Source of the DNA: Halomonas ventosae
GTDB lineage: Bacteria > Pseudomonadota > Gammaproteobacteria > Pseudomonadales > Halomonadaceae
Assembly: GCF_004363555.1 (NCBI RefSeq)
Contig: NZ_SNZJ01000003.1
Location: 62,001-126,000, forward strand
Length of the DNA stretch: 64,000 nucleotides
Direction: 5' to 3'
Notes under the pieces: generated by a model
The model's input: only the letters and a program-made list of their open reading frames with translations
Databases searched by the model: none
What the model was told of the DNA's origin: nothing
Made by a program: the position numbers and the translations under genes
In this document: in pieces, positions 1 through 64,000 of the stretch
Numbering within the stretch: the stretch's first letter is position 1
Layout: every line of letters begins with the position of its first letter

Positions 1-2106
<2,106 letters not shown>

Positions 2107-2115
2107 GGGGGAGCG

Positions 2116-2241
2116 CCGCTTGGTGCGGGCGGTGGCCTCGGCGGCCTTGATGCTGCGGGGTCCTCGGGCCCAGACAAGCCAGGATCAGCCACGCCGTTTG
2201 GTGCGGGCGGTGGCCTCGGCGGTGGTGGGATCCTCGGGCCA
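2116..2241. repeat. Imperfect direct duplication of the 3' end of hrpB
   Basis: Bases 2116-2170 and 2192-2241 share the block TTGGTGCGGGCGGTGGCCTC followed by GGCGG, and both end in TCCTCGGGCC. Copy 2 is the end of hrpB. On the minus strand copy 1 reads EATARTKRR then a stop, like the real HrpB tail, so it looks like a diverged copy of the last ~18 codons. It fills most of the 78-bp gap between two convergent genes. Confidence 0.7.
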
Positions 2242-4620
2242 GGGGTGCTTGGGGTAGCGGCCACGCATCTCCTTGCGCACCTCCGGGTAGCCATTGGCCC
2301 AGAAGCTCGCCAGGTCGGCGGTGACCTGCAGCGGGCGACGCGCCGGCGAGAGCAGGTGCAGCAGCACCGCCTCGCGGCCCTCGGCCACCCGCGGCGAGGC
2401 CTGCCAGCCGAAGCACTCCTGCAGCTTCACCGCCAGCACCGGCGGCTTGTCCGCCAGGCACGGCGTATAGTCGACCCGATGGCTGGCGCCGCTGGGCACC
2501 GCCAGGCGGCGCGGCGCCAGCACATCGAGCCGCGAGCGCAGCGCCCAGTCGAGGCCGTCCAGCAGCAGGCGCGCCAGCGGCAGGCGCTCCACGGCCTCGA
2601 GCCGTGTCATTCCCTCCAGATGCGGGCCCAGCCACGCCTCGAGCGTTTCCAGCAGGGCCGCCTCGGACCAGTCGGGCCACGCCTCACCCAGGACGCGGCG
2701 CAGCAGCGCCACCCTGCCCTGCAGCTGTCTCAGTTCCTCATCCTGCGGTAGCCCTCGGCGACGCAGTGCCTCGAGCAGCGCGCGGCGCACCGCCTCCGGC
2801 GGCAGCCTGGCCAGCGGCTTCCTCTCCAGCACCACCGCCCCCAGGCCACGCACCTGCTCGCCCACCAGGCGCCCCTGGTCGTCGGACCACTCGAGGCTAG
2901 GGCGCCACTCGCCGCACTCCGGATAGAGCGCTTCGAGCCGCGCTCGAGAAAGCGCCACGGCGCGGAAGATTCGTGCCCCGCTGGCCTGGCCGTCCAGCTC
3001 GGCGGCCACAAGCAGCTCGGCATGGGCCAGGGGGTGGCCCTCGGGAAGGGTCGCCAGCCCCCCGCCGGCCAGACGAAAACGTCCCGGCTCGAGCCGCTGC
3101 GCCACCCGCTCGGGATAGGCCAGCGCCAGCAGCTCGCCCAGTGGTGCCAGGCGGGTCACCCGGAGTGACACGCCGGCGACTCGCGCCAGGCGTTCGGCGT
3201 CGCGCTGCCACTGGCGATGCTCCCTGGGCGTCTTGAGCCGCGCCTGAAGGGCCTGCTCGAGGTCGCGCTCCCCGTCCAGGCCGCGCCCCTCGAGCAGCGC
3301 CACCAGGGCACAGGCCAGGGGGCGGGCCTCGAACTCGTCGGAGCGCTCCAGCATCACCGCCAGGCGCGGGTGGGTCGGCCAGCGCACGCAGGCGCGCCCC
3401 AGCGGGGTCAGGAGATACGCCTCGTCCAGCACGCCCAGCCGGGCCAGCAGGTCGCGTCCGGCGGCCAGTGCCGCGGCGGGCGGTGGCGTGACCCAGGCCA
3501 GCCGGTGCGGATCAGTGATGCCCCAGCGCGCCAGCTCGAAGGCCAGCGGGGCCAGGTCTGCCTGCAGGATCTCGGGCTCGCCATGGGGCACCAGCGGCTG
3601 CTCCTCGGCCCATAGCCGCAGGCAAAGGCCCGGGCCCTGGCGGCCGGCGCGGCCACGGCGCTGGTCGGCGCTGGCCCGGTTGACGCGGCGCGTCTCCAGC
3701 CGGGTGAGCCCGCTGCGCGGCTGGAAGACCGGCACGCGCTCCTGGCCGGCATCCACCACCAGGCGCACGCCGTCCACCGTGACGCTCGACTCGGCGATCG
3801 CCGTGGCCAGCACCACCCGCCGTCGCCCGTCGGGGTCGGGTCGCAGGGCGCGCCGCTGGGCCTCGAGGGGCAGGCGGCCGTGGAGTTCCAGGACGGCCAG
3901 GGCCGGAGCCCGCCCGGCGAGTTCCCGGGCCAACCGGCGGATCTCCGCCACCCCGGGCAGGATCACCAGGGCATCGCCTGCCTGCTGTTCAAGGCTCTCC
4001 AGCAGCGCCCGGGCCTGCTGGGCCGCCGCGTCTTCGCGACCGCTCAGCGACCGGTAGCGGGTCTCGACGGCAAAGCTCCGTCCCGGACAGTCGACCACCG
4101 GGGTGGCCTCGCCGAGCACGCCCAGCAGGGCCTCGACGTCGAGGGTCGCCGACATCACCACCAGGCGCAGCTCCTCGCGCAGCCCCTGCTGGGCATCGAG
4201 GGTCAGTGCCAGGCCCAGGTCCGCCTCCAGGCTGCGCTCGTGGAACTCGTCGAAGATCACCCCGGCCACGCCCTCGAGCATCGGGTCCTCCTGGAGCATG
4301 CGGGTCAGCACTCCCTGGGTGACCACCTCCAGGCGAGTCGAGGGTCCCACCCGGCTCTCCCCGCGCATCCGGTAGCCGACGGTCTCCCCCACGCGCTCGC
4401 CGAGCTGTTCGGCCATGAAGCCGGCGGCCAGGCGCGCCGCCACCCGCCGCGGTTCCAGCAGCAGCAGCCTGCCGCCCTGGCGGCACCAGGAGGCCTCGAG
4501 CAGCGCCAGCGGCACCCGGGTGGTCTTGCCCGCCCCGGGCTCGGCCACCAGCAGGGCGCGCGGGTGCCTCTCGAGGGCATCGAGGATGGCGTCGAGGCGG
4601 GAATCGATGGGCAACGTCAT
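2185..4620 (-). CDS. hrpB: ATP-dependent RNA helicase HrpB
   Basis: DEAH-box helicase of the HrpB type, 811 residues from the chosen start, close to the usual family length. Walker A is AEPGAGKTTRVPLALL (about residues 28-43) and the box II motif is DEFHERSLEADLG, the HrpB version of DEAH. Motif VI is RRGRAGRQGPG. The C-terminal half carries the HrpB-specific extension, including the GYPEVRKEMRGRYPKHPWPEDP block. Its role in the cell is poorly defined; RNA-dependent ATPase activity is assumed from the family. The ATG at 4620 gives a 7-bp gap after the TetR stop. An in-frame ATG at 4647 would overlap the TetR gene by 20 bp and is less likely. Probably co-transcribed with the TetR gene. Confidence 0.93.
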   Translation of the reverse strand: MTLPIDSRLDAILDALERHPRALLVAEPGAGKTTRVPLALLEASWCRQGGRLLLLEPRRVAARLAAGFMAEQLGERVGETVGYRMRGESRVGPSTRLEVVTQGVLTRMLQEDPMLEGVAGVIFDEFHERSLEADLGLALTLDAQQGLREELRLVVMSATLDVEALLGVLGEATPVVDCPGRSFAVETRYRSLSGREDAAAQQARALLESLEQQAGDALVILPGVAEIRRLARELAGRAPALAVLELHGRLPLEAQRRALRPDPDGRRRVVLATAIAESSVTVDGVRLVVDAGQERVPVFQPRSGLTRLETRRVNRASADQRRGRAGRQGPGLCLRLWAEEQPLVPHGEPEILQADLAPLAFELARWGITDPHRLAWVTPPPAAALAAGRDLLARLGVLDEAYLLTPLGRACVRWPTHPRLAVMLERSDEFEARPLACALVALLEGRGLDGERDLEQALQARLKTPREHRQWQRDAERLARVAGVSLRVTRLAPLGELLALAYPERVAQRLEPGRFRLAGGGLATLPEGHPLAHAELLVAAELDGQASGARIFRAVALSRARLEALYPECGEWRPSLEWSDDQGRLVGEQVRGLGAVVLERKPLARLPPEAVRRALLEALRRRGLPQDEELRQLQGRVALLRRVLGEAWPDWSEAALLETLEAWLGPHLEGMTRLEAVERLPLARLLLDGLDWALRSRLDVLAPRRLAVPSGASHRVDYTPCLADKPPVLAVKLQECFGWQASPRVAEGREAVLLHLLSPARRPLQVTADLASFWANGYPEVRKEMRGRYPKHPWPEDPTTAEATARTKRRG

Positions 4621-4627
4621 GGGCGGC

Positions 4628-5323
4628 TCAGCGGGCAGGGTCGGCATCCCGTGAGCGCACGCCGCACCCCTTGAGGATCACCCGGGTGAGGAAGGTGGTG
4701 ATCTCCTCGACGTCGGCATCGCTGAGGGCGTCCCGGCCGGTGATGCCCAGCACCTGGGTCTCGAAGTCGGCGTAGTGCTGGGTGGCCGACCAGATCAGGA
4801 AGATCAGCCATACCGGGTCGACGGGATCCATCAGCCCACGTTCGGCCCACTGCTCGAATACCCTTGCCCGGGCCAGGACCCAGTCGCGAAGCTCGCCGCG
4901 CAGGTACTCCTGCAGGAAGGGCGCACCGCCGAGGATCTCGGCGGCGAAGAGGCGCGAGCCCTCCGGATGACGCCGCGACAGCTGCATCTTGCTGCGGATG
5001 AAGGCCTCCAGCACCTCGGCGGGGTCATCCTCCACCGAGATGTCGTCGAGCAGCGCGTTCCAGCGCTCCATCATCCGCTCCAGCAGCCGCACGTAGAGGC
5101 CCCGCTTGCTGCCCATGTAGTAGAGGACGTTGGACTTGGGCAGGCCGGCCTGCTCGGCAATGGCCTGCAGGCTCGCCCCCCGGTAGCCGTGACGGGCGAA
5201 CACCCGCTCGGCCGCCGCCAGGATCTCGCGCTCGTTGCGCCGGCGGGTCACCCCGTTGGCCTCGCCCTGCTCTCTCGCCCCCCGCTCGGCGGGCGCGCTC
5301 CCCTCTGTCATCGGCCCTGTCAT
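4628..5323 (-). CDS. TetR-family repressor, RutR-like
   Basis: 231-residue TetR protein. The N-terminal helix-turn-helix is recognisable (HGYRGASLQAIAEQAGLPKS, then NVLYYMGSKRGLY). The C-terminal domain resembles E. coli RutR: the order SRLFAAEILGGAPFLQEYL, then LIFLIWSATQHYADFETQV, matches the RutR pattern closely. RutR senses pyrimidines or related compounds and controls purine and pyrimidine genes. It is divergent to the xdh operon, and a palindrome with RutR half-sites lies between them (5435-5450), so it probably represses xdhABC-guaD and perhaps itself. The start at 5323 has GAGG six bases upstream. Upstream in-frame codons to 5422 lack a ribosome site and look non-coding. The ligand is not readable from the sequence. 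Confidence 0.88.
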   Translation of the reverse strand: MTGPMTEGSAPAERGAREQGEANGVTRRRNEREILAAAERVFARHGYRGASLQAIAEQAGLPKSNVLYYMGSKRGLYVRLLERMMERWNALLDDISVEDDPAEVLEAFIRSKMQLSRRHPEGSRLFAAEILGGAPFLQEYLRGELRDWVLARARVFEQWAERGLMDPVDPVWLIFLIWSATQHYADFETQVLGITGRDALSDADVEEITTFLTRVILKGCGVRSRDADPAR

Positions 5324-5434
5324 CGGCCACCTCACTGCCCCATGGCGGATCAAAGCCAAGGATAGTGCCCCACCCCCGTGCCGGGTGCAAACGGGCTTGC
5401 AACGCGGACGATTCTGGACCAAGCTGAAAGCATT

Positions 5435-5450
5435 CTGACCGAATGGTCAG
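5435..5450. promoter_or_regulatory. RutR-type operator palindrome upstream of xdhA
   Basis: CTGACCGAATGGTCAG is a perfect 16-bp palindrome apart from the 4-bp centre. Half-site and spacing (TGACC-N4-GGTCA) match the published RutR consensus TTGACCANNTGGTCAA in its core. It lies 68 bp upstream of the xdhA start and about 110 bp from the TetR start, in the 194-bp divergent region. Confidence 0.65.
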
Positions 5451-5517
5451 GAAGTGGACCCCCTGAACCCGGGCGCCTCGGCGCCAACGCTTACGCGCCA
5501 ACAACAGAGACAAGGCG

Positions 5518-6999
5518 ATGATCGACTTCCTGCTCAACGGGCAGCCCCGCCACTGCGCGGCCTCGCCCGATACCAGCGTGCTCGAGCTGCTGCGCGACTC
5601 GCTCGGCCAGACCGGCACCAAGGAGGGCTGCGCCTCCGGCGACTGCGGCGCCTGCACGGTGGCCATCGGCGAGGCCGGCCCCGACGGCACTGTCCGCTTC
5701 CATAGCGCCAACGCCTGCATCACCCCGGCCCATCAGCTCCAGGGACGCGTGCTGGCCACCGTGGAGGGCCTGGCCCGCGGCGAGAGCCTCCATCCCGCCC
5801 AGGCGGCCATGGTCGAGTGCCACGGCAGCCAGTGCGGTTTCTGCACCCCGGGCATCGTGATGTCGCTGTTCACGCTCTATGAGGACCAGCACGAGGACGG
5901 TACTACGCCCCCGGCGCCGCTGACCCCACAGCGCCTGGAGGCAGCGCTGGGCGGCAACCTCTGCCGCTGCACCGGCTACCGGCCGATCCGAGACGCGGCA
6001 CTCTCCATGGGCGACTACCCCCATGCGCGTCCGCCGTGGCTGGAGCAGTGCACCGACGCCGCGGCAACGTCGCCCTCATCGCCCATCGAGCACCATGGCG
6101 ATAGCGCCTTCGTCCAGCCGGAAAGCCTGGCGGCGCTGGTCGACGAGCGCACCCACCACCCCGAGGCACCCATCGTCGCCGGCGGCACCGACCTCTGGCT
6201 CGAGGTGACCCAGCGCCTGGCGCGCTTCGCACGGGTGGTGGACGTCACGCGCGTCACCGAGCTCAAGGACATCGAGGAGGCGACCCTGGAGGATGGCCGC
6301 GAAGGGTGGTGGATCGGCGGTGCCGTGACCTACTCGCGCCTGGAGCCGCTACTGGCCGACCACTATCCGGCCTTCGCCCATCTGCTGCATCGCCTGGGCT
6401 CCGCCCAGGTGCGCAACCGCGGCACCCTGGGCGGCAACGTCGCCAATGCCTCGCCGATCGGCGACACCCCGCCGGTGCTGCTGGCGCTGGGTTCGCGGCT
6501 GTGGCTGGCCGGCCCGGAGGGCGAGCGGCAACTGCCCCTCGACGACTTCTTCCTCGGCTACAAGAAAACCGACCTGCGCGAGGGCGAGGTGATCCGGGCG
6601 ATCTTCCTGCCCCGAGCCGAGCCGAGCCGACACCTCAGGGTCTGGAAGCTGTCCAAGCGTCGTGAGGACGACATTTCCGCGGTGCTTGGCGCCTTCGGCT
6701 GGCGCCTGGAGGATGGCCTGCTGCGCGATGTCCGCCTGGCCTTCGGGGGCATGGCGGCGACGCCGAAACGGGCCACCGCGGCCGAGGCCGCCCTCGAGGG
6801 CCAGGCGCCGTCCGCCGCCGCCTTCCAGGCCGCCCGGCTGGCGCTGGCCCAGGACTTCCAGCCGATGAGTGACGTGCGCGGCAGTGCCGACTATCGTCGG
6901 CTCTCCGCCGCCAACCTGCTCGAACGCCTGCGCCTGGTCATGGCACAGGAGACGACCGACTCTCCCCGGGAGGTGATGCTCCATGCGTACGCTCACTAA
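5518..6999 (+). CDS. xdhA: Xanthine dehydrogenase small subunit (2Fe-2S and FAD)
   Basis: 493 residues. The plant-type 2Fe-2S domain has Cys 38, 43, 46 and 67 (motif CASGDCGACT). The second, helical 2Fe-2S domain has Cys 106, 109, 149 and 151 (QCGFCTPG and CRCTGYRPI). The FAD-binding domain follows from about residue 180 (VAGGTDLWLE; RNRGTLGGNVANASPIGD), then the CO-dehydrogenase-flavoprotein C-terminal domain. It passes electrons from the molybdenum centre in XdhB to NAD+ during hypoxanthine to xanthine to urate oxidation. First gene of xdhA-xdhB-xdhC-guaD; its 3' end overlaps xdhB by 17 bp. Expression probably depends on the RutR-like repressor. Confidence 0.95.
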   Translation: MIDFLLNGQPRHCAASPDTSVLELLRDSLGQTGTKEGCASGDCGACTVAIGEAGPDGTVRFHSANACITPAHQLQGRVLATVEGLARGESLHPAQAAMVECHGSQCGFCTPGIVMSLFTLYEDQHEDGTTPPAPLTPQRLEAALGGNLCRCTGYRPIRDAALSMGDYPHARPPWLEQCTDAAATSPSSPIEHHGDSAFVQPESLAALVDERTHHPEAPIVAGGTDLWLEVTQRLARFARVVDVTRVTELKDIEEATLEDGREGWWIGGAVTYSRLEPLLADHYPAFAHLLHRLGSAQVRNRGTLGGNVANASPIGDTPPVLLALGSRLWLAGPEGERQLPLDDFFLGYKKTDLREGEVIRAIFLPRAEPSRHLRVWKLSKRREDDISAVLGAFGWRLEDGLLRDVRLAFGGMAATPKRATAAEAALEGQAPSAAAFQAARLALAQDFQPMSDVRGSADYRRLSAANLLERLRLVMAQETTDSPREVMLHAYAH

Positions 7000-9454
7000 G
7001 CTGGACGCCCCGTCCAGGGCGACGAACGACCTCGATGACGCCACGACACGAGTGCGCGAGGAGCAGCAGGGTCGCATCAAGGGCGACGGCCCCCTCGCAC
7101 GACAGGCGGACGCCCGCAAGACCGAGCCCGCCGTCTCGCGTGGTGGTGCCGGCAGCGCTCGCGCCCACGAGAGCGCGGTCAAGCACGTCACCGGACGCGC
7201 CGCCTATATCGACGATGTCGCCGCCCCCGCCGATGCCCTCCACCTGGCCCTGGGACTCTCGCCGGTGGCCCATGGTCGCCTGACCCGCCTCGACCTCGAG
7301 GCAGTGCGCGCCCGGCCCGGCGTGGTTGACGTGGTCGCCTTTTCCGACGTACCGGGGCACACCGATATCGGCCCGGTCTTCCCCGGCGACCCGATCTTCG
7401 TCGAGGACGAGATCAGCTATGCCGGCCAGGTGCTCTTCGCGGTGGCGGCCGAGACCCATCGCGCCGCCCGGGAAGCGGTCAAGGCGGCGATCGTGGAGGT
7501 CGACGAGCAGCCCGCCAGCCTCGACCCGGTGGGCGCCGCCGAGCGCGGCGAGGCCGTGCGCCCCACCCATGTCCAGCAGAGCGGCGACTGGCAGCGCTCG
7601 CTGGCGGACGCGGCCCATGTCATCGAGGGCGAGCAGTTCGTCGGTGGCCAGGAACACTTCTACCTGGAGGGGCAGGCCTGCCTGGTCCAACCCACCGAGG
7701 ACGAGGGGGTGATCGTCCATACCTCCAACCAGCACCCCAGCGAGACCCAGAAGCTGGTTGCCGAGGTACTGGGCATTCCCTTCCACGCGGTGACCGTGGA
7801 GGTGCGCCGCATGGGCGGCGGCTTCGGCGGCAAGGAGACCCAGGCCTCGCCCTGGGCCTGTATCGCCGCACTGGTGGCCCGGCGCACCGGGCGCACCACC
7901 CGCCTGCGCCTGCCCCGCGCCGAGGACATGCGCGTCACCGGCAAGCGCCACCCCTTCCACAACCGCTACCGGCTGGGCGTGGACGCGGCGGGCGTGATCC
8001 AGGGCGGCGAACTGACCCTTATCGGCGACTGCGGCTACTCCCCGGATCTCTCGGACGCCATCGTCGACCGGGCCATGTTCCACGCCGACAACGCCTACTC
8101 CCTGGGCGAGGCGCGGGTCACCGGCCACCGGGCGCGCACCCACACCGCCTCCAACACCGCCTTCCGCGGCTTCGGCGGCCCCCAGGGCATGATGGTGATC
8201 GAGGCGGCGATGGATGACATCGCCAGACGCCTCGGCGAGGACCCGCTGACGATCCGCAAGCGCAACCTCTATCGCCCCGGACGCGAGACCACCCACTACG
8301 GCCAGACCGTGGAGCAGGTCGCCCTGCTGCACCATGTCGTCGAGCGGCTCGAGGCGAGCAGCGACTACTGGGCCCGCCGCGAGGCGATCACCGCCTTCAA
8401 CGCCGAGAGTCCCGTGATCAAGCGTGGCATGGCACTGACCCCGGTGAAGTTCGGCATCTCCTTCACCGCCAAGCACCTCAACCAGGCCGGCGCCCTGTTG
8501 CACGTCTATACCGACGGCAGCGTGATGATCAATCACGGCGGCACCGAGATGGGCCAGGGCCTGCACACCAAGATCTGCCAGGTGGTGGCCCGCGAGCTCG
8601 CCCTCGACCTGGAGACGGTGCGCATCACCGCCACCCGCACCGACAAGGTGCCCAACACCTCGCCCACTGCCGCCTCCAGCGGCGCCGACCTCAACGGCAT
8701 GGCCGCCCGTGACGCCTGTCTCAGCCTCAAGGCGCGGCTGTTCGACTTCGCCAGCGAGCACTATGCCCTGGATCGCGAGGACATGCGCCTGGAGGCCGGT
8801 GCCCTGGTGGCCGGTACCGGCGAGAGCGAGCGGCGCATCCCCTGGGGCGAGCTCGTCCAGGCCGCCTACCTCGGACGGGTGTCACTCTCGGAGAAGGGCT
8901 TCTACGCCACCCCGCTGATCCACTACGACCGCATGACCGGCCAGGGACGCCCCTTCTACTACTTCGCCCATGGCGCGGCCGTCGCCGAGATCAGCGTCGA
9001 CACCCTGACCGGCGAGTACCAGGTCGACCGGGTCGACATCCTGCATGACGTGGGCGACTCCCTGAACCCGGCCATCGACATCGGCCAGGTGGAGGGCGGC
9101 TTCATCCAGGGCATGGGCTGGCTGACCAGCGAGGAGCTCAGGTGGAACGACGCTGGCCAGCTGATCTCCGACGGCCCGGCCACCTACAAGATCCCCACCT
9201 ACGGCGACCTGCCCCCGAGCTTCAACGTCGAGCTGCTCCAGGGCCATCCCAACTCCATGGCCAGCATCTATCGCTCGAAGGCGGTGGGCGAGCCGCCCTT
9301 CATGCTCGGCATCTCGGTATGGGCGGCGCTGCGCGATGCCCTCTCGAGCCTCACCGACTACCGCGAGGCGCCGCGGCTCGACACCCCGGCCACGCCGGAG
9401 CGAGTCCTGCTGGCCGCCGAGGCGCTGCGCCAGGGCGGGGAGTCGACGCCATGA
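6983..9454 (+). CDS. xdhB: Xanthine dehydrogenase large subunit (molybdopterin-binding)
   Basis: 823 residues. Molybdenum-cofactor motifs are in order: MGGGFGGKET, FRGFGGPQGMM, GTEMGQGLHTK and the catalytic-Glu region KAVGEPPFMLG near the C-terminus. The Arg in FRGFGG is the usual substrate-binding residue. The first ~60 residues are charged and low in similarity; conserved sequence starts near HESAVKHVTGRAAYIDD. The ATG at 6983 is preceded by GGGAGG nine bases upstream and lies inside the end of xdhA, suggesting translational coupling. Together with XdhA it forms the cytoplasmic xanthine dehydrogenase. It overlaps xdhC by ATGA. Confidence 0.95.
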   Translation: MRTLTKLDAPSRATNDLDDATTRVREEQQGRIKGDGPLARQADARKTEPAVSRGGAGSARAHESAVKHVTGRAAYIDDVAAPADALHLALGLSPVAHGRLTRLDLEAVRARPGVVDVVAFSDVPGHTDIGPVFPGDPIFVEDEISYAGQVLFAVAAETHRAAREAVKAAIVEVDEQPASLDPVGAAERGEAVRPTHVQQSGDWQRSLADAAHVIEGEQFVGGQEHFYLEGQACLVQPTEDEGVIVHTSNQHPSETQKLVAEVLGIPFHAVTVEVRRMGGGFGGKETQASPWACIAALVARRTGRTTRLRLPRAEDMRVTGKRHPFHNRYRLGVDAAGVIQGGELTLIGDCGYSPDLSDAIVDRAMFHADNAYSLGEARVTGHRARTHTASNTAFRGFGGPQGMMVIEAAMDDIARRLGEDPLTIRKRNLYRPGRETTHYGQTVEQVALLHHVVERLEASSDYWARREAITAFNAESPVIKRGMALTPVKFGISFTAKHLNQAGALLHVYTDGSVMINHGGTEMGQGLHTKICQVVARELALDLETVRITATRTDKVPNTSPTAASSGADLNGMAARDACLSLKARLFDFASEHYALDREDMRLEAGALVAGTGESERRIPWGELVQAAYLGRVSLSEKGFYATPLIHYDRMTGQGRPFYYFAHGAAVAEISVDTLTGEYQVDRVDILHDVGDSLNPAIDIGQVEGGFIQGMGWLTSEELRWNDAGQLISDGPATYKIPTYGDLPPSFNVELLQGHPNSMASIYRSKAVGEPPFMLGISVWAALRDALSSLTDYREAPRLDTPATPERVLLAAEALRQGGESTP

Positions 9455-10329
9455 GCTCGCAGGCGGAGAGCTGGCACGCCGCGCTGCACCGGCTGCAGCG
9501 CGAGGGGGTGCCCCATGCCCTGGCCACCCAGGTGACCAGCGCCGGCTCAACGCCACGGGAGCCCGGGGCGCGCATGGTGATCACCGCCGATGCGGTCTAC
9601 GACACCCTGGGCGGCGGCACCTTCGAGTGGCAGACCATCGAGGCGGCGCGCCAACGCCTGGCAGGCCCCGATGGCGAGTACGAGCCGGGGATGAGTCTGG
9701 AGGCCTTCAGCCTGGGTGGGCGCAGCGGCCAGTGCTGCGGCGGCTTCGTCAACGTGCTGCTCGAGGTCTTTCCCGGCAGCACCACCACGTTGGCGGTCTT
9801 CGGCGCCGGCCATGTGGGCCGGGAGCTGGTGCGACTGGCCGCGCCGCTGCCCTGGCGGGTGCGCTGGCACGACAGCCGGGTGGACGCCTTTCCCGACTGG
9901 GCGTCGGACCAGCCGCGCCTCGCCTGTCGCCATGCCCCCGACCCGGCCGAGGCCGTGGCCGCCCTGCCGCCCGGCGTCCACGCCCTGGTGCTGACCCACG
10001 ACCACGCCGAGGACCGCGCCCTGGTGGATGCCCTGCTCGCCCGCGGCGACACGGCCTCGCTGGGCCTGATCGGCTCCCGCAGCAAGTGGGCCAGCTTTCG
10101 CTCGCGGCTGCGTGACGCGGGCCACGGCGAGGAGGCCCTGGCCCGCGTGCGCTGCCCCATCGGCATGGCGGCCGGTGGCACCGGGGGCGACAAGACCCCC
10201 TACGCCATCGCCCTGGCCACCCTCGCCGAGCTGCTGCCGCTGGTCGAGTCGCCCGAGCGAGGCGACCAGCGAGGCCTCGACCCCGCCAAGCTGCGAAATG
10301 CCCTGGGCCTGACGACACCAGGGAACTAG
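9451..10329 (+). CDS. xdhC: XdhC, molybdenum-cofactor insertion factor for xanthine dehydrogenase
   Basis: 292 residues. N-terminal XdhC/CoxI domain (STPREPGARMVI; QCCGGFVNVLLEVF) and C-terminal Rossmann-type domain (LAVFGAGHVGRELVRLAA; LGLIGSRSKWASFRSRL; CPIGMAAGGTGGDKTPYAIA). XdhC binds sulfurated molybdenum cofactor and inserts it into XdhB. The start at 9451 overlaps the xdhB stop as ATGA; longer upstream reading in this frame lies inside xdhB and is rejected. Standard third gene of the operon. Confidence 0.93.
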   Translation: MSSQAESWHAALHRLQREGVPHALATQVTSAGSTPREPGARMVITADAVYDTLGGGTFEWQTIEAARQRLAGPDGEYEPGMSLEAFSLGGRSGQCCGGFVNVLLEVFPGSTTTLAVFGAGHVGRELVRLAAPLPWRVRWHDSRVDAFPDWASDQPRLACRHAPDPAEAVAALPPGVHALVLTHDHAEDRALVDALLARGDTASLGLIGSRSKWASFRSRLRDAGHGEEALARVRCPIGMAAGGTGGDKTPYAIALATLAELLPLVESPERGDQRGLDPAKLRNALGLTTPGN

Positions 10330-10376
10330 GGGCGCCGGATCGCCCCGGTGACACAAGAAACCATGAGCCTGACGAG

Positions 10377-11693
10377 ATGACCCATAACGACTCGCGCGTG
10401 CTGCGCGCCGAACTGCTGAGCTTCGATGGCGACCCCGGCGAGGACGATATGCCTGCCGAAGGCAGCATTTGCCACCACCCGGATGGTGCCCTGTGGATCG
10501 AGGACGGCCGCATCCGCGCGGTGGACGACTACACCACCCTGGCCCCCGAGCTCCCCGAGGGGATCGAGGTGATCGACCACCGCGGCAAGTTGATCTTGCC
10601 CGGCTTTATCGACAGCCACGTGCACTACGTGCAGCTGGAGATCATGGCCTCCTACGGCCGACAGCTGCTCGACTGGCTGAGCGACTACACCTTCCCCGAG
10701 GAGTGTCGCTTCGCGGCACGCGAGCACGCCGACGCGCTGTCGGAGGCCTTTCTCGACGAGATGCTGAGGGTCGGGACAACCACCGCCCAGGTGTTCTGCT
10801 CGAGCCACCCGGTCTCCGTCGATGCCTTCTTCGCCGCCAGCCGCCGGCGCGGGCTGCGCATGCTGGCCGGCAAGGTGCTGATGGACCGCCATGCCCCGGA
10901 CGCGCTCTGCGACGATACCCTCGGCGGCATCCGCGATACCGAGCGGCTGATCGGCGACTGGCACGGCAAGGGGCGGCTGGGCTACAGCCTGACCCCGCGC
11001 TTCGCCCCCACCTCCAGCCGGGACCAGCTGGACGCCACCGGGGGCCTGATGCGCAACGACCCGAGCCTGTGGCTGCAGACCCACCTGGCCGAGAACACCG
11101 GCGAGCTGGACTGGGTGGCGGAACTCTTCCCCGACAGCCGCGACTACCTCGAGGTCTACGAGCAGTCGGGCCTGGTGGGCCCGCGCAGCACCTTCGCCCA
11201 CGGCATCCACCTGGACCAGGAAATGCGCGGCCGGCTCGCCGAGCGGGGGGCGAACCTCGCCTTCTGCCCGAGCTCCAACCTCTTCCTCGGCAGCGGGCTC
11301 TTCGACCGGCTGGCGGCCCGCGAGGTGGGACTCAACATCACCTACGCCAGCGACGTGGGCGGCGGCACCGACCTCTCCGGCCTGGCCACCATCAAGGCCG
11401 CCTACCAGGTGGGCCAGCTACGCGGCCAGCCGCTAACCGCCTGGCAGGGCTTCTACGGGCTGACGCTGGGCAACGCCCGGGCGCTGTCGCTGGACGGCCA
11501 CATCGGCCGCCTCGCCCCGGGCATGGAGGCCGACCTGGTGGTGCTCGACCCGGCCGCCACCCCGCTGCTGGCACGGCGCACGGCCCGCAGCCGTTCGCTT
11601 GCCGAGACACTCTTCGCGCTGATGATGCTGGGCGACGATCGCTGCGTGGCCGAAGCCTGGGCCGGTGGGCGCCCGGTGCACCGCAGGGCATGA
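10377..11693 (+). CDS. guaD: Guanine deaminase
   Basis: 438-residue amidohydrolase-superfamily protein. Metal-site motifs: PGFIDSHVHYVQ, QTHLAENTGEL, FAHGIHL and SDVGGGTDLS. This set, with the AFFAASRRRGLRMLAGK-type stretch, is typical of GuaD. It converts guanine to xanthine, feeding XdhAB. It lies 47 bp after xdhC and is probably in the same operon. The ATG at 10377 is chosen; a 5-codon ATG-to-TGA reading begins 15 bp earlier (10362) and is unlikely to be meaningful. The 176 bp after the stop shows no clear terminator. Confidence 0.93.
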   Translation: MTHNDSRVLRAELLSFDGDPGEDDMPAEGSICHHPDGALWIEDGRIRAVDDYTTLAPELPEGIEVIDHRGKLILPGFIDSHVHYVQLEIMASYGRQLLDWLSDYTFPEECRFAAREHADALSEAFLDEMLRVGTTTAQVFCSSHPVSVDAFFAASRRRGLRMLAGKVLMDRHAPDALCDDTLGGIRDTERLIGDWHGKGRLGYSLTPRFAPTSSRDQLDATGGLMRNDPSLWLQTHLAENTGELDWVAELFPDSRDYLEVYEQSGLVGPRSTFAHGIHLDQEMRGRLAERGANLAFCPSSNLFLGSGLFDRLAAREVGLNITYASDVGGGTDLSGLATIKAAYQVGQLRGQPLTAWQGFYGLTLGNARALSLDGHIGRLAPGMEADLVVLDPAATPLLARRTARSRSLAETLFALMMLGDDRCVAEAWAGGRPVHRRA

Positions 11694-11869
11694 CCCGGAA
11701 AGGGCCGAGGAGCCTGTCGGGCTTGACCAATCGTAGCGAGAGATTCGGGTTTCGAGACAAGTTTTTCGATCTGTGGAGGCGAATAGCGTGCTCTTTAACG
11801 AAACAGATCGAATGAAATTGGCCGAAAAACCGGAGTTCGCAGTAGATTAGCGTTAAGTCCGATAGGCTC

Positions 11870-13558
11870 CTATATGGCCACCCGGGCCCGGTTGCGCCCC
11901 TCGGCCTTGGCCTGGTAGAGCGCCTCGTCGGCCCGCTTCAACAGGCTGTCGAGGTCCTCGCCGGGAACGGCCAGACAGGCCCCCACACTGATGGTGACCG
12001 CTGTGCCCTCCACCTCGATCGAGGCGACCGCCTGGCGCAGGCGCTCGGCCACCCGGGTCAGGGTCGGCTCGTCGCAGGGCGAGAGCAGCACCAGGAACTC
12101 GTCGCCTCCCCAGCGCGAGGCCCGGTCGTAGGGACGCAGCCCATGCCGCAGCGCCTCGGCGACACGCACCAGGGCCTGATCTCCCGCGGCATGACCGAGG
12201 CCATCGTTGAGCTCCTTGAAGCGGTCAAGATCCAGCCAGATCAGCCCGAAGTGACTCCCCTCCCGGGCCGCCCGCAGGATCTGCTCCTCCAGCCATTGCT
12301 GCATGCCGCGACGGTTCATGAGGCCCGTCAGCACATCGCGGATGGCCACCGCCTCGAGCTCCTCGGTGCGCTCGCGGACCCGCTCCTCGAGATCCCGGGT
12401 ATGGCGCTGGATGGCCTCGGCCATGGAATGGAAATGGCGCATCAGCCGGCCCATCTCGCCCCGCCCCCGGGGCAGCTCGGAGGGCGACATGTCCCCCTGC
12501 TTGACCCGCTGCATGGCGGCTTCCAGGGCCGCGATGGGCACCAGCAGCTGGCGGCGCAGCGCCAGGTGGAAGACCAGCAGCGTGACCAGCAGGGTGAGCA
12601 CGAACACCACTGCCACCGGCGTGAAACCGTCCAGCGGCATCAGCACCTCCAGGTCGAGCAGTGTCACCTCGAACCAGCCGAGAGCCGGCAGGAAGGCCAC
12701 GCCGGCCAGGTGACGCTTGCCCTCCACGGTCACGAACTCGGTGCGCACGTTCGGCGACTGGTCCGGGGCCTCGCGCAGCTCGCGCATCATGCCGAACAGC
12801 GCCTCGGCGTCACGGGGCAGGTCCACCAGCAGGTCCAGGGTACGCTTCTGACCCTCCGGCTTGACGAAACTGGCGTAGTCGATGAGGCGACGGTCGCGGT
12901 AGAGCTGGATGGCGCCGTTGTAGTCGACGAACAGGGTGGTGATGCCGGGCTGCTGGATATCCACGACCTCCTGCAGGAAGCCCTCGAGCTCCATGCCGGT
13001 GCCCACCACCCCCAGGATCTCGCCATCGGCGTCCCGCATCAGGACATCGATCCACAGCTTGGTGACGCCGAGCTCCACGTCCGGATTGACGTTGAGGTGG
13101 AAGTCCCGGCCCTCCTCGATCAGCCGAAAGAACCAGGCGTCGGCCGGCCGGTCCACCCTCAGCCGGTAGCGAAGGCGCGCCTCGCCATAGTCGTTGGCGG
13201 CATTGTTGTGGTAGTAGCCACCGCTGTCCCGGAGGGCGACGAAGTAGCTGTTGTCGCTGAAGTTGCGACGAAAACTTTCCATCTCGGCGAAGGCCTGGGC
13301 CTCGAGCGCCGGGTCGTCGGGGTCTCGTGCCCAGCGCTGCAGCACGATGGAGTCGGCCATCTGGCGCGCCAGGGCAATTTCCCGCTCCAGGGGCTGCAGC
13401 AGGCGCCCGCCGTCGTACTGCACCTGGATGGCCGCGACGCGCTCGCCCCACTGCTCGATGATGCCCTCGGTGATGCGGTGGAAGACGGTCCAGGCGGCCG
13501 CCGACGCCAGGAGCACGAGGCAGGCAGCAAGCAGCAGGAAACGGGTCTTAAGGCTCAA
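11870..13558 (-). CDS. Membrane diguanylate cyclase (Cache sensor, HAMP, GGDEF)
   Basis: 562 residues. Order: transmembrane helix about 7-25, periplasmic double-Cache sensor about 30-290, transmembrane helix about 305-325, HAMP and coiled-coil linker about 328-400, GGDEF domain to the end. The active-site motif is intact (RWGGDEF, GGDEF at 484-488) and an inhibitory RxxD site (RPYD, 475-478) sits five residues before it, so product inhibition is expected. It should make c-di-GMP from two GTP in response to a periplasmic ligand; the ligand is not identifiable. The start codon is TTG at 13558, with GGAG eight bases upstream, and puts the membrane helix right at the N-terminus. No adjacent EAL partner. 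Confidence 0.92.
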   Translation of the reverse strand: MSLKTRFLLLAACLVLLASAAAWTVFHRITEGIIEQWGERVAAIQVQYDGGRLLQPLEREIALARQMADSIVLQRWARDPDDPALEAQAFAEMESFRRNFSDNSYFVALRDSGGYYHNNAANDYGEARLRYRLRVDRPADAWFFRLIEEGRDFHLNVNPDVELGVTKLWIDVLMRDADGEILGVVGTGMELEGFLQEVVDIQQPGITTLFVDYNGAIQLYRDRRLIDYASFVKPEGQKRTLDLLVDLPRDAEALFGMMRELREAPDQSPNVRTEFVTVEGKRHLAGVAFLPALGWFEVTLLDLEVLMPLDGFTPVAVVFVLTLLVTLLVFHLALRRQLLVPIAALEAAMQRVKQGDMSPSELPRGRGEMGRLMRHFHSMAEAIQRHTRDLEERVRERTEELEAVAIRDVLTGLMNRRGMQQWLEEQILRAAREGSHFGLIWLDLDRFKELNDGLGHAAGDQALVRVAEALRHGLRPYDRASRWGGDEFLVLLSPCDEPTLTRVAERLRQAVASIEVEGTAVTISVGACLAVPGEDLDSLLKRADEALYQAKAEGRNRARVAI

Positions 13559-13714
13559 GCACGGCTCTCCCCGAACGGCCCCGATGACAGGATGAGAGCC
13601 TCCCTTTTACACGATCTTACAGACCGTTGCACACCGGCCCCTCAACGCAGGGGTGCCCGCACGCCCCTGGGGCATCGCGTGCCGCCCGGCCCAGGGCCAC
13701 TCGCTGGCGGGTGG

Positions 13715-14710
13715 CTAGAGGCATGCCGCCAACTGGCGATGCAGGTCGAGGCGGCGCGTCTCGTCGATGAAGGCGGCCTCGATGGCGGTACCGGCCAGCT
13801 GGATGAAGACCTCCTGCGACCAGCCGAAGGCCTCGGCGCAGGCCTCGAAGTTGGCCAGCATGCCGCCACCGAAATAGGCCGGGTCGTCGGAGTTGAGGGT
13901 CAGGCGCAGGCCGGCATCGAGCAGCTGCGGCAGGGGGTGGTCGGCCATCCGCTCGACGACCCTCAGGCGCACATTGGAGAGCGGACAGACGGTGAGCACC
14001 ACGCCCTCGTCGCGCAGCCTAGCCACCAGTTCGGGGTCCTCCAGGCAGCGCACGCCATGGTCGATGCGACAGACATCCAGCAGGTCCAGGGCCTCGCGGA
14101 TATAGGCGGGCGGCCCCTCCTCGCCGGCGTGGGCCACCCGGGGGATACCGAGCTGTCGCGCCCGTTCGAACACCTCGACGAATTTCGACGGCGGATTGCC
14201 CTGCTCGGCGCTGTCGAGCCCCACGGCGTCGAGCATCTCCCAGTAGGGGGCCGCGCTCTCCATCACCGCCATCGCCTCCTCGGCCGGCCGGTCGCGCAGG
14301 AACGCCATGATCAGTGCCGTCGACATGCCCAGCTCGCGCCGTGCGCGGCGTCGCGCCAGGGAGAGCCCCTCCATCACCACCGGCAGCTCGATGCCGCGCA
14401 CCAGGTGGGCCTGGGGGTCGAAGTGCATCTCGACGTGCACCACCCCCTCGGCGCTGGCCCGGCGAAAGTAGTCCATGGCCAGGTCATGGAAGTCCTCGGC
14501 GGTGCGCAGCACGCTCATGCCCCGGTAGTAGAGGTCGAGAAAGGACTGAAGATCGGAGAAGTCATAGGCCGCCCGGACCTCCTCCACGGAGGCATAGGGC
14601 AGGCTGACGCCGTTGCGCTCGGCCAGGGCAAACATCAGCTCGGGCTCAAGCGAGCCCTCGATGTGCAGGTGGAGTTCGGCCTTGGGCAGGCGCCTGAGGA
14701 AATCACGCAT
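13715..14710 (-). CDS. Adenine/adenosine deaminase (probably adenine deaminase)
   Basis: 331 residues, adenosine-deaminase superfamily. Zinc motif ELHLHIEGSLEPELMFALAE, then VAHAGEEG, IDHGVRC and NSDDPAYFGGG. The HIEGSLEPE and NSDDPAYFGG forms are typical of the Pseudomonas-type proteins shown to be adenine deaminases (PA0148-like) rather than adenosine deaminases; assignment to adenine is inference from this similarity. It makes hypoxanthine, a substrate of the XdhAB encoded nearby. The ATG at 14710 has GAGG six bases upstream; the ATG 12 bp earlier does not. It follows cydC by 30 bp and is probably the last gene of the cyd operon. Confidence 0.85.
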   Translation of the reverse strand: MRDFLRRLPKAELHLHIEGSLEPELMFALAERNGVSLPYASVEEVRAAYDFSDLQSFLDLYYRGMSVLRTAEDFHDLAMDYFRRASAEGVVHVEMHFDPQAHLVRGIELPVVMEGLSLARRRARRELGMSTALIMAFLRDRPAEEAMAVMESAAPYWEMLDAVGLDSAEQGNPPSKFVEVFERARQLGIPRVAHAGEEGPPAYIREALDLLDVCRIDHGVRCLEDPELVARLRDEGVVLTVCPLSNVRLRVVERMADHPLPQLLDAGLRLTLNSDDPAYFGGGMLANFEACAEAFGWSQEVFIQLAGTAIEAAFIDETRRLDLHRQLAACL

Positions 14711-14740
14711 GGCACACCTCATCCGGGGGAGTCGTGGGTC

Positions 14741-16474
14741 TCATCCTGAAACATCCTGACCAGTCGTGCAAAGTCGTCCGTCGCGCAGGGTCAGGCAGCA
14801 GTCGATGCCCGGCGGGTCGACGGCCTCGCCGAGCTGGTGCACCAGGTAGATGACGGTGCGCCCGGCCAGCCAGGCATCGAGGCGGGTGGCGAGTCGTGCC
14901 GCGGTCCCGGCGTCGAGCCCGGCGAAGGGTTCGTCCAGCACCACCAGGTCCGGCTCTCGCAGCAGCAGCCGGGCCAGGGCGACGCGCCGGGCCTGGCCGC
15001 CGGAGAGGCGTCGGCCGCCCTCCCCCACCCGGGTATCGAGGCCCTGCGGCAGGGCCCCGGCCCAGTCGGCGAGTTCCACCATCGCCAACACCCGCCACAG
15101 CCAGGCCTCGCCCGCCCCGGGGTCGCCCAGGCGCAGGTTGGCGGCCAGGGTATCGTCGAACAGGTCCGTCTGCTGGGTCAGCAGGGCCACTCGGGAGCTC
15201 AATGCCCCCGCCGGCCACCCCTCCAGCACCACGCCACCCAGCCGCACCTCGCCCGCCTCGGGGCTGAGCTGTCGCGTCAGCAGCCCGGCCAGGCTGGACT
15301 TGCCGGCCCCCGACGCCCCGCACAGGGCCAGCCGCTCGCCGGGCTTCAGGGCGAGGCCGACCTCGGCCAGGGCCGGCACCAGGGCATCCGCATGGGTCAG
15401 GGTGACATCCGTGAGGGCTACCGACAGCGCCCCCGACGGCAGGCGTGCCGGCGATTCCCCCGTGGCCACGCGACACTGCTGCGCTTCCAGCGCATTGAGC
15501 CGCTCGGCGGCGCCCCGCGTGGCCCCCAGCCAGGTGAAGGCGGCTGGCAGCGGGGCCAGCGCCTCGCTGATGGCCAGCACCGCCAGCGGCATCATCACCG
15601 TCAGCGGCCCGGAGAGCAGCCCGGCGCGCCAGGCCTCGGCCGCGAGCCAGAGGGCCAGGAGCATCGCCAGCCCCACCACCAGCGATGCCAGCGCGTTGCC
15701 CAGCGCCACCCGCTCTCCCAGGCGGCGCTGATCCCGGTAGAGTCGTACCTCGATAGCGGCCAGCCGTGCGCGGTGGTCCGCCAGGCTGCCATAGGCCTCC
15801 AGCTCCGCCAGGCCCTGCACCTGCTCGATGAGTCGCCCCCTGAGCCGCTCCAGGTCGTCGACCTGGCGACGGCTGGCAGCCATGCCCAGGCGGGCCTGGC
15901 CCGCCGTCAGCCAGAGCCAGCCCAGCATCAACAGCGCCCCGGTCGCCGCGCCGACCCGCGGCGACCACAGCGCCAGGAATCCGGCCAGGCCGAGGATCGC
16001 CAGCAGCGCCACCACCGCCGGCGCCAGCAGGCGCAGGTAGAGGCTGTCCAGGGTATCGATATCCGCCGTCAGGCGGTTGAGCCAGTCGCTGGCACGCCGT
16101 CGCGACAGGGCGTGGGCGTCGAGGCCGGAGAGCACGGCGAACAGCCGTGCACGCAGGTCGGCGAGCAGCCGCAGCACGGTATCGTGGTTGTAGAGGCGCT
16201 CCACGTAGCGCGACACCGTGCGGGTCACCGCGAAGAAGCGGATCCCGCCCCCGGGCACATAGACCTCCAGGGTCGCGGCGATGCCCGCCGCCACGAGCAG
16301 GCCGGTCACCGCCGTGGCGGTGATGAACCAGCCCGAGAGGACCAGCAGGCCGATGGCCGAGACCAGGGTCAGCCCCATCAGCAGGGCGCCCAGGATCAGC
16401 CGGCGGCGACGCTGCCCGAGCAGGGCAAGCCGGGGGCGCAGGGCCCGCCAGAGCGAGGCATCAGGCACAGGCAT
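14741..16474 (-). CDS. cydC: CydC, heme/thiol ABC exporter subunit for cytochrome bd assembly
   Basis: 577 residues: six-helix ABC membrane domain followed by an ATPase domain. Walker A is GASGAGKSS, signature LSGGQARRVALARLLL, Walker B LVVLDEPFAGLD. The membrane part contains SGWFITATAVTG, typical of CydC. CydDC forms a heterodimer in the inner membrane needed for assembly of cytochrome bd. A GTG at 16480 overlaps the cydD stop (GTGA), but the ATG at 16474 has GGAGGAG at better spacing, so it is preferred; the difference is two codons. Confidence 0.92.
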   Translation of the reverse strand: MPVPDASLWRALRPRLALLGQRRRRLILGALLMGLTLVSAIGLLVLSGWFITATAVTGLLVAAGIAATLEVYVPGGGIRFFAVTRTVSRYVERLYNHDTVLRLLADLRARLFAVLSGLDAHALSRRRASDWLNRLTADIDTLDSLYLRLLAPAVVALLAILGLAGFLALWSPRVGAATGALLMLGWLWLTAGQARLGMAASRRQVDDLERLRGRLIEQVQGLAELEAYGSLADHRARLAAIEVRLYRDQRRLGERVALGNALASLVVGLAMLLALWLAAEAWRAGLLSGPLTVMMPLAVLAISEALAPLPAAFTWLGATRGAAERLNALEAQQCRVATGESPARLPSGALSVALTDVTLTHADALVPALAEVGLALKPGERLALCGASGAGKSSLAGLLTRQLSPEAGEVRLGGVVLEGWPAGALSSRVALLTQQTDLFDDTLAANLRLGDPGAGEAWLWRVLAMVELADWAGALPQGLDTRVGEGGRRLSGGQARRVALARLLLREPDLVVLDEPFAGLDAGTAARLATRLDAWLAGRTVIYLVHQLGEAVDPPGIDCCLTLRDGRLCTTGQDVSG

Positions 16475-16476
16475 CG

Positions 16477-18162
16477 TCACGCTCCTCCCGGGGGGGTGGC
16501 CTGGGCCTCGAGCGACAGGCGCCGCCTCGCCAGCGCCATCAGGGCGGGATGATGGGTCGCGATGACGAGTGTTCGCCCCTTCTCGGCCAGCCCCTGCAGC
16601 GCCTCGATGAGCTGGCTCTCGGTCTCGGCGTCGAGGCTGGCCGTGGGTTCGTCGAGCAGCACCAGCGACGCCCGGGAGAGGAAGACCCTGGCCAGGGCCA
16701 GCCGCTGCGCCTGGCCCCCGGAGAGACCGACGCCGCGCTCGCCGAGGCGAGTCTCCAGCCCCAGAGGCAGCATTGCCAGCAATTCGCCGAGGCCCGCCCT
16801 GGCCAGCGCCCCGCGCATCTCCGCCTCGCCGGCGTCGGGGGCCGCCAGGCGCAGGTTATCCGCCAGGCTGCCCTGGATCAGCAGCGGGCGCTGGTCCATC
16901 CAGGCCAGGCGGAGCCCCTCGACCCTGCGAACACTGCCGCTGGCGGGCGCGACGAAGCCGGCCAGCAGCTGCAGGAGGCTTGACTTGCCGACGCCCGACG
17001 GCCCGGTGACGGCTACCACGTCGCCCGCGGCCAGCGTCAGGTCGACGGGTCCCAGCACACGGCCTCGCCCGGGATAGTCGACGCTGGCGGCCTCGAGCTC
17101 GACCAGCACATCCCGGGAGGGCACCGGGACGGCCTTGCCCGGCAGGCGCCCGGCATCGGGGGCCTCGTTGAGCAGGGCCACCAGTCCCTCGGCGGCCCCC
17201 AGTGCCGCCGCCCGGTCATGGTAGTGCTGGGAGAGGCTGCGTAGCGGCTGGAAGAATTCCGGTGCCAGCAGCAGCACCAGCAGGCCGCTGAACAGGGTCA
17301 GCTCCTCTGCGGGGCCATACTCGATGTAGCCCAGCAGGCCGAAGCCCACGTAGATCGCCACCACGGCGATCGCCACCGAGGCGAAGAACTCCAGCACCGC
17401 CGAGGAGAGAAACGCCAGGCGCAGGGTACGCATGCTGCGTTGCCGATAGTCATCGGCGGCGGCATGCACCTCGCGGGTGGCCTGGGCCGTTCGGCCGAAC
17501 AGCTGGAGCGTGGTGATGCCCCGCACGCGGTCGATGAAGTGGCCCGAGAGTCGCGCCACGGCGTCGAACTGCTCCCGGTTGAGCCGCTCAGCCCCCATCC
17601 CGACCAGGGCCATGAACAGCGGGATCAGCGGCGCCGAGGCCAGCAGGAAGAGGGCCGCCAGCCAGTCCAGCCATAGCGCCGCCAGCAGGACCGCCAGCGG
17701 CACCAGCACCGCCAGCCAGAGCTGCGGCTGGAACCGGGCGAAGTAGCCGTCCAGGGCCTCCACCTGCTCCACCAGCTGGCTGGCGAGCGACGCGCTGTGC
17801 CGCGAGGTCAGCCTCACGGGTCCCAGTCGCGCCAGGTGATCGAGCAGCGCGCGCCGCGCGCGCTGGCGGATCCGCAGGCTCGCCGCCTGGGCCAGGGTTT
17901 CCTGCAGGTAGAGTGCCAGGGCACGCAGCGCCAGCATGGCGAGCAACCCCGCCAGCAGCGGCACGAGCTCGCCAGGTGACGTCCCGTCGACGACCAGGCG
18001 GCTGATGAACCGGGCCAGCAGCACCAGCTGGGCGATGGTCAGCAGGCCCGCCGCGGTCCCTGCCAGGACGGCGATACGCAGCCGCCGGCGTTCGCCGGCG
18101 GCCAGGTCCTTCAGGTAGCGGCGCGCGGTCAGCTCGCCCGAGGCCGCGTCGTTCGCGCCCAT
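16477..18162 (-). CDS. cydD: CydD, heme/thiol ABC exporter subunit for cytochrome bd assembly
   Basis: 561 residues, ABC membrane domain plus ATPase domain. Walker A is GPSGVGKSSLLQLL, signature GLSGGQAQRLALARVFL, Walker B LVLLDEPTASLD. The PVRLTSRHSASLASQLVEQV stretch and the GYFARFQPQL motif are typical of CydD. Partner of CydC. It starts 4 bp after the cydB stop, so cydB-cydD-cydC are surely co-transcribed. No cydX-like small reading frame fits between cydB and cydD. Confidence 0.92.
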   Translation of the reverse strand: MGANDAASGELTARRYLKDLAAGERRRLRIAVLAGTAAGLLTIAQLVLLARFISRLVVDGTSPGELVPLLAGLLAMLALRALALYLQETLAQAASLRIRQRARRALLDHLARLGPVRLTSRHSASLASQLVEQVEALDGYFARFQPQLWLAVLVPLAVLLAALWLDWLAALFLLASAPLIPLFMALVGMGAERLNREQFDAVARLSGHFIDRVRGITTLQLFGRTAQATREVHAAADDYRQRSMRTLRLAFLSSAVLEFFASVAIAVVAIYVGFGLLGYIEYGPAEELTLFSGLLVLLLAPEFFQPLRSLSQHYHDRAAALGAAEGLVALLNEAPDAGRLPGKAVPVPSRDVLVELEAASVDYPGRGRVLGPVDLTLAAGDVVAVTGPSGVGKSSLLQLLAGFVAPASGSVRRVEGLRLAWMDQRPLLIQGSLADNLRLAAPDAGEAEMRGALARAGLGELLAMLPLGLETRLGERGVGLSGGQAQRLALARVFLSRASLVLLDEPTASLDAETESQLIEALQGLAEKGRTLVIATHHPALMALARRRLSLEAQATPPGGA

Positions 18163-18166
18163 CGGC

Positions 18167-19168
18167 TCAGTGGTACCCCTCGCCGGGGCGCACCTTGCCG
18201 CGGAACACCCAGTAGGTCCAGGCGGTATAGGCCAGCACGATGGGGATCACGAAGAGGACCCCGATCAGCAGGAAGAGCTGGGAGCCCGGATCCGAGGCGG
18301 CATCCCAGATCGTGTAGTCAGGCGGCACGATCACCGGCCACTTGCTCACCACCAGACCCAGGTAGGTGAAGAGGAACAGGCCCAGGGTGGCGATGAAGGG
18401 TTGTCCCTCCCGGCGCTGGCTGACGGCACGCCACAGCAGCGCCGCACAGGCCAGCGCCAGCACCGGGAAGACCCAGATCAGGTGCAGGTGGCCGAACCAG
18501 CGCTCGCGGACCCCGGCATCGACGAACGGGGTCCAGACACTGATGATCGCGAACACCGCCAGTACCGCCAGCAGCAGGCGCGGCGCCAGCCGGTAGGCCC
18601 AGGCCTGGACCGCCCCTTCGGTCTTCATGATCAGCCAGGTGGCGCCGAGCAGGGCATAGCCGGCCATCAGCCCCAGGCCGGTGAGCACGCTGAAGGGCGT
18701 CAGCCAGTCCAGCGGCCCCCCCACGTAGACGAAGTCCTCCACGGCGAAGCCCTGGATATAGGCGCCCACCACCACGCCCTGGGCGAAGGAGGCCACGGCG
18801 GAACCCCAGCAGAAGGCGCGGTTCCACCAGCGACGGTTGCGGTGCGACTTGAAGCGGAACTCGAAGGCGATGCCGCGGAAGATCAGGCCGGCGAGCATCA
18901 GGAAGACCCCGATGTAGAGCGCCGGCAGGAACACCGAGTAGACCAGCGGGAAGGCCCCCAGCAGGCCCGCCCCGCCGAGCACCAGCCAGGTCTCGTTGCC
19001 GTCCCACACCGGCGCCACCGAGTTCATCATGACATCACGCGATTCTTCGTCGGGCGCGAAGGGAAAGAGGATCCCCACGCCCAGGTCGAAGCCGTCCATC
19101 AGCACATACATGATCACCCCGAAGCCGATGATCAGGGCCCAGATCAGGGTCAGGTCGAACGCTTCCAT
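18167..19168 (-). CDS. cydB: Cytochrome bd ubiquinol oxidase subunit II, CIO type
   Basis: 333 residues with about eight membrane helices. The N-terminus (MDGFDLGVGILFPF) and the WDGNETWLVLGG motif are diagnostic of subunit II. The short length and overall pattern fit the cyanide-insensitive CioB group of Pseudomonas relatives better than E. coli CydB (379 residues). Works with CydA to oxidise ubiquinol and reduce O2 in the inner membrane. Ribosome site AGGAG is seven bases before the ATG. It starts 3 bp after the cydA stop. Confidence 0.93.
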   Translation of the reverse strand: MEAFDLTLIWALIIGFGVIMYVLMDGFDLGVGILFPFAPDEESRDVMMNSVAPVWDGNETWLVLGGAGLLGAFPLVYSVFLPALYIGVFLMLAGLIFRGIAFEFRFKSHRNRRWWNRAFCWGSAVASFAQGVVVGAYIQGFAVEDFVYVGGPLDWLTPFSVLTGLGLMAGYALLGATWLIMKTEGAVQAWAYRLAPRLLLAVLAVFAIISVWTPFVDAGVRERWFGHLHLIWVFPVLALACAALLWRAVSQRREGQPFIATLGLFLFTYLGLVVSKWPVIVPPDYTIWDAASDPGSQLFLLIGVLFVIPIVLAYTAWTYWVFRGKVRPGEGYH

Positions 19169-19171
19169 GAT

Positions 19172-20581
19172 TCAGCTCCTTCCCGGTTGGCGAGAGGCGT
19201 CTTCGAAGGGCACATGGGCGGCCGACAGCGGACGCTTGGGCCGTTCCACCTCGTGGTCATGGGGCGCTTCGGGCAGCATGCCCTGGCGTACCACCCGGGT
19301 CAGGTAGTAGACGCCGGCCCAGAACACCACCGCGTAGACGGCGATGTAGCCGACCAGGGTGAACAGCGCCATGCCGCCGGTGAGCGATGGCGTCAGCCCC
19401 TCGGCATGGGTCATCATGCCGTAGACCAGCCAGGGTGCCCGGCCGGTCTCGGTGACGAACCAGCCCGCCAGCACCGCGATGAAGGGCGTCACCGTCATCA
19501 CCCGCATCAGCTGCAGGAAGCCGCGATGCTCGTAGACCCGTCCGCCGCGTCGCAACCAGAGCCCCGCCAGTGAGACGGCGATCATGACCAGGCCGATGCC
19601 GACCATCACCCGGAAGGACCAGAACACCAGCCATACCGGCGGCTGCTCCTCTGGCGGCACCTCGCTGATGCCGGGCACCTCGCCGTCGGCATGGTGGGTC
19701 AGGATCAGGCTGGCGAGGCTCGGGATGCCGACCTCGAAACGGTTCTGCTGGGCCTCCTGGTCGGGCCAGGCGAAGAGCAGCAGCGGCACATGGGAACCGC
19801 GCTCCCAGTTGCCCTCCATGGCCGCGACCTTGGTCGGCTGGTGCTCGAGGGTATTGAGGCCGTGGAAGTCCCCCAGCACGGCCTGAGCCGGCGTGAGGAC
19901 CAGCAGCAGCCACAGGCACATGGAGAGCGCCTTGCGGTTGGCCTCGATGTCGCGCCGGATGAGCAGGTACCAGGCGCTGACCCCGGCCACCACGAAGCCG
20001 CCGGTCAGGAAGGAGGCCAGCACCATGTGCCAGAAGCGGTACCAGAAGGAGGGGTTGAAGATCGCCTCGCTCCAGGAGGTGACGTGGAAGCGGCCGTCGA
20101 TCAGCTCGACGCCGGCGGGCGTCTGCATCCAGCTGTTGGCCGAGAGGATCCAGAACGAGGAGATGAAGGTCCCGGTGGCCACCATGATGGCGGCAAAGAG
20201 ATGGACGCCCTGGGGCACCTTGCCTCGCCCGAAGAGCAGCACCCCGAGGAACGCCGCTTCGAGGAAGAAGGCGGTGACCACCTCATAGCTGAGGACCGGC
20301 CCGAGGAAGTTCGATGCCGCCTGGGAGAAGTTGCTCCAGTTGGTACCGAACTGGAAGGACATGACGATGCCCGACACCACCCCCATGCCGAACACCACGG
20401 CAAAGACCTTGGTCCAGAACAGCGCGAGGCGGTCCCATGCCGGATTCTCGGTCTTGAAGAAGAGCCCGTTGAGCAGGGCGATATAGGATGCCAGGCCGAT
20501 GGTGAACACCGGGAAGATGGCGTGGAAGGCGACCACGAAGGCGAACTGCAGTCGCGACAGCAGCAGGGGATCCAGTTCCAT
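19172..20581 (-). CDS. cydA: Cytochrome bd ubiquinol oxidase subunit I, short Q-loop (CIO type)
   Basis: 469 residues. His20 (FHAIFPVFTIG) is the expected heme ligand; WHMVLASFLTGG and GRAPWLVYGMMTHAEG are conserved bd motifs (GRAPW replaces the E. coli GRQPW). The periplasmic Q-loop lacks the long C-terminal insertion of E. coli CydA, the mark of the cyanide-insensitive oxidase group. The ATG at 20581 has AGGAG seven bases upstream; the ATG at 20608 adds nine residues without a ribosome site. First gene of cydA-cydB-cydD-cydC-deaminase. The upstream region has paired inverted repeats (20681-20767). Confidence 0.94.
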   Translation of the reverse strand: MELDPLLLSRLQFAFVVAFHAIFPVFTIGLASYIALLNGLFFKTENPAWDRLALFWTKVFAVVFGMGVVSGIVMSFQFGTNWSNFSQAASNFLGPVLSYEVVTAFFLEAAFLGVLLFGRGKVPQGVHLFAAIMVATGTFISSFWILSANSWMQTPAGVELIDGRFHVTSWSEAIFNPSFWYRFWHMVLASFLTGGFVVAGVSAWYLLIRRDIEANRKALSMCLWLLLVLTPAQAVLGDFHGLNTLEHQPTKVAAMEGNWERGSHVPLLLFAWPDQEAQQNRFEVGIPSLASLILTHHADGEVPGISEVPPEEQPPVWLVFWSFRVMVGIGLVMIAVSLAGLWLRRGGRVYEHRGFLQLMRVMTVTPFIAVLAGWFVTETGRAPWLVYGMMTHAEGLTPSLTGGMALFTLVGYIAVYAVVFWAGVYYLTRVVRQGMLPEAPHDHEVERPKRPLSAAHVPFEDASRQPGRS

Positions 20582-20680
20582 GAAGCACTCCTCGTTCCTG
20601 TGATGCATGAGTACGAGATGCGTCAGGCACTGGACGTGCTCTTGTGCGTGGGGCCTCGAGGACCCTGCCGCATTCTGGTC

Positions 20681-20767
20681 TGATCAGGGAACAACGTAGC
20701 GCATTCTACTTACGTGCGTGGCGGACAGCCGATAATAGCAAAATAGAATAAGCTAATTCCCTGATCA
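20681..20767. promoter_or_regulatory. Inverted pair of 11-bp sites flanking an AT-rich promoter region of cydA
   Basis: TGATCAGGGAA at 20681-20691 and its exact reverse complement TTCCCTGATCA at 20757-20767, 65 bp apart. Between them lies the most AT-rich stretch of the area (20730-20757), a plausible promoter for cydA, which starts 100 bp away on the minus strand. A pair of regulator sites is the simplest reading. The sites contain TGATCA but not a full FNR/ANR box (TTGAT-N4-ATCAA). Confidence 0.5.
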
Positions 20768-20849
20768 CGCACCTATCATACGCCTACGACCCACGCGCGG
20801 GGAGGTTGTTCGGATCACCTGACCGTGTCGCGTTGTCGCAGCCGGGCGC

Positions 20850-21833
20850 TCAGGTCGAGCTACCGACGATCACCATGCTGACCATATAGGCGGTGTAGCC
20901 GAGGAACATGGCCAGCAGCGCAGCGCCCTCCACCCGGTTGATGCGGCCCTCGCGGCCGCGCCAGCCCATGGCGAAGACCGCCATCATCACCGTCATCGCC
21001 ATCATCAGGCTCCAGTCACGCAGCAGCACCTCGCGACCGGCCTCGATGGGCGCGATCACCCCGGCCAGGCCCACCACGCCCAGGGTATTGAAGAGGTTGG
21101 AGCCCACCACGTTGCCCAGCACCAGGTCGTGCTCGCGGCGGCGCAGCGCACTGATCGACGAGGCGAGCTCCGGCAGCGAGGTGCCCACCGCCACCACGGT
21201 CAGGCCGATCACCAGGTCGCTGACGCCGAACCCCTCGGCGATGGCCACCGCGCCCCAGACCAGGATGCGCGAGCTGACCACCAGCAGCACCAGGCCGACA
21301 CCCGTCCAGACGAGCCCGGCCTTCAGCGACATCGGGTGCACCGCCAGGCTCTCCTCGGTGTCGCTGGAGAGGGCATCGCTGCCGTCGCGCAGGCCAAGAT
21401 AAATGGAGACGCCGATGAAGGCGGCCAGCAGCGCCAGCAGCAGGATGGCCTCGAGGCGGCCGATCACGCCACCCCACAGCAGCAGGGCGGAGAGCAGGGT
21501 GACGCCGCCCAGCACCGGCAGCTCGCGACGTACGACCGCGGAGTGCACCGCCAGCGGCGAGATCAGCGCCACCAGGCCCAGGATCAGGCCGATGTTGGCA
21601 ATGTTGGAGCCATAGGCGTTGCCCAGCGCCAGGCCGGGGTTGCCCTGCGCGGCCGCCAGGGCGGAGACCACCAGTTCCGGTGCCGAGGTACCGAAGCCGA
21701 TCACCAGCATGCCGATCAGCAGCGGCGACAGCCCCAGCCGGGCGGAGGTCGCCGCCGCCCCGTCGACGAAGCGCTCGGCGCTCCACACCAGCAGGACAAG
21801 GCCTGCCAATACCGCCACGGCGGGAAGTAACAT
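20850..21833 (-). CDS. Ca2+/Na+ antiporter of the CaCA family (YrbG-like)
   Basis: 327 residues with about ten membrane helices and the two inverted alpha-repeats of the family: GFGTSAPELVVSAL with GNAYGSNIANIG in the first half, and AVGTSLPELASSIS with GNVVGSNLFNTLG in the second. The paired acidic residues in the PEL motifs are the ion-binding residues. Likely exchanges Na+ for Ca2+ across the inner membrane, reasonable for a halophile; the true ion is not proven. Ribosome site GAGGAG lies five bases before the ATG. It is transcribed toward cydA with a 268-bp gap and is divergent to pqiA. Confidence 0.88.
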   Translation of the reverse strand: MLLPAVAVLAGLVLLVWSAERFVDGAAATSARLGLSPLLIGMLVIGFGTSAPELVVSALAAAQGNPGLALGNAYGSNIANIGLILGLVALISPLAVHSAVVRRELPVLGGVTLLSALLLWGGVIGRLEAILLLALLAAFIGVSIYLGLRDGSDALSSDTEESLAVHPMSLKAGLVWTGVGLVLLVVSSRILVWGAVAIAEGFGVSDLVIGLTVVAVGTSLPELASSISALRRREHDLVLGNVVGSNLFNTLGVVGLAGVIAPIEAGREVLLRDWSLMMAMTVMMAVFAMGWRGREGRINRVEGAALLAMFLGYTAYMVSMVIVGSST

Positions 21834-21942
21834 GTCGTCTCCTCGGGAACATTCAGGCCCGCATGTTTGTATATGGTGTCCCCCTCGTCAACGTGCCACA
21901 CTGACTTTTCTGATCTTGTCGTCATGAGGAGACCCCATCGCG

Positions 21943-23292
21943 GTGCCCAGGCTCGCCTTTCGCGCCCCCCCCCTGCCCCGGGGAGAACCGCTGGTGGACC
22001 GCTCGCCACCGGAGACGCGCACCTCGCGGCGACGGCTGCGGGCCTGTCACGAGTGCGACTGGCTGGTGGCGCTGCCACCGCTGCACGCCGGCGAGAAGGC
22101 CGAGTGTCCGCGCTGCGGCCATACCCTGGCCAGCCGCCATCACCGACCGGCCCAGCGCAGCATGGCGCTGGCCCTGTCCGCCCTGGTGGCCCTGGCGCTG
22201 GCGGTCTCCTTTCCCTTCGTCAGCTTCAGCGTCGGGGGCATCGGCAACCGCATCGAGCTCTCCCAGACTGCCACCACCCTGATCGGCTTCGACCAGCCGC
22301 TGGTGGCCATCGCCGTGCTGCTGACCATCGCCGTGCTGCCTGCCGTCTACCTCGCCGGGGTGGTCTGGCTGCAGCTCGGCCTGCTGCGCCAGGCCCCGCT
22401 GCCGGCCAGCCGCAGTATCGCCCGCTCGCTTTCCCACCTGCACCCCTGGATGATGGCCGACGTCTTCATCGTCGGCGCCCTGGTGAGCCTGATCAAGATC
22501 GCCGGCATGGCCGAGATCGAGCTGGGCATCTCCTTCTGGGCCTTCTGCGTCTTCGCTCTGCTGCTGCTGGCCACCACCCAGTCGCTGGATGCCGACTGGC
22601 TGTGGTTCTCGCTTTCCGGCGAGCCCCTCGCCCCGGAGGGCGTGCGCACCGGCGAACCCGCCGCCCCCCAGGGCCTGGCCGGCTGCGCCACCTGCGGTCT
22701 GGTCAACCGCCTTGACGGCGACGGCCACGGTCGCTGCCGACGCTGCGGCGAGGGCCTGCACGCGCGCCTGCCCCACAGCCTGCAACGCACCTGGGCCCTG
22801 CTGGCGGCCGCCACGGTGATGTACCTGCCGGCCAACCTCTACCCGATCATGACCACCACCAGCCTGGGGCACGCCTCGCCCTCCACCATCATCGGCGGGG
22901 TCGTGGAGCTGATCCAGATGGGCTCCTGGCCGGTGGCGGTGGTGATCTTCGTGGCCAGCGTGATCGTGCCGGTGGGCAAGCTCGTGGCACTGGCCTGGCT
23001 GTGCCTGGTGGTCCGGCGCAGCGATGAGCTCAGTGCCCCGACTCGCACCCGCCTCTACCGCCTCACCGAGTTCATCGGCCGCTGGTCGATGGTCGATGTC
23101 TTCGTGGTGGCGATCCTGGTGGCGCTGATCCGCGCCGGTGCCCTGATGTCGATCACCCCGGGCCCCGCCGCCCTGGCCTTCGGGGCCGTGGTGGTCAGCA
23201 CCATGCTCGCCGCCATGACCTTCGACCCGAGACTGCTCTGGGACACGCCCCTGCCGCGTGAGTCCCGCCCCGCACAAGGAAGCCCGCGATGA
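21943..23292 (+). CDS. pqiA: PqiA-type inner-membrane protein (paraquat-inducible protein A / LetA family)
   Basis: 449 residues made of two similar halves. Each starts with a zinc-ribbon-like Cys pair set (CHECDWL and CPRCG; CATCGLVN and CRRCGEGL) and continues with four or so membrane helices. Members work with MCE-domain proteins to move lipid across the envelope. The start is GTG at 21943 with GAGGAG eleven bases upstream; a second possible GTG lies at about 21993. First gene of pqiA-pqiB-pqiC, with ATGA overlaps at both joins. It is divergent to the CaCA antiporter across 109 bp. Confidence 0.9.
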   Translation: MPRLAFRAPPLPRGEPLVDRSPPETRTSRRRLRACHECDWLVALPPLHAGEKAECPRCGHTLASRHHRPAQRSMALALSALVALALAVSFPFVSFSVGGIGNRIELSQTATTLIGFDQPLVAIAVLLTIAVLPAVYLAGVVWLQLGLLRQAPLPASRSIARSLSHLHPWMMADVFIVGALVSLIKIAGMAEIELGISFWAFCVFALLLLATTQSLDADWLWFSLSGEPLAPEGVRTGEPAAPQGLAGCATCGLVNRLDGDGHGRCRRCGEGLHARLPHSLQRTWALLAAATVMYLPANLYPIMTTTSLGHASPSTIIGGVVELIQMGSWPVAVVIFVASVIVPVGKLVALAWLCLVVRRSDELSAPTRTRLYRLTEFIGRWSMVDVFVVAILVALIRAGALMSITPGPAALAFGAVVVSTMLAAMTFDPRLLWDTPLPRESRPAQGSPR

Positions 23293-24977
23293 CCGAGCCC
23301 CCCGAGACGCCCGACCGGGACAGCCACCGCGCCCACGCCACGCCCCAGGCCCGGCTCTCGCCGATCTGGATCGTGCCCCTCGTGGCGATCCTGATCGGCG
23401 CCTGGCTGGTCTACGACAACTACCGCAGTCGCGGCCCGCAGATCACCCTGATGATGGACAGCGCCGAGGGCATCGAGGCGGGCAGCACCCTGATCAAGAC
23501 CCGCAACGTCGAGGTCGGACGGGTCGAGCGGGTCCACCTCTCGGATGACCTCTCCCGGGCGGTCATCACCGCCCGCATGAGCCCCGACACCGATGCCATG
23601 CTGGTCGAGGACAGCCGCTTCTGGGTGGTCAAGCCACGCATCGGTCGCGAGGGCATCAGCGGCCTGGGCACGGTGCTCTCCGGCGCCTACATCCAGCTCG
23701 AGCCGGGCCAGAGCGAGGTCGACGCACGGGAGTTCGAGGTCAGCGAGCAGCCGCCGGTGTCGCCGGCCGGGGCGGAGGGGCTGCGCATCAACCTGGTCAG
23801 CCAGCTGGGCAACTCGCTGAACGTCGGCGACCCGGTCACCTACCAGGGCCTCATCGTCGGCCGGGTCGAGGAGGCCAGCTTCGATGCCGCGACCCGGCGC
23901 ATGCACCACCGCATCTTCATCGAGAGCCCCTACCACGACCTGGTGACCGACAGCACCCGCTTCTGGTCGGCCAGCGGGTTCGACCTGCGGCTGGACTCCG
24001 AGGGCTTCCGGGTCAATATCGACTCCCTGGAGACACTGCTCGGCGGTGGCGTCACCTTCGGCGTGCCGGAGGACCTGCCCCGCGGCATGGCCGTGGAGGC
24101 CGACGCGACCTTCACCCTTTTCCCCGACGAGGAGAGCGCCCGACAGGGGACCTTCAATCGCTACCTGGAGTACGTGCTGCTGGTGGAGGACACCGTGCGC
24201 GGCCTCTCGCGGGGCGCCCCGGTGGAGTTTCGTGGCGTGCGGATCGGCACGGTGGCGGCGGTGCCCTGGAACTTCACCGCCCCCCAGCCGGATTCCCGCG
24301 CCAACTTCGCCATCCCGGTGCTGATCCGCATCGAGCCCCAGCGCCTGGGCATCGACTCCCAGGAGCTCGATATCGAGGAGTGGCGCACGCGCTTCGAGCG
24401 CCTCTTCGGGCTGGGACTCAAGGCCTCGCTGAAGAGCGGCAGCCTCATCACCGGCGCGCTGTTCGTCGACCTCAACTTCCAGCGCGACCAGGCCGGCGAC
24501 TATGTCGCGGAGACCTTCGCCGAGCGCAGCGTCTTCCCCACCACCTCGAGCGGCTTCGCCCAGATCGAGGCCCAGGTGACCGCACTGCTCGACAAGCTCA
24601 ACGGCCTGGAGCTCGAACCGCTGCTGGAGGGGCTGGACCGCAACCTGGCGACTTCCGAAGCCATGCTCGTCGAGGTCCGCGAACTTACCGCCAGCGTGCG
24701 CACCCTGGTCGACGACCCCGGCACCCGGGCGCTCCCCGGCAACCTCAACCAGACCCTGGAGGAGCTGCGCGCCACCCTCGAGGGCATCTCGCCGGATTCC
24801 GCCGCCTACGGCGACTTCACCGGGACCCTGCAGCAGCTCGACCGGCTGCTGCGCGACCTGCAGCCCACCGCGCGCACCCTGCGCGACAACCCCCGTGCCC
24901 TGCTCTTCGACAGCCTGGACGGCGAGGACCCGCTGCCCAGGGCGCCGCAACGCCAATCCCGAGGGAGCTCCCCATGA
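23289..24977 (+). CDS. pqiB: PqiB, MCE-domain envelope lipid-transport protein
   Basis: 562 residues. One membrane anchor near residues 24-45, then three MCE domains (GIEAGSTLIKTRNVEVGRV; LNVGDPVTYQGLIVGRVEE; LSRGAPVEFRGVRIGTV) and a C-terminal helical part with coiled-coil-like heptads (about 430-540). In E. coli PqiB forms a periplasm-spanning tube between PqiA in the inner membrane and PqiC. Length and domain count match PqiB. Start overlaps the pqiA stop as ATGA. Confidence 0.93.
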   Translation: MTEPPETPDRDSHRAHATPQARLSPIWIVPLVAILIGAWLVYDNYRSRGPQITLMMDSAEGIEAGSTLIKTRNVEVGRVERVHLSDDLSRAVITARMSPDTDAMLVEDSRFWVVKPRIGREGISGLGTVLSGAYIQLEPGQSEVDAREFEVSEQPPVSPAGAEGLRINLVSQLGNSLNVGDPVTYQGLIVGRVEEASFDAATRRMHHRIFIESPYHDLVTDSTRFWSASGFDLRLDSEGFRVNIDSLETLLGGGVTFGVPEDLPRGMAVEADATFTLFPDEESARQGTFNRYLEYVLLVEDTVRGLSRGAPVEFRGVRIGTVAAVPWNFTAPQPDSRANFAIPVLIRIEPQRLGIDSQELDIEEWRTRFERLFGLGLKASLKSGSLITGALFVDLNFQRDQAGDYVAETFAERSVFPTTSSGFAQIEAQVTALLDKLNGLELEPLLEGLDRNLATSEAMLVEVRELTASVRTLVDDPGTRALPGNLNQTLEELRATLEGISPDSAAYGDFTGTLQQLDRLLRDLQPTARTLRDNPRALLFDSLDGEDPLPRAPQRQSRGSSP

Positions 24978-25567
24978 TGCGCATCAAGGCCCTGATCGCC
25001 GCCGGCCTCGCCCTGTGGCTGGCCGGCTGTGCCGCCAGCGGGCCGGCGCCGAGCCGCTACACCCTGCCCGCGGACGCCGACGGTGACCCGCCACGCATCG
25101 CCGGGGCAGACGCCACGCACCGGCTGGTCGTCGGCCAGCCCCGGCTGGCCCGTTTCCTCGACGTCGACGGCCTGGTGCTGCAGCTCGACGACATCACCCT
25201 CAACGAGGCCAACCACCACCAGTGGGCGGAGCCCCTCGGCCTGCAGCTCGAGCGCGGCCTGCGCACTCGCCTGGCCGCGCGCCTGCCGGACACCCGGGTC
25301 ATGCAGGACGGTGCCGACAACCGTCGCGGCACGGCCCCCACCCTGCGCCTGGAGGTGGATCGCTTCCATGGCCGCTTCGACGGCCAGGCCGTGGCCGGGG
25401 GCCAGTGGCAGCTGCGCGACGCGGGCGGCGACCTGCTGGCCATGGCCCCCTTCGTGGTGGAGGTGGCACTGGCCGAGGACGGCTACCCTGCCCTGGTGCG
25501 AGCCCTGGGTCGCGGCTGGGACCGGGTGGCCGACGAGATCGCCGCACAAATCAAACGGCTGCGCTGA
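24974..25567 (+). CDS. pqiC: PqiC, outer-membrane lipoprotein of the Pqi system
   Basis: 197 residues with a lipoprotein signal (IAAGLALWLAGC; the lipidated Cys is about residue 19) and the ABC-type-transport auxiliary (DUF330) fold: LPDTRVMQ and the repeated strand pattern up to IAAQIKRLR. It anchors the Pqi complex at the outer membrane. The start overlaps pqiB as ATGA; another in-frame ATG follows directly at 24977. Confidence 0.9.
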   Translation: MMRIKALIAAGLALWLAGCAASGPAPSRYTLPADADGDPPRIAGADATHRLVVGQPRLARFLDVDGLVLQLDDITLNEANHHQWAEPLGLQLERGLRTRLAARLPDTRVMQDGADNRRGTAPTLRLEVDRFHGRFDGQAVAGGQWQLRDAGGDLLAMAPFVVEVALAEDGYPALVRALGRGWDRVADEIAAQIKRLR

Positions 25568-25708
25568 ACCGCGCACTGTGGCATACTACCGCCACGCGGC
25601 GATCGCTGGTCCCTCCTGCCGCGCCAGATTCCTTTTACACGCCTCGGCCCGGGACTGACCACGTCGACCATCGACGCGGCGCGACCGGGGCGTCTCTGCG
25701 GAGACCGC

Positions 25709-27019
<1,311 letters not shown>

Positions 27020-27031
27020 GACGCCTGACTG

Positions 27032-27065
27032 GCGGGCTGCATCGGAATGTGCGAATGTAGCCCGC
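27032..27065. terminator. Hairpin after rhlE, weak terminator candidate
   Basis: GCGGGCTGCAT (27032-27042) can pair with ATGTAGCCCGC (27055-27065), one wobble pair, 12-nt loop. It is not followed by a T-run, so intrinsic termination is uncertain. Confidence 0.3.
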
Positions 27066-27107
27066 TGATCTCCCTACCCCTTCCACCGTCCAAGGCAGGA
27101 CGCTTCC

Positions 27108-27608
27108 ATGGATGAAAAGAACCTCGTCACTGGCTATCGGCGCTGGCTGACCTTCCAGCAGCAGGCCCGGCTGGACCGCGAACACCACGGCGCCCGTCAG
27201 AAGCTCGAGGAGTCGAAGGTCTCGGCGACGCGCATGACCGAAGCCTACCGCAGCATGGCCGCCAAGGGCGCCAGCGAAGGCGCCAGCTACCGCACCCTCT
27301 TCCTGCGTGACCATGGCGACACGGCGCTGGCCTGCGAGGGCTGGCTGTTCGTGCGACGGGTGCTGGCAGAGGGCGGCTCGACCCGCGTGCGGGCCACCCT
27401 GCTGACCACCTTCACCCTCGAGGAGGGCCGCATCGAGCCCGGCACCCACCCGGCCGAGAAGGTCACCCTGGAGATCTTCGACCAGTTGAACATCGATCGC
27501 GGCATGAGCAGCGTGGTGCGGGTCGACCGCATCGACGGCGACCGCGACACCCGCTTCATCACCCTGCTCGATGCGGTGCGAGGCGACCTGCGCCGCCACA
27601 TGCGGTGA
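27108..27608 (+). CDS. Conserved hypothetical protein
   Basis: 166 residues, no signal peptide or membrane helix. I do not recognise a family. The N-terminal half is helical and charged; the C-terminal half looks like alternating strands (VRATLLTTFTLEEGRIEPGT; VVRVDRIDGDRDTRFITLLD). It starts with ATG at 27108, 88 bp after rhlE, and is followed after 7 bp by another unknown gene and then an overlapping MFS gene, so the three may form an operon. GC content and codon use look like the neighbours. Nothing in it indicates an enzyme. Confidence 0.75.
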   Translation: MDEKNLVTGYRRWLTFQQQARLDREHHGARQKLEESKVSATRMTEAYRSMAAKGASEGASYRTLFLRDHGDTALACEGWLFVRRVLAEGGSTRVRATLLTTFTLEEGRIEPGTHPAEKVTLEIFDQLNIDRGMSSVVRVDRIDGDRDTRFITLLDAVRGDLRRHMR

Positions 27609-27615
27609 GCGCGGC

Positions 27616-28170
27616 ATGCTGAAGACGCTGTTCGGCAGATCCCCCGTGGAGGTCTGGGTCATCAAGCAGGTCGATGATGGCCTGCTGCACCTGTGCGGCC
27701 AGGGCATCCTCGAGAGCGGGGACAGCCGCAAGGCCGTGCTCGCGGCCCTGGCAGAGGGACGGTTCCATGGTGCCGTGCGCCTGGCCGGCGGCGGGCTGGT
27801 GCTCAACGCCCGGCTCTTCGCCGCCCTGGTGCCGCTGGACGACCTGACGCTGACCGACGACGGCCAGGCCCACTGGCAGGACCGCCTGTGGCGCGTCTCC
27901 CAGGTGCCCCAGCGCTGCTGGGGCTTCGACGGCAGGCTGGTCGCCCAGCAGGGGGTCAGCGTCGGTGGGCTCGGCCTGGTCAGCGCCGAGGATGTCTCCG
28001 GCATCCGCCGGCGCGTGGACCGCGATACCCCGCAGCCGCCCGGCGAGGTCACCTTCCGTGCGGTCAACGAGCTCGAGGACCACCCCCTGGTCGCCGAGCC
28101 CCGGGAGGAGCCTCGCCCCGCCCGACCGGCGCATCGACGCGAGTGGCGTGATGACAACGAACGGCACTGA
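27616..28170 (+). CDS. Hypothetical protein
   Basis: 184 residues from the ATG at 27616, which follows the previous stop by 7 bp. I do not recognise a family. Residues 1-130 appear folded with small strands (WVIKQVDDGLLHLCGQGILE; FHGAVRLAGGGLVLNARLF) and the last 45 residues are Pro/Arg/Glu-rich and probably disordered. An in-frame ATG at 27571 would start inside the upstream gene and is less likely. Its last 20 bp overlap the MFS start, suggesting coupling. Confidence 0.7.
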   Translation: MLKTLFGRSPVEVWVIKQVDDGLLHLCGQGILESGDSRKAVLAALAEGRFHGAVRLAGGGLVLNARLFAALVPLDDLTLTDDGQAHWQDRLWRVSQVPQRCWGFDGRLVAQQGVSVGGLGLVSAEDVSGIRRRVDRDTPQPPGEVTFRAVNELEDHPLVAEPREEPRPARPAHRREWRDDNERH

Positions 28171-29377
28171 GGCGTCCCGGCCCGCTGCCCGCCAGCTGGC
28201 GCTGTTCATCGGTCTGATGGTGCTGGTGGGGCTCAACCTGCGCCCCGCCCTCTCCACCCTGGCCCCGCTGCTCACCCGCATCCAGCAGGAGACCGGGCTC
28301 TCGGCGCTGGCCATCGGCGCCCTGACCACCCTGCCGGTGCTCTGCCTGGGCATCTTCGCCCCGCTGGCCCCTTGGTTTTCCAAGCGCTTCGGCCCCGAGA
28401 ACACCCTGGCCGCCGCCCTGCTGCTGCTGGCCGGTGGCCTGTTGCTGCGCGGCGTGCCGGCCGTGGTGGCGCTGTTCGGCGGCACCCTGATGGTCGGCGC
28501 CGCCATCGGCGTGGCCGGCACCCTGCTGCCGGCGCTGGTCAAGCGCGAGCTGCCGGCCGGCGCCGACCTGATGACCGGCGTCTACACCATGGCCCTCTGC
28601 CTCGGTGGCGCGCTGGGCGCGGGGCTGAGCATTCCCCTGGCCGACGCCCTGGGGGGCTGGCCGGCCGGGCTCGCCAGCTGGGCCCTGCTGGCGCTGGTGG
28701 CCCTGGTGGCCTGGCGGGTCCTGATGCCGCGCCATGACGCCACCGCGGCCCTTCCCGGCGGGGCCGGCTCCACCCGTGAGCTGCTGGGCCAGCCGCTGGC
28801 CTGGCAGGTGATGCTGTTCATGGGCAGCCAGTCGTCGCTGGCCTACATTGTCTTCGGCTGGCTGCCCACCCTGCTGGTGGCCCGCGGCTACAGCGAGGCC
28901 GAGGCCGGCTGGATGATGGGCGCCTCGGTGATGGTGCAGCTGCTCTCGGCCCTCTCGGCGCCCTGGCTGGCCCGCCTGGGCCGTGACCAGCGGCCTGCCC
29001 TGCTGATCGTGCTGGGCATGGTCGCCGCCGGCTTCTGGCTGCTGCTCCAGGCGCCGGCGATCTGGCGCTGGCCCGGCGTGGTGCTGCTTGGGCTCGGCCA
29101 GGGCGGCGGCTTCAGCCTCGCTCTCACCCTGATCGTGCTGCGAACGTCCACCTCACGCCTGGCCGGCAAGCTCTCGGGGCTGGTCCAGGGGGGCGGCTAC
29201 ACCCTGGCCGCCATGGGACCGCTCGCGGTCGGCGTGATGCTGCAGCTCGAGGTGGGGCTGGCGTCGGTGACCCGTGTGCTGCTTGGCATCATCGCCGTCA
29301 GCATGGGCTTCGCCCTGCTCGCCGGCCGCAACCACCGCCTGGAGGTCGACGACGCGGGACGTCTGGTCACCCGCTAG
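28151..29377 (+). CDS. MFS transporter, CynX/NimT (cyanate/nitroimidazole) family
   Basis: 408 residues, twelve membrane helices. The opening helix ([16 protein letters not shown]) and helix 4-5 region ([20 protein letters not shown]) are typical of the CynX/YycB/NimT branch of the major facilitator superfamily. The substrate is unknown; the name CynX is family-level only, and there is no cyanase gene nearby. The ATG at 28151 lies inside the end of the preceding gene (20-bp overlap). Confidence 0.85.
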
Positions 29378-29412
29378 ACTCGAAGCAGGGGGAACGAGGG
29401 GATGCCCGGCGG

Positions 29413-30144
29413 ATGGACAACGACCAGGACGAGGTCTTCACGACGCGGGGACTGACCCGCCTCTACCGCATGGGCGAGGTCACCATCCGGGCGCTGCAGG
29501 GCGTCGACCTGGCGCTCTACCGCGGCGAGCTCGCCGTCATGCTCGGCGCCTCGGGCTCCGGCAAGTCCACCCTGCTCAACATCCTCGGTGGCCTCGACAG
29601 CCCCAGCGACGGCGAGGTGCACTATCGCGACAGGGCCGGGCAGGACCACGACCTGACCCGCGCGACCCAGCGCCAGCTGACCCGCTTCCGTCGTCACCAC
29701 GTGGGCTTCGTCTTCCAGTTCTACAACCTGATCTCGAGCCTCACCGCCCGGGAGAACGTGGCCATCGTCACCGACATCAGCCGCGATCCCATGCCCCCCG
29801 AGGCCGCCCTGGCCCTGGTCGGCCTCGCCGAACGCCTTGACCACTTCCCCTCCCAGCTCTCCGGCGGCGAGCAGCAGCGCGTGGCCATCGCCCGGGCCGT
29901 GGCCAAGCAGCCCGACGTGCTGCTCTGCGACGAGCCCACCGGCGCCCTGGACTTCCGCACCGGCATCCGCGTACTGGAGGTGCTCGAACAGGTCAACCGC
30001 GAGACCGGCACCACGGTGGCGATCATTACCCACAACGAGGTGATCGGCGAGATGGCCGACCGCATCATCCGCCTGCGCGACGGCCGGGTGGACGAGATCC
30101 ACGCCAACGCCCGCCGCCGTCCGCCCGGTGAGCTGCGCTGGTGA
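29413..30144 (+). CDS. ABC transporter ATPase of the MacB/LolD type
   Basis: 243 residues. Walker [18 protein letters not shown]-loop FVFQFYNLI, signature [14 protein letters not shown], Walker [14 protein letters not shown]-loop ITHN. The LNILGGLD and [14 protein letters not shown] forms are those of ATPases that partner FtsX-type permeases. It is followed 4 bp later by such a permease and then a HlyD-type adaptor, so it powers an export or envelope system. Substrate unknown. Confidence 0.92.
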
Positions 30145-30148
30145 TGCC

Positions 30149-32512
30149 ATGCTGACCCTGGACCGCAAGCTCCATCGCGACCTCTGGCGCCTGAAGGGCC
30201 AGGCCCTGGCCATCGCCGTGGTGATCGCCGGCGGGGTGATGACGCTAATCCTTGCCGTCACCACCCTGGAGGCGCTGACGGGCTCCCGAGACCGCTTCTA
30301 TGCCAGTCACCACTTCGCCGAGGTGTTTGCCGACGCCAAGCGCGCCCCCGCGGGGCTGATGCCCCGGCTGCAGGCGATCGAGGGGGTCAAGCGGATCGAG
30401 CCCCGGGTCAGGGCTGCGGTGCGACTGGCCGTGCCCGGCTTCGACGACCCCGTCCGCGGCCTGCTGGTGTCGATTCCCGACGGTCGCCAGCCGACCCTCA
30501 ACCGCCTGAAGCTCCTCGCCGGCGCCCTGCCGGAGGCCGGCCGCGACGACCAGGTGGTGGTCAGCGACGCCTTCGCCGAGGCGCACGACCTGGCGCCGGG
30601 CGATCCCCTCGAGGCGATCATCGACGGTCGCCAGACGCGGCTTCGGCTCTCCGGCATCGCCCTGAGCCCGGAACACCTCTACCAGGCCGCCCCTAGCGAC
30701 CTGATGCCGGACTACCGCCGCTATGCCGTGCTGTGGATGAACGAGCGCGCCCTGGCCAACGCCTACGACATGGAAGGGGCCTTCAACAGCCTGAGCCTGA
30801 CCCTCCAGGCCGGGGCCCGCCGGGAGGACGTGATCGACGCCCTGGACCTGGCCCTGGCCCGCTACGGCGGTACCGGCGCCCAGACCCGCCACGACCAGCA
30901 GTCCCACCGCTTCCTCGAGGAGGAGCTGGCCCAGCAGCGCCTGATGGCCACCGTGCTGCCGGCCATCTTCCTCTCGGTCTCGGCCTTCCTGCTCAACGTG
31001 GTGATGGGGCGCATCATCCAAACCCAGCGCGAGCAGCTCGCCGTGCTCAAGGCGTTCGGCTATCACGACGTGGAGCTGGCCCGCCACTACGCCCTGCTGG
31101 CCGGCGCCATCGTGCTGGCCGGCTGGGTGCTGGGCGTCACCCTCGGCGCCTGGGCCGCCAGCGGGATGGCCAGCCTCTACCGCGAGTACTTCCGCTTTCC
31201 CGAGATGGTCTTCCGGGTGCCGGCCTGGGCCCTGGCCCTGTCGCTCGGCGTGGTGCTCCTGGCCGCACTGACCGGCACCTGGCAGGCGGTGTGGCGGGCG
31301 GTCAGCCGCCCGCCGGCCGAGGCCATGCGCCCGCCGGCGCCCGCGCGGTTCCGCAAAAGCTGGCTCGAACGGGCGCTGCCGGCCGCCCTGCTCGGCCATG
31401 AGGGACGCATCATCCTGCGCAACCTCGCACGGCACCCGGCCAGGGCCGGCCTCTCGGTGGCCGGCATTGCCCTCTCCTGCGGGCTGCTGATGGTGGGCGC
31501 CTACCAGCTCGATGCCGTGGAGGCGATGCTCGACCAGCAGTATCGCAACGTGCTGCGCATGGACGTCGAGCTCACCTTCGTCGATGCCACCCCGGCGCGG
31601 GCCGTCGGCGAGCTTCGCCACCAGCCCGGCGTGATGGCGGTGGAACCCTGGCGCCGGGTGCCCGCCACCCTGGTCCACGGTCACCGCGAGGTCCGCACCA
31701 GCCTGCTGGGCCTGGAACCCATGCCGCAGCTGCGCCAGCTGCTCGACGCCGAGGGTCATGCCAGGCGGCTGCCCGAGGCGGGCCTGACCCTGACCCGCCA
31801 CCTCGCCGGGGAACTCGACGCCCGCATCGGCGACACCCTGGAGGTGGCCATCATGGAGGGTCGGCGTCGCCGGGTCCGCCTGCCGCTGGTGGCCCTGGTG
31901 GACGAGCCCCTGGGCACGGGCGCCTACCTGCGCCGGGAGCGCCTCAACGCCCTGATGGGCGAGGGGCCTGCCATCAGCGGGGCCTGGCTGCTGGTCGACC
32001 CCGGGCGCATGGACGAGCTCAATGCCGCCCTATGGGCCATGCCGGGCGTCGCCGCCATCGGGCTGCTCGCCGACGCCGAACGCGGCATCCGCGACTATCT
32101 CGACGAGACGCTGCTGATGGTCGCGCTGATCTTCGTCACCGTTGCCGGCTCCATCGCCTTCGGGGTGGTCTACAACGATGCGCGTATCGCCTTCGCCGAA
32201 CGTGCCCGGGAGCTGGCCACCCTGCAGGTGCTGGGCTACACCCGGGCCGAGGTGTCACGCATCCTGCTCGGCGAGATCGCCCTGCTGACGCTGGTCGCCA
32301 TCCCGCTGGGCTGGGCCATCGGCATCGCCTTTGCCCGGCTGCTCAACCAGGCCTTCAGCAGCGACCTCTACCGGATACCCCTGGTCTTCACGCCCCAGGC
32401 CTTCGGCATCGCCGCCGGCGGGGTGCTGGGCGCCTCGCTGCTGGTGGGCCTGCTGGTGGTCCGCCGCCTGGGCCGTCTCGACAGGATCCGCGTGCTCAAG
32501 GCCGTGGAGTGA
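30149..32512 (+). CDS. FtsX-family ABC permease, duplicated
   Basis: 787 residues: one membrane helix at about 20-40, a periplasmic domain of the MacB-PCD type, helices at about 270-380, a second periplasmic domain and four helices at the end. The layout is two FtsX units in tandem, as in LolE-like or YtrF-like long permeases. The ATG at 30149 lies 4 bp after the ATPase stop; the upstream ATG at 30128 would overlap that gene. It works with the ATPase and the adaptor downstream. Function inferred from context only. Confidence 0.87.
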
Positions 32513-32539
32513 CCCGCACCGCACCACAGGAGATCCCTC

Positions 32540-33748
32540 ATGACATCACGCCAGCGCTGGACCCGACGTCTGCTGTGGACCGCCATGGGGCTGGCCCTGG
32601 TCATGGCCCTGGCCTGGGCGCTGCGCCCGGCCCCGGTGCCCGTCAGCGTGGCACCGGTGAGCGTCGGGCCCTTCATCGACTCGATCACCGAGGAGGGCCG
32701 TACCCGGCTGCGCGACACCTGGAACGTCTCGGTGCCCATCGCCGGCTATCTGCAGCGGGTGCTGCTCGAGGTAGGCGACGAGGTCGAGCGGGGCCAGGTG
32801 CTGTTTCGCCTCGAACCCAGCCCGGCCCCGGCCCTCGACCCGCGCTCCCGCCAGCAGGCCGAGGACGCCCTGCGGGCTGCCGAGGCGCGGCTCGAGGCGG
32901 CCCGCGCCAACCTGGAGACCGCCCGGGCCGAGCGCCGCTTCGCCGAGGCGGAGTACGAGCGCTACCGCCAGCTCCACCAGCGCAACCTGGTCTCCACCAC
33001 CGAGCTGGAGCAGCGCCAGAGCCAGCGTGACCGCCAGCGCGCCCTGGAGCGGGCCGCCGCATCCAGCGTCGAGGCGGCGAGCTTCGAGGTGGAAAGTGCC
33101 CGGGCCGTGCTGGCGGTGGCCAGCGGCCAGCGCGGCGACATCGAGCACCCGGAGCTCGAAGTGCGCGCCCCGATCGATGGCGTGGTGCTGGGCCGCTATC
33201 GCTGTTGCGAGGGGAGCGTGGCCGCCGGGGACCCGATCCTGGAGCTCGGCCGCCTCGACGACCTGGAGATCCAGGTCGACCTGCTTTCCATGGACGCCGT
33301 GCGCCTGCGCCCGGGGATGACAGTGCGCATCACCGGCTGGGGCGGCGAGCCCCTGGCGGGGAGCGTCCGGCGCATCGAGCCCGCCGGCTTCACCCGCATC
33401 TCCGCGCTCGGCGTCGACGAGCAGCGCGTGCCGGTGATCGTCGACTTCGACGCGGCGGTCGACCCCGCCGCCCTGGGGCTGGGCAGCGGCTTCCGGGTCG
33501 ACGTCGAGTTCCTGGTCTGGCAGGCCGAGGAGATCCTGCAGCTGCCCACCGGCGCACTGTTCCGCGAGGCCGGCCAGTGGACGGTGTTCGTGGTCGAGGA
33601 CGGGCGTGCCCTCAGCCGTCGGGTCGAGGTCAACCGGCGCAGCGGACTGGTCACCCAGGTCGTCGGCGGCCTCGAGCAGGGCGAGCGGGTCATCCTCCAT
33701 CCCGGCGAGCGGGTGGCGGAGGGCGTGCGGGTCCGCCCGGACCCCTGA
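32540..33748 (+). CDS. HlyD/RND-type periplasmic adaptor protein
   Basis: 402 residues. N-terminal membrane anchor (about 10-28), then barrel-sandwich (lipoyl-like) halves around a long coiled-coil hairpin (about 105-215: RQQAEDALRAAEARLEAARA and on), then a beta-barrel domain and a membrane-proximal domain. The pattern ITEEGRTRLRDTWNVSVPIA with LEVRAPIDGVVLGRY matches adaptors of MacA/RND type. AGGAG is upstream of the ATG. Third gene of the ABC unit; with MacB-like parts it may form a tripartite exporter. No outer-membrane channel gene is adjacent. Confidence 0.9.
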   Translation: MTSRQRWTRRLLWTAMGLALVMALAWALRPAPVPVSVAPVSVGPFIDSITEEGRTRLRDTWNVSVPIAGYLQRVLLEVGDEVERGQVLFRLEPSPAPALDPRSRQQAEDALRAAEARLEAARANLETARAERRFAEAEYERYRQLHQRNLVSTTELEQRQSQRDRQRALERAAASSVEAASFEVESARAVLAVASGQRGDIEHPELEVRAPIDGVVLGRYRCCEGSVAAGDPILELGRLDDLEIQVDLLSMDAVRLRPGMTVRITGWGGEPLAGSVRRIEPAGFTRISALGVDEQRVPVIVDFDAAVDPAALGLGSGFRVDVEFLVWQAEEILQLPTGALFREAGQWTVFVVEDGRALSRRVEVNRRSGLVTQVVGGLEQGERVILHPGERVAEGVRVRPDP

Positions 33749-33834
33749 GGGCCGCGGCCGCCGCCTTGCCCCCTCGCGGTGCACCGGTATCATGGCGCCA
33801 TCGCGTTTCCCATCCGCCGCCGACAGGAGCCCCC

Positions 33835-34887
33835 ATGCCCGCCCCGGTTTCCGCAGACTCCCCCGTGCTGGTGATCTACACCGGCGGCACCCTGGGCATG
33901 GTCGAGACCGCCCGCGGCCTGGCCCCGGCTGGCCACATCGAGGCGCGCCTGCGGCGCGCCCTGGCCAGCCTGCCTCCGGGCCGCCAGGCGAGCCTGCCGG
34001 CCTTCGAGGTGCTCGAGATCGACCGCCCCATCGACTCCAGCAGTGCCACGCCCGATGACTGGCAACGGCTCGCCTCCCTGGTGGCGCGGCGCTACCGGCA
34101 GCATGCCGGCATCGTCATCCTCCACGGCACCGATACCCTGGCCTGGACGGCCTCGAGCCTGGCCTTCCAGCTGCCGGGGCTGGATCGCCCGGTGATCCTC
34201 ACCGGCGCCATGCGCCCCCTGGAGGCCGAGGGCAGCGATGCCGCGGCCAACATCGAGGACGCCCTGCGCTTCGCGGTCACCCCGCGCCTGCAGGAGGTGG
34301 CAATCTGCTTCGCCGGCAAGCTGCTGCGTGGCTGCCGCTCCCGCAAGTGGCGGACCCGGGAGGCCGACGCCTTCACCAGCCCCAACCAGCCGCTGCTAGG
34401 CGAGCGAGTCGACGACGAGGTCGTGCTCTATCCGGGGCGCGGCCTGGCGGACCACCAGCGGGGCGCCCCGCGCTTCGAGCTGGCCGACTATGCGCCGCTG
34501 GCGGCGGGGGGCGTGGTACGCCTGGCCCTCTGGCCGGGCATCCAGGCCTGGCAGGTCGAGGCCTGGTTGCGCGACGACCGGGTCCGGGGCGCCGTGCTCG
34601 AGGTGTGGGGTGGCGGCAACCTGCCCGACGACCCGGCGCTGGCCGGCGCGCTCGCCCGCGCCAGCGGCGAGGGCAAGCTGCTGGCGGCCCTCAGCCAGTG
34701 CCCCCAGGGTCCGGTGGCCTTCGGTGCCTACGCTGCGGGACAGGGGCTGGCCGAGGCGGGGGTGCTCTCGGCGGATGACATGACCCCGGAGGCCACCTTC
34801 ACCAAGCTGGTCCACCTGCTCGCCCTTCCGCTCCCGGAGGAGGAGCGGCGACGGCGCTTTCTCACGCCGCTCGCCGGCGAGCGATAG
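33835..34887 (+). CDS. L-asparaginase, type I (cytoplasmic)
   Basis: 350 residues. First catalytic motif YTGGTLGM (Thr at about 16), second HGTDT (97-101), then ILTGAMRP. No signal peptide, so cytoplasmic AnsA type. The reaction is asparagine to aspartate plus ammonia; some relatives act on other amides. The ATG at 33835 has AGGAG upstream; the longer reading in this frame lies in the HlyD gene. An 86-bp gap without a clear terminator separates it from the adaptor gene. Confidence 0.9.
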   Translation: MPAPVSADSPVLVIYTGGTLGMVETARGLAPAGHIEARLRRALASLPPGRQASLPAFEVLEIDRPIDSSSATPDDWQRLASLVARRYRQHAGIVILHGTDTLAWTASSLAFQLPGLDRPVILTGAMRPLEAEGSDAAANIEDALRFAVTPRLQEVAICFAGKLLRGCRSRKWRTREADAFTSPNQPLLGERVDDEVVLYPGRGLADHQRGAPRFELADYAPLAAGGVVRLALWPGIQAWQVEAWLRDDRVRGAVLEVWGGGNLPDDPALAGALARASGEGKLLAALSQCPQGPVAFGAYAAGQGLAEAGVLSADDMTPEATFTKLVHLLALPLPEEERRRRFLTPLAGER

Positions 34888-34978
34888 GGCGTCGACGGCA
34901 GCGTTGACGGGCGTCAAGCACGGCATCCCGGAAGTCGCTAAGGTGGGAATATCTCGACAGGACAGCAGGAGTCACGCC

Positions 34979-35215
34979 ATGGAACACCCCGACCACCCCT
35001 TCACCGAACTCTTCGAGCAGCTCGGCCTTGCCTCGGATCCCGCAGCGATCAAGCGCTTCATCGACCGCCATGCCCCCCTTCCCGAGGACGTCGCCCTGCC
35101 CGATGCGCCCTGCTGGAACGAGGGCCAGGCGGAGTTCCTGCGCGAGGCCCTGGAGGAAGACGCCGACTGGGCCGAGGTGGTCGACCACCTCAACACCTCG
35201 CTGCGCAAGGGCTGA
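34979..35215 (+). CDS. DUF2789 family protein
   Basis: 78-residue acidic protein. The order HPFTELFEQLGL, IKRFIDRHAPLPEDVAL, DAPCWNEGQAEFLREAL, EEDADWAEVVDHLN is the DUF2789 signature. Function unknown. The ATG at 34979 has AGGAG eight bases upstream; an earlier ATG at 34904 has none. Convergent to the small membrane protein at 35233. Confidence 0.85.
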   Translation: MEHPDHPFTELFEQLGLASDPAAIKRFIDRHAPLPEDVALPDAPCWNEGQAEFLREALEEDADWAEVVDHLNTSLRKG

Positions 35216-35232
35216 GCCGGCGGTCGCGGTCG

Positions 35233-35388
35233 TCAGGCAGGCGGGGAGGCCCCGCCCCGGGGATCCTCGGAGGGAGAGAGTTCCTCCGGCGGCAGGCGTG
35301 GCATGGACGCCACGCGTCGATCCACCAGGTGCAGCAGCCAGAGCTGTCCCGCCAGGACGGCAAGACACCAGAGAAGACCAGTGATCAT
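35233..35388 (-). CDS. Small membrane protein, 51 residues
   Basis: A reading frame of 51 codons on the minus strand. Residues 2-22 form one hydrophobic helix (ITGLLWCLAVLAGQLWLLHLV) followed by a positively charged flank (DRR) and a Pro/Glu/Ser-rich tail. AGGA lies eight bases before the ATG. It sits between a DUF2789 gene and a SRPBCC gene and fills most of that gap. No family recognised. The single helix, charged flank and ribosome site support a real gene. Confidence 0.6.
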   Translation of the reverse strand: MITGLLWCLAVLAGQLWLLHLVDRRVASMPRLPPEELSPSEDPRGGASPPA

Positions 35389-35497
35389 GGGTGGATCCTC
35401 GCGCAGGCCGACGGCCTGGGTCCCCCCATCATAGCCCTGGCAGCGGGCGGCGGTAAGATAGGCCGCTAATTGATTTTGGTGATCACTGCCGCCGGAT

Positions 35498-35908
35498 TCA
35501 TAGCCGCGCCTCGACCCGCTCCAGGATCTGCCGGCTGACCTTGCCGACCAGCGGCCGTGCCGCCCGGTTGACGGCCTTCTCCAGCAGGCGATTGCGGATG
35601 GCGTAGGTCAGGGTCAGGGCCACCTCGGTGCCCCCCGCCACGGGCGTGAGGCGATAGCAGCCCCGGTTGTGCACCCCGTCCAGCGACTCCCAGGCCAGCA
35701 CCTCTGGGGCGCGCGCCTCGGTGATCGCCACGTCGAAGGTCCAGTCCATGCCCACGGCGTGGACATGCCAGCGATAGCGGTCCTCCCCCAGCGGCTCGAT
35801 GGCCTGGATCAGGTCGGAGTAGTCGGCAAAGTCCTCGACCCGCTCGAGCAGGGCGAAGACCCGGTCGGGCGGTGCCTTGAGAATCGCGCTGTGTTCGATG
35901 GTGGCCAT
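35498..35908 (-). CDS. SRPBCC (START-like) family protein
   Basis: 136 residues, one SRPBCC ligand-binding fold: MATIEHSAILKAPPDRVFAL at the start, WTFDVAITEARAPEVLAWES in the middle and the long C-terminal helix (NRAARPLVGKVSRQILERVE). Similar to polyketide-cyclase-like proteins that bind hydrophobic ligands; the ligand is unknown. AGGGAG lies four bases before the ATG. Single gene; the downstream small protein on the same strand is separated by 109 bp. Confidence 0.85.
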   Translation of the reverse strand: MATIEHSAILKAPPDRVFALLERVEDFADYSDLIQAIEPLGEDRYRWHVHAVGMDWTFDVAITEARAPEVLAWESLDGVHNRGCYRLTPVAGGTEVALTLTYAIRNRLLEKAVNRAARPLVGKVSRQILERVEARL

Positions 35909-35982
35909 GCCGCTCCCTGTTCGAAGAACAATCGATGCCTACCATGTCGCCGGCGGCCGTGGATGTCCAGCCGCCGCCCGGC

Positions 35983-37419
35983 TCAGAGGTCGCGCATCAG
36001 CAGCGCGAACTCGATCCGCTCCGTCGCGATGGGCTCGCCCGGCACCGGGATGCGCACCACGTGGCCGGAGCCGGGCGCGGCGTCCACGGATTCGCCGCGG
36101 CGGTTCTCGATATGCTCGAGCACGAAGCGGCGGTTGCCACCCGGCAGCATCAGCTCCATACCGTCGCCGACCTCGAAGCGGTTCTTGACGTCGACCTCGA
36201 GCACGCCGCGGTCCGGGTCGTAGCCGATCACCTCGCCGACGAACTGCTGGTGCACCCCCACCGAGTTGCCCTGCTCGTAGTTCTGGTACTCGTCGTGGAC
36301 GTGGCGGCGGTAGAAGCCCTCCGTGTAGCCGCGGTTGGCCAGGTTGTCGAGCTCGTCCATCAGGCGCATGTCGAAGGGGCGGCCGGCCACGGCATCATCG
36401 ATGGCGCGCCGATAGACCTGGGCGGTGCGCGCCACGTAGTAGTGGGACTTGGTACGCCCCTCGATCTTCAGCGAGGTGACGCCCATCTCCGTGAGCCGCG
36501 GCACGTGCTGCACGGCGCGCAGGTCCTTGGAGTTCATGATGTAGGTGCCGTGCTCGTCCTCGAACACCGGCATCAGCTCGCCGGGGCGGGTGCGGTCCTC
36601 GATCAGCGCCGAGAGCTCGTCCTGGCCCTCCACGCCGCCCGCGGTGGCGGTGCTCGCCATCGCCTCGATCGGCTGGGCACTGCCGCCGCCGGAGGCAATC
36701 AGGCCGCCCTGCCGCCCCCCGTCCTGGGGCGTCCAGATGCCGCTGCCGGCATGGGCGCGGGCCGAGTTGGCCGGCACCAGGTCGCCGGTCTCGTCGTGGG
36801 CGGCGGCCACGGTGTTGTACTTCCAGCGGCAGGCGTTGGTGCAGGTGCCCTGGTTGGGGTCGCGGTGGTTGAAGTAGCCGGAGAGCAGGCAGCGGCCGGA
36901 ATAGGCGATGCACAGCGCGCCGTGGACAAAGGTCTCGATCTCCAGGTCGGGACACTCGGCGCGGATCTCGGCGATCTCGGCGAGCGACAGCTCACGCGAC
37001 AGGATGATGCGGCTGATGCCCTGCTGCTGCCAGAAACGCGCCGCCGCCCAGTTGACCACGTTGGACTGCACCGACAGGTGGATCACCTGGTCCGGCCAGC
37101 GCTCGCGGATCATCATGATCAGGCCCGGGTCTGACATGATCAGCGCGTCCGGGCCGGCCTCGATCACCGGCTCCATGTCGCGCAGGTAGGTCTTCAACTT
37201 GCTGTTGTGCGGCGCGATGTTCGAGGCCACGTAGAACTGCTTGCCCCGCTCATGGGCGTAGGCGATGCCCTTGTGCAGGTTGTCGATCTTGAAGTCGTTG
37301 TTGCGCACCCTCAGCGAGTAGCGCGGCTGGCCGGCATAGACCGCATCCGCGCCATAGGCGAAGGCGTAGCGCATGTTCTTGAACGTTCCCGCGGGGGAGA
37401 GCAGTTCGGGGGCTTGCAT
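35983..37419 (-). CDS. trhP: Peptidase-U32-like tRNA hydroxylation protein TrhP (YegQ)
   Basis: 478 residues of the U32 family, YegQ branch (E. coli YegQ is TrhP, which makes 5-hydroxyuridine at position 34 of some tRNAs, with prephenate). Conserved elements: PELLSPAGTFKNMRYAFAYG, the Cys-rich block CIAYSGRCLLSGYFNHRDPN then QGTCTNACRW, and EGRTKSHYYVARTAQVYR. The Cys residues of that block may carry an Fe-S cluster. First of several tRNA-modification genes here; it points away from queC, across a 213-bp gap containing a 3-copy heptamer repeat. Confidence 0.9.
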   Translation of the reverse strand: MQAPELLSPAGTFKNMRYAFAYGADAVYAGQPRYSLRVRNNDFKIDNLHKGIAYAHERGKQFYVASNIAPHNSKLKTYLRDMEPVIEAGPDALIMSDPGLIMMIRERWPDQVIHLSVQSNVVNWAAARFWQQQGISRIILSRELSLAEIAEIRAECPDLEIETFVHGALCIAYSGRCLLSGYFNHRDPNQGTCTNACRWKYNTVAAAHDETGDLVPANSARAHAGSGIWTPQDGGRQGGLIASGGGSAQPIEAMASTATAGGVEGQDELSALIEDRTRPGELMPVFEDEHGTYIMNSKDLRAVQHVPRLTEMGVTSLKIEGRTKSHYYVARTAQVYRRAIDDAVAGRPFDMRLMDELDNLANRGYTEGFYRRHVHDEYQNYEQGNSVGVHQQFVGEVIGYDPDRGVLEVDVKNRFEVGDGMELMLPGGNRRFVLEHIENRRGESVDAAPGSGHVVRIPVPGEPIATERIEFALLMRDL

Positions 37420-37498
37420 AGAAGGTCACCGTTGTCAGGACGATGGCGCACGACGGCGCAGGGTGTGAAGGGGGCGCGATTATAGCAGGACAAGGGCC

Positions 37499-37519
37499 GA
37501 ACGCCGAACGCCGAACGCC
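37499..37519. repeat. Tandem heptamer, three copies of GAACGCC
   Basis: Three perfect copies of GAACGCC at 37499-37519, preceded by GGCC. It lies between divergent trhP and queC, 114 bp before the queC start. One base different from the 14-copy heptamer (GAGCGCC) at 60745-60842. Confidence 0.85.
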
Positions 37520-37632
37520 GGAGACTGGAGTTCCCCGGGGCCGGCAGGTCACGTAGACTGTGGCCGTTTCCGGACCGGACCCCGGATCGCCGCGCAAGCG
37601 GCCCGACAAATTCTCCGACCAGAGCTCCCGCC

Positions 37633-38346
37633 ATGAACGACGCTTCTACACCTGCCACCGTGGTGATCTACTCCGGCGGCATGGATTCCTATACCGTGCT
37701 GCACCGGGCCCTGCGCGAGGGGCGCGAGGTCCACGCCCTCTCCTTCGACTACGGCCAGCGACACGCCCGCGAGCTCGAGGTGGCCGCGCGCGTCTGCCGC
37801 AATCTCGGCGTGCCCCACCAGGTGGTGGACATCCGCGCGATCCATGGTCTGATCGACGCCTCGGCGCTCACCGACGCCCGCCGCGCGTTGCCCGAGGGCG
37901 ACTACGCGGAGGAGAACCTCACCGCTACCGTGGTGCCCAACCGCAACATGATCCTGCTCTCGCTGGCCATCGCCAAGGCGGTCAACATCGGCGCCGGACG
38001 GGTCGACTATGGCGCCCACGGCGGCGACCACGTGCTCTACCCCGACTGTCGACCGGAATTCGTCGAGGCGATGAACGCGGTGGCCGGCATCGCCAACTTC
38101 CAGGCCGTCGAGATCCACACGCCCTACCTGCAGGCCGGCAAGGCGGAGATCCTCGCCGACGGCCTGGCCATGGGGCTCGACTACGCCGACACCTGGACCT
38201 GCTACCGGGGGGAGGCGCTGGCCTGCGGACGCTGCGGCAGCTGTCGCGAGCGCCTGGCCGCCTTTGCCGCCAATGACGCCACGGATCCCCTCGGCTATTG
38301 TCAGCGGCCCGACCCCGCCGCCGAACCGGCCAAGGGGGGCGAGTGA
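37633..38346 (+). CDS. queC: 7-cyano-7-deazaguanine synthase
   Basis: 237 residues. PP-loop ATPase motif SGGMDS (14-19), then [27 protein letters not shown] and the C-terminal zinc-site cysteines [19 protein letters not shown]. Converts 7-carboxy-7-deazaguanine to preQ0 using ATP and ammonia, in queuosine synthesis. First gene of queC-queE-queD plus a Cys-cluster gene, each overlapping the next by one to four bases. Confidence 0.94.
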
Positions 38347-39014
38347 TGTACCACGTCAAGGAGGCCTTCTACACCCTGCAAGGCGAGGGCGGCCAGGCGG
38401 GTCGCGCCAGCGTCTTCTGCCGTTTCTCGGGCTGCAACCTCTGGTCAGGCCGCGAGGCGGATCGCACCAGTGCGGCCTGCCGCTTCTGTGACACCGACTT
38501 CATCGGCACCGACGGCCAGAACGGTGGGCGCTTCAGCAGCGCCGAGGCACTGGCCAACCACCTGGCCGCGCTCTGGCCCGACCAGGACGGCCATGATGGG
38601 AGAGCCGCCACCCCCTATGTGGTCTTTACCGGCGGTGAGCCGCTGCTGCAGCTCGACGAGGCGCTGATCCGCGAGATGCACGCCTGCGGCTTCGAGGTGG
38701 CCGTGGAGACCAACGGCACCCTGCCCGCCCCCGCCGGCATCGACTGGCTCTGCATCAGCCCCAAGGGCGACAACGCCCTGGCGATCACCGCGGGCAACGA
38801 GCTGAAGCTGGTCCATCCCCAGGCCGACGCCCCGCCGACGCGCTTCACCCGGCTCGACTTCGACCACTTCTTCCTGCAGCCGATGGCTACCGGGCCGGCC
38901 GTTCCCTCGGGCGACGCCCTGCCCGACACCCTGGCCGAGACCGTGGCCTACTGCCTGGCCCACCCCCGGTGGCGGCTGTCGCTGCAGACCCACAAGATCG
39001 CGGGGATCGACTGA
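38346..39014 (+). CDS. queE: 7-carboxy-7-deazaguanine synthase (radical SAM), CX14CX2C type
   Basis: 222 residues. The Fe-S cluster motif is Cys30, 45 and 48 (CX14CX2C), not the CX3CX2C of most radical SAM enzymes; the long spacing is known for the Burkholderia QueE group. VFTGGEPLLQ and VAVETNGTLPAP are the SAM- and substrate-site segments. Converts 6-carboxytetrahydropterin to 7-carboxy-7-deazaguanine. Starts on the last base of the queC stop codon (TGATG). Confidence 0.93.
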   Translation: MYHVKEAFYTLQGEGGQAGRASVFCRFSGCNLWSGREADRTSAACRFCDTDFIGTDGQNGGRFSSAEALANHLAALWPDQDGHDGRAATPYVVFTGGEPLLQLDEALIREMHACGFEVAVETNGTLPAPAGIDWLCISPKGDNALAITAGNELKLVHPQADAPPTRFTRLDFDHFFLQPMATGPAVPSGDALPDTLAETVAYCLAHPRWRLSLQTHKIAGID

Positions 39015-39859
39015 TGACGCTCTTCGTCAACCGCCTCACCCATCTCGATGTCTCGCTCTGGTGCCCGCGGCGGGGCCTGGTCGGCGCCAGCTGGCAGGTC
39101 GACGCGGAACTCGACGGCGAGCTCGGTGAGGACGGCATGCTGTTCGACTTCGGCGAGGTGAAACCCTGGATCAAGTCGCGACTGGATGGCGACCTCGACC
39201 ATACCCTGCTGGTCCCCACCCGGGCCCAGGGAGTGACGCTCCACGACTGCCGGGAGGGGCTCTGCGTGCGCAGCGAGCGACCCTACCCGCTGGAGGTGCG
39301 TGCTCCGCGCCAGGCGCTGAGCCTGCTGCCCTGGCGCGAGATCACCCCGGAGCGACTCGCCGGCCACCTGGCCACCGAGCTGATGCGCCGCCCGCCGCCG
39401 CGGGTCAGCGACATCCGCCTGAGGCTTAGCGAGGAGGCCATCGAGGGGCCAGCCTACAGCTACAGCCATGGCCTGAAGCAGCATGCCGGCAACTGCCAGC
39501 GCATCGCCCATGGCCATCGTTCGCGCCTGGAGGTCTGGCAGCAGGGGCAGCGCGTCCCGGCCCTCGAGCAGCACTGGGCCGAGTGGCTGGCCGACCGCTA
39601 CCTGGTGGACGAGGCGGATGTCGTCGACGACGACGCGCCCGGCTTCCGCGACCAGCTGAGCTGCCGCTACCGCGCCGAGCAGGGGCACTTCTTCATCCGG
39701 CTCCCGCGCAGTCGCTGCGCGGTGCTGCCGACGCCGACCACGGTGGAACACATCGCCGCCTGGCTGGCCGGGGCCATCGCCCGGGAGAGCGGCCAGGCCA
39801 CGCGGGTCCAGGCCTTCGAGGGCATCGACAAGGGCGCCATCGCCGAGGCCCGGCCATGA
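39014..39859 (+). CDS. queD: 6-carboxytetrahydropterin synthase, two-domain long form
   Basis: 281 residues, twice the usual 120-140. The C-terminal half holds the working site: SYSHGLKQHAGNCQRIAHGH, with the catalytic Cys in GNC and the zinc HxH in HGH. The N-terminal half is a related but degraded copy: it keeps THLD and a Cys (SLWCPRRGLVG), but VGASW stands where HGH is expected. The long form occurs in some Gammaproteobacteria. Makes the QueE substrate from dihydroneopterin triphosphate. Starts with ATGA overlap after queE. Confidence 0.88.
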   Translation: MTLFVNRLTHLDVSLWCPRRGLVGASWQVDAELDGELGEDGMLFDFGEVKPWIKSRLDGDLDHTLLVPTRAQGVTLHDCREGLCVRSERPYPLEVRAPRQALSLLPWREITPERLAGHLATELMRRPPPRVSDIRLRLSEEAIEGPAYSYSHGLKQHAGNCQRIAHGHRSRLEVWQQGQRVPALEQHWAEWLADRYLVDEADVVDDDAPGFRDQLSCRYRAEQGHFFIRLPRSRCAVLPTPTTVEHIAAWLAGAIARESGQATRVQAFEGIDKGAIAEARP

Positions 39860-40125
39860 CCCCTAAGGCCCCTGCCGAGGGCTGTCGTCCGGGGTGCGGC
39901 GCCTGCTGCATCGCGCCCTCGATCAGCTCGCCGATTCCCGGCATGCCCGACGGCAAGCCGGCGGGCGTGCGCTGCGTGCAGCTCGATGACGCCAACCTCT
40001 GCCGGCTGTTCGGTGACCCGCGCCGCCCCGCGGTGTGCACGCGGTTCGACTATGACCCCGAGCTGTGCGGCACGCGACGCGACGAGGCGCTCAGGCGCAT
40101 CGAGGCCCTGGAACTGGCCACCTGA
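39856..40125 (+). CDS. YkgJ-family Cys-cluster protein
   Basis: 89 residues with eight cysteines at about 10, 14, 17, 18, 40, 49, 61 and 71, the pattern of YkgJ proteins (CRPGCGACCIAPSISSPIPG is the core). These bind metal or an Fe-S cluster; role unknown, some are proposed oxidoreductases or metal-cluster proteins. It overlaps queD by ATGA, so it is translated with the queuosine genes and may serve them. Confidence 0.85.
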   Translation: MTPKAPAEGCRPGCGACCIAPSISSPIPGMPDGKPAGVRCVQLDDANLCRLFGDPRRPAVCTRFDYDPELCGTRRDEALRRIEALELAT

Positions 40126-40143
40126 GCCCCGCCCGCCCAACCG

Positions 40144-40170
40144 CAACGGCGCCCCTGGGGGGCGCCGTTG
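40144..40170. terminator. Hairpin between convergent Cys-cluster gene and STAND regulator
   Basis: A perfect 12-bp stem, CAACGGCGCCCC (40144-40155) with GGGGCGCCGTTG (40159-40170), loop TGG. It lies 18 bp after the Cys-cluster stop and 26 bp beyond the regulator's stop at 40196, so it can serve both. No T-run on either strand, so it may need Rho or only stabilise the ends. Confidence 0.5.
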
Positions 40171-40195
40171 TGCTGTGGGGTCGGCCATTGGAGCG

Positions 40196-43100
40196 TCAGG
40201 AGGAGAGGTCCGCGGCATGCGGCAGGCGGCGGTCGAGCAGGGTGCGCCAGCGCGTCAGCACCGGCGCATCACTGTGGCTCACCTCGCCCAGCAGGGCGCG
40301 GAACTCCGACCGGGAGGCCTCGTCGCGAGGATCGATCAGGGTCAGCCAGAGCTCCAGGGCGGCGAGCTGCTGGTGGAGGTTGCCGTCCTCCCGGGCCTGC
40401 AGCAGGGCCTGCTCGGCAAGGCTCCTGACTTCCTCGCGGGAGTGCCCCAGGCGATGGCGGACGCGCGCCAGGTGCACGGCCAGTTCGGGGACGAACAGGG
40501 TGGTGCGCTCGCGGGCGATCATCAGGCACTGGTCGAGGTAGTCCTCGGCCCGGGACAGCTCCCCCAGGGCCAGGCAGGCATCCACGTACCACAGGGCCGG
40601 GCGCTGGTAGGGGTCCCGCCCGGTGACCTCGGCCAGCTCCTCCTGGGCCGACTCGATCTGGCCCAGGCCGTCGCGGTCGCCGGCCAGGGCCCGCTGCCAG
40701 CCCAGCACGCTGCGCGAGGCCACCTGCCAGAGGTGCAGGTCGGGGGTGCCGGTCAGCTCGAAGGCCCGCTCGGCGCGCATGGTGGCCAGGTGCACGTGCC
40801 CCAGCTGGCGATAGAGGGCCGCGGCATACATCAGCGCCATGGCCAGGCTGCCGGGATGGCCGATCCGCTCGGCCAGCCGGATGGCCGACTCCACCTGCCG
40901 CTCGGCACGCTGGTAGTCGCCGCGCAGGCAGAGGGTCCAGCCCTGGAAGCAGGCGGCCGCGACCTGGGGGTGGTCGGAGAACGGCAGCCACTCGATCATC
41001 ATCGAGGCATTGAGCGGGTCGATCTCCTCCAGATGGTCATAGGCCTGGGAGATGCGCCCGGCCCAGTACTCGCAGCTGGCCCGGGCGAAATCGGCCAGAC
41101 GCCGGTAGCGCGGGTCCTCGAGGCGGTCGGCGAGGCCCGCCAGGCGCGAGGCCAGCGAGAAGGCATCGGCATGGGCATGACGCTGGCTGCAGCCCACCCA
41201 CAGGCCCCACTGGACCAGGAAGGCCTGCTCCAGGTCGCCGGCGTCGTCCGGGCCGGCCTCCTCCTGGGCGAGAAGCTCCCGGGCCCGCACGAAGCTCTCG
41301 TGCGCGGTGGGCGAGCCGTGCCCCTCCAGGGCGAAGGCGGCCTGGCCACGCACGGTGAGCAGGCTGATCTCGCGCTCGGCCTGACCCTCGACATGGCGCA
41401 GGCTGGCCAGGCCGAAGTCGGCCATCTTCAGCGCCGTGCGGTTGGCGCTGACCTTGAGGGCCTCCCGCGCAGCCAGCTCGAAGTAGCGGGCGCCGCGGGC
41501 ATAGTGGCCGCTGCGCCGCAGGTGGGTGGCGAAGTCGCCGGGGTGGCGGCTGATCCACATCGGGAAGTGCTCCTCGATCAGGCTGACCACCTGACGATGG
41601 ATGCTCACCCGCACGTCCCGGGGGCAGGAGAGGTAGGCGGCTTCCTGCAGCAGCTGGTGGGTGAACTGGTATTCGCGCTCGCCCTCCTCGCCCTCGGCCG
41701 GTTCGATGATCTCCAGCCGGCGCATCTGCTCCAGCGCCGGCGCCAGGCGGCTCATCTCCCAGCCGCTGCACTCGGCCAGGAAGTCGAGGCGGAAGCGGCG
41801 TCCGAGCACCGCCGCCACATGGGCCACCTCGCGATCGCCGTCGAGCTGGTCGATGCGGCTGGCCAGCAGCCCCAGCAGGCCGCGCGGCAGCTCGTCGAGC
41901 TGCACGCTGCGCCCCTCGCGGCGGTCCATGTCGACCCGGCGGCAGATCTCCTGGAGGTAGAGCGGGACGCCATCGCAACGCTCGATGATCTGGCCGCGCA
42001 GCCGCGGGCTGAGGTGGATGCGATAGCGGCGCGCCAGCTGGGAGAGCAGCCGGGAGGACTGCATGGCATCCAGCCGCCCCAGGGAGATCTGCTGGTCCCA
42101 GTGCAGCTTCGCCGGCAGCGCCTCGCGGCCATGGTGGCTGGCCACCAGCAGGAAGGGGCTGTTGATCGGCAGCCGCGCCTGGAGGCCTGCCAGCACCTTG
42201 AAGGAGGGCTCGTCGAGCCACTGCAGGTCATCGATCATCAGCACCAGGGTGCGCTCGCGGGAGAGCTCGCGGATCAGGCGATGGATGAGTCCCACGACCA
42301 GCTCCACGGCCTCCCCGCTCTGGGCGAGCACCGCCATCTCGCGGGGCTCGCGCACGCCGAGGGCCTCCTCCAGCAGCAGGCGGTGTTCGGCGTCGGGCGC
42401 CTCGGCATCATCGGCGGCCAGCAGGCGCGACAGCGCCTCGGCGTCGATGCGCCCCCCCAGGTGCCAGCGCAGCAGCTGCCGCGCCACCCCATAGGGCTCC
42501 TGGACGGAGAGCCGCGTGGTGGGCTGCCAGCAGATCGCCGCCTCGCGGCTCTGCTCGAGCTGGCGGAAGCCCACCAGCAGCGCCGACTTGCCGAGCCCCG
42601 AGGGGCCCCGTACCAGCACGCTCTGGCGCAGGCCGATGCCGGCCCGGGCCAGGGCATCGCGCAGGGTGCGCAGGGAGCCCTCGCGCCCCACCAGACTGGG
42701 CGGTGGCGCCTCGCGCCCGCCCTCGTTGGTGCCGAGGACCAGCGCCCGCAGGCGCACCCGACCGTCGCTTGCTACCAGCCGCGTCGAGAGCCGCGGCTGG
42801 AGGTCAAGGGCCGGCGGCATGTGCTGGCTGGCGTCCTGGGAGATGACCAGCTCGCTGCCCTCGGCGGCGCTCATCAGGTCGAGGGAGCCCTGGGTCACCT
42901 GGCCGAGCGGGTCGACCAGGTGTCGCTCGGGGAGGTAGACCACCCGCCCGCTGTCCAGGCCGGCGGCCAGTTCGATGCGCGGCGGCTCGCCCTCGCCGCT
43001 CCAGTGGCGCTGGGACTCTTCGGGCAGCACGCGGCGACAGTGCTCGTAGAGCGCCACCAGCTCGGCCAGCTGGTGCGCCGGGCCATGGGTGCCGAAGCAG

Positions 43101-44110
43101 GCCAGGCCCAGGCCGCCGGTCGCCCCGGGCAGCCAGAAGCCGCCGAGGTGGTGGCACTGCTGCTCGAGCCAGCGCATCAGCTCGACCTGCAGCGCCAGGC
43201 AGGCGCGGGCATCGGCGCGGGCCGAGAGGTCGGCCTTGAGTCGCAGGCGAATGGCCATCACCGAGAGCTGGCGCTGCTCGATCTCGTCCTCGCGCAGGGG
43301 AGCGCTGTCCATCGCCAGGGTCCGCGAGAAGGCCCCGCTGGGGCCGAGGTGGGCGCCCTCGGCCTGGGCATCGGACCAGTAGCGTGCCAGCTGCAGGAAG
43401 GAAGGCTCCGGCTGCTGGCCGGAGAGCGCCAGCAGCTGCAGGTAGGCGTTGTACTGCTCGTGGGCGGCGGCCAGCTGGCCCTGCTCGGCCAGCTGGCGCA
43501 CCAGACGTTCATGGAAGGGCCCGTAGCCGGAAAAACGGCTGACCAGCGACTCCAGCACCCCATCCGGCAGCGGTTCCTGGCGCTCCAGGACGCTCTCGGC
43601 GAAGCGGATCACCCGCTGGCGCCACTCGTTACGCACCTGGACCAGCCAGCGCTGGTACTCGGCACAGCTGGTGAGGTGCAGCTCCTCGGCGAGGTCGCCG
43701 CGGTAGCAGGCCAGCACCGCCTCGAGGGTGGCCACCTCGGCGGGGCCCTCGAGCAGCGCCTGCAGCCGGTGCATGTCGAAGTGCCAGCGCTCCGGCAGCC
43801 GGAAGGCAATGGTCTGGCGGGAGACCGACAGCACCCGCTCGGCCTCTTCGCCCAGGGACTGACGCAGGCAGTGCAGGGCGTGGCGCAGGTTGGTACGTCC
43901 CGACGACAGGCCCTGGTCGGGCCACAGCAGTTCGGCCAGGGTGGCGCGACTGACCGGCTGGTCGTGGAGCAGCAGGTAGACCAGCAGCGCCTTGACCTTG
44001 TCGTAACTGAACTGGGTCAGGACATCGTCGCCCAGACTCAGTGAAAAGTGGCCGAAGAGTGCCAGGTGGTCCCGGTCATCGTTATGTACGTCGTCGGCAG
44101 CATCCCGCAT
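40196..44110 (-). CDS. Large regulator: OmpR-like wHTH and BTAD, degenerate nucleotide-cyclase domain, STAND ATPase, TPR
   Basis: 1304 residues (1307 if the ATG at 44119 is used; AGGA lies nine bases before 44110 and abuts 44119). Residue numbers count from 44119. Order: winged helix (about 19-110: KVKALLVYLLLHDQPVSRAT, LWPDQG), bacterial transcriptional-activation domain BTAD (about 112-255), a region like a class III nucleotide cyclase (about 278-432), a STAND/AAA ATPase (Walker A GPSGLGKS about 505-512; Walker B LVLMIDDLQWLDEPS about 625-638), then helical TPR-like repeats to the end. In the cyclase-like part the two metal-binding Asp and the Asn/Arg pair are replaced (GATGGLGLACFG for the GDG segment; VTQGSLDLM for VNxAxRL), so no cyclase activity is expected. 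It starts 33 bp after miaE on the same strand and may be in its operon. Targets unknown. Confidence 0.85.
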   Translation of the reverse strand: MRDAADDVHNDDRDHLALFGHFSLSLGDDVLTQFSYDKVKALLVYLLLHDQPVSRATLAELLWPDQGLSSGRTNLRHALHCLRQSLGEEAERVLSVSRQTIAFRLPERWHFDMHRLQALLEGPAEVATLEAVLACYRGDLAEELHLTSCAEYQRWLVQVRNEWRQRVIRFAESVLERQEPLPDGVLESLVSRFSGYGPFHERLVRQLAEQGQLAAAHEQYNAYLQLLALSGQQPEPSFLQLARYWSDAQAEGAHLGPSGAFSRTLAMDSAPLREDEIEQRQLSVMAIRLRLKADLSARADARACLALQVELMRWLEQQCHHLGGFWLPGATGGLGLACFGTHGPAHQLAELVALYEHCRRVLPEESQRHWSGEGEPPRIELAAGLDSGRVVYLPERHLVDPLGQVTQGSLDLMSAAEGSELVISQDASQHMPPALDLQPRLSTRLVASDGRVRLRALVLGTNEGGREAPPPSLVGREGSLRTLRDALARAGIGLRQSVLVRGPSGLGKSALLVGFRQLEQSREAAICWQPTTRLSVQEPYGVARQLLRWHLGGRIDAEALSRLLAADDAEAPDAEHRLLLEEALGVREPREMAVLAQSGEAVELVVGLIHRLIRELSRERTLVLMIDDLQWLDEPSFKVLAGLQARLPINSPFLLVASHHGREALPAKLHWDQQISLGRLDAMQSSRLLSQLARRYRIHLSPRLRGQIIERCDGVPLYLQEICRRVDMDRREGRSVQLDELPRGLLGLLASRIDQLDGDREVAHVAAVLGRRFRLDFLAECSGWEMSRLAPALEQMRRLEIIEPAEGEEGEREYQFTHQLLQEAAYLSCPRDVRVSIHRQVVSLIEEHFPMWISRHPGDFATHLRRSGHYARGARYFELAAREALKVSANRTALKMADFGLASLRHVEGQAEREISLLTVRGQAAFALEGHGSPTAHESFVRARELLAQEEAGPDDAGDLEQAFLVQWGLWVGCSQRHAHADAFSLASRLAGLADRLEDPRYRRLADFARASCEYWAGRISQAYDHLEEIDPLNASMMIEWLPFSDHPQVAAACFQGWTLCLRGDYQRAERQVESAIRLAERIGHPGSLAMALMYAAALYRQLGHVHLATMRAERAFELTGTPDLHLWQVASRSVLGWQRALAGDRDGLGQIESAQEELAEVTGRDPYQRPALWYVDACLALGELSRAEDYLDQCLMIARERTTLFVPELAVHLARVRHRLGHSREEVRSLAEQALLQAREDGNLHQQLAALELWLTLIDPRDEASRSEFRALLGEVSHSDAPVLTRWRTLLDRRLPHAADLSS

Positions 44111-44143
44111 GGTGATCATTCCTGCGTGGCGGAAGTGATGGCC

Positions 44144-44788
44144 TCAGGCCGGCACGCCGCTGTGAAAACGAAAGGCCGTGTCCGGCATGGTGACCAGCTC
44201 GGCCTCGCGATCGGAGAAGAAGGCGATACGCGCGTCGATGGGCGCCGTGGCCAGGCGGCGCGCCAGCATCAGGTAATCCTCGAAATGACGGCCTTCCGAC
44301 TTAACCAGACTGCGATAGAACTTGGCAAGTTCATCATCCAGATGCGGAATCAGGCGGGCAAAGCGCTCGCAGCTGCGTGCCTCGATCAGCGCCCCGATGA
44401 TCAGGATGTCCACCAGGCGCTCCGGTTCCTCTCCCCGCACGTGGCGACGCAGCCCCTCGGCGTAGCGCGAGGCACTGATATGGCGATAGACGATGCCCCG
44501 CGCCTCCATCAGCTTGACGACCTGCTCGAAGTGCAGCAGCTCCTCCCGGGCCAGTTGGGACATCTTGGTGAGCAGCAGCGGCTGGTCCACATAGCGGTAG
44601 AGCAGGCTCATGGCCGTGGAGGCCGCCTTCTTCTCGCACTGGGCGTGGTCGATCAGCAGCAGCTCGGGGTTGGCCAGGGCCCAGTCGACCCACGCCTCCG
44701 GGGTGGCACAGGGCAGGAACGCCAGCAGCTCGGCAGGCAGCAGGTCCCGGCAATCGGTCGTCTCGAGGGTTGGCATCGGGGGCATCAT
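44144..44788 (-). CDS. miaE: tRNA 2-methylthio-N6-isopentenyl adenosine hydroxylase
   Basis: 214 residues, ferritin-like four-helix bundle with a diiron site: Glu52 (CEKKAAS), EELLHFEQV (Glu and His), a third helix with EARSCERFARL and a last with SEGRHFEDYL. Hydroxylates ms2i6A37 of tRNA with O2. The start overlaps the DUF1289 stop as ATGA, with AGGA three to six bases upstream. Likely co-transcribed with the DUF1289 gene and perhaps the STAND regulator. MiaE needs oxygen, so the modification reports O2 in some bacteria. Confidence 0.92.
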   Translation of the reverse strand: MMPPMPTLETTDCRDLLPAELLAFLPCATPEAWVDWALANPELLLIDHAQCEKKAASTAMSLLYRYVDQPLLLTKMSQLAREELLHFEQVVKLMEARGIVYRHISASRYAEGLRRHVRGEEPERLVDILIIGALIEARSCERFARLIPHLDDELAKFYRSLVKSEGRHFEDYLMLARRLATAPIDARIAFFSDREAELVTMPDTAFRFHSGVPA

Positions 44789-45240
44789 GGTTCCTGTGTC
44801 GGCGGGTCAAGGGGGTCGGGAAGCAGCGCCTGTCGCCGCTCGGCGGCGGCCAGCAGGTCGGTGGTGATGCGTTCATGAAGCGCGGCGGCGTCCTCGCCGT
44901 CGCGACCGACCAGCCCGTAGCACGACAGGTCGCGGATGCGGCCGCGTCCCACCCGCAGCAGCTCCACGGCGCGCGAGAGCGGCGGCTGCTCATCCCGGAA
45001 GCGGATCCGGTGACGGCGCAGCTGGGCCTCCAGGCTCTCGGGGTCGACGACCACCAGGAAGCGCCCGGCGACCTCGGCGCGCAGCCTGTCCAGCTCGGCC
45101 ATGCGTTGCTGTCGCTGCTCGCCGGAGAGGGCCGGCCAGTCGCGGATCTCACCGTCGACGCGCTGACAGCCACGGCACACCCGGTCGCCCAGGGTGGTCG
45201 AGCAGAGACCGACGCACGGCGAGGTGATGCGCTCTCCCAT
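44785..45240 (-). CDS. DUF1289 domain protein
   Basis: 151 residues. The first 45 are the DUF1289 Cys motif (SPCVGLCSTTLGDRVCRGC, then EIRDWPALSGEQ), perhaps a metal-binding knuckle. The rest is basic and helical and not recognised. The ATG at 45240 has a strong ribosome site GGAGGAG three bases upstream; the longer upstream reading is not supported. Its stop overlaps the miaE start. Function unknown; coupling to miaE suggests a tRNA-related or redox role. Confidence 0.85.
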   Translation of the reverse strand: MGERITSPCVGLCSTTLGDRVCRGCQRVDGEIRDWPALSGEQRQQRMAELDRLRAEVAGRFLVVVDPESLEAQLRRHRIRFRDEQPPLSRAVELLRVGRGRIRDLSCYGLVGRDGEDAAALHERITTDLLAAAERRQALLPDPLDPPTQEP

Positions 45241-45252
45241 GTCTCCTCCCGT

Positions 45253-45281
45253 TGACGTTAACGTGCGTTGACATAACGTCA
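45253..45281. promoter_or_regulatory. Inverted repeat upstream of the DUF1289-miaE operon
   Basis: TGACGTTA (45253-45260) and TAACGTCA (45274-45281) are exact reverse complements 13 bp apart. The left arm overlaps the shorter palindrome ACGTTAACGT. It lies 13 bp before the DUF1289 start, close enough to affect its transcription or translation. The regulator is unknown. Confidence 0.5.
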
Positions 45282-45359
45282 TGGTAACGCGGGAGACCCC
45301 GGGCTGGCAGCCCGAAGTTGCCGCCGACCAAAGTTCAAGGCCGCCACGGCGGGCCCAGC

Positions 45360-45388
45360 TTAACATTGTCGACAGTTTCCTCTATGAT
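45360..45388 (+). promoter_or_regulatory. Promoter of acnB with a central palindrome
   Basis: TTAACA (45360-45365), 17-bp spacer, TATGAT (45383-45388): a good sigma-70 match. The spacer starts with the palindrome TGTCGACA (45367-45374), a possible repressor site. Transcription would begin near 45395, giving a leader of about 120 nt. The leader can form CTGGCA/TGCCAG (45407-45412 with 45425-45430) and GCCGAAGC/GCTTCGGC (45443-45450 with 45485-45492). Confidence 0.65.
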
Positions 45389-45517
45389 CGCGGCACCGCT
45401 GACACCCTGGCATCAGGAAGGGTCTGCCAGACGTTTTCCCGCGCCGAAGCGTGCCTTACGTCGACGCTCGACTGAGGTCTGCCGGCTTCGGCCACCACCA
45501 CCGATGAGGGCCCCAAC

Positions 45518-48121
45518 GTGCTTGAAGCCTATCGCCAACATGTCGAGGAGCGCGCCGCCGACGGCGTGCCGCCGAAGCCGCTGAACGCCGAGCAGGTCGC
45601 CGCACTGGTCGAGCTGCTGAAGAACCCGCCGGCCGGCGAGGAGGAGTTCATCCTCGACCTGCTCACCAATCGCGTTCCGCCCGGCGTCGACGAGGCGGCC
45701 TACGTCAAGGCCGGTTTCCTGACTGCCATCGCCAAGGGCGAGGCCGAGTCCCCGCTGATCGACAGGGTCCACGCGGTGAAGCTGCTGGGCACCATGCAGG
45801 GCGGCTACAACATCGTCTCCCTGGTGGAACTGCTCGACGATGCCGACCTGGCCAAGGAAGTGGGCGAGCAGTTCAAGCACACCCTGCTGATGTTCGACGC
45901 CTTCCACGACGTGGAAGAGCGCGCCAAGGCCGGCAACGCCGTGGCCAAGGACGTCATCCAGTCCTGGGCCGAGGCCGAGTGGTTCCTCTCCAAGCCGGCC
46001 CTCAAGGAGAAGATCACCCTCACCGTCTTCAAGGTGCCGGGCGAGACCAACACCGACGATCTCTCCCCCGCCCCGGACGCCTGGTCGCGCCCCGACATCC
46101 CAGTGCACGCCAACGCCATGCTCAAGAACGAGCGCGACGGCATCGAGCCCGAGGTGCCCGGCACCACCGGTCCGCTCAAGCAGATCGAGGCGGTGAAGGC
46201 CAAGGGCTTCCCCGTCGCCTACGTGGGCGACGTGGTCGGCACCGGCTCCTCGCGCAAGTCCGCCACCAACTCCGTGCTGTGGTTCTTCGGCGACGACATC
46301 CCCAACGTGCCGAACAAGCGCGCCGGCGGCTTCTGCTTCGGCGGCAAGATCGCCCCGATCTTCTTCAACACCATGGAAGATTCCGGCGCCCTGCCGGTGG
46401 AGATGGACGTCTCCGGCCTCGAGATGGGCGACGTCATCGACGTCTATCCGTATGAAGGCAAGGTGTGCAAGCACGGCACCGACGAGGTCGTGACCACCTT
46501 CGAACTCAAGACCCAGCTGATCCTCGATGAGGTGCGCGCCGGCGGCCGTATCCCGCTGATCATCGGCCGCGGCCTGACCACCAAGGCGCGTGAGTCCCTG
46601 GGCCTGGCGCCCTCCGACGTGTTCCGCCTGCCCGAGCAGCCCAAGGACACCGGCAAGGGCTTCACCCTGGCCCAGAAGATGGTCGGCAAGGCCTGCGGCC
46701 TGGACGGCGTGCGTCCGGGCATGTACTGCGAGCCGAAGATGGCCACCGTCGGCTCCCAGGATACCACCGGCCCGATGACCCGCGACGAGCTCAAGGACCT
46801 CGCCTGCCTGGGCTTCCAGGCCGACCTGGTGATGCAGTCCTTCTGCCACACCGCCGCCTACCCGAAGCCGGTGGACGTGGACACCCACCACACCCTGCCC
46901 GACTTCATCATGAACCGCGGCGGCGTCTCGCTGCGTCCGGGCGATGGCATCATCCACAGCTGGCTGAACCGCATGCTGCTGCCCGACACCGTGGGCACCG
47001 GCGGCGACTCTCACACCCGCTTCCCGCTGGGCATCTCCTTCCCGGCAGGCTCCGGCCTGGTGGCCTTCGCCGCCGCCACCGGCGTGATGCCGCTGGACAT
47101 GCCGGAGTCCGTGCTGGTGCGCTTCAAGGGCAAGCGCCAGCCCGGCGTCACCCTGCGTGACCTGGTCCACGCCATCCCCTACTACGCCATCCAGAACGGC
47201 CTGCTGACCGTCGAGAAGTCAGGCAAGAAGAACGCCTTCTCCGGCCGCGTGCTGGAGATCGAGGGCCTCGAGGACCTCACCGTCGAGCAGGCCTTCGAGC
47301 TCTCCGACGCCTCCGCCGAGCGCTCCGCCGCGGGCTGCACCATCACCCTGTCCGAGGACAGCGTGAGCGAGTACCTGAAGTCCAACATCACCCTGCTCAA
47401 GTGGATGATCGCCAACGGCTACGGCGACCGCCGTACCATCGAGCGCCGCATCCAGGGCATGGAGGAGTGGCTGGCCGACCCGAGCCTGATGCGCGCCGAT
47501 CAGGACGCCGAGTACGCCGAGGTCATCGAGATCGACCTCGAGGAGCTCAGGGAGCCGGTCCTGTGTGCGCCGAACGATCCGGACGACGCCCGCCTGCTCT
47601 CCGAGGTCGCCGGCGAGAAGATCGACGAGGTGTTCATCGGTTCGTGCATGACCAACATCGGCCACTTCCGCGCCGCGGGCAAGCTGCTCGAGAAGCAGCC
47701 GGCCGGCAGCCTGAAGACCCGCCTGTGGCTGGCCCCGCCGACGAAGATGGACCAGCACCAGCTGACCGAGGAGGGCTACTACGGCATCTACGGTCGCGCC
47801 GGGGCACGCATGGAGATGCCGGGCTGCTCGCTGTGCATGGGCAACCAGGCCCGCGTCGCCGCCAAGAGCACCGTGGTCTCCACCTCGACCCGCAACTTCC
47901 CCAACCGCCTGGGCGACGGTGCCAACGTCTACCTCGCCTCCGCGGAGCTGGCGGCCGTGGCCGCCGTGGAGGGTCGCCTGCCCACCGTCGACGAGTACCG
48001 CCGCTACATGGGCGAGTTCGACGCCATGGCCGGGGAGATCTACCGCTACATGAACTTTCACGAGATCGAGGAGTATCAGAACGCCGCCTCCAACGTGATT
48101 CCGGTCGCGCAGGAAGCCTGA
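45518..48121 (+). CDS. acnB: Aconitate hydratase B (bifunctional aconitase/2-methylisocitrate dehydratase)
   Basis: 867 residues, the AcnB length. HEAT-like domain 1-160 ([20 protein letters not shown]), swivel domain about 165-370 ([13 protein letters not shown]), then the catalytic core. The three cluster cysteines are in [12 protein letters not shown] and [13 protein letters not shown] cycle: citrate to isocitrate; AcnB proteins can also bind mRNA when iron is low. The start is GTG with GAGGG seven bases upstream, matching the E. coli N-terminus exactly in position. Terminator at 48208-48234. Confidence 0.96.
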
Positions 48122-48207
48122 TCAGCGGTATTCTGATAGAGTCAGATTCGACTCCGATGCTCGCAACATCGAAGGCCGTCGCCCGCGGCGGCCGGAGCCG
48201 ATGAACG

Positions 48208-48234
48208 AAGCGCCCCATCCGGGGCGCTTTTTTT
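48208..48234 (+). terminator. Rho-independent terminator of acnB
   Basis: AAGCGCCCC, loop ATCC, GGGGCGCTT, then a run of T to 48234. Nine-bp GC-rich stem plus T-tract, 87 bp after the acnB stop. Confidence 0.9.
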
Positions 48235-48348
48235 GCGCCTGACCCTCCACCCCGACCCTGCCACCGCTCCGTCCCACCAAAGGGGACTTCCGTTCTGCCC
48301 ACGCCGTGGCATCATCGAGGGCTCACCCATGGCACGAGGAGCCTTACC

Positions 48349-48837
48349 GTGAGCCATATCGTCACGCCGGACATCTGCGACGCCTACCCCGAGGTCCAGG
48401 TGCTCGACCCGATCTTCGTCAACGTCGGCGGCCACGAGGCCTTCGCCGGCCCGATCCGCACCGTCAAGTGCTTCGAGGACAACTCCCTGGTCAAGCAGGC
48501 GGTGGCCGAGCCAGGGGACGGCGCCGTGCTGGTCGTCGACGCCGGCGGCTCCACCCGCTGCGCCATGCTGGGCGACATGCTGGCCGAACAGGCCGCCGGC
48601 CACGGCTGGGCCGGCGTGGTGATGTATGGCTGCGTGCGCGACGTCGACGTGCTGGCCGAGACCGAGCTCGGCATCCAGGCGCTGGGGGCCCATCCGCGCA
48701 AGAGCGAGAAACGCGGCGAGGGACAGCGGGACATCCCGGTCAGCTTCGCCGGCGTCACCCTGACGCCGGGCCAGTGGCTCTACGCCGACAACAACGGCAT
48801 CCTGGTCGCCGACGAGCAGCTTGACCTGGAGCGCTGA
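48349..48837 (+). CDS. rraA: RraA, regulator of ribonuclease activity A
   Basis: 162 residues, the RraA length. RraA family fold with [50 protein letters not shown] and [11 protein letters not shown]. In E. coli it binds RNase E and inhibits mRNA decay. The family also includes aldolases, but the size and lack of the aldolase-type N-terminal match favour RraA. GTG start with GAGGAG seven bases upstream. Single gene after acnB's terminator. Confidence 0.9.
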
Positions 48838-48846
48838 CGCACGACG

Positions 48847-48921
48847 AGGCCCGCGGTAACAGGCACTTGCCCGTGACGCGGCAGCGGTGTCACCCTGACA
48901 CGAGATCCCCGTCGCGGGCCT
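48847..48921. repeat. 9-bp inverted repeat between rraA and the glycerophosphodiesterase gene
   Basis: AGGCCCGCG (48847-48855) and CGCGGGCCT (48913-48921), 57 bp apart. The right arm lies just before the next start codon. May be chance in such GC-rich DNA. Confidence 0.3.
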
Positions 48922-48925
48922 GTCC

Positions 48926-50809
48926 ATGCTGCACCTGTCACGATTGAGCGGCGACGTGCTGCGCACCCTGCGCGAGCACCTGCGCCCGCTGATCGCCTAT
49001 CACCTCTTCTTCACGCTGCTGGCCTCGAGCCTGCTGCTGCCGGCCGTGGGCTGGACCCTCTCGGGCCTGCTCGCCCAGTTCGGCCGCCCGGTGATCACCA
49101 ACAACGAGCTGATCGCCCTGCTGATGAGCCCCGGCGGCCTGCTCTGGCTGCTGGCCGCCGTTGGCCTGACCTTCCTGGTGCTCTACCTCCAGCAAGCCGG
49201 CATGATCCTGGTGGCGGTACGCCCCCGGGACCATCATGTCCGCCTCGCCTTCGAGGCCCTGTGGGCCACGCTGCGCCGGCTGCCGGCCCTCAGCGGCCTG
49301 GTGGTGCTGCAGGTGGGGGCCCAGCTGCTGCTGCTGGTCCCGCTGGCCCTGAGCCTGGCCTGGCTCCACGGGTTCTTCCTGGGTGAACTCGACCCCTACT
49401 TCGTGCAGAGCGTGCGCCCGCCCGCTTTCTGGGCCTTCCTCGGCAGCGGCCTGGTGCCGGTGCTGGCGTGGCTCCTGCTCGCCGGCAGCCTCTATGTCCG
49501 CTGGCACCTGGCCCTGCCGGTGCTGACCCTGGAGGAACTCTCGCCGCCGGCGGCCCTGGCGCGCAGCAGGCAGCTGACCCGAGGCCGGGGCCGCCATATC
49601 GCGGCGGCGGTGGTGCTGCTGCTGCTGGGCATCGTCATGCTGCCGCTGCTGGCCACGGCGCTGTTCGACCGGGTCGTCACCCCGCTGCTGTGGTGGCTGC
49701 CCGAGCGCAATGCGGTGCTGGTCCCGGCCATGCTCGCCTACCTCACCGCCTACCTGCTGGTGGCCCTGGCCATCACCTTCGGCGGCATCGCCGCCAACGC
49801 CCTACAGGCCACCTGCCTCTACCTGCGCCTGGCCCATCGCGAGCCGAAGCCCAAGCCTCCGCCGCCCGGCACCCACCCCGGTCGCCTGGCCTGGACCGTC
49901 GAGCTCGCCGTCGTGCTGTTCGCCATCGGCCAGGCGTGGCTGATCGTCAATCGCTTCGAGATCCGCGACGAGGTCGCCATCATCGCCCACCGCGGCAGCT
50001 CGCTGCATGCGCCGGAGAACACCCTGGCCGCGGTGGAGCAGGCGATCCGGGATCGCGCCGATGGCGTCGAGATCGACGTGCGCCTCACCGCCGATGGCGA
50101 GGTGGTGCTCTACCATGACGAGAGCCTCAGGCGGCTGGCCGGGGACGAGCGCCGGGTCGGGGAGCTGCCGCGATCGGAACTCGACGAGGTGGATGTCGGC
50201 AGCTGGTTCGGGGACCCCTTCATCGGCGAGCGGATCCCGGGGCTGGACGAGGTGCTGGCGGCGGTGCGCGGACGCGCCACCCTGATGATCGAACTCAAGC
50301 CCGACCCCGGCCGCGAGCTCGAGCTGGTCGAGGCGGTGATCGACACCCTGGCGAGGGAGAGGGAGCTGCGCGTCGCGTGCCGGCATCGCGCCGCGGATCG
50401 GGTGACCGCCCTGGCCTGTGGCGACCCGGACGTCATGGGCGAGATGCGCGTGGCCGCCATGTCGCCCTGGCTGCTGCGCGAGGTCGGGCTGCGTGCGCCG
50501 CGCCTGCGCACCACCCTGCTCGCCCAGCTGGTGATGTCGGGCACCCTGGAGCGCCGAGGCTTCGATGCCCTGGCCCTGCGCCACAATCGCATCGACGAGG
50601 AGGAGGTGCGCCTTGCGGGATACTACGGCTACGAGCTGCATGCCTGGACCATCAACGACCGCACCCGGATGTCCCAGCTGATCGACCTCGGCGTGGACGG
50701 CATCATCACCGACCGGCCGGCGATGCTCGCTGCGCTCATCGGCGAGCGCCGCCGCCTGGGCGACGGCGCCCTGCTGCTGGTCAAGCTGCGCAACTGGTTG
50801 CGGGGCTAG
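48926..50809 (+). CDS. Membrane-anchored glycerophosphodiester phosphodiesterase
   Basis: 627 residues. N-terminal part about 1-340 has eight or so membrane helices of the GDPD membrane domain; the C-terminal part about 345-600 is a GDPD TIM barrel. Catalytic elements: IAHRGSSLHAPENT, GVEIDVRLTADGEVVLYHDE and MIELKPDP. HRG and EID are the metal/catalytic residues. Splits glycerophosphodiesters to glycerol 3-phosphate and alcohol; the extra membrane domain suggests lipid-related substrates. Orientation of the active site cannot be set from sequence alone. Confidence 0.9.
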   Translation: MLHLSRLSGDVLRTLREHLRPLIAYHLFFTLLASSLLLPAVGWTLSGLLAQFGRPVITNNELIALLMSPGGLLWLLAAVGLTFLVLYLQQAGMILVAVRPRDHHVRLAFEALWATLRRLPALSGLVVLQVGAQLLLLVPLALSLAWLHGFFLGELDPYFVQSVRPPAFWAFLGSGLVPVLAWLLLAGSLYVRWHLALPVLTLEELSPPAALARSRQLTRGRGRHIAAAVVLLLLGIVMLPLLATALFDRVVTPLLWWLPERNAVLVPAMLAYLTAYLLVALAITFGGIAANALQATCLYLRLAHREPKPKPPPPGTHPGRLAWTVELAVVLFAIGQAWLIVNRFEIRDEVAIIAHRGSSLHAPENTLAAVEQAIRDRADGVEIDVRLTADGEVVLYHDESLRRLAGDERRVGELPRSELDEVDVGSWFGDPFIGERIPGLDEVLAAVRGRATLMIELKPDPGRELELVEAVIDTLARERELRVACRHRAADRVTALACGDPDVMGEMRVAAMSPWLLREVGLRAPRLRTTLLAQLVMSGTLERRGFDALALRHNRIDEEEVRLAGYYGYELHAWTINDRTRMSQLIDLGVDGIITDRPAMLAALIGERRRLGDGALLLVKLRNWLRG

Positions 50810-50819
50810 GCACGCGCGC

Positions 50820-52643
50820 TCAATCCCCCATCACCACCCCTTCGCGGCGCGGGTCGGCGCCACCGAAGAAGCCCTCCTCGGTGCGCTGGATCGCCTGCAG
50901 CCCGCTGGTGAGCTCGCGCTCCTCCACCTCGTGGCCCCGCTCGCGAAGCGCCTCCCGGGTGGCCGGCGGAAAGCGTCCCGCCTCCAGGTAGACCGGCCCG
51001 CCCAGGGTGATGGCATGGGGCAGGTCCAGCGAGCGCTGGGCGTCCAGGCCCCAGTCGAGCATGGCCACCAGCGAGCGGGCGGTGTAGTGGATGATGGCCG
51101 CGCCCCCCGGCGAACCGAGGCTCGCCACCAGGTCGCCGCTGTCCCGGTCGAAGACCAGCGTCGGGCTCATGCTGGAGCGCGGACGCTTGCCGGGCTCCAC
51201 GCGGTTGGCGATAGGGGTCCCCTCCTCATCCGCGGGGGTGAAGGAGAAGTCGGTCAGCTCGTTGTTGAGCAGGAAGCCCCCCGGCATGCCGGTCCCCCCA
51301 TCGGAGAGGATGCGCGCACCAAAGGCCTGCTCGATGGAGCTGGTCATGGCCAGGGCGTTGCCGTGCTCGTCGACGATACTGATGTGGCTGGTGCCGTATT
51401 CCGGCTGCGTCGGCTGCACGGCCCAGGCGGTGGCCAGGGCACCGGGGTTGCCCGGGCTGGCGCCGCCGCTGCCCATGCTCTGTTCCGCATCGATCAGCTC
51501 GGCGCGTTCGGCCAGGTAGTCGGGGTCGAGCATCAGCGACCAGTCGCCGCCGGGCGCCTCGACGAAGTCCGGGTCGGCGATGTAGCGCCCGCGGTCGGCG
51601 AAAGCCAGCCGCGAGGCCTCGAGGAAGCGGTGCAGCCAGTCGACGCCGGGCAGGTCCTCCTCCAGGGCTGCCTCCAGCGGCGGGAGCTGTTCCAGCATGC
51701 CGAGGATCTGCATCACCGTCAGGTGGCCCGACGAGGGGGGCGGAAAGCCGCACACCCGGTACGTCTGCCACTCGGTGCAGAGCGGCTCGCGCTCCTTCGC
51801 CGTGTAGGTGGCCAGGTCCTCGAGACTCAGACTTCCGGGCAAGGCGGGATGGTTCTGCACCTGCGCCACGATGTCCTCCGCGACGGCCCCGGTGTGCAAT
51901 GCCGAGCTATCCTGCTCGGCGATCCGCTCGAGGATCACCGCAAGGGCCGGGTTCTTGAGCGTGTGGCCCTCGGGCAGCGGCTCCCCCTCCTCGGTGAAGT
52001 AGAAGGCCGAAGCCCTGGCATTGTCACGCAGGCCCTCGGTGTCGGCCAGGCTCCGGTGCAGCCGGGGGCTGACGGGGAACCCCTCGTCGGCCAGGGTGAT
52101 GGCCGGCTCGAAGAGCTCGGCCCAGGGCAGGCGACCATGCGCCTTGTGGGCCCTCTCCAGCATGCGCAGGGTACCGGGCACGCCGACCGAGCGACCGCTG
52201 GCCACGGCCTTCATGAATGCCAGGGGCTCGCCCTCCCCGTCCAGGAAAAGCTCCTCCTCCACCGAGGCCGGCGCGGTCTCACGGCCGTCGTAGGCCATGA
52301 CCTCCTCGCCGTCGTGATACATCAGGAAGGAACCGCCGCCGATGCCGCTGGACTGGGGCTCGACCAGGGTGAGCACCATCTGCACCGCGATGGCGGCGTC
52401 GATGGCCGAGCCCCCCGCCTGGAGGATCTGGTAGCCGGCATCGGTGGCAAGCGGGTTGGCCGCGGCCACGGCGAACGTCTCTGTGGCCCAGCCGGGCTTC
52501 TCCTCGCTGCCGGAGGCCGACTCCGGGGCGATCTCCGGGCGCTGGTACTGGAAGTCCACCTCGCCGAGGGCCGCCGAGGAGAGCAGCAGCGGCGAGAACA
52601 GCAGAATGGACGCCGAGCGACGCCAAGCGGTGGGGATGGCCAT
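50820..52643 (-). CDS. ggt: Gamma-glutamyltransferase
   Basis: 607 residues with a signal peptide (about 1-28), so periplasmic. The precursor is cleaved before the catalytic Thr in YGTSHISIVDEHGNALAMT (TSH where E. coli has TTH). Other motifs: GGSAIDAAIAVQMVL, SSGIGGGSFLMYH, SPTLVFD, GSPGGAAIIHYTARSL. Transfers gamma-glutamyl groups from glutathione and similar peptides. The ATG at 52643 has AAGGAG eight bases upstream; the ATG at 52649 is too close to it. The frame is open farther upstream but without support. Confidence 0.92.
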   Translation of the reverse strand: MAIPTAWRRSASILLFSPLLLSSAALGEVDFQYQRPEIAPESASGSEEKPGWATETFAVAAANPLATDAGYQILQAGGSAIDAAIAVQMVLTLVEPQSSGIGGGSFLMYHDGEEVMAYDGRETAPASVEEELFLDGEGEPLAFMKAVASGRSVGVPGTLRMLERAHKAHGRLPWAELFEPAITLADEGFPVSPRLHRSLADTEGLRDNARASAFYFTEEGEPLPEGHTLKNPALAVILERIAEQDSSALHTGAVAEDIVAQVQNHPALPGSLSLEDLATYTAKEREPLCTEWQTYRVCGFPPPSSGHLTVMQILGMLEQLPPLEAALEEDLPGVDWLHRFLEASRLAFADRGRYIADPDFVEAPGGDWSLMLDPDYLAERAELIDAEQSMGSGGASPGNPGALATAWAVQPTQPEYGTSHISIVDEHGNALAMTSSIEQAFGARILSDGGTGMPGGFLLNNELTDFSFTPADEEGTPIANRVEPGKRPRSSMSPTLVFDRDSGDLVASLGSPGGAAIIHYTARSLVAMLDWGLDAQRSLDLPHAITLGGPVYLEAGRFPPATREALRERGHEVEERELTSGLQAIQRTEEGFFGGADPRREGVVMGD

Positions 52644-52690
52644 GATCATGACTCCTTGTCTCGATTCGGGGTCATGACAGCATAGGTGAG

Positions 52691-53173
52691 TCAGGGCCGG
52701 TCGTCGCCACCCGACCGGTGACAGCGCCACAGGGCCAGCAGGTTCATGCCGGCGAGGGTCAGCAGGGCGGCGGCGGCCCACCCCAGGGTGGTGACCAGTC
52801 CATGGAACTCGCCGGGGGCGGCCAGCGGCCGGAAGGTCATGCCGTATTCGGCCAGGCGACTGCCCGCGTAGAGCAGCAGGACCAGCAGGCCCAGCGGCAG
52901 CGGCGAACGCCGCCGGGCCAGCCAGCGGGTCAGTCGCCAGGGTGTCGGCGGCACCTTGGCGGGTGCGGCCTTCCGCGCCCTGGTCCGGGGGGCAGCCTTG
53001 GGCCTGCCGGGCGCCTTGGTCCTGCTGGGTGCACGCCGCGGGGGGCGCCGTGACGGTGTGCGGCCCGCGCCCGGCAGGCGCCCCGCCAGCCAGCGCGTGG
53101 CACGGACCAGGCCCCAGCCCAGGGTGAAGCAGACGGAGAGCGCCAGGCCCCCCATCACCAGCAAGTATGCCAT
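52691..53173 (-). CDS. Hypothetical membrane protein with basic linker
   Basis: 160 residues: one hydrophobic helix (about 2-28), a 55-residue Arg/Pro/Lys/Ala-rich segment (RRPPRRAPSRTKAPGRPKAA), then two helices (about 93-110 and 128-148). Not recognised. The basic linker could be cytoplasmic and contact nucleic acid or lipid head groups, but this is only from composition. It precedes ggt on the same strand by 47 bp. Confidence 0.6.
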   Translation of the reverse strand: MAYLLVMGGLALSVCFTLGWGLVRATRWLAGRLPGAGRTPSRRPPRRAPSRTKAPGRPKAAPRTRARKAAPAKVPPTPWRLTRWLARRRSPLPLGLLVLLLYAGSRLAEYGMTFRPLAAPGEFHGLVTTLGWAAAALLTLAGMNLLALWRCHRSGGDDRP

Positions 53174-53255
53174 CCCGGCAGATCCCCCTTCGGCTCGTTG
53201 GAGGCGCTATCTTGCCAAATTCTCGCCGCCCCGTGGGCCGGAATCGCACGATGGC

Positions 53256-54041
53256 TCAAGGCACCACGATGACCGGTATCGGCAGGCGGGCCAGCAGGTC
53301 GGCATCCTGGTCGGCCAGGCGGGCGAGCTGGGGGCGATGGAGCAGCAGGGCGCCATTGTCCACGCGGGCCAACTGCTGCTCCAGCTGCCGGGCATCGCTC
53401 GCCTGCAGGACCTCCCGGCCGTCGAACAGGCGGGTCAGCGCCTCGGGAACCGGCGGGAACTCGCCGCCCGCTCCGGGACCGTCCAGGGTCCGCAGCGGGC
53501 CGCGGGCCAGCGACAGCCGCTCGTCCCAGATGATCACCGTGCAGGGCGCCTCGAGGATCAGGGCACGGCTGGTGGAGCCCAGGCGCACGCCCCAGTGGCC
53601 CGATAACCCGGCCTTGCCGAGCACCAGCAGGTCGCCCGGACCGGCCAGCGACAACGCCTCGCTGACCACCCGGCCACGACTGACCCGCAACTGGTGTCGC
53701 AGCTCCCGGCCGGCCACCGCGGCATCCAGGGCCTCGGTCACGCGACGGGCCTGTCGCGCCATGCCGGCCTCGAGGTCGGTCCTCGACAGCCGGCGCACCC
53801 GCCCCGAGGCCGCACCGATCTCGCGGGCAAAGGGAAAACCCGCGCTGCCCAGCAGGTCCTGGTCCTCGACGTAAAGGGCCACCAGTTCGGCATGGCGCGT
53901 CACCGCAAGGTCCACCGCGGCGGCCAGTGCCGCCAGGCTGTGGCGGGACGCATCAAGCAACGCCAGCACCCGCATCACCGGAATCTCGCTCTCTCCCCCC
54001 AGCTCCTCCGGGCCTGACCGGGACACCTCAACGTTCATCAT
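53256..54041 (-). CDS. Universal-stress-protein family protein, tandem
   Basis: 261 residues. First half is a Usp domain (RVLALLDASRHSLAALAAAV; LVLGKAGLSGHWGVRLGSTS, the nucleotide-site segment, then APCTVIIW). The second half resembles a shorter, diverged Usp-like unit (LLLHRPQLARLADQDADLLA to PIPVIVVP). Stress-linked, ATP-binding role by family. GAGGAG lies four bases before the ATG at 54041. Its start overlaps the end of the LonB-type protease gene by 14 bp, suggesting they are made together. Confidence 0.8.
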   Translation of the reverse strand: MMNVEVSRSGPEELGGESEIPVMRVLALLDASRHSLAALAAAVDLAVTRHAELVALYVEDQDLLGSAGFPFAREIGAASGRVRRLSRTDLEAGMARQARRVTEALDAAVAGRELRHQLRVSRGRVVSEALSLAGPGDLLVLGKAGLSGHWGVRLGSTSRALILEAPCTVIIWDERLSLARGPLRTLDGPGAGGEFPPVPEALTRLFDGREVLQASDARQLEQQLARVDNGALLLHRPQLARLADQDADLLARLPIPVIVVP

Positions 54042-56436
54042 CCGGCTCCTCGTGTTCATCGTCATCGCCGCCCCCCTCCTCCTGGCGCGCGTGCTTCACC
54101 ACCTCGCGGAAATGGGTCAGCCGCTCGGCCACGCGGGCATCCAGGCTGCCCAGGGGGAAGTGCCCCTGGTCGTCGGGGACACCGATGGACAGACCGGTGA
54201 GCAACTCGAGTGCCTCGTCCACCCGTGACACGGCGAAGACCCGGAAGTGACCCTCCTCGACCGCCTCGCGCACCTCGGCCTTGAGCATCAGATGCTCGAC
54301 ATTGGTCGCCGGCAGGATCACCGCCTGCCCCTCGAGGTGGCCACGGGCGGCGCAGACATCGAAGAACCCCTCGATCTTCTCGTTCACACCGCCCACCGCC
54401 TGGACCCGCCCATGCTGATCGATGGAGCCGGTCACGGCGAAGGCCTGATCGAGCGGCACCCGGGCGATGGCCGAGACCAGGGCACATACCTCGGCCACCG
54501 AGGCACTGTCGCCCTCGATCCCGCCGTAGGACTGTTCGAAGGCCAGGCTCGCGGAGAGCGAGAGCGGCTCCTCCCCCGCGTAGCGCGTGGCCAGGTAGCG
54601 CGACAGGATCATCACCGCCTTGGAGTGGATGCGCCCCCCCATGCGCGCCTCGCGCTCGATGTCCACCACCTGCCCATTGCCCGGCCGCGCCGTGGCGGTG
54701 ATACGCGACGGCTGGCCGAAGGCGTACTCGCCAAGCTGCAGCACGGAGAGGCCGTTGACCTGGCCGACCACCCGCCCCTCGGTGGCGACCATCATGGTGC
54801 CGCGAGTGATCATCTCGTGGCTGCGCTCGCGGATGCGCCCGGCGCGCCAGAGCTGCTGGCTGACCGCCTTCTCGACATGGCGACGGGCGATCACCGTGGC
54901 CGCCTCCTCGCCGGCCCAGTGGTCGGCCTCCAGCACCAGGTCATGGAGGTCGCGATGACGCGCGGTCAGCTTGCGCTGGTCGTCGGCCAGCCGGCTGGCC
55001 CGCTCGATCACGGCGGCCACGCCGCTGCGGTCCAGCGGGCGCAGAGCCGCCTCGCGGGCCAGGGTCGCCACCATCCGGGCATAGAAGGCCTCGTGCCGGG
55101 GGTCACGGTCGAGCTCGTCCTCGAGGTCGGCCTGGACCTTGAACAGCTCCAGGAACTCGGGGTCATGCTCGCAGAGCAGGTAGTAGAGCAGGCGCTCGCC
55201 CAGCAGCACGATCTTGACGTCCAGCGGGATCGGCTCCGGCTCGAGGGTCACGGTGCTGATCAGCCCATAGGCCTGCTCCAGCGACTCGGTACGGATCTCA
55301 CCGGCCTTGAGCACCCGCTTGAGGGTCTCCCAGGCCCCGGGCTGGGTGAGCACGCCGCGCACGTCCAGCACCAGGTAGCCGCCGTTGGCGCGATGCAGGG
55401 CGCCCGCCCGTATCAGCGAGAAGTCGGTCAGCAGGGTGCCGTTGTGCACATGGTGCTCGATGCGGCCCACCAGGTGCTGGTGGGTGGGCAGGTCCTGGTA
55501 GATCAGCGGCGCCCCTTGTGCCTCGGCGTTGTCCACGATCAGGTTGACCTGGAAGCGGCTGAACACCGCCTCCGCCGGGATGTCGGGCTCGTCGGCGATG
55601 AAGGAATCGACATTGAACAGGATCGCCTCGCGGATGGCGTCGAGGTGGGTCAGGACGCCCTCGTGCTCGGCATAGCGCTCCTTGAGCTCATCCAGCGGGG
55701 TGCCGATGGCCGACTCGAGCATCTCCGCGTTGAGGGCGTTGGCCTGGTCGCGCAGCTCCTTGGCCAGGCGCGGCATCTGGCGGATCGCCTGGGTCAGCTT
55801 GCGCTGCAGGATCTCGACCGTGGCCTCGATGCGCTCGCGCTCGTCCTTCGGCAGCTTCTCGAAGGCCTCCGGCGCCATCATCTTGTCGCCGTCGGCCGGC
55901 GCGAAGGTGAAGCCGTTGGGGGTGGAGAGCAGCAGGATATCGTGCTCGCGGGCCTCGCGTCGCACGGCCTCCACGGCGTCGCGCTGGCGCTCGCCCATGG
56001 CCTGCTTGAGCTCGTGGAGGCGGTTCTGGTACTCCTCGCTCTCGAACACGGCGGGGATGGCGCTGCGCAACTCCTCGACCAGTGCCTCCAGGTCGGTGCG
56101 CAATTGACGCCCCAGGCCGGGCGGCAACGAGAGGGCCAGCGGCACGGCCGGGTCATCGAAGTTGTAGCGGTAGCACCAGTCCCGCGGGGGCGAGGCGCCC
56201 CGGGCCTTCTCGGCGAGGAAGCTGCCCACCAGGCTGTGGCGATCATGCCCGGGCTGGCCCAGCACGAAGAGGTTGAAACCGTCGCTGCGGATCGCGGTGC
56301 CGAAACTCAAGGCATCCCGTGCGCGTTCATGGCCGATGAGCAGGTCCAGCGACTCCAGTTCGCTGGTGACCTCGAAATCGAAGGCATCGGTCGGACAGGT
56401 CCGATACACCTGCGCCACCCCAAGGGGTTCCACCAT
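54028..56436 (-). CDS. LonB-type ATP-dependent protease (Lon-like, AAA plus S16)
   Basis: 802 residues. N-terminal region typical of the YcbZ/LonB-like family (DLLIGHERARDALSFGTAI; LFVLGQPGHDRHSLV, an unusual Walker-A-like loop GQPGHDRHS without the GKT), a middle AAA part (GGYLVLDVRGVL; RIEHHVHNGTLLTDF) and the S16 protease domain with Ser in GDSASVAE and Lys in GGVNEKIEGFF. So protease residues are intact while the ATP loop lacks the usual Lys, as in this family. Start at 56436 has AAGGAG seven bases upstream. Confidence 0.88.
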   Translation of the reverse strand: MVEPLGVAQVYRTCPTDAFDFEVTSELESLDLLIGHERARDALSFGTAIRSDGFNLFVLGQPGHDRHSLVGSFLAEKARGASPPRDWCYRYNFDDPAVPLALSLPPGLGRQLRTDLEALVEELRSAIPAVFESEEYQNRLHELKQAMGERQRDAVEAVRREAREHDILLLSTPNGFTFAPADGDKMMAPEAFEKLPKDERERIEATVEILQRKLTQAIRQMPRLAKELRDQANALNAEMLESAIGTPLDELKERYAEHEGVLTHLDAIREAILFNVDSFIADEPDIPAEAVFSRFQVNLIVDNAEAQGAPLIYQDLPTHQHLVGRIEHHVHNGTLLTDFSLIRAGALHRANGGYLVLDVRGVLTQPGAWETLKRVLKAGEIRTESLEQAYGLISTVTLEPEPIPLDVKIVLLGERLLYYLLCEHDPEFLELFKVQADLEDELDRDPRHEAFYARMVATLAREAALRPLDRSGVAAVIERASRLADDQRKLTARHRDLHDLVLEADHWAGEEAATVIARRHVEKAVSQQLWRAGRIRERSHEMITRGTMMVATEGRVVGQVNGLSVLQLGEYAFGQPSRITATARPGNGQVVDIEREARMGGRIHSKAVMILSRYLATRYAGEEPLSLSASLAFEQSYGGIEGDSASVAEVCALVSAIARVPLDQAFAVTGSIDQHGRVQAVGGVNEKIEGFFDVCAARGHLEGQAVILPATNVEHLMLKAEVREAVEEGHFRVFAVSRVDEALELLTGLSIGVPDDQGHFPLGSLDARVAERLTHFREVVKHARQEEGGGDDDEHEEPDDER

Positions 56437-56553
56437 GGCAGTTCTCCTTTGCAGACACGGGCAGTATGAGACATGACGAAGGGTCATGCCTGATGAAGAT
56501 CAAGGAGAGCGGGCACAGGGAACGGCGGGCACCGGCGTGCCCGCCCGGGGTGA

Positions 56554-57141
56554 TCAGCGCAGGATGTCGTGGATCACCTCATGGATGATGTCGTTGGTGA
56601 GGTCGACCAGCACGGCGTCGGTCCCCACACGGCGCCATTCATAGCCCTCGTAGTAGGGCAGGTCGCGCCGCACGCGCTCGTCGAAGTTCCTGGCAATGCC
56701 GGGGGGCAGGGGCTTGCCGCGTTCCAGGTTCATGCGGATGCCGGGCGGCAGGCTGTCGCGGTCATCATGGTGAAGATACTCGCGCCGACTGCGGAAGATC
56801 TCGCGAACCTCGCGCTCGTCGATCATCGGCCGCCTTGCCTCGTCGCGATAGCGTTCCCGGTCACGATATTCATCACGCTCCCGGTCGCGATACTCGTCGC
56901 GCCCCCGGTCACGGGACTCCTGGCGGTCGCGATCACCTCGGGCCTGGCCCTGGCCACGGGACTCCTGGGGACCACCCTGCCCCTTCTGGGCACGCTGCGG
57001 CTGTCCCTCCTCCTTCCAGGGCGCCGCCCCCTGGGCATTGCCCTGGCCATTGCCGGGCTGGGCCAGCAGCGGGGAGGCAGCGAGGGACAGGCCGAGGGTA
57101 CCGGCCACCACCAGAGGAAAGATAAGGAAACGGGTCTTCAT
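56554..57141 (-). CDS. CigR/RcnB-like secreted protein with Arg/Asp/Glu-rich repeat
   Basis: 195 residues with a signal peptide (about 1-27, ending SPLLAQP). Residues about 60-105 are low complexity (RDRERDEYRDRERYRDEAR). The C-terminal part has LPPGIRMNLERGKPLPPGIA and YEWRRVGTDAVLVDLTNDI, the CigR/RcnB-family core. Periplasmic role unknown; CigR limits virulence in Salmonella and RcnB affects metal homeostasis, so neither name fixes function. The ATG at 57141 has GGAGG five bases upstream. Confidence 0.8.
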   Translation of the reverse strand: MKTRFLIFPLVVAGTLGLSLAASPLLAQPGNGQGNAQGAAPWKEEGQPQRAQKGQGGPQESRGQGQARGDRDRQESRDRGRDEYRDRERDEYRDRERYRDEARRPMIDEREVREIFRSRREYLHHDDRDSLPPGIRMNLERGKPLPPGIARNFDERVRRDLPYYEGYEWRRVGTDAVLVDLTNDIIHEVIHDILR

Positions 57142-57211
57142 GCAGACCTCCACGTCGGGGCATGTACGCTCAGTCTAGCCCGGCATCGTGCAAGGGCCGT
57201 GCACAAGGCAA

Positions 57212-57235
57212 GACACCCGGGCAAGCCCGGGTGTC
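57212..57235 (-). terminator. Hairpin after ppsA
   Basis: GACACCCGGG (57212-57221), loop CAAG, CCCGGGTGTC (57226-57235): a 10-bp perfect stem 27 bp beyond the ppsA stop. On the minus strand it is followed by TTGCCTTGTG, a weak T-tract, so likely a ppsA terminator. Confidence 0.55.
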
Positions 57236-57262
57236 GTCTGTCACTGCTGGCAGGAGCGGGCG

Positions 57263-59635
57263 TTAGCCCAGGGTCTCGCCGGCCAGCATGAACCAGGTCT
57301 CGAGCACCGCATCGGGGTTGAGCGACACGGAGTCGATGCCCTGCTCCATCAGCCACTTGGCCAGGTCCGGATGGTCCGAGGGGCCCTGGCCGCAGATGCC
57401 GATGTACTTGCCCTGAGCGTGACAGGCCTGGATGGCCATGGCCAGCAGCTTCTTCACGGCGGGGTTACGCTCGTCGAAGAGGTGGGCAACGATGCCGGAA
57501 TCGCGATCCAGGCCCAGGGTCAGCTGGGTCAGGTCGTTGGAGCCGATGGAGAAACCATCGAAGTACTCGAGGAACTCCTCGGCCAGCAGGGCGTTGGCCG
57601 GCAGCTCGCACATCATGATCACCTTGAGACCGTTCTCGCCCCGGGCCAGGCCGTTGGCGGCCAGCAGGTCGACCACCTCACGGGCCTCCTCGGTGGTGCG
57701 CACGAAGGGCACCATGATCTCGACGTTATCGAGCCCCATCACCTCGCGCACCCGCTTGAGCGCACGGCACTCCAGCTCGAAGCAGGGACGGAACGAGTCC
57801 GAGATGTAGCGCGAGGCGCCCCGGAAGCCGAGCATGGGGTTCTCCTCGCCCGGCTCGTAGAGCTTGCCGCCGATCAGGTTCTCGTACTCGTTGGACTTGA
57901 AGTCCGACAGGCGCACGATGACCCGCTTCGGGTAGAAGGAGGCCGCCAGGGTGGAGATGCCCTCGACCAGCTTGTCGACGTAGAACTCCACCGGGTCGCT
58001 GTAGCCGGCGGTGCGCAGGTCGATGGTCTGCTGCAGGTCGGCGGGCAGGGTGTCGTACTCGAGCAGCGCCTTGGGGTGTACCCCGATCATGCGGTTGATG
58101 ATGAACTCGAGCCGTGCCAGGCCGACCCCGGCATTGGGCAGGCTGGCAAAACTGAAGGCACGATCCGGGTTGCCGACGTTCATCATGATCTTGAAGGGGA
58201 TCTCGGGCATGGCGTCGACGCTGGTGACGTTGCGGTCGAATTCCAGCAGCCCCTCGTAGACGTGGCCGGCGTCCCCCTCGGCGCAGGAGACGGTGACGTC
58301 GCGCCCGTCATCCAGCGCCTCGGTAGCGTCCCCGCAGCCGACCACGGCGGGAATGCCCAGCTCGCGGGCAATGATCGCCGCATGGCAGGTGCGGCCGCCA
58401 CGGTTGGTGACGATCGCCGAGGCGCGCTTCATGATCGGCTCCCAGTCCGGGTCGGTCATGTCGGTGACCAGCACATCGCCGGGATTGACCTTCTCCATGT
58501 CGTCCGGGGAGAACACCACCTTGACCGCGCCGCGACCGATGCGCTGGCCGATGGCCCGGCCGGCCACCAGGGTGCGCCCCTTCTCCTTGAGCTGGAAGCG
58601 CTCGAGCTTGCCGCCCTCCTGCTGGGAGACCACTGTCTCGGGACGCGCCTGGACGATGTAGAGTTCGCCATCGTCGCCGTCCAGCGCCCACTCGATGTCC
58701 ATGGGGCGGCCGTAGTGCTCCTCGATGGTCACCGCCTGGCGGGCCAGCGCCATGATCTGCTCGTCGTCGATGCAGAAGCGCGCCCGGTCGGCCAGCGGCA
58801 CGTCCACCGTGGCCACCGACTTGCCAGCGCTGGTGTCGTCGGTGTAGATCATCTTGATCAGCTTGGAGCCGAGGTTGCGGCGCAGCACCGCCGGGCGGCC
58901 CGCGGCCAGGGTCGGCTTGTGGACATAGAACTCGTCGGGGTTCACCGCCCCCTGCACCACGGTCTCGCCCAGCCCCCAGGAGGCGGTGACGAAGACAGCG
59001 TCGCGGTAGCCGGACTCGGTGTCCAGGGTGAACATCACGCCCGAGGCGCCGGTCTCGGAGCGCACCATCTTCTGGATGCCGGCGGAGAGCGCCACGTTCT
59101 CGTGGGCATAGCCGCGATGGACGCGGTAGGAGATGGCGCGGTCGTTGAACAGCGAGGCGAAGACCTCGTGCACGGCGCGCTTGATGTTGTCGAAGCCCTC
59201 GATGTTGAGGAAGGTCTCCTGCTGACCGGCGAAGGAGGCGTCCGGCAGGTCCTCGGCGGTAGCCGAGCTGCGCACGGCGACCTTGAGGTTGGGATGCATC
59301 GCCGAGAGCGTCTCGTAGCTCTCGCGCAGGTAGCGCTCGAAGGTCGGCGGCAGCGGCGTGTCAATCACCCACTGGCGGATCTCGGCACCGGCCCTCGCCA
59401 GCTCGGCCACGTCATCGACGTCCAGGGTGGCGAGCCGGCGGTTGATGCGCTCGTTGAGTCCTTCGTGGGAGAGGAATTCGCGGTAGGCGTGTGCCGTGGT
59501 GGCGAACCCGCCGGGGACGGTGACACCCGCGCCGGACAGGTTGGAGATCATCTCGCCGAGGGAGGCGTTCTTGCCCCCGACCCGCTCGACATCGTCCATG
59601 CCCAATTGATCGAACCACTGAATGTAATCGTCCAT
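57263..59635 (-). CDS. ppsA: Phosphoenolpyruvate synthase
   Basis: 790 residues, full length. N-terminal nucleotide-binding domain about 1-340 ([35 protein letters not shown]), phosphohistidine domain with the catalytic His in [17 protein letters not shown], and C-terminal PEP-binding barrel ([46 protein letters not shown]). Makes PEP from pyruvate and ATP for gluconeogenesis. The regulator ppsR is divergent across 270 bp, the usual arrangement. I see no strong promoter match in that gap. Confidence 0.96.
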
Positions 59636-59905
59636 GAGACCTCCCAGGATATCGACGAAGATGCATCATGCCGGCGGGTCGCTCGGGACTCGGGCATGAA
59701 GGGATGTTGGCGACTCTAACAGCGGCCTTCCATATTCGCCATTAGTCTAACATCGAAGTCACTGGAGGATTTTTACAACACCCGGCCGAATCGCCAGTCA
59801 TCTGTAGTGGCGAGAGGCGTGGCGGGCAGGAAAGCCGCCTCTTGTCCCGGCCTCGAGCAGCATCGACAATGGGCCTTACCTTCCCACTGGACACAGCGAG
59901 CCGCC

Positions 59906-60739
59906 ATGACGCGCACCGCCTTCTTCATCTCCGACGGCACCGGGATCACCGCCGAGAGCCTGGGACGCAGCCTGCTCGCCCAGTTCCAGAGCGTCGAGAT
60001 CCGTATGCTGACCAAGCCCTACATCGACTCCCTCGAGAAGGCCCGGACCCTGGTGGCGATCATCGAGGCCACGGCGGTGCGCGACGGCGAGCAGCCGATC
60101 ATCATCGACACCATCGTCGACGAGCAGATCCGCGAGGTGATCCGCCAGGCGCCCGGCTTCAAGGTCGACATCTTCTCGACCTTCCTCAAGCCGCTGGAGG
60201 AGGAACTGGAGGCCCACTCCTCCTACAGCGTCGGCCGTACCCACTCGATCGGCAAGGATGAGGTCTACATGGACCGCATCCACTCGGTGCACTTCGCCCT
60301 GGACAACGACGACGGGGCGCGCACCCACCAGTACGACAAGGCCGACATCATCCTCGTCGGGGTCTCGCGCTGCGGCAAGACCCCCACCTCGCTCTACCTG
60401 GCCCTGCAGTTCGGCATCCGCGCCGCCAATTACCCGCTCACGGAGGACGACCAGGACGAGAACGGCACCCTGAAGCTGCCCAGGGCCCTGGTGCCGCATC
60501 GCCACAAGCTGTTCGGGCTGACCATCGACCCCCGACGGCTGGCGGCGATCCGCCACGAGCGCCGGCCCAACAGCCGCTACAGCTCCATGGACCAGTGCGT
60601 CCAGGAGGTCGAGCAGGCCGAGGGACTCTATCGCCAGATGCATATCCCCTACATCGACACCACCCGCTTCTCCGTGGAGGAGATCTCCACACGGATGATC
60701 GCCGAGACCGGCCTGACACGGCGGTTTTCACCGCGATAA
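59906..60739 (+). CDS. ppsR: PpsR, PEP synthase kinase/phosphorylase (DUF299)
   Basis: 277 residues. [20 protein letters not shown] and the P-loop [15 protein letters not shown] are the DUF299 signature. It switches PEP synthase off and on by ADP-dependent phosphorylation and phosphate-dependent dephosphorylation of a Thr next to the catalytic His. That Thr-Cys-His is present in the neighbouring PpsA. ATG at 59906; the longer frame to 59807 is not conserved. A 14-copy heptamer begins 5 bp after the stop. Confidence 0.93.
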
Positions 60740-60744
60740 GAGCC

Positions 60745-60842
60745 GAGCGCCGAGCGCCGAGCGCCGAGCGCCGAGCGCCGAGCGCCGAGCGCCGAGCGCC
60801 GAGCGCCGAGCGCCGAGCGCCGAGCGCCGAGCGCCGAGCGCC
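60745..60842. repeat. Tandem repeat, 14 perfect copies of GAGCGCC
   Basis: 98 bp, 14 exact copies of the 7-bp unit GAGCGCC, starting just after the ppsR stop and ending before CAGCAGGAGG. The unit is not a multiple of three, so any reading through it cycles frames. No mutations between copies, which points to recent expansion or frequent slippage. Related unit GAACGCC occurs three times at 37499-37519. Confidence 0.95.
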
Positions 60843-60879
60843 AGCAGGAGGGTGCTCACGCATCAAGATGGCGACAAGC

Positions 60880-60917
60880 AAAGGCCTCCAGCAGGCGACT
60901 CTGCTGGAGGCTTTTCT
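60880..60917. terminator. Bidirectional terminator between ppsR and the CoA-transferase gene
   Basis: GCCTCCAGCAG (60884-60894), loop GCGACT, CTGCTGGAGGC (60901-60911), then TTTTCTT. An 11-bp stem with flanking A and T runs, so it can end ppsR transcripts; on the minus strand the flank CCTTTGC is a weaker T-tract for the CoA-transferase. Confidence 0.75.
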
Positions 60918-60940
60918 TGGCTGCTTGGCTGCTTGGCTGC
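60917..60940. repeat. Short tandem repeat, three copies of TTGGCTGC
   Basis: Three perfect 8-bp copies (60917-60924, 60925-60932, 60933-60940) between the terminator and the stop of the CoA-transferase gene. Second tandem repeat within 200 bp. Confidence 0.85.
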
Positions 60941-60946
60941 TTGCAG

Positions 60947-62167
60947 CTATCTCACCACCCCTGCCCTTCTGAGCTTGGCAATATCCTCGGGCGTCAGGCC
61001 CATCTCGGCGAGTATCGCATCGCTGTCCTGGCCGAGCCTGGGAGGCGCCACCTCGCTGGTGGCAGGCTCGCCGTCGAAACGTAGCGGGTTGGCGACCTGG
61101 GGCACCTCGAGATCGCCGCGGCGCAGCGTTCGGTGCAGGCCTCGATGGCGCACCTGGGGGTCGTCGAAGACCTCGGTCAGGGTGTTGATGGGGCCGGCGG
61201 GGATACCGCGCGCCTCCATCTCGGCCAGCCACTCATCGCGACCCCGCTCGAGCAGGATCCGCTGGATGAGCGTGACCAGCACCTCCCGGTTGCCGACCCG
61301 GGCGGCATTGGTGGCGTAGGCGGGATCCTCGGCCCACTCGGGGTGACCCAGCAGGTCGGCGAAGCGCGCGAACTGGGCATCGTTGCCCACGGTGAGCACC
61401 AGATGGCCATCGGCACAGGCAAACGCCTGGTAGGGCACGATATTGGGATGGGCGTTGCCATGGCGCTCGGGTGAACGGCCTTCGACCAGGGCATTGAGCG
61501 CCTGGTTGGCCAGGGTGGCCACCTGGACGTCGAGCAGGGCCAGGTCGATATGCTGCCCCCGCCCGGTGCGCGCACGCTCCTGCAGGGCGGCCAGCACCCC
61601 CACGGTGGCATAGAGGCCGGTCATCACGTCGGTGATGGCCACGCCGGTCTTCATGGGCATGCCGTCGGGCTCGCCGGAGAGGCTCATCAGCCCGCCCATG
61701 GCCTGGATCATGAAGTCGTAGCCGGCCCGATGGGCATAGGGACCGTCCTGGCCGAAGCCGGTGACCGAGCAGCCGATCAGCCGCGGGTTGATCGCCTTCA
61801 GGCTGGCGTAGTCGAGCCCGTACCTGGCCAGGCCGCCCACCTTGAAGTTCTCGAGCAGGATATCGGCGCCCTTCGCCAGTTCCCTGACCAGGGTCTGACC
61901 GCCCTCGGTGGCGATGTCCACGGCCAGCGACTGCTTGCCACGGTTGGCGCACAGGAAGTAGGCCGCCACCCGCTCGGCGTCGTCCTGCTTATCCTCAAGG
62001 TCTTCTGCCAGCCAGGGCGGTCCCCAGCCGCGGGTGTCATCCCCCCGCGAGGGGTGCTCGACCTTGATCACCCTGGCCCCGAGGTCGGCGAGCAGCTGGC
62101 CGGCCCAGGGCCCGGCCAGTACCCGCGACATATCGAGCACCGTGATGCCCTCAAGCGGTCCGCTCAT
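60947..62167 (-). CDS. CaiB/BaiF-family CoA-transferase, probably glutarate CoA-transferase
   Basis: 406 residues. Class III CoA-transferase: GPLEGITVLDMSRVLAGPWA, the catalytic Asp in the region of GYDFMIQAMGGLMSLSG, and GQHIDLALLDVQVATLANQ. The class makes a glutaryl-CoA type ester by transfer from succinyl-CoA or another donor. It lies 109 bp after the glutaryl-CoA dehydrogenase gene on the same strand, so a glutarate (lysine breakdown) role is likely by context. The ATG at 62167 has AAGGAG six bases upstream; the longer frame to 62221 is not supported. Confidence 0.87.
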   Translation of the reverse strand: MSGPLEGITVLDMSRVLAGPWAGQLLADLGARVIKVEHPSRGDDTRGWGPPWLAEDLEDKQDDAERVAAYFLCANRGKQSLAVDIATEGGQTLVRELAKGADILLENFKVGGLARYGLDYASLKAINPRLIGCSVTGFGQDGPYAHRAGYDFMIQAMGGLMSLSGEPDGMPMKTGVAITDVMTGLYATVGVLAALQERARTGRGQHIDLALLDVQVATLANQALNALVEGRSPERHGNAHPNIVPYQAFACADGHLVLTVGNDAQFARFADLLGHPEWAEDPAYATNAARVGNREVLVTLIQRILLERGRDEWLAEMEARGIPAGPINTLTEVFDDPQVRHRGLHRTLRRGDLEVPQVANPLRFDGEPATSEVAPPRLGQDSDAILAEMGLTPEDIAKLRRAGVVR

Positions 62168-62276
62168 CTGCAGCTCCTTGCTCGCTCTCACTCGGGGCTG
62201 ATCCGGCAACAAGCCCCACATCCTTCGACTCGTTCCCGACGCCCCACGTTAGACGCCCGTCATATGACCTGCCGGC

Positions 62277-63458
<1,182 letters not shown>

Positions 63459-63488
63459 GGGGTGTCCTCGATTGGCGTGCCGACAATT

Positions 63489-63511
63489 TCTACATTTTTA
63501 TCAAATGTAGA
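63489..63511. promoter_or_regulatory. Inverted repeat in the gcdH promoter
   Basis: TCTACATTT (63489-63497), spacer TTATC, AAATGTAGA (63503-63511): perfect 9-bp arms, 31 bp before the gcdH start. On the minus strand TTGGTC, 17 bp, TAGAAA is a weak promoter match overlapping it. In other bacteria gcdH is controlled by the LysR-type GcdR, whose gene is not in this window. Confidence 0.6.
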
Positions 63512-63559
63512 CCAAGACGACTCATCTGCCAAGTGCGACGTCGCCGGCTTGCTCCTCTT

Positions 63560-64000
63560 TCAGCGCGCTACCTGACGTCCCAGTTCGGCCCGGATCTGCC
63601 GCCAGGCGATCAGCGCGACCAGCAGGTTGGCGGCGAGCATCCCGGCGAAGACGCCGGTGCTGTCGGCCAGCCGCCCGCCCAGCCAGGCCAGCGGCACGGT
63701 CAGCGCGAAGAGCCTGACCACCGACAGTCGCATGGCCCGGGCGGGACGATGCAGGGCGTTGAAGGCGGAGACCGCCAGGATCACCACGCCCTGAGCACCG
63801 AGCCCCAGGGGCACCAGCCACAGGAAGCTGCGCAGCACCTCCCCGACCGCCTCGCGCTTGGCATAGCCGGCCACCAGCCAGGGCGCCAGCAGTTGCAGCA
63901 CGCCCCAGACCAGCAGCTGCCAGGCCAGCACGAAGACGAAACAGCCCAGGATCGCCCGGCGCACCCGGTCGTGCTGGCCGGCACCGGCATTCTGGCTGAT
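63560..64000 (-). CDS. MATE-family efflux transporter, C-terminal part
   Basis: The frame continues past the right edge; 147 codons including the stop are visible. The edge holds ISQNAGAGQHDRVRRAILGC, which is the conserved QNxGAGxxxR motif of MATE carriers, followed by four membrane helices. So this is roughly the last third of a Na+ or H+ coupled multidrug exporter. It ends 101 bp upstream of gcdH on the same strand. Confidence 0.85.
   Translation of the reverse strand: MSQNAGAGQHDRVRRAILGCFVFVLAWQLLVWGVLQLLAPWLVAGYAKREAVGEVLRSFLWLVPLGLGAQGVVILAVSAFNALHRPARAMRLSVVRLFALTVPLAWLGGRLADSTGVFAGMLAANLLVALIAWRQIRAELGRQVAR

Follow-up and report, generated by a model that had tools for sequence, protein, structure and literature searches.

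A long STAND regulator gene is found directly behind miaE, a tRNA hydroxylase gene, in Halomonas ventosae, and its product carries a cyclase-like domain between a probable DNA-binding head and an ATPase. This arrangement raises the question of what such a domain does in a transcription factor, and whether the position of the gene next to miaE has a meaning. Literature searches gave no account of this regulator. It is uncharacterised, yet most members of the Halomonadaceae, a family with uses in biotechnology, retain it.

The regulator gene and its domains

The window, i.e., the whole stretch of 64,000 nucleotides that was analysed, contains on its (-) strand the following genes:

44785..45240, (-) strand: DUF1289 gene, its stop overlapping the miaE start; first in the probable operon (PF06945 E=2.8e-14; start read by eye)
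44144..44788, (-) strand: miaE, tRNA-(ms2io6A) hydroxylase (PF06175 E=2.2e-75; NF047790 matched below cut-off)
40196..44110, (-) strand: STAND regulator gene, start 44110, alternative ATG 44119 (stop-free ORF, conserved start)

The uninterrupted regulator ORF (no internal stops) codes for 1307 aa from the first ATG (44119) and for 1304 aa from ATG 44110. Residues are counted here from ATG 44119, the numbers of a preliminary description of this DNA being 3 lower. ATG 44110 is the better start, because 68 of 80 named loci have an ATG 26-36 bp past the miaE stop. Of the remaining 12 loci, 11 have their nearest ATG at 47-120 bp from that stop; the other, L043, is odd and was scored without an ATG 26-36 bp past miaE, the overlap computed for it being possibly an artefact of frame. 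An alignment of 15 sequences revealed a CAGGA-like element ahead of ATG 44110. Within its own genome the regulator gave one match at E<=0.001, a single-copy status established for this genome only, as the other genomes of the family search contain up to five matches each. The protein was divided as follows:

43784..44068, (-) strand: probable OmpR-type DNA-binding head, about residues 18-112 (weak Trans_reg_C match at 44-95, below cut-off; AfsR and EmbR fold matches; conserved block 61-90)
43355..43783, (-) strand: BTAD helical domain, about residues 113-255 (BTAD matches among orthologues; model helices)
42734..43288, (-) strand: pseudo-cyclase domain, about residues 278-462, catalytic residues replaced (fold matches and residue columns)
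42143..42694, (-) strand: STAND NOD core (AAA_16), residues 476-659, with Walker A at 505-512 and Walker B at 625-634 (PF13191 E=4.2e-21, above cut-off)
40370..41002, (-) strand: MalT-like TPR region, residues 1040-1250 (TPR_MalT PF17874 E=3.5e-9, below cut-off)

The N-terminus is probably an OmpR/BTAD (SARP-type) head. Trans_reg_C matches 38/40 sequences at E<=10; on the window protein the match is weak and below cut-off (E=0.006, with a 475-aa piece), and in none of nine orthologues scanned singly does it exceed the cut-off. BTAD matches 30/40 sequences at E<=10, the window protein not being among them, and clears its 22.1-bit cut-off in two of the nine orthologues (L053, 25.3; L150, 23.2). 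Using an AlphaFold2 model of residues 1-475, in which the head, and residues 1-81 in particular, mostly have pLDDT <50, Foldseek retrieved AfsR (8hvr, E=1.6e-4, TM by query 0.20) and EmbR (2ff4, E=3.8e-4, TM by query 0.17).

The remainder of the protein carries the motifs that would be expected of a STAND ATPase. Walker A (G505, G508, G510, K511, S512), Walker B with its Asp pair (D630, D631, Q633, W634) and the GxP motif GVPLY (717-721; G717, P719) are kept in 88/88 orthologues, these being the window protein, those of the 80 named loci and seven chosen divergent members. A C-terminal NOD ATPase followed by TPR is present, as in the large SARP or AfsR type. The domain order given by the preliminary description was borne out: a probable OmpR/BTAD head comes first, then the cyclase-like part, the STAND ATPase and finally the TPR repeats.

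Fold and residues of the pseudo-cyclase

The preliminary description had placed a class III cyclase-like domain at residues 278-432 and had set structure prediction beforehand as the test of this claim. The AlphaFold2 models obtained have mean pLDDT values of 57.9 and 63.2, a modest confidence, and the C-terminal 60 residues of the cyclase model fall below 50. With such a modest-confidence model, VIA-align superimposed CyaB (3r5g) on residues 279-441 with Z 14.4 and rmsd 3.9 over 155 aligned residues, and Foldseek retrieved CyaC (1wc4) with E=2.8e-5 and TM by target 0.50. Fold matches of the cyclase domain alone were weak, with two chains at E<=0.001 (CyaB, E=7.7e-4). These predicted structures support the proposed fold and point to a class III nucleotide cyclase fold for residues 278-462. 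At the sequence level the domain is covered by a TIGR03903 match. Pfam gave no match to it, PDB sequence searches with the profiles A1 and A2 and with the whole protein gave chance-level matches only, and hhalign against three active-looking STAND cyclases reached probabilities of 7% in global mode (E 0.0014, one comparison) and 3% in local mode. When the profile of the cyclase domain was searched across the class, 1 of 321 genomes matched, which was the own genome.

The catalytic columns were assigned by motif alignment to the translated active-looking STAND cyclases L118, L121 and L128. Both metal-binding Asp are lost in the 88 orthologues: the first (position 291) has become Arg in 86 and Ala in two, and the second (position 336) is Gly in all 88. 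The transition-state Asn (position 410) is replaced by Gln in 87/88, and the position of the transition-state Arg (414) is occupied by Glu (56), Asp (22), Ala (8), Ser (1) or Asn (1). The former specificity Lys corresponds to G332, kept in 86/88. The absence of the metal Asp and of the Asn/Arg pair, already claimed from the window alone, was confirmed, and the domain lacks the residues (two metal Asp; transition-state Asn and Arg) that characterise a class III cyclase enzyme.

Judged from an alignment of 81 sequences, the catalytically dead cyclase-like domain is nevertheless as conserved as the DNA-binding head. Mean conservation is 0.867 for the HTH (18-112), 0.864 for the cyclase (283-462), 0.824 for residues 661-850, 0.766 for the TPR, 0.759 for the BTAD and 0.728 for the AAA part (476-660). 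The best-conserved blocks of 30 residues are found in the HTH (61-90, 0.99) and the cyclase (331-360, 0.99), followed by the TPR (871-900, 0.96).

The miaE pair in Halomonadaceae

The regulator had been described as starting 33 bp past miaE on the same strand. This holds for ATG 44110 (24 bp for ATG 44119), and the order is conserved across the family wherever positions were compared: miaE is followed by the regulator on the same strand in 80/80 named loci, and in 23/23 orthologues, down to 44% identity, of a second set of 30 genomes picked for divergence and odd search results, not at random. H. elongata also possesses the pair (L108). The two genes are probably carried on one transcript. On the (-) strand between 40000 and 45700, no consensus sigma-70 site was detected; as the same scan was also blank for miaE and the DUF1289 gene, it says little on a separate promoter. 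The DUF1289 gene could be identified in 38 of the 67 loci whose flanks are complete.

A regulator match was obtained in 175 of 201 Halomonadaceae genomes (four of them partial, with the STAND part only) and not in the other 26. The gene is split or frame-broken in G043, G098, G137 and perhaps G006 (two-piece match), and G092 and G143 have a single in-frame stop each; over evolutionary time the regulator is thus dispensable. Outside the family, one full-length relative was found (L117 of genome G260, 28% identity). A comparison of the regulator with the PADLOC anti-phage defence models gave 0 families at E<=1.

Is the link to miaE then only positional, the regulator having landed behind miaE in the family ancestor and remained there by inertia, with targets unrelated to tRNA? 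We consider the chances of this to be evenly balanced. miaE is present in 199/201 genomes vs 175/201 for the regulator, and thus can do without it; the sole full-length relative found out of the family lies away from miaE; and acnB is next to miaE in the regulator-less genomes L161, L162, L164, L165 and L166 as well, indicating that this flank is old and stable. On the other hand, miaE is beside the regulator in 67/67 full-flank loci, vs 60 for acnB, 58 for the CxxCxxCC gene and 54 for queC, and seven of the 67 keep the pair where acnB and the CxxCxxCC gene are both absent, although these seven form one clade together with L043 and hence represent few independent events.

Other elements of the neighbourhood were rejected as parts of this pair. 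The tRNA-modification genes trhP, queC, queE and queD-like, on the other side of the pair, are within reach in 30, 54, 50 and 50 of the 67 loci, respectively. In six genomes from five further genera (L172-L177), none of them turned up within about 6 kb downstream of the regulator, nor did any in the stretch covered around miaE in nine regulator-less genomes (L161-L169; about 5.5-6.5 kb after miaE and about 1 kb before), so that they are a clade-level neighbourhood outside the core pair. Note also that acnB was unseen in four of these nine genomes, but with about 1 kb before miaE covered it may lie farther out there. Large SARPs of AfsR type bind direct repeats 11 bp apart near -35. As candidate regulator sites, the exact direct repeat GTCAAC before DUF1289 was rejected, since its close pair (16 bp) occurs in just three of 71 intergenic sequences, those of the window, L031 and L033, and so was a block of strong conservation between acnB and miaE (18 loci), a putative acnB promoter, because its presence also in genomes without the regulator makes it no evidence for a regulator site.

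Proposed mechanism and relation to known systems

We favour, with moderate confidence, the view that the regulator, which probably shares a transcript with miaE, is an AfsR/MalT-like transcription factor of the large-SARP/STAND kind, switched by ATP, in which the pseudo-cyclase is a non-catalytic control module. Points against this view are the modest confidence of the models, the very faint cyclase signal at the sequence level and the dispensability of the gene over evolutionary time. In the resting state, the TPR sensor and the NOD would keep the DNA-binding/BTAD head inactive. An inducer that contacts either the TPR or the pseudo-cyclase would permit the NOD to exchange ADP for ATP, the protein to self-assemble and its head to bind next to -35 elements. 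In AfsR, NOD and TPR inhibit the head and ATP lifts this inhibition, as outlined in the cited account (PMC10936776). The known two-metal route to cyclic nucleotides is closed to the pseudo-cyclase, which has most likely been retained as an allosteric or dimerising module, perhaps with a nucleotide pocket.

Several readings of this domain have to be weighed. It may tentatively be viewed as a true ligand sensor, holding a purine nucleotide in a pocket without catalysis and relaying the nucleotide state to the head: the former active-site residues are near-invariant in their new form (R291, G332, G336, Q410), and the conservation of segment 331-360 goes beyond the needs of a mere spacer. However, with both metal Asp and the specificity Lys lost, the usual triphosphate contacts are gone, and a dimer or domain interface would produce equal conservation. 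Cyclase folds are natural dimers. That the domain is only a structural or dimerising link, the TPR alone sensing in a MalT-like manner, seems to us nearly an even proposition. Every canonical catalytic residue is gone, and STAND transcription factors of the MalT kind are described as sensing via TPR (PMC4381067, PMC6468293). Against this reading, conservation peaks around beta2-beta3 and the next helix, where the active site once lay. Activity through unusual residues, for which Rv0386 of Mycobacterium tuberculosis, a cyclase-LuxR protein credited with an alternative substrate-binding mechanism (PMC3466318), might serve as a precedent, is extremely improbable given the loss of both metal-binding Asp in every orthologue. 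It is also very improbable that the pseudo-cyclase binds isopentenyl or hydroxyisopentenyl adenine nucleotides (free i6A/io6A-type, from tRNA turnover), the regulator thereby reading the output of MiaE; if so, oxygen and iron supply would set a transcription programme, with a feedback from tRNA modification to transcription within one operon.

Degenerate GGDEF domains are reused as non-catalytic control modules, and the dead but frozen cyclase of this regulator provides a clean test of whether STAND proteins put cyclase folds to a similar use. Should the miaE link prove functional, tRNA modification would be tied to a transcription factor via one operon.

Among known systems, MalT shares the NOD core and the MalT-like TPR region; its HTH is of LuxR type and C-terminal, and it is not known to possess a cyclase domain. 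In mycobacterial CHD-LuxR regulators, an ATPase lies between the cyclase domain and the HTH, the LuxR HTH being at the C end. Their HTH is of LuxR type, whereas the probable head of the regulator is N-terminal and of OmpR/BTAD type. The account of Rv0386, Rv1358 and Rv2488c likewise describes a cyclase homology domain and an HTH in one protein, and credits Rv0386 with cyclase activity, unlike the dead domain here (PMC3466318). TIGR03903 (TOMM system kinase/cyclase fusion) is the only NCBIfam family matched (residues 265-1250, cyclase-STAND-TPR, E=1.6e-62), at 211.8 bits against a cut-off of 705.75; the regulator differs in its dead cyclase and in having a probable OmpR/BTAD-type head rather than a kinase, no kinase domain being among its Pfam matches at E<=1. 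L117 resembles it over the full length: it matches BTAD (E=2.9e-23), Guanylate_cyc (E=3e-5) and AAA_16 (E=5.8e-27), the second of these lying between the other two just as the pseudo-cyclase does. Its translation reads Glu for the first and Gly for the second metal Asp, so that this cyclase also looks degenerate; the gene does not adjoin miaE and is too distant for an orthologue. The large SARPs of AfsR type have head, BTAD, NOD and TPR in the order proposed here, AfsR and EmbR having been matched by fold for the probable head. The AfsR scheme, as presented in the cited account, is without a cyclase fold (PMC10936776), and the regulator is found outside actinomycetes, at miaE rather than at an antibiotic gene cluster. 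What sets the regulator apart from this scheme is the dead cyclase-fold domain between the BTAD and the NOD, in a gene located at miaE.

The miaE–regulator pair and its surroundings

Features of the region are as follows (window coordinates; residue numbers count from the ATG at 44119).
40196-44119, minus strand, intact regulator ORF
45240-44785, DUF1289 gene overlapping the miaE start
35983-40124, containing trhP, prephenate-dependent tRNA U34 hydroxylase (NF011996, 756 bits), and queC, queE and a large queD-like PTPS protein

The first regulator ATG (44119) lies 24 bp and the second (44110) 33 bp past the miaE stop. The second, taken as the start in the preliminary description, is the better choice, because an ATG is found 26-36 bp past the miaE stop in 68 of the 80 named relatives and a CAGGA-like element precedes the conserved ATG (15-sequence alignment). 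Since the DUF1289 gene overlaps the start of miaE, DUF1289, miaE and the regulator probably form a three-gene operon in the window; DUF1289 was detected in only 38 of the 67 loci with full flanks, and thus the constant pair is miaE and the regulator. A GC-rich perfect inverted repeat (40144-40170; 12-bp arms, 3-base loop, no T run), which a scan of the region did not flag, separates the regulator from the convergent CxxCxxCC gene and is possibly a terminator shared by both.

Regulator matches occur in 175 of 201 same-family genomes (E<=0.001), four of them (G004, G028, G044, G078) being partial STAND matches only, and miaE in 199. The best 80 named relatives come from Halomonas, Billgrantia, Vreelandella, Litchfieldella, Aidingimonas, Modicisalibacter and others, which most likely places the window in Halomonadaceae. 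A search at the order level gave matches at E<=1e-20 in 23 of 293 genomes. Nine of these genomes belong to the same family; the remaining matches have 23-29% identity, mostly across the ATPase and TPR part, and one of them, L117 (the protein of genome G260, outside the family), extends over the full length and carries BTAD, cyclase and AAA domains. A class-wide profile search with the cyclase domain matched the own genome only (1 of 321).

The two genes adjoin on the same strand in all 80 named loci and in 23/23 orthologue-bearing genomes of a 30-genome comparison chosen for divergence and odd results; of the other seven, four have only partial STAND matches, two have no match and G260 has its 28% relative elsewhere. 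Four of these 23 regulator copies look broken or split. Regulator matches that look split or frame-broken yet still adjoin miaE (G043, G098, G137, G006), and others with single in-frame stops (G092, G143), suggest that the regulator is lost occasionally. Other neighbours are less constant (acnB in 60, CxxCxxCC in 58 and queC in 54 of 67 loci). Seven of the 67 loci lack both acnB and CxxCxxCC yet keep the pair; together with L043 they form one clade, in which the upstream flanks differ in L047 and L101. In L068, one of the seven, enoyl-CoA hydratase and 3-hydroxyisobutyrate-dehydrogenase-like genes precede the pair, and UDP-glucose-dehydrogenase-like and Wzz genes follow it. In six genomes from five other genera, the ~6 kb beyond the regulator holds none of the five genes that lie downstream of it in the window. 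Thus, the pair outlasts neighbour changes on both sides. In the nine regulator-less genomes compared, of which G004 has a partial STAND match at another place, miaE is kept, and it adjoins acnB in five; the acnB–miaE order is independent of the regulator, and miaE–regulator adjacency may be kept by inertia.

On its opposite side the regulator faces a tRNA anticodon-modification neighbourhood (35983-40124), so that, counting miaE, it is flanked by several tRNA-modification genes; in the six genomes from five other genera this neighbourhood does not follow the regulator. The QueD/PTPS-type protein encoded there (38969-39859) has 296 aa and two PTPS stretches, far longer than QueD-type models (92-124 positions).

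A cyclase-like domain with replaced catalytic residues

Pfam matches AAA_16 clearly and the MalT-like TPR region below its cut-off, while the sole NCBIfam match, TIGR03903 (kinase/cyclase fusion; 265-1250, E=1.6e-62, far below cut-off), spans the cyclase-STAND-TPR part. The head of the window protein is weak by sequence. At E<=10, Trans_reg_C is matched in 38 and BTAD in 30 of 40 sequences, and among nine orthologues scanned singly BTAD exceeds its cut-off in two and Trans_reg_C in none. No cyclase was detected in the family's own sequences by Pfam, PDB sequence search or hhalign; in L117, the full-length 28% relative outside the family, Guanylate_cyc matches at the corresponding place (E=3e-5). 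An AlphaFold2 model of residues 1-475 (mean pLDDT 57.9; residues 1-81 mostly <50) matches class III cyclases, with AfsR and EmbR further down the list, and VIA-align gives CyaB a Z of 14.4 across 279-441. With the domain modelled alone (mean pLDDT 63.2, final 60 residues <50) CyaB is top again (E=7.7e-4), one of only two chains at E<=0.001. Because these low-pLDDT models match class III cyclases, the cyclase-like fold proposed earlier withstands the structural check.

Catalytic columns were assigned by motif alignment to the active-looking STAND cyclases L118, L121 and L128, and residues were counted in 88 orthologues (identity down to ~44%).
First metal Asp: R291; Arg 86, Ala 2
Second metal Asp: G336; Gly 88
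Specificity Lys: G332; Gly 86, Ala 2
Transition-state Asn: Q410; Gln 87, Arg 1
Arg partner: position 414; Glu 56, Asp 22, Ala 8, Ser 1, Asn 1

These counts bear out the absence of the metal Asp and of the Asn/Arg pair that the preliminary description had noted, and two-metal catalysis by the domain is excluded on these alignments. Conservation among 81 sequences is as high in the cyclase domain (0.864) as in the DNA-binding head (0.867) and lower in the ATPase core (0.728), the 661-850 stretch (0.824) and the TPR (0.766); cyclase segment 331-360 equals HTH 61-90 (both 0.99). Replacement of the catalytic residues in a domain conserved like the head points to a working non-catalytic module, which may serve as a pocket or an interface.

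Upstream elements

Comparing upstream sequences of relatives revealed no binding site for the regulator. An exact GTCAAC repeat occurs twice, with a distance of 16 bp, at 45240-45290, just ahead of the DUF1289 ribosome site; among 71 sequences this pair recurs only in the relatives' loci L031 and L033. A putative acnB promoter, CTTAACATTGTCGACAG with a TATGAT -10 (45359-45388), recurs with at most two mismatches in 17 of the 23 sequences compared, including genomes without the regulator, and the own genome holds it exactly once and once more with two mismatches (control 1); the element is a candidate site of some acnB regulator.

Proposed switch and comparison with known systems

In AfsR, NOD and TPR are described as restraining the SARP head until ATP relieves the restraint, and SARPs as binding to direct repeats, spaced by 11 or 22 bp, close to -10/-35 elements (PMC10936776); in MalT, an inducer on the TPR sensor reportedly lets NOD open with ATP, followed by multimerisation (PMC4381067, PMC6468293). 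Since all 88 orthologues keep the key positions of Walker A, Walker B and GxP unchanged, we infer by analogy that the same ATP switch may operate in the regulator, where the position of the pseudo-cyclase would let it signal to the head or dimerise it.

The best PubMed Central matches, which cover few subscription papers, describe neither the regulator, nor its domain make-up, nor any miaE-linked regulator, and no text there combines 'miaE' and 'Halomonas'; MiaE of P. aeruginosa is reported as an ms2i6A/i6A hydroxylase (PMC12300143). By its predicted domains the regulator belongs with the large-SARP/STAND proteins, to whose make-up it adds one module. Mycobacterial cyclase-LuxR proteins are already known but, as presented in PMC3466318, have a head of another kind.
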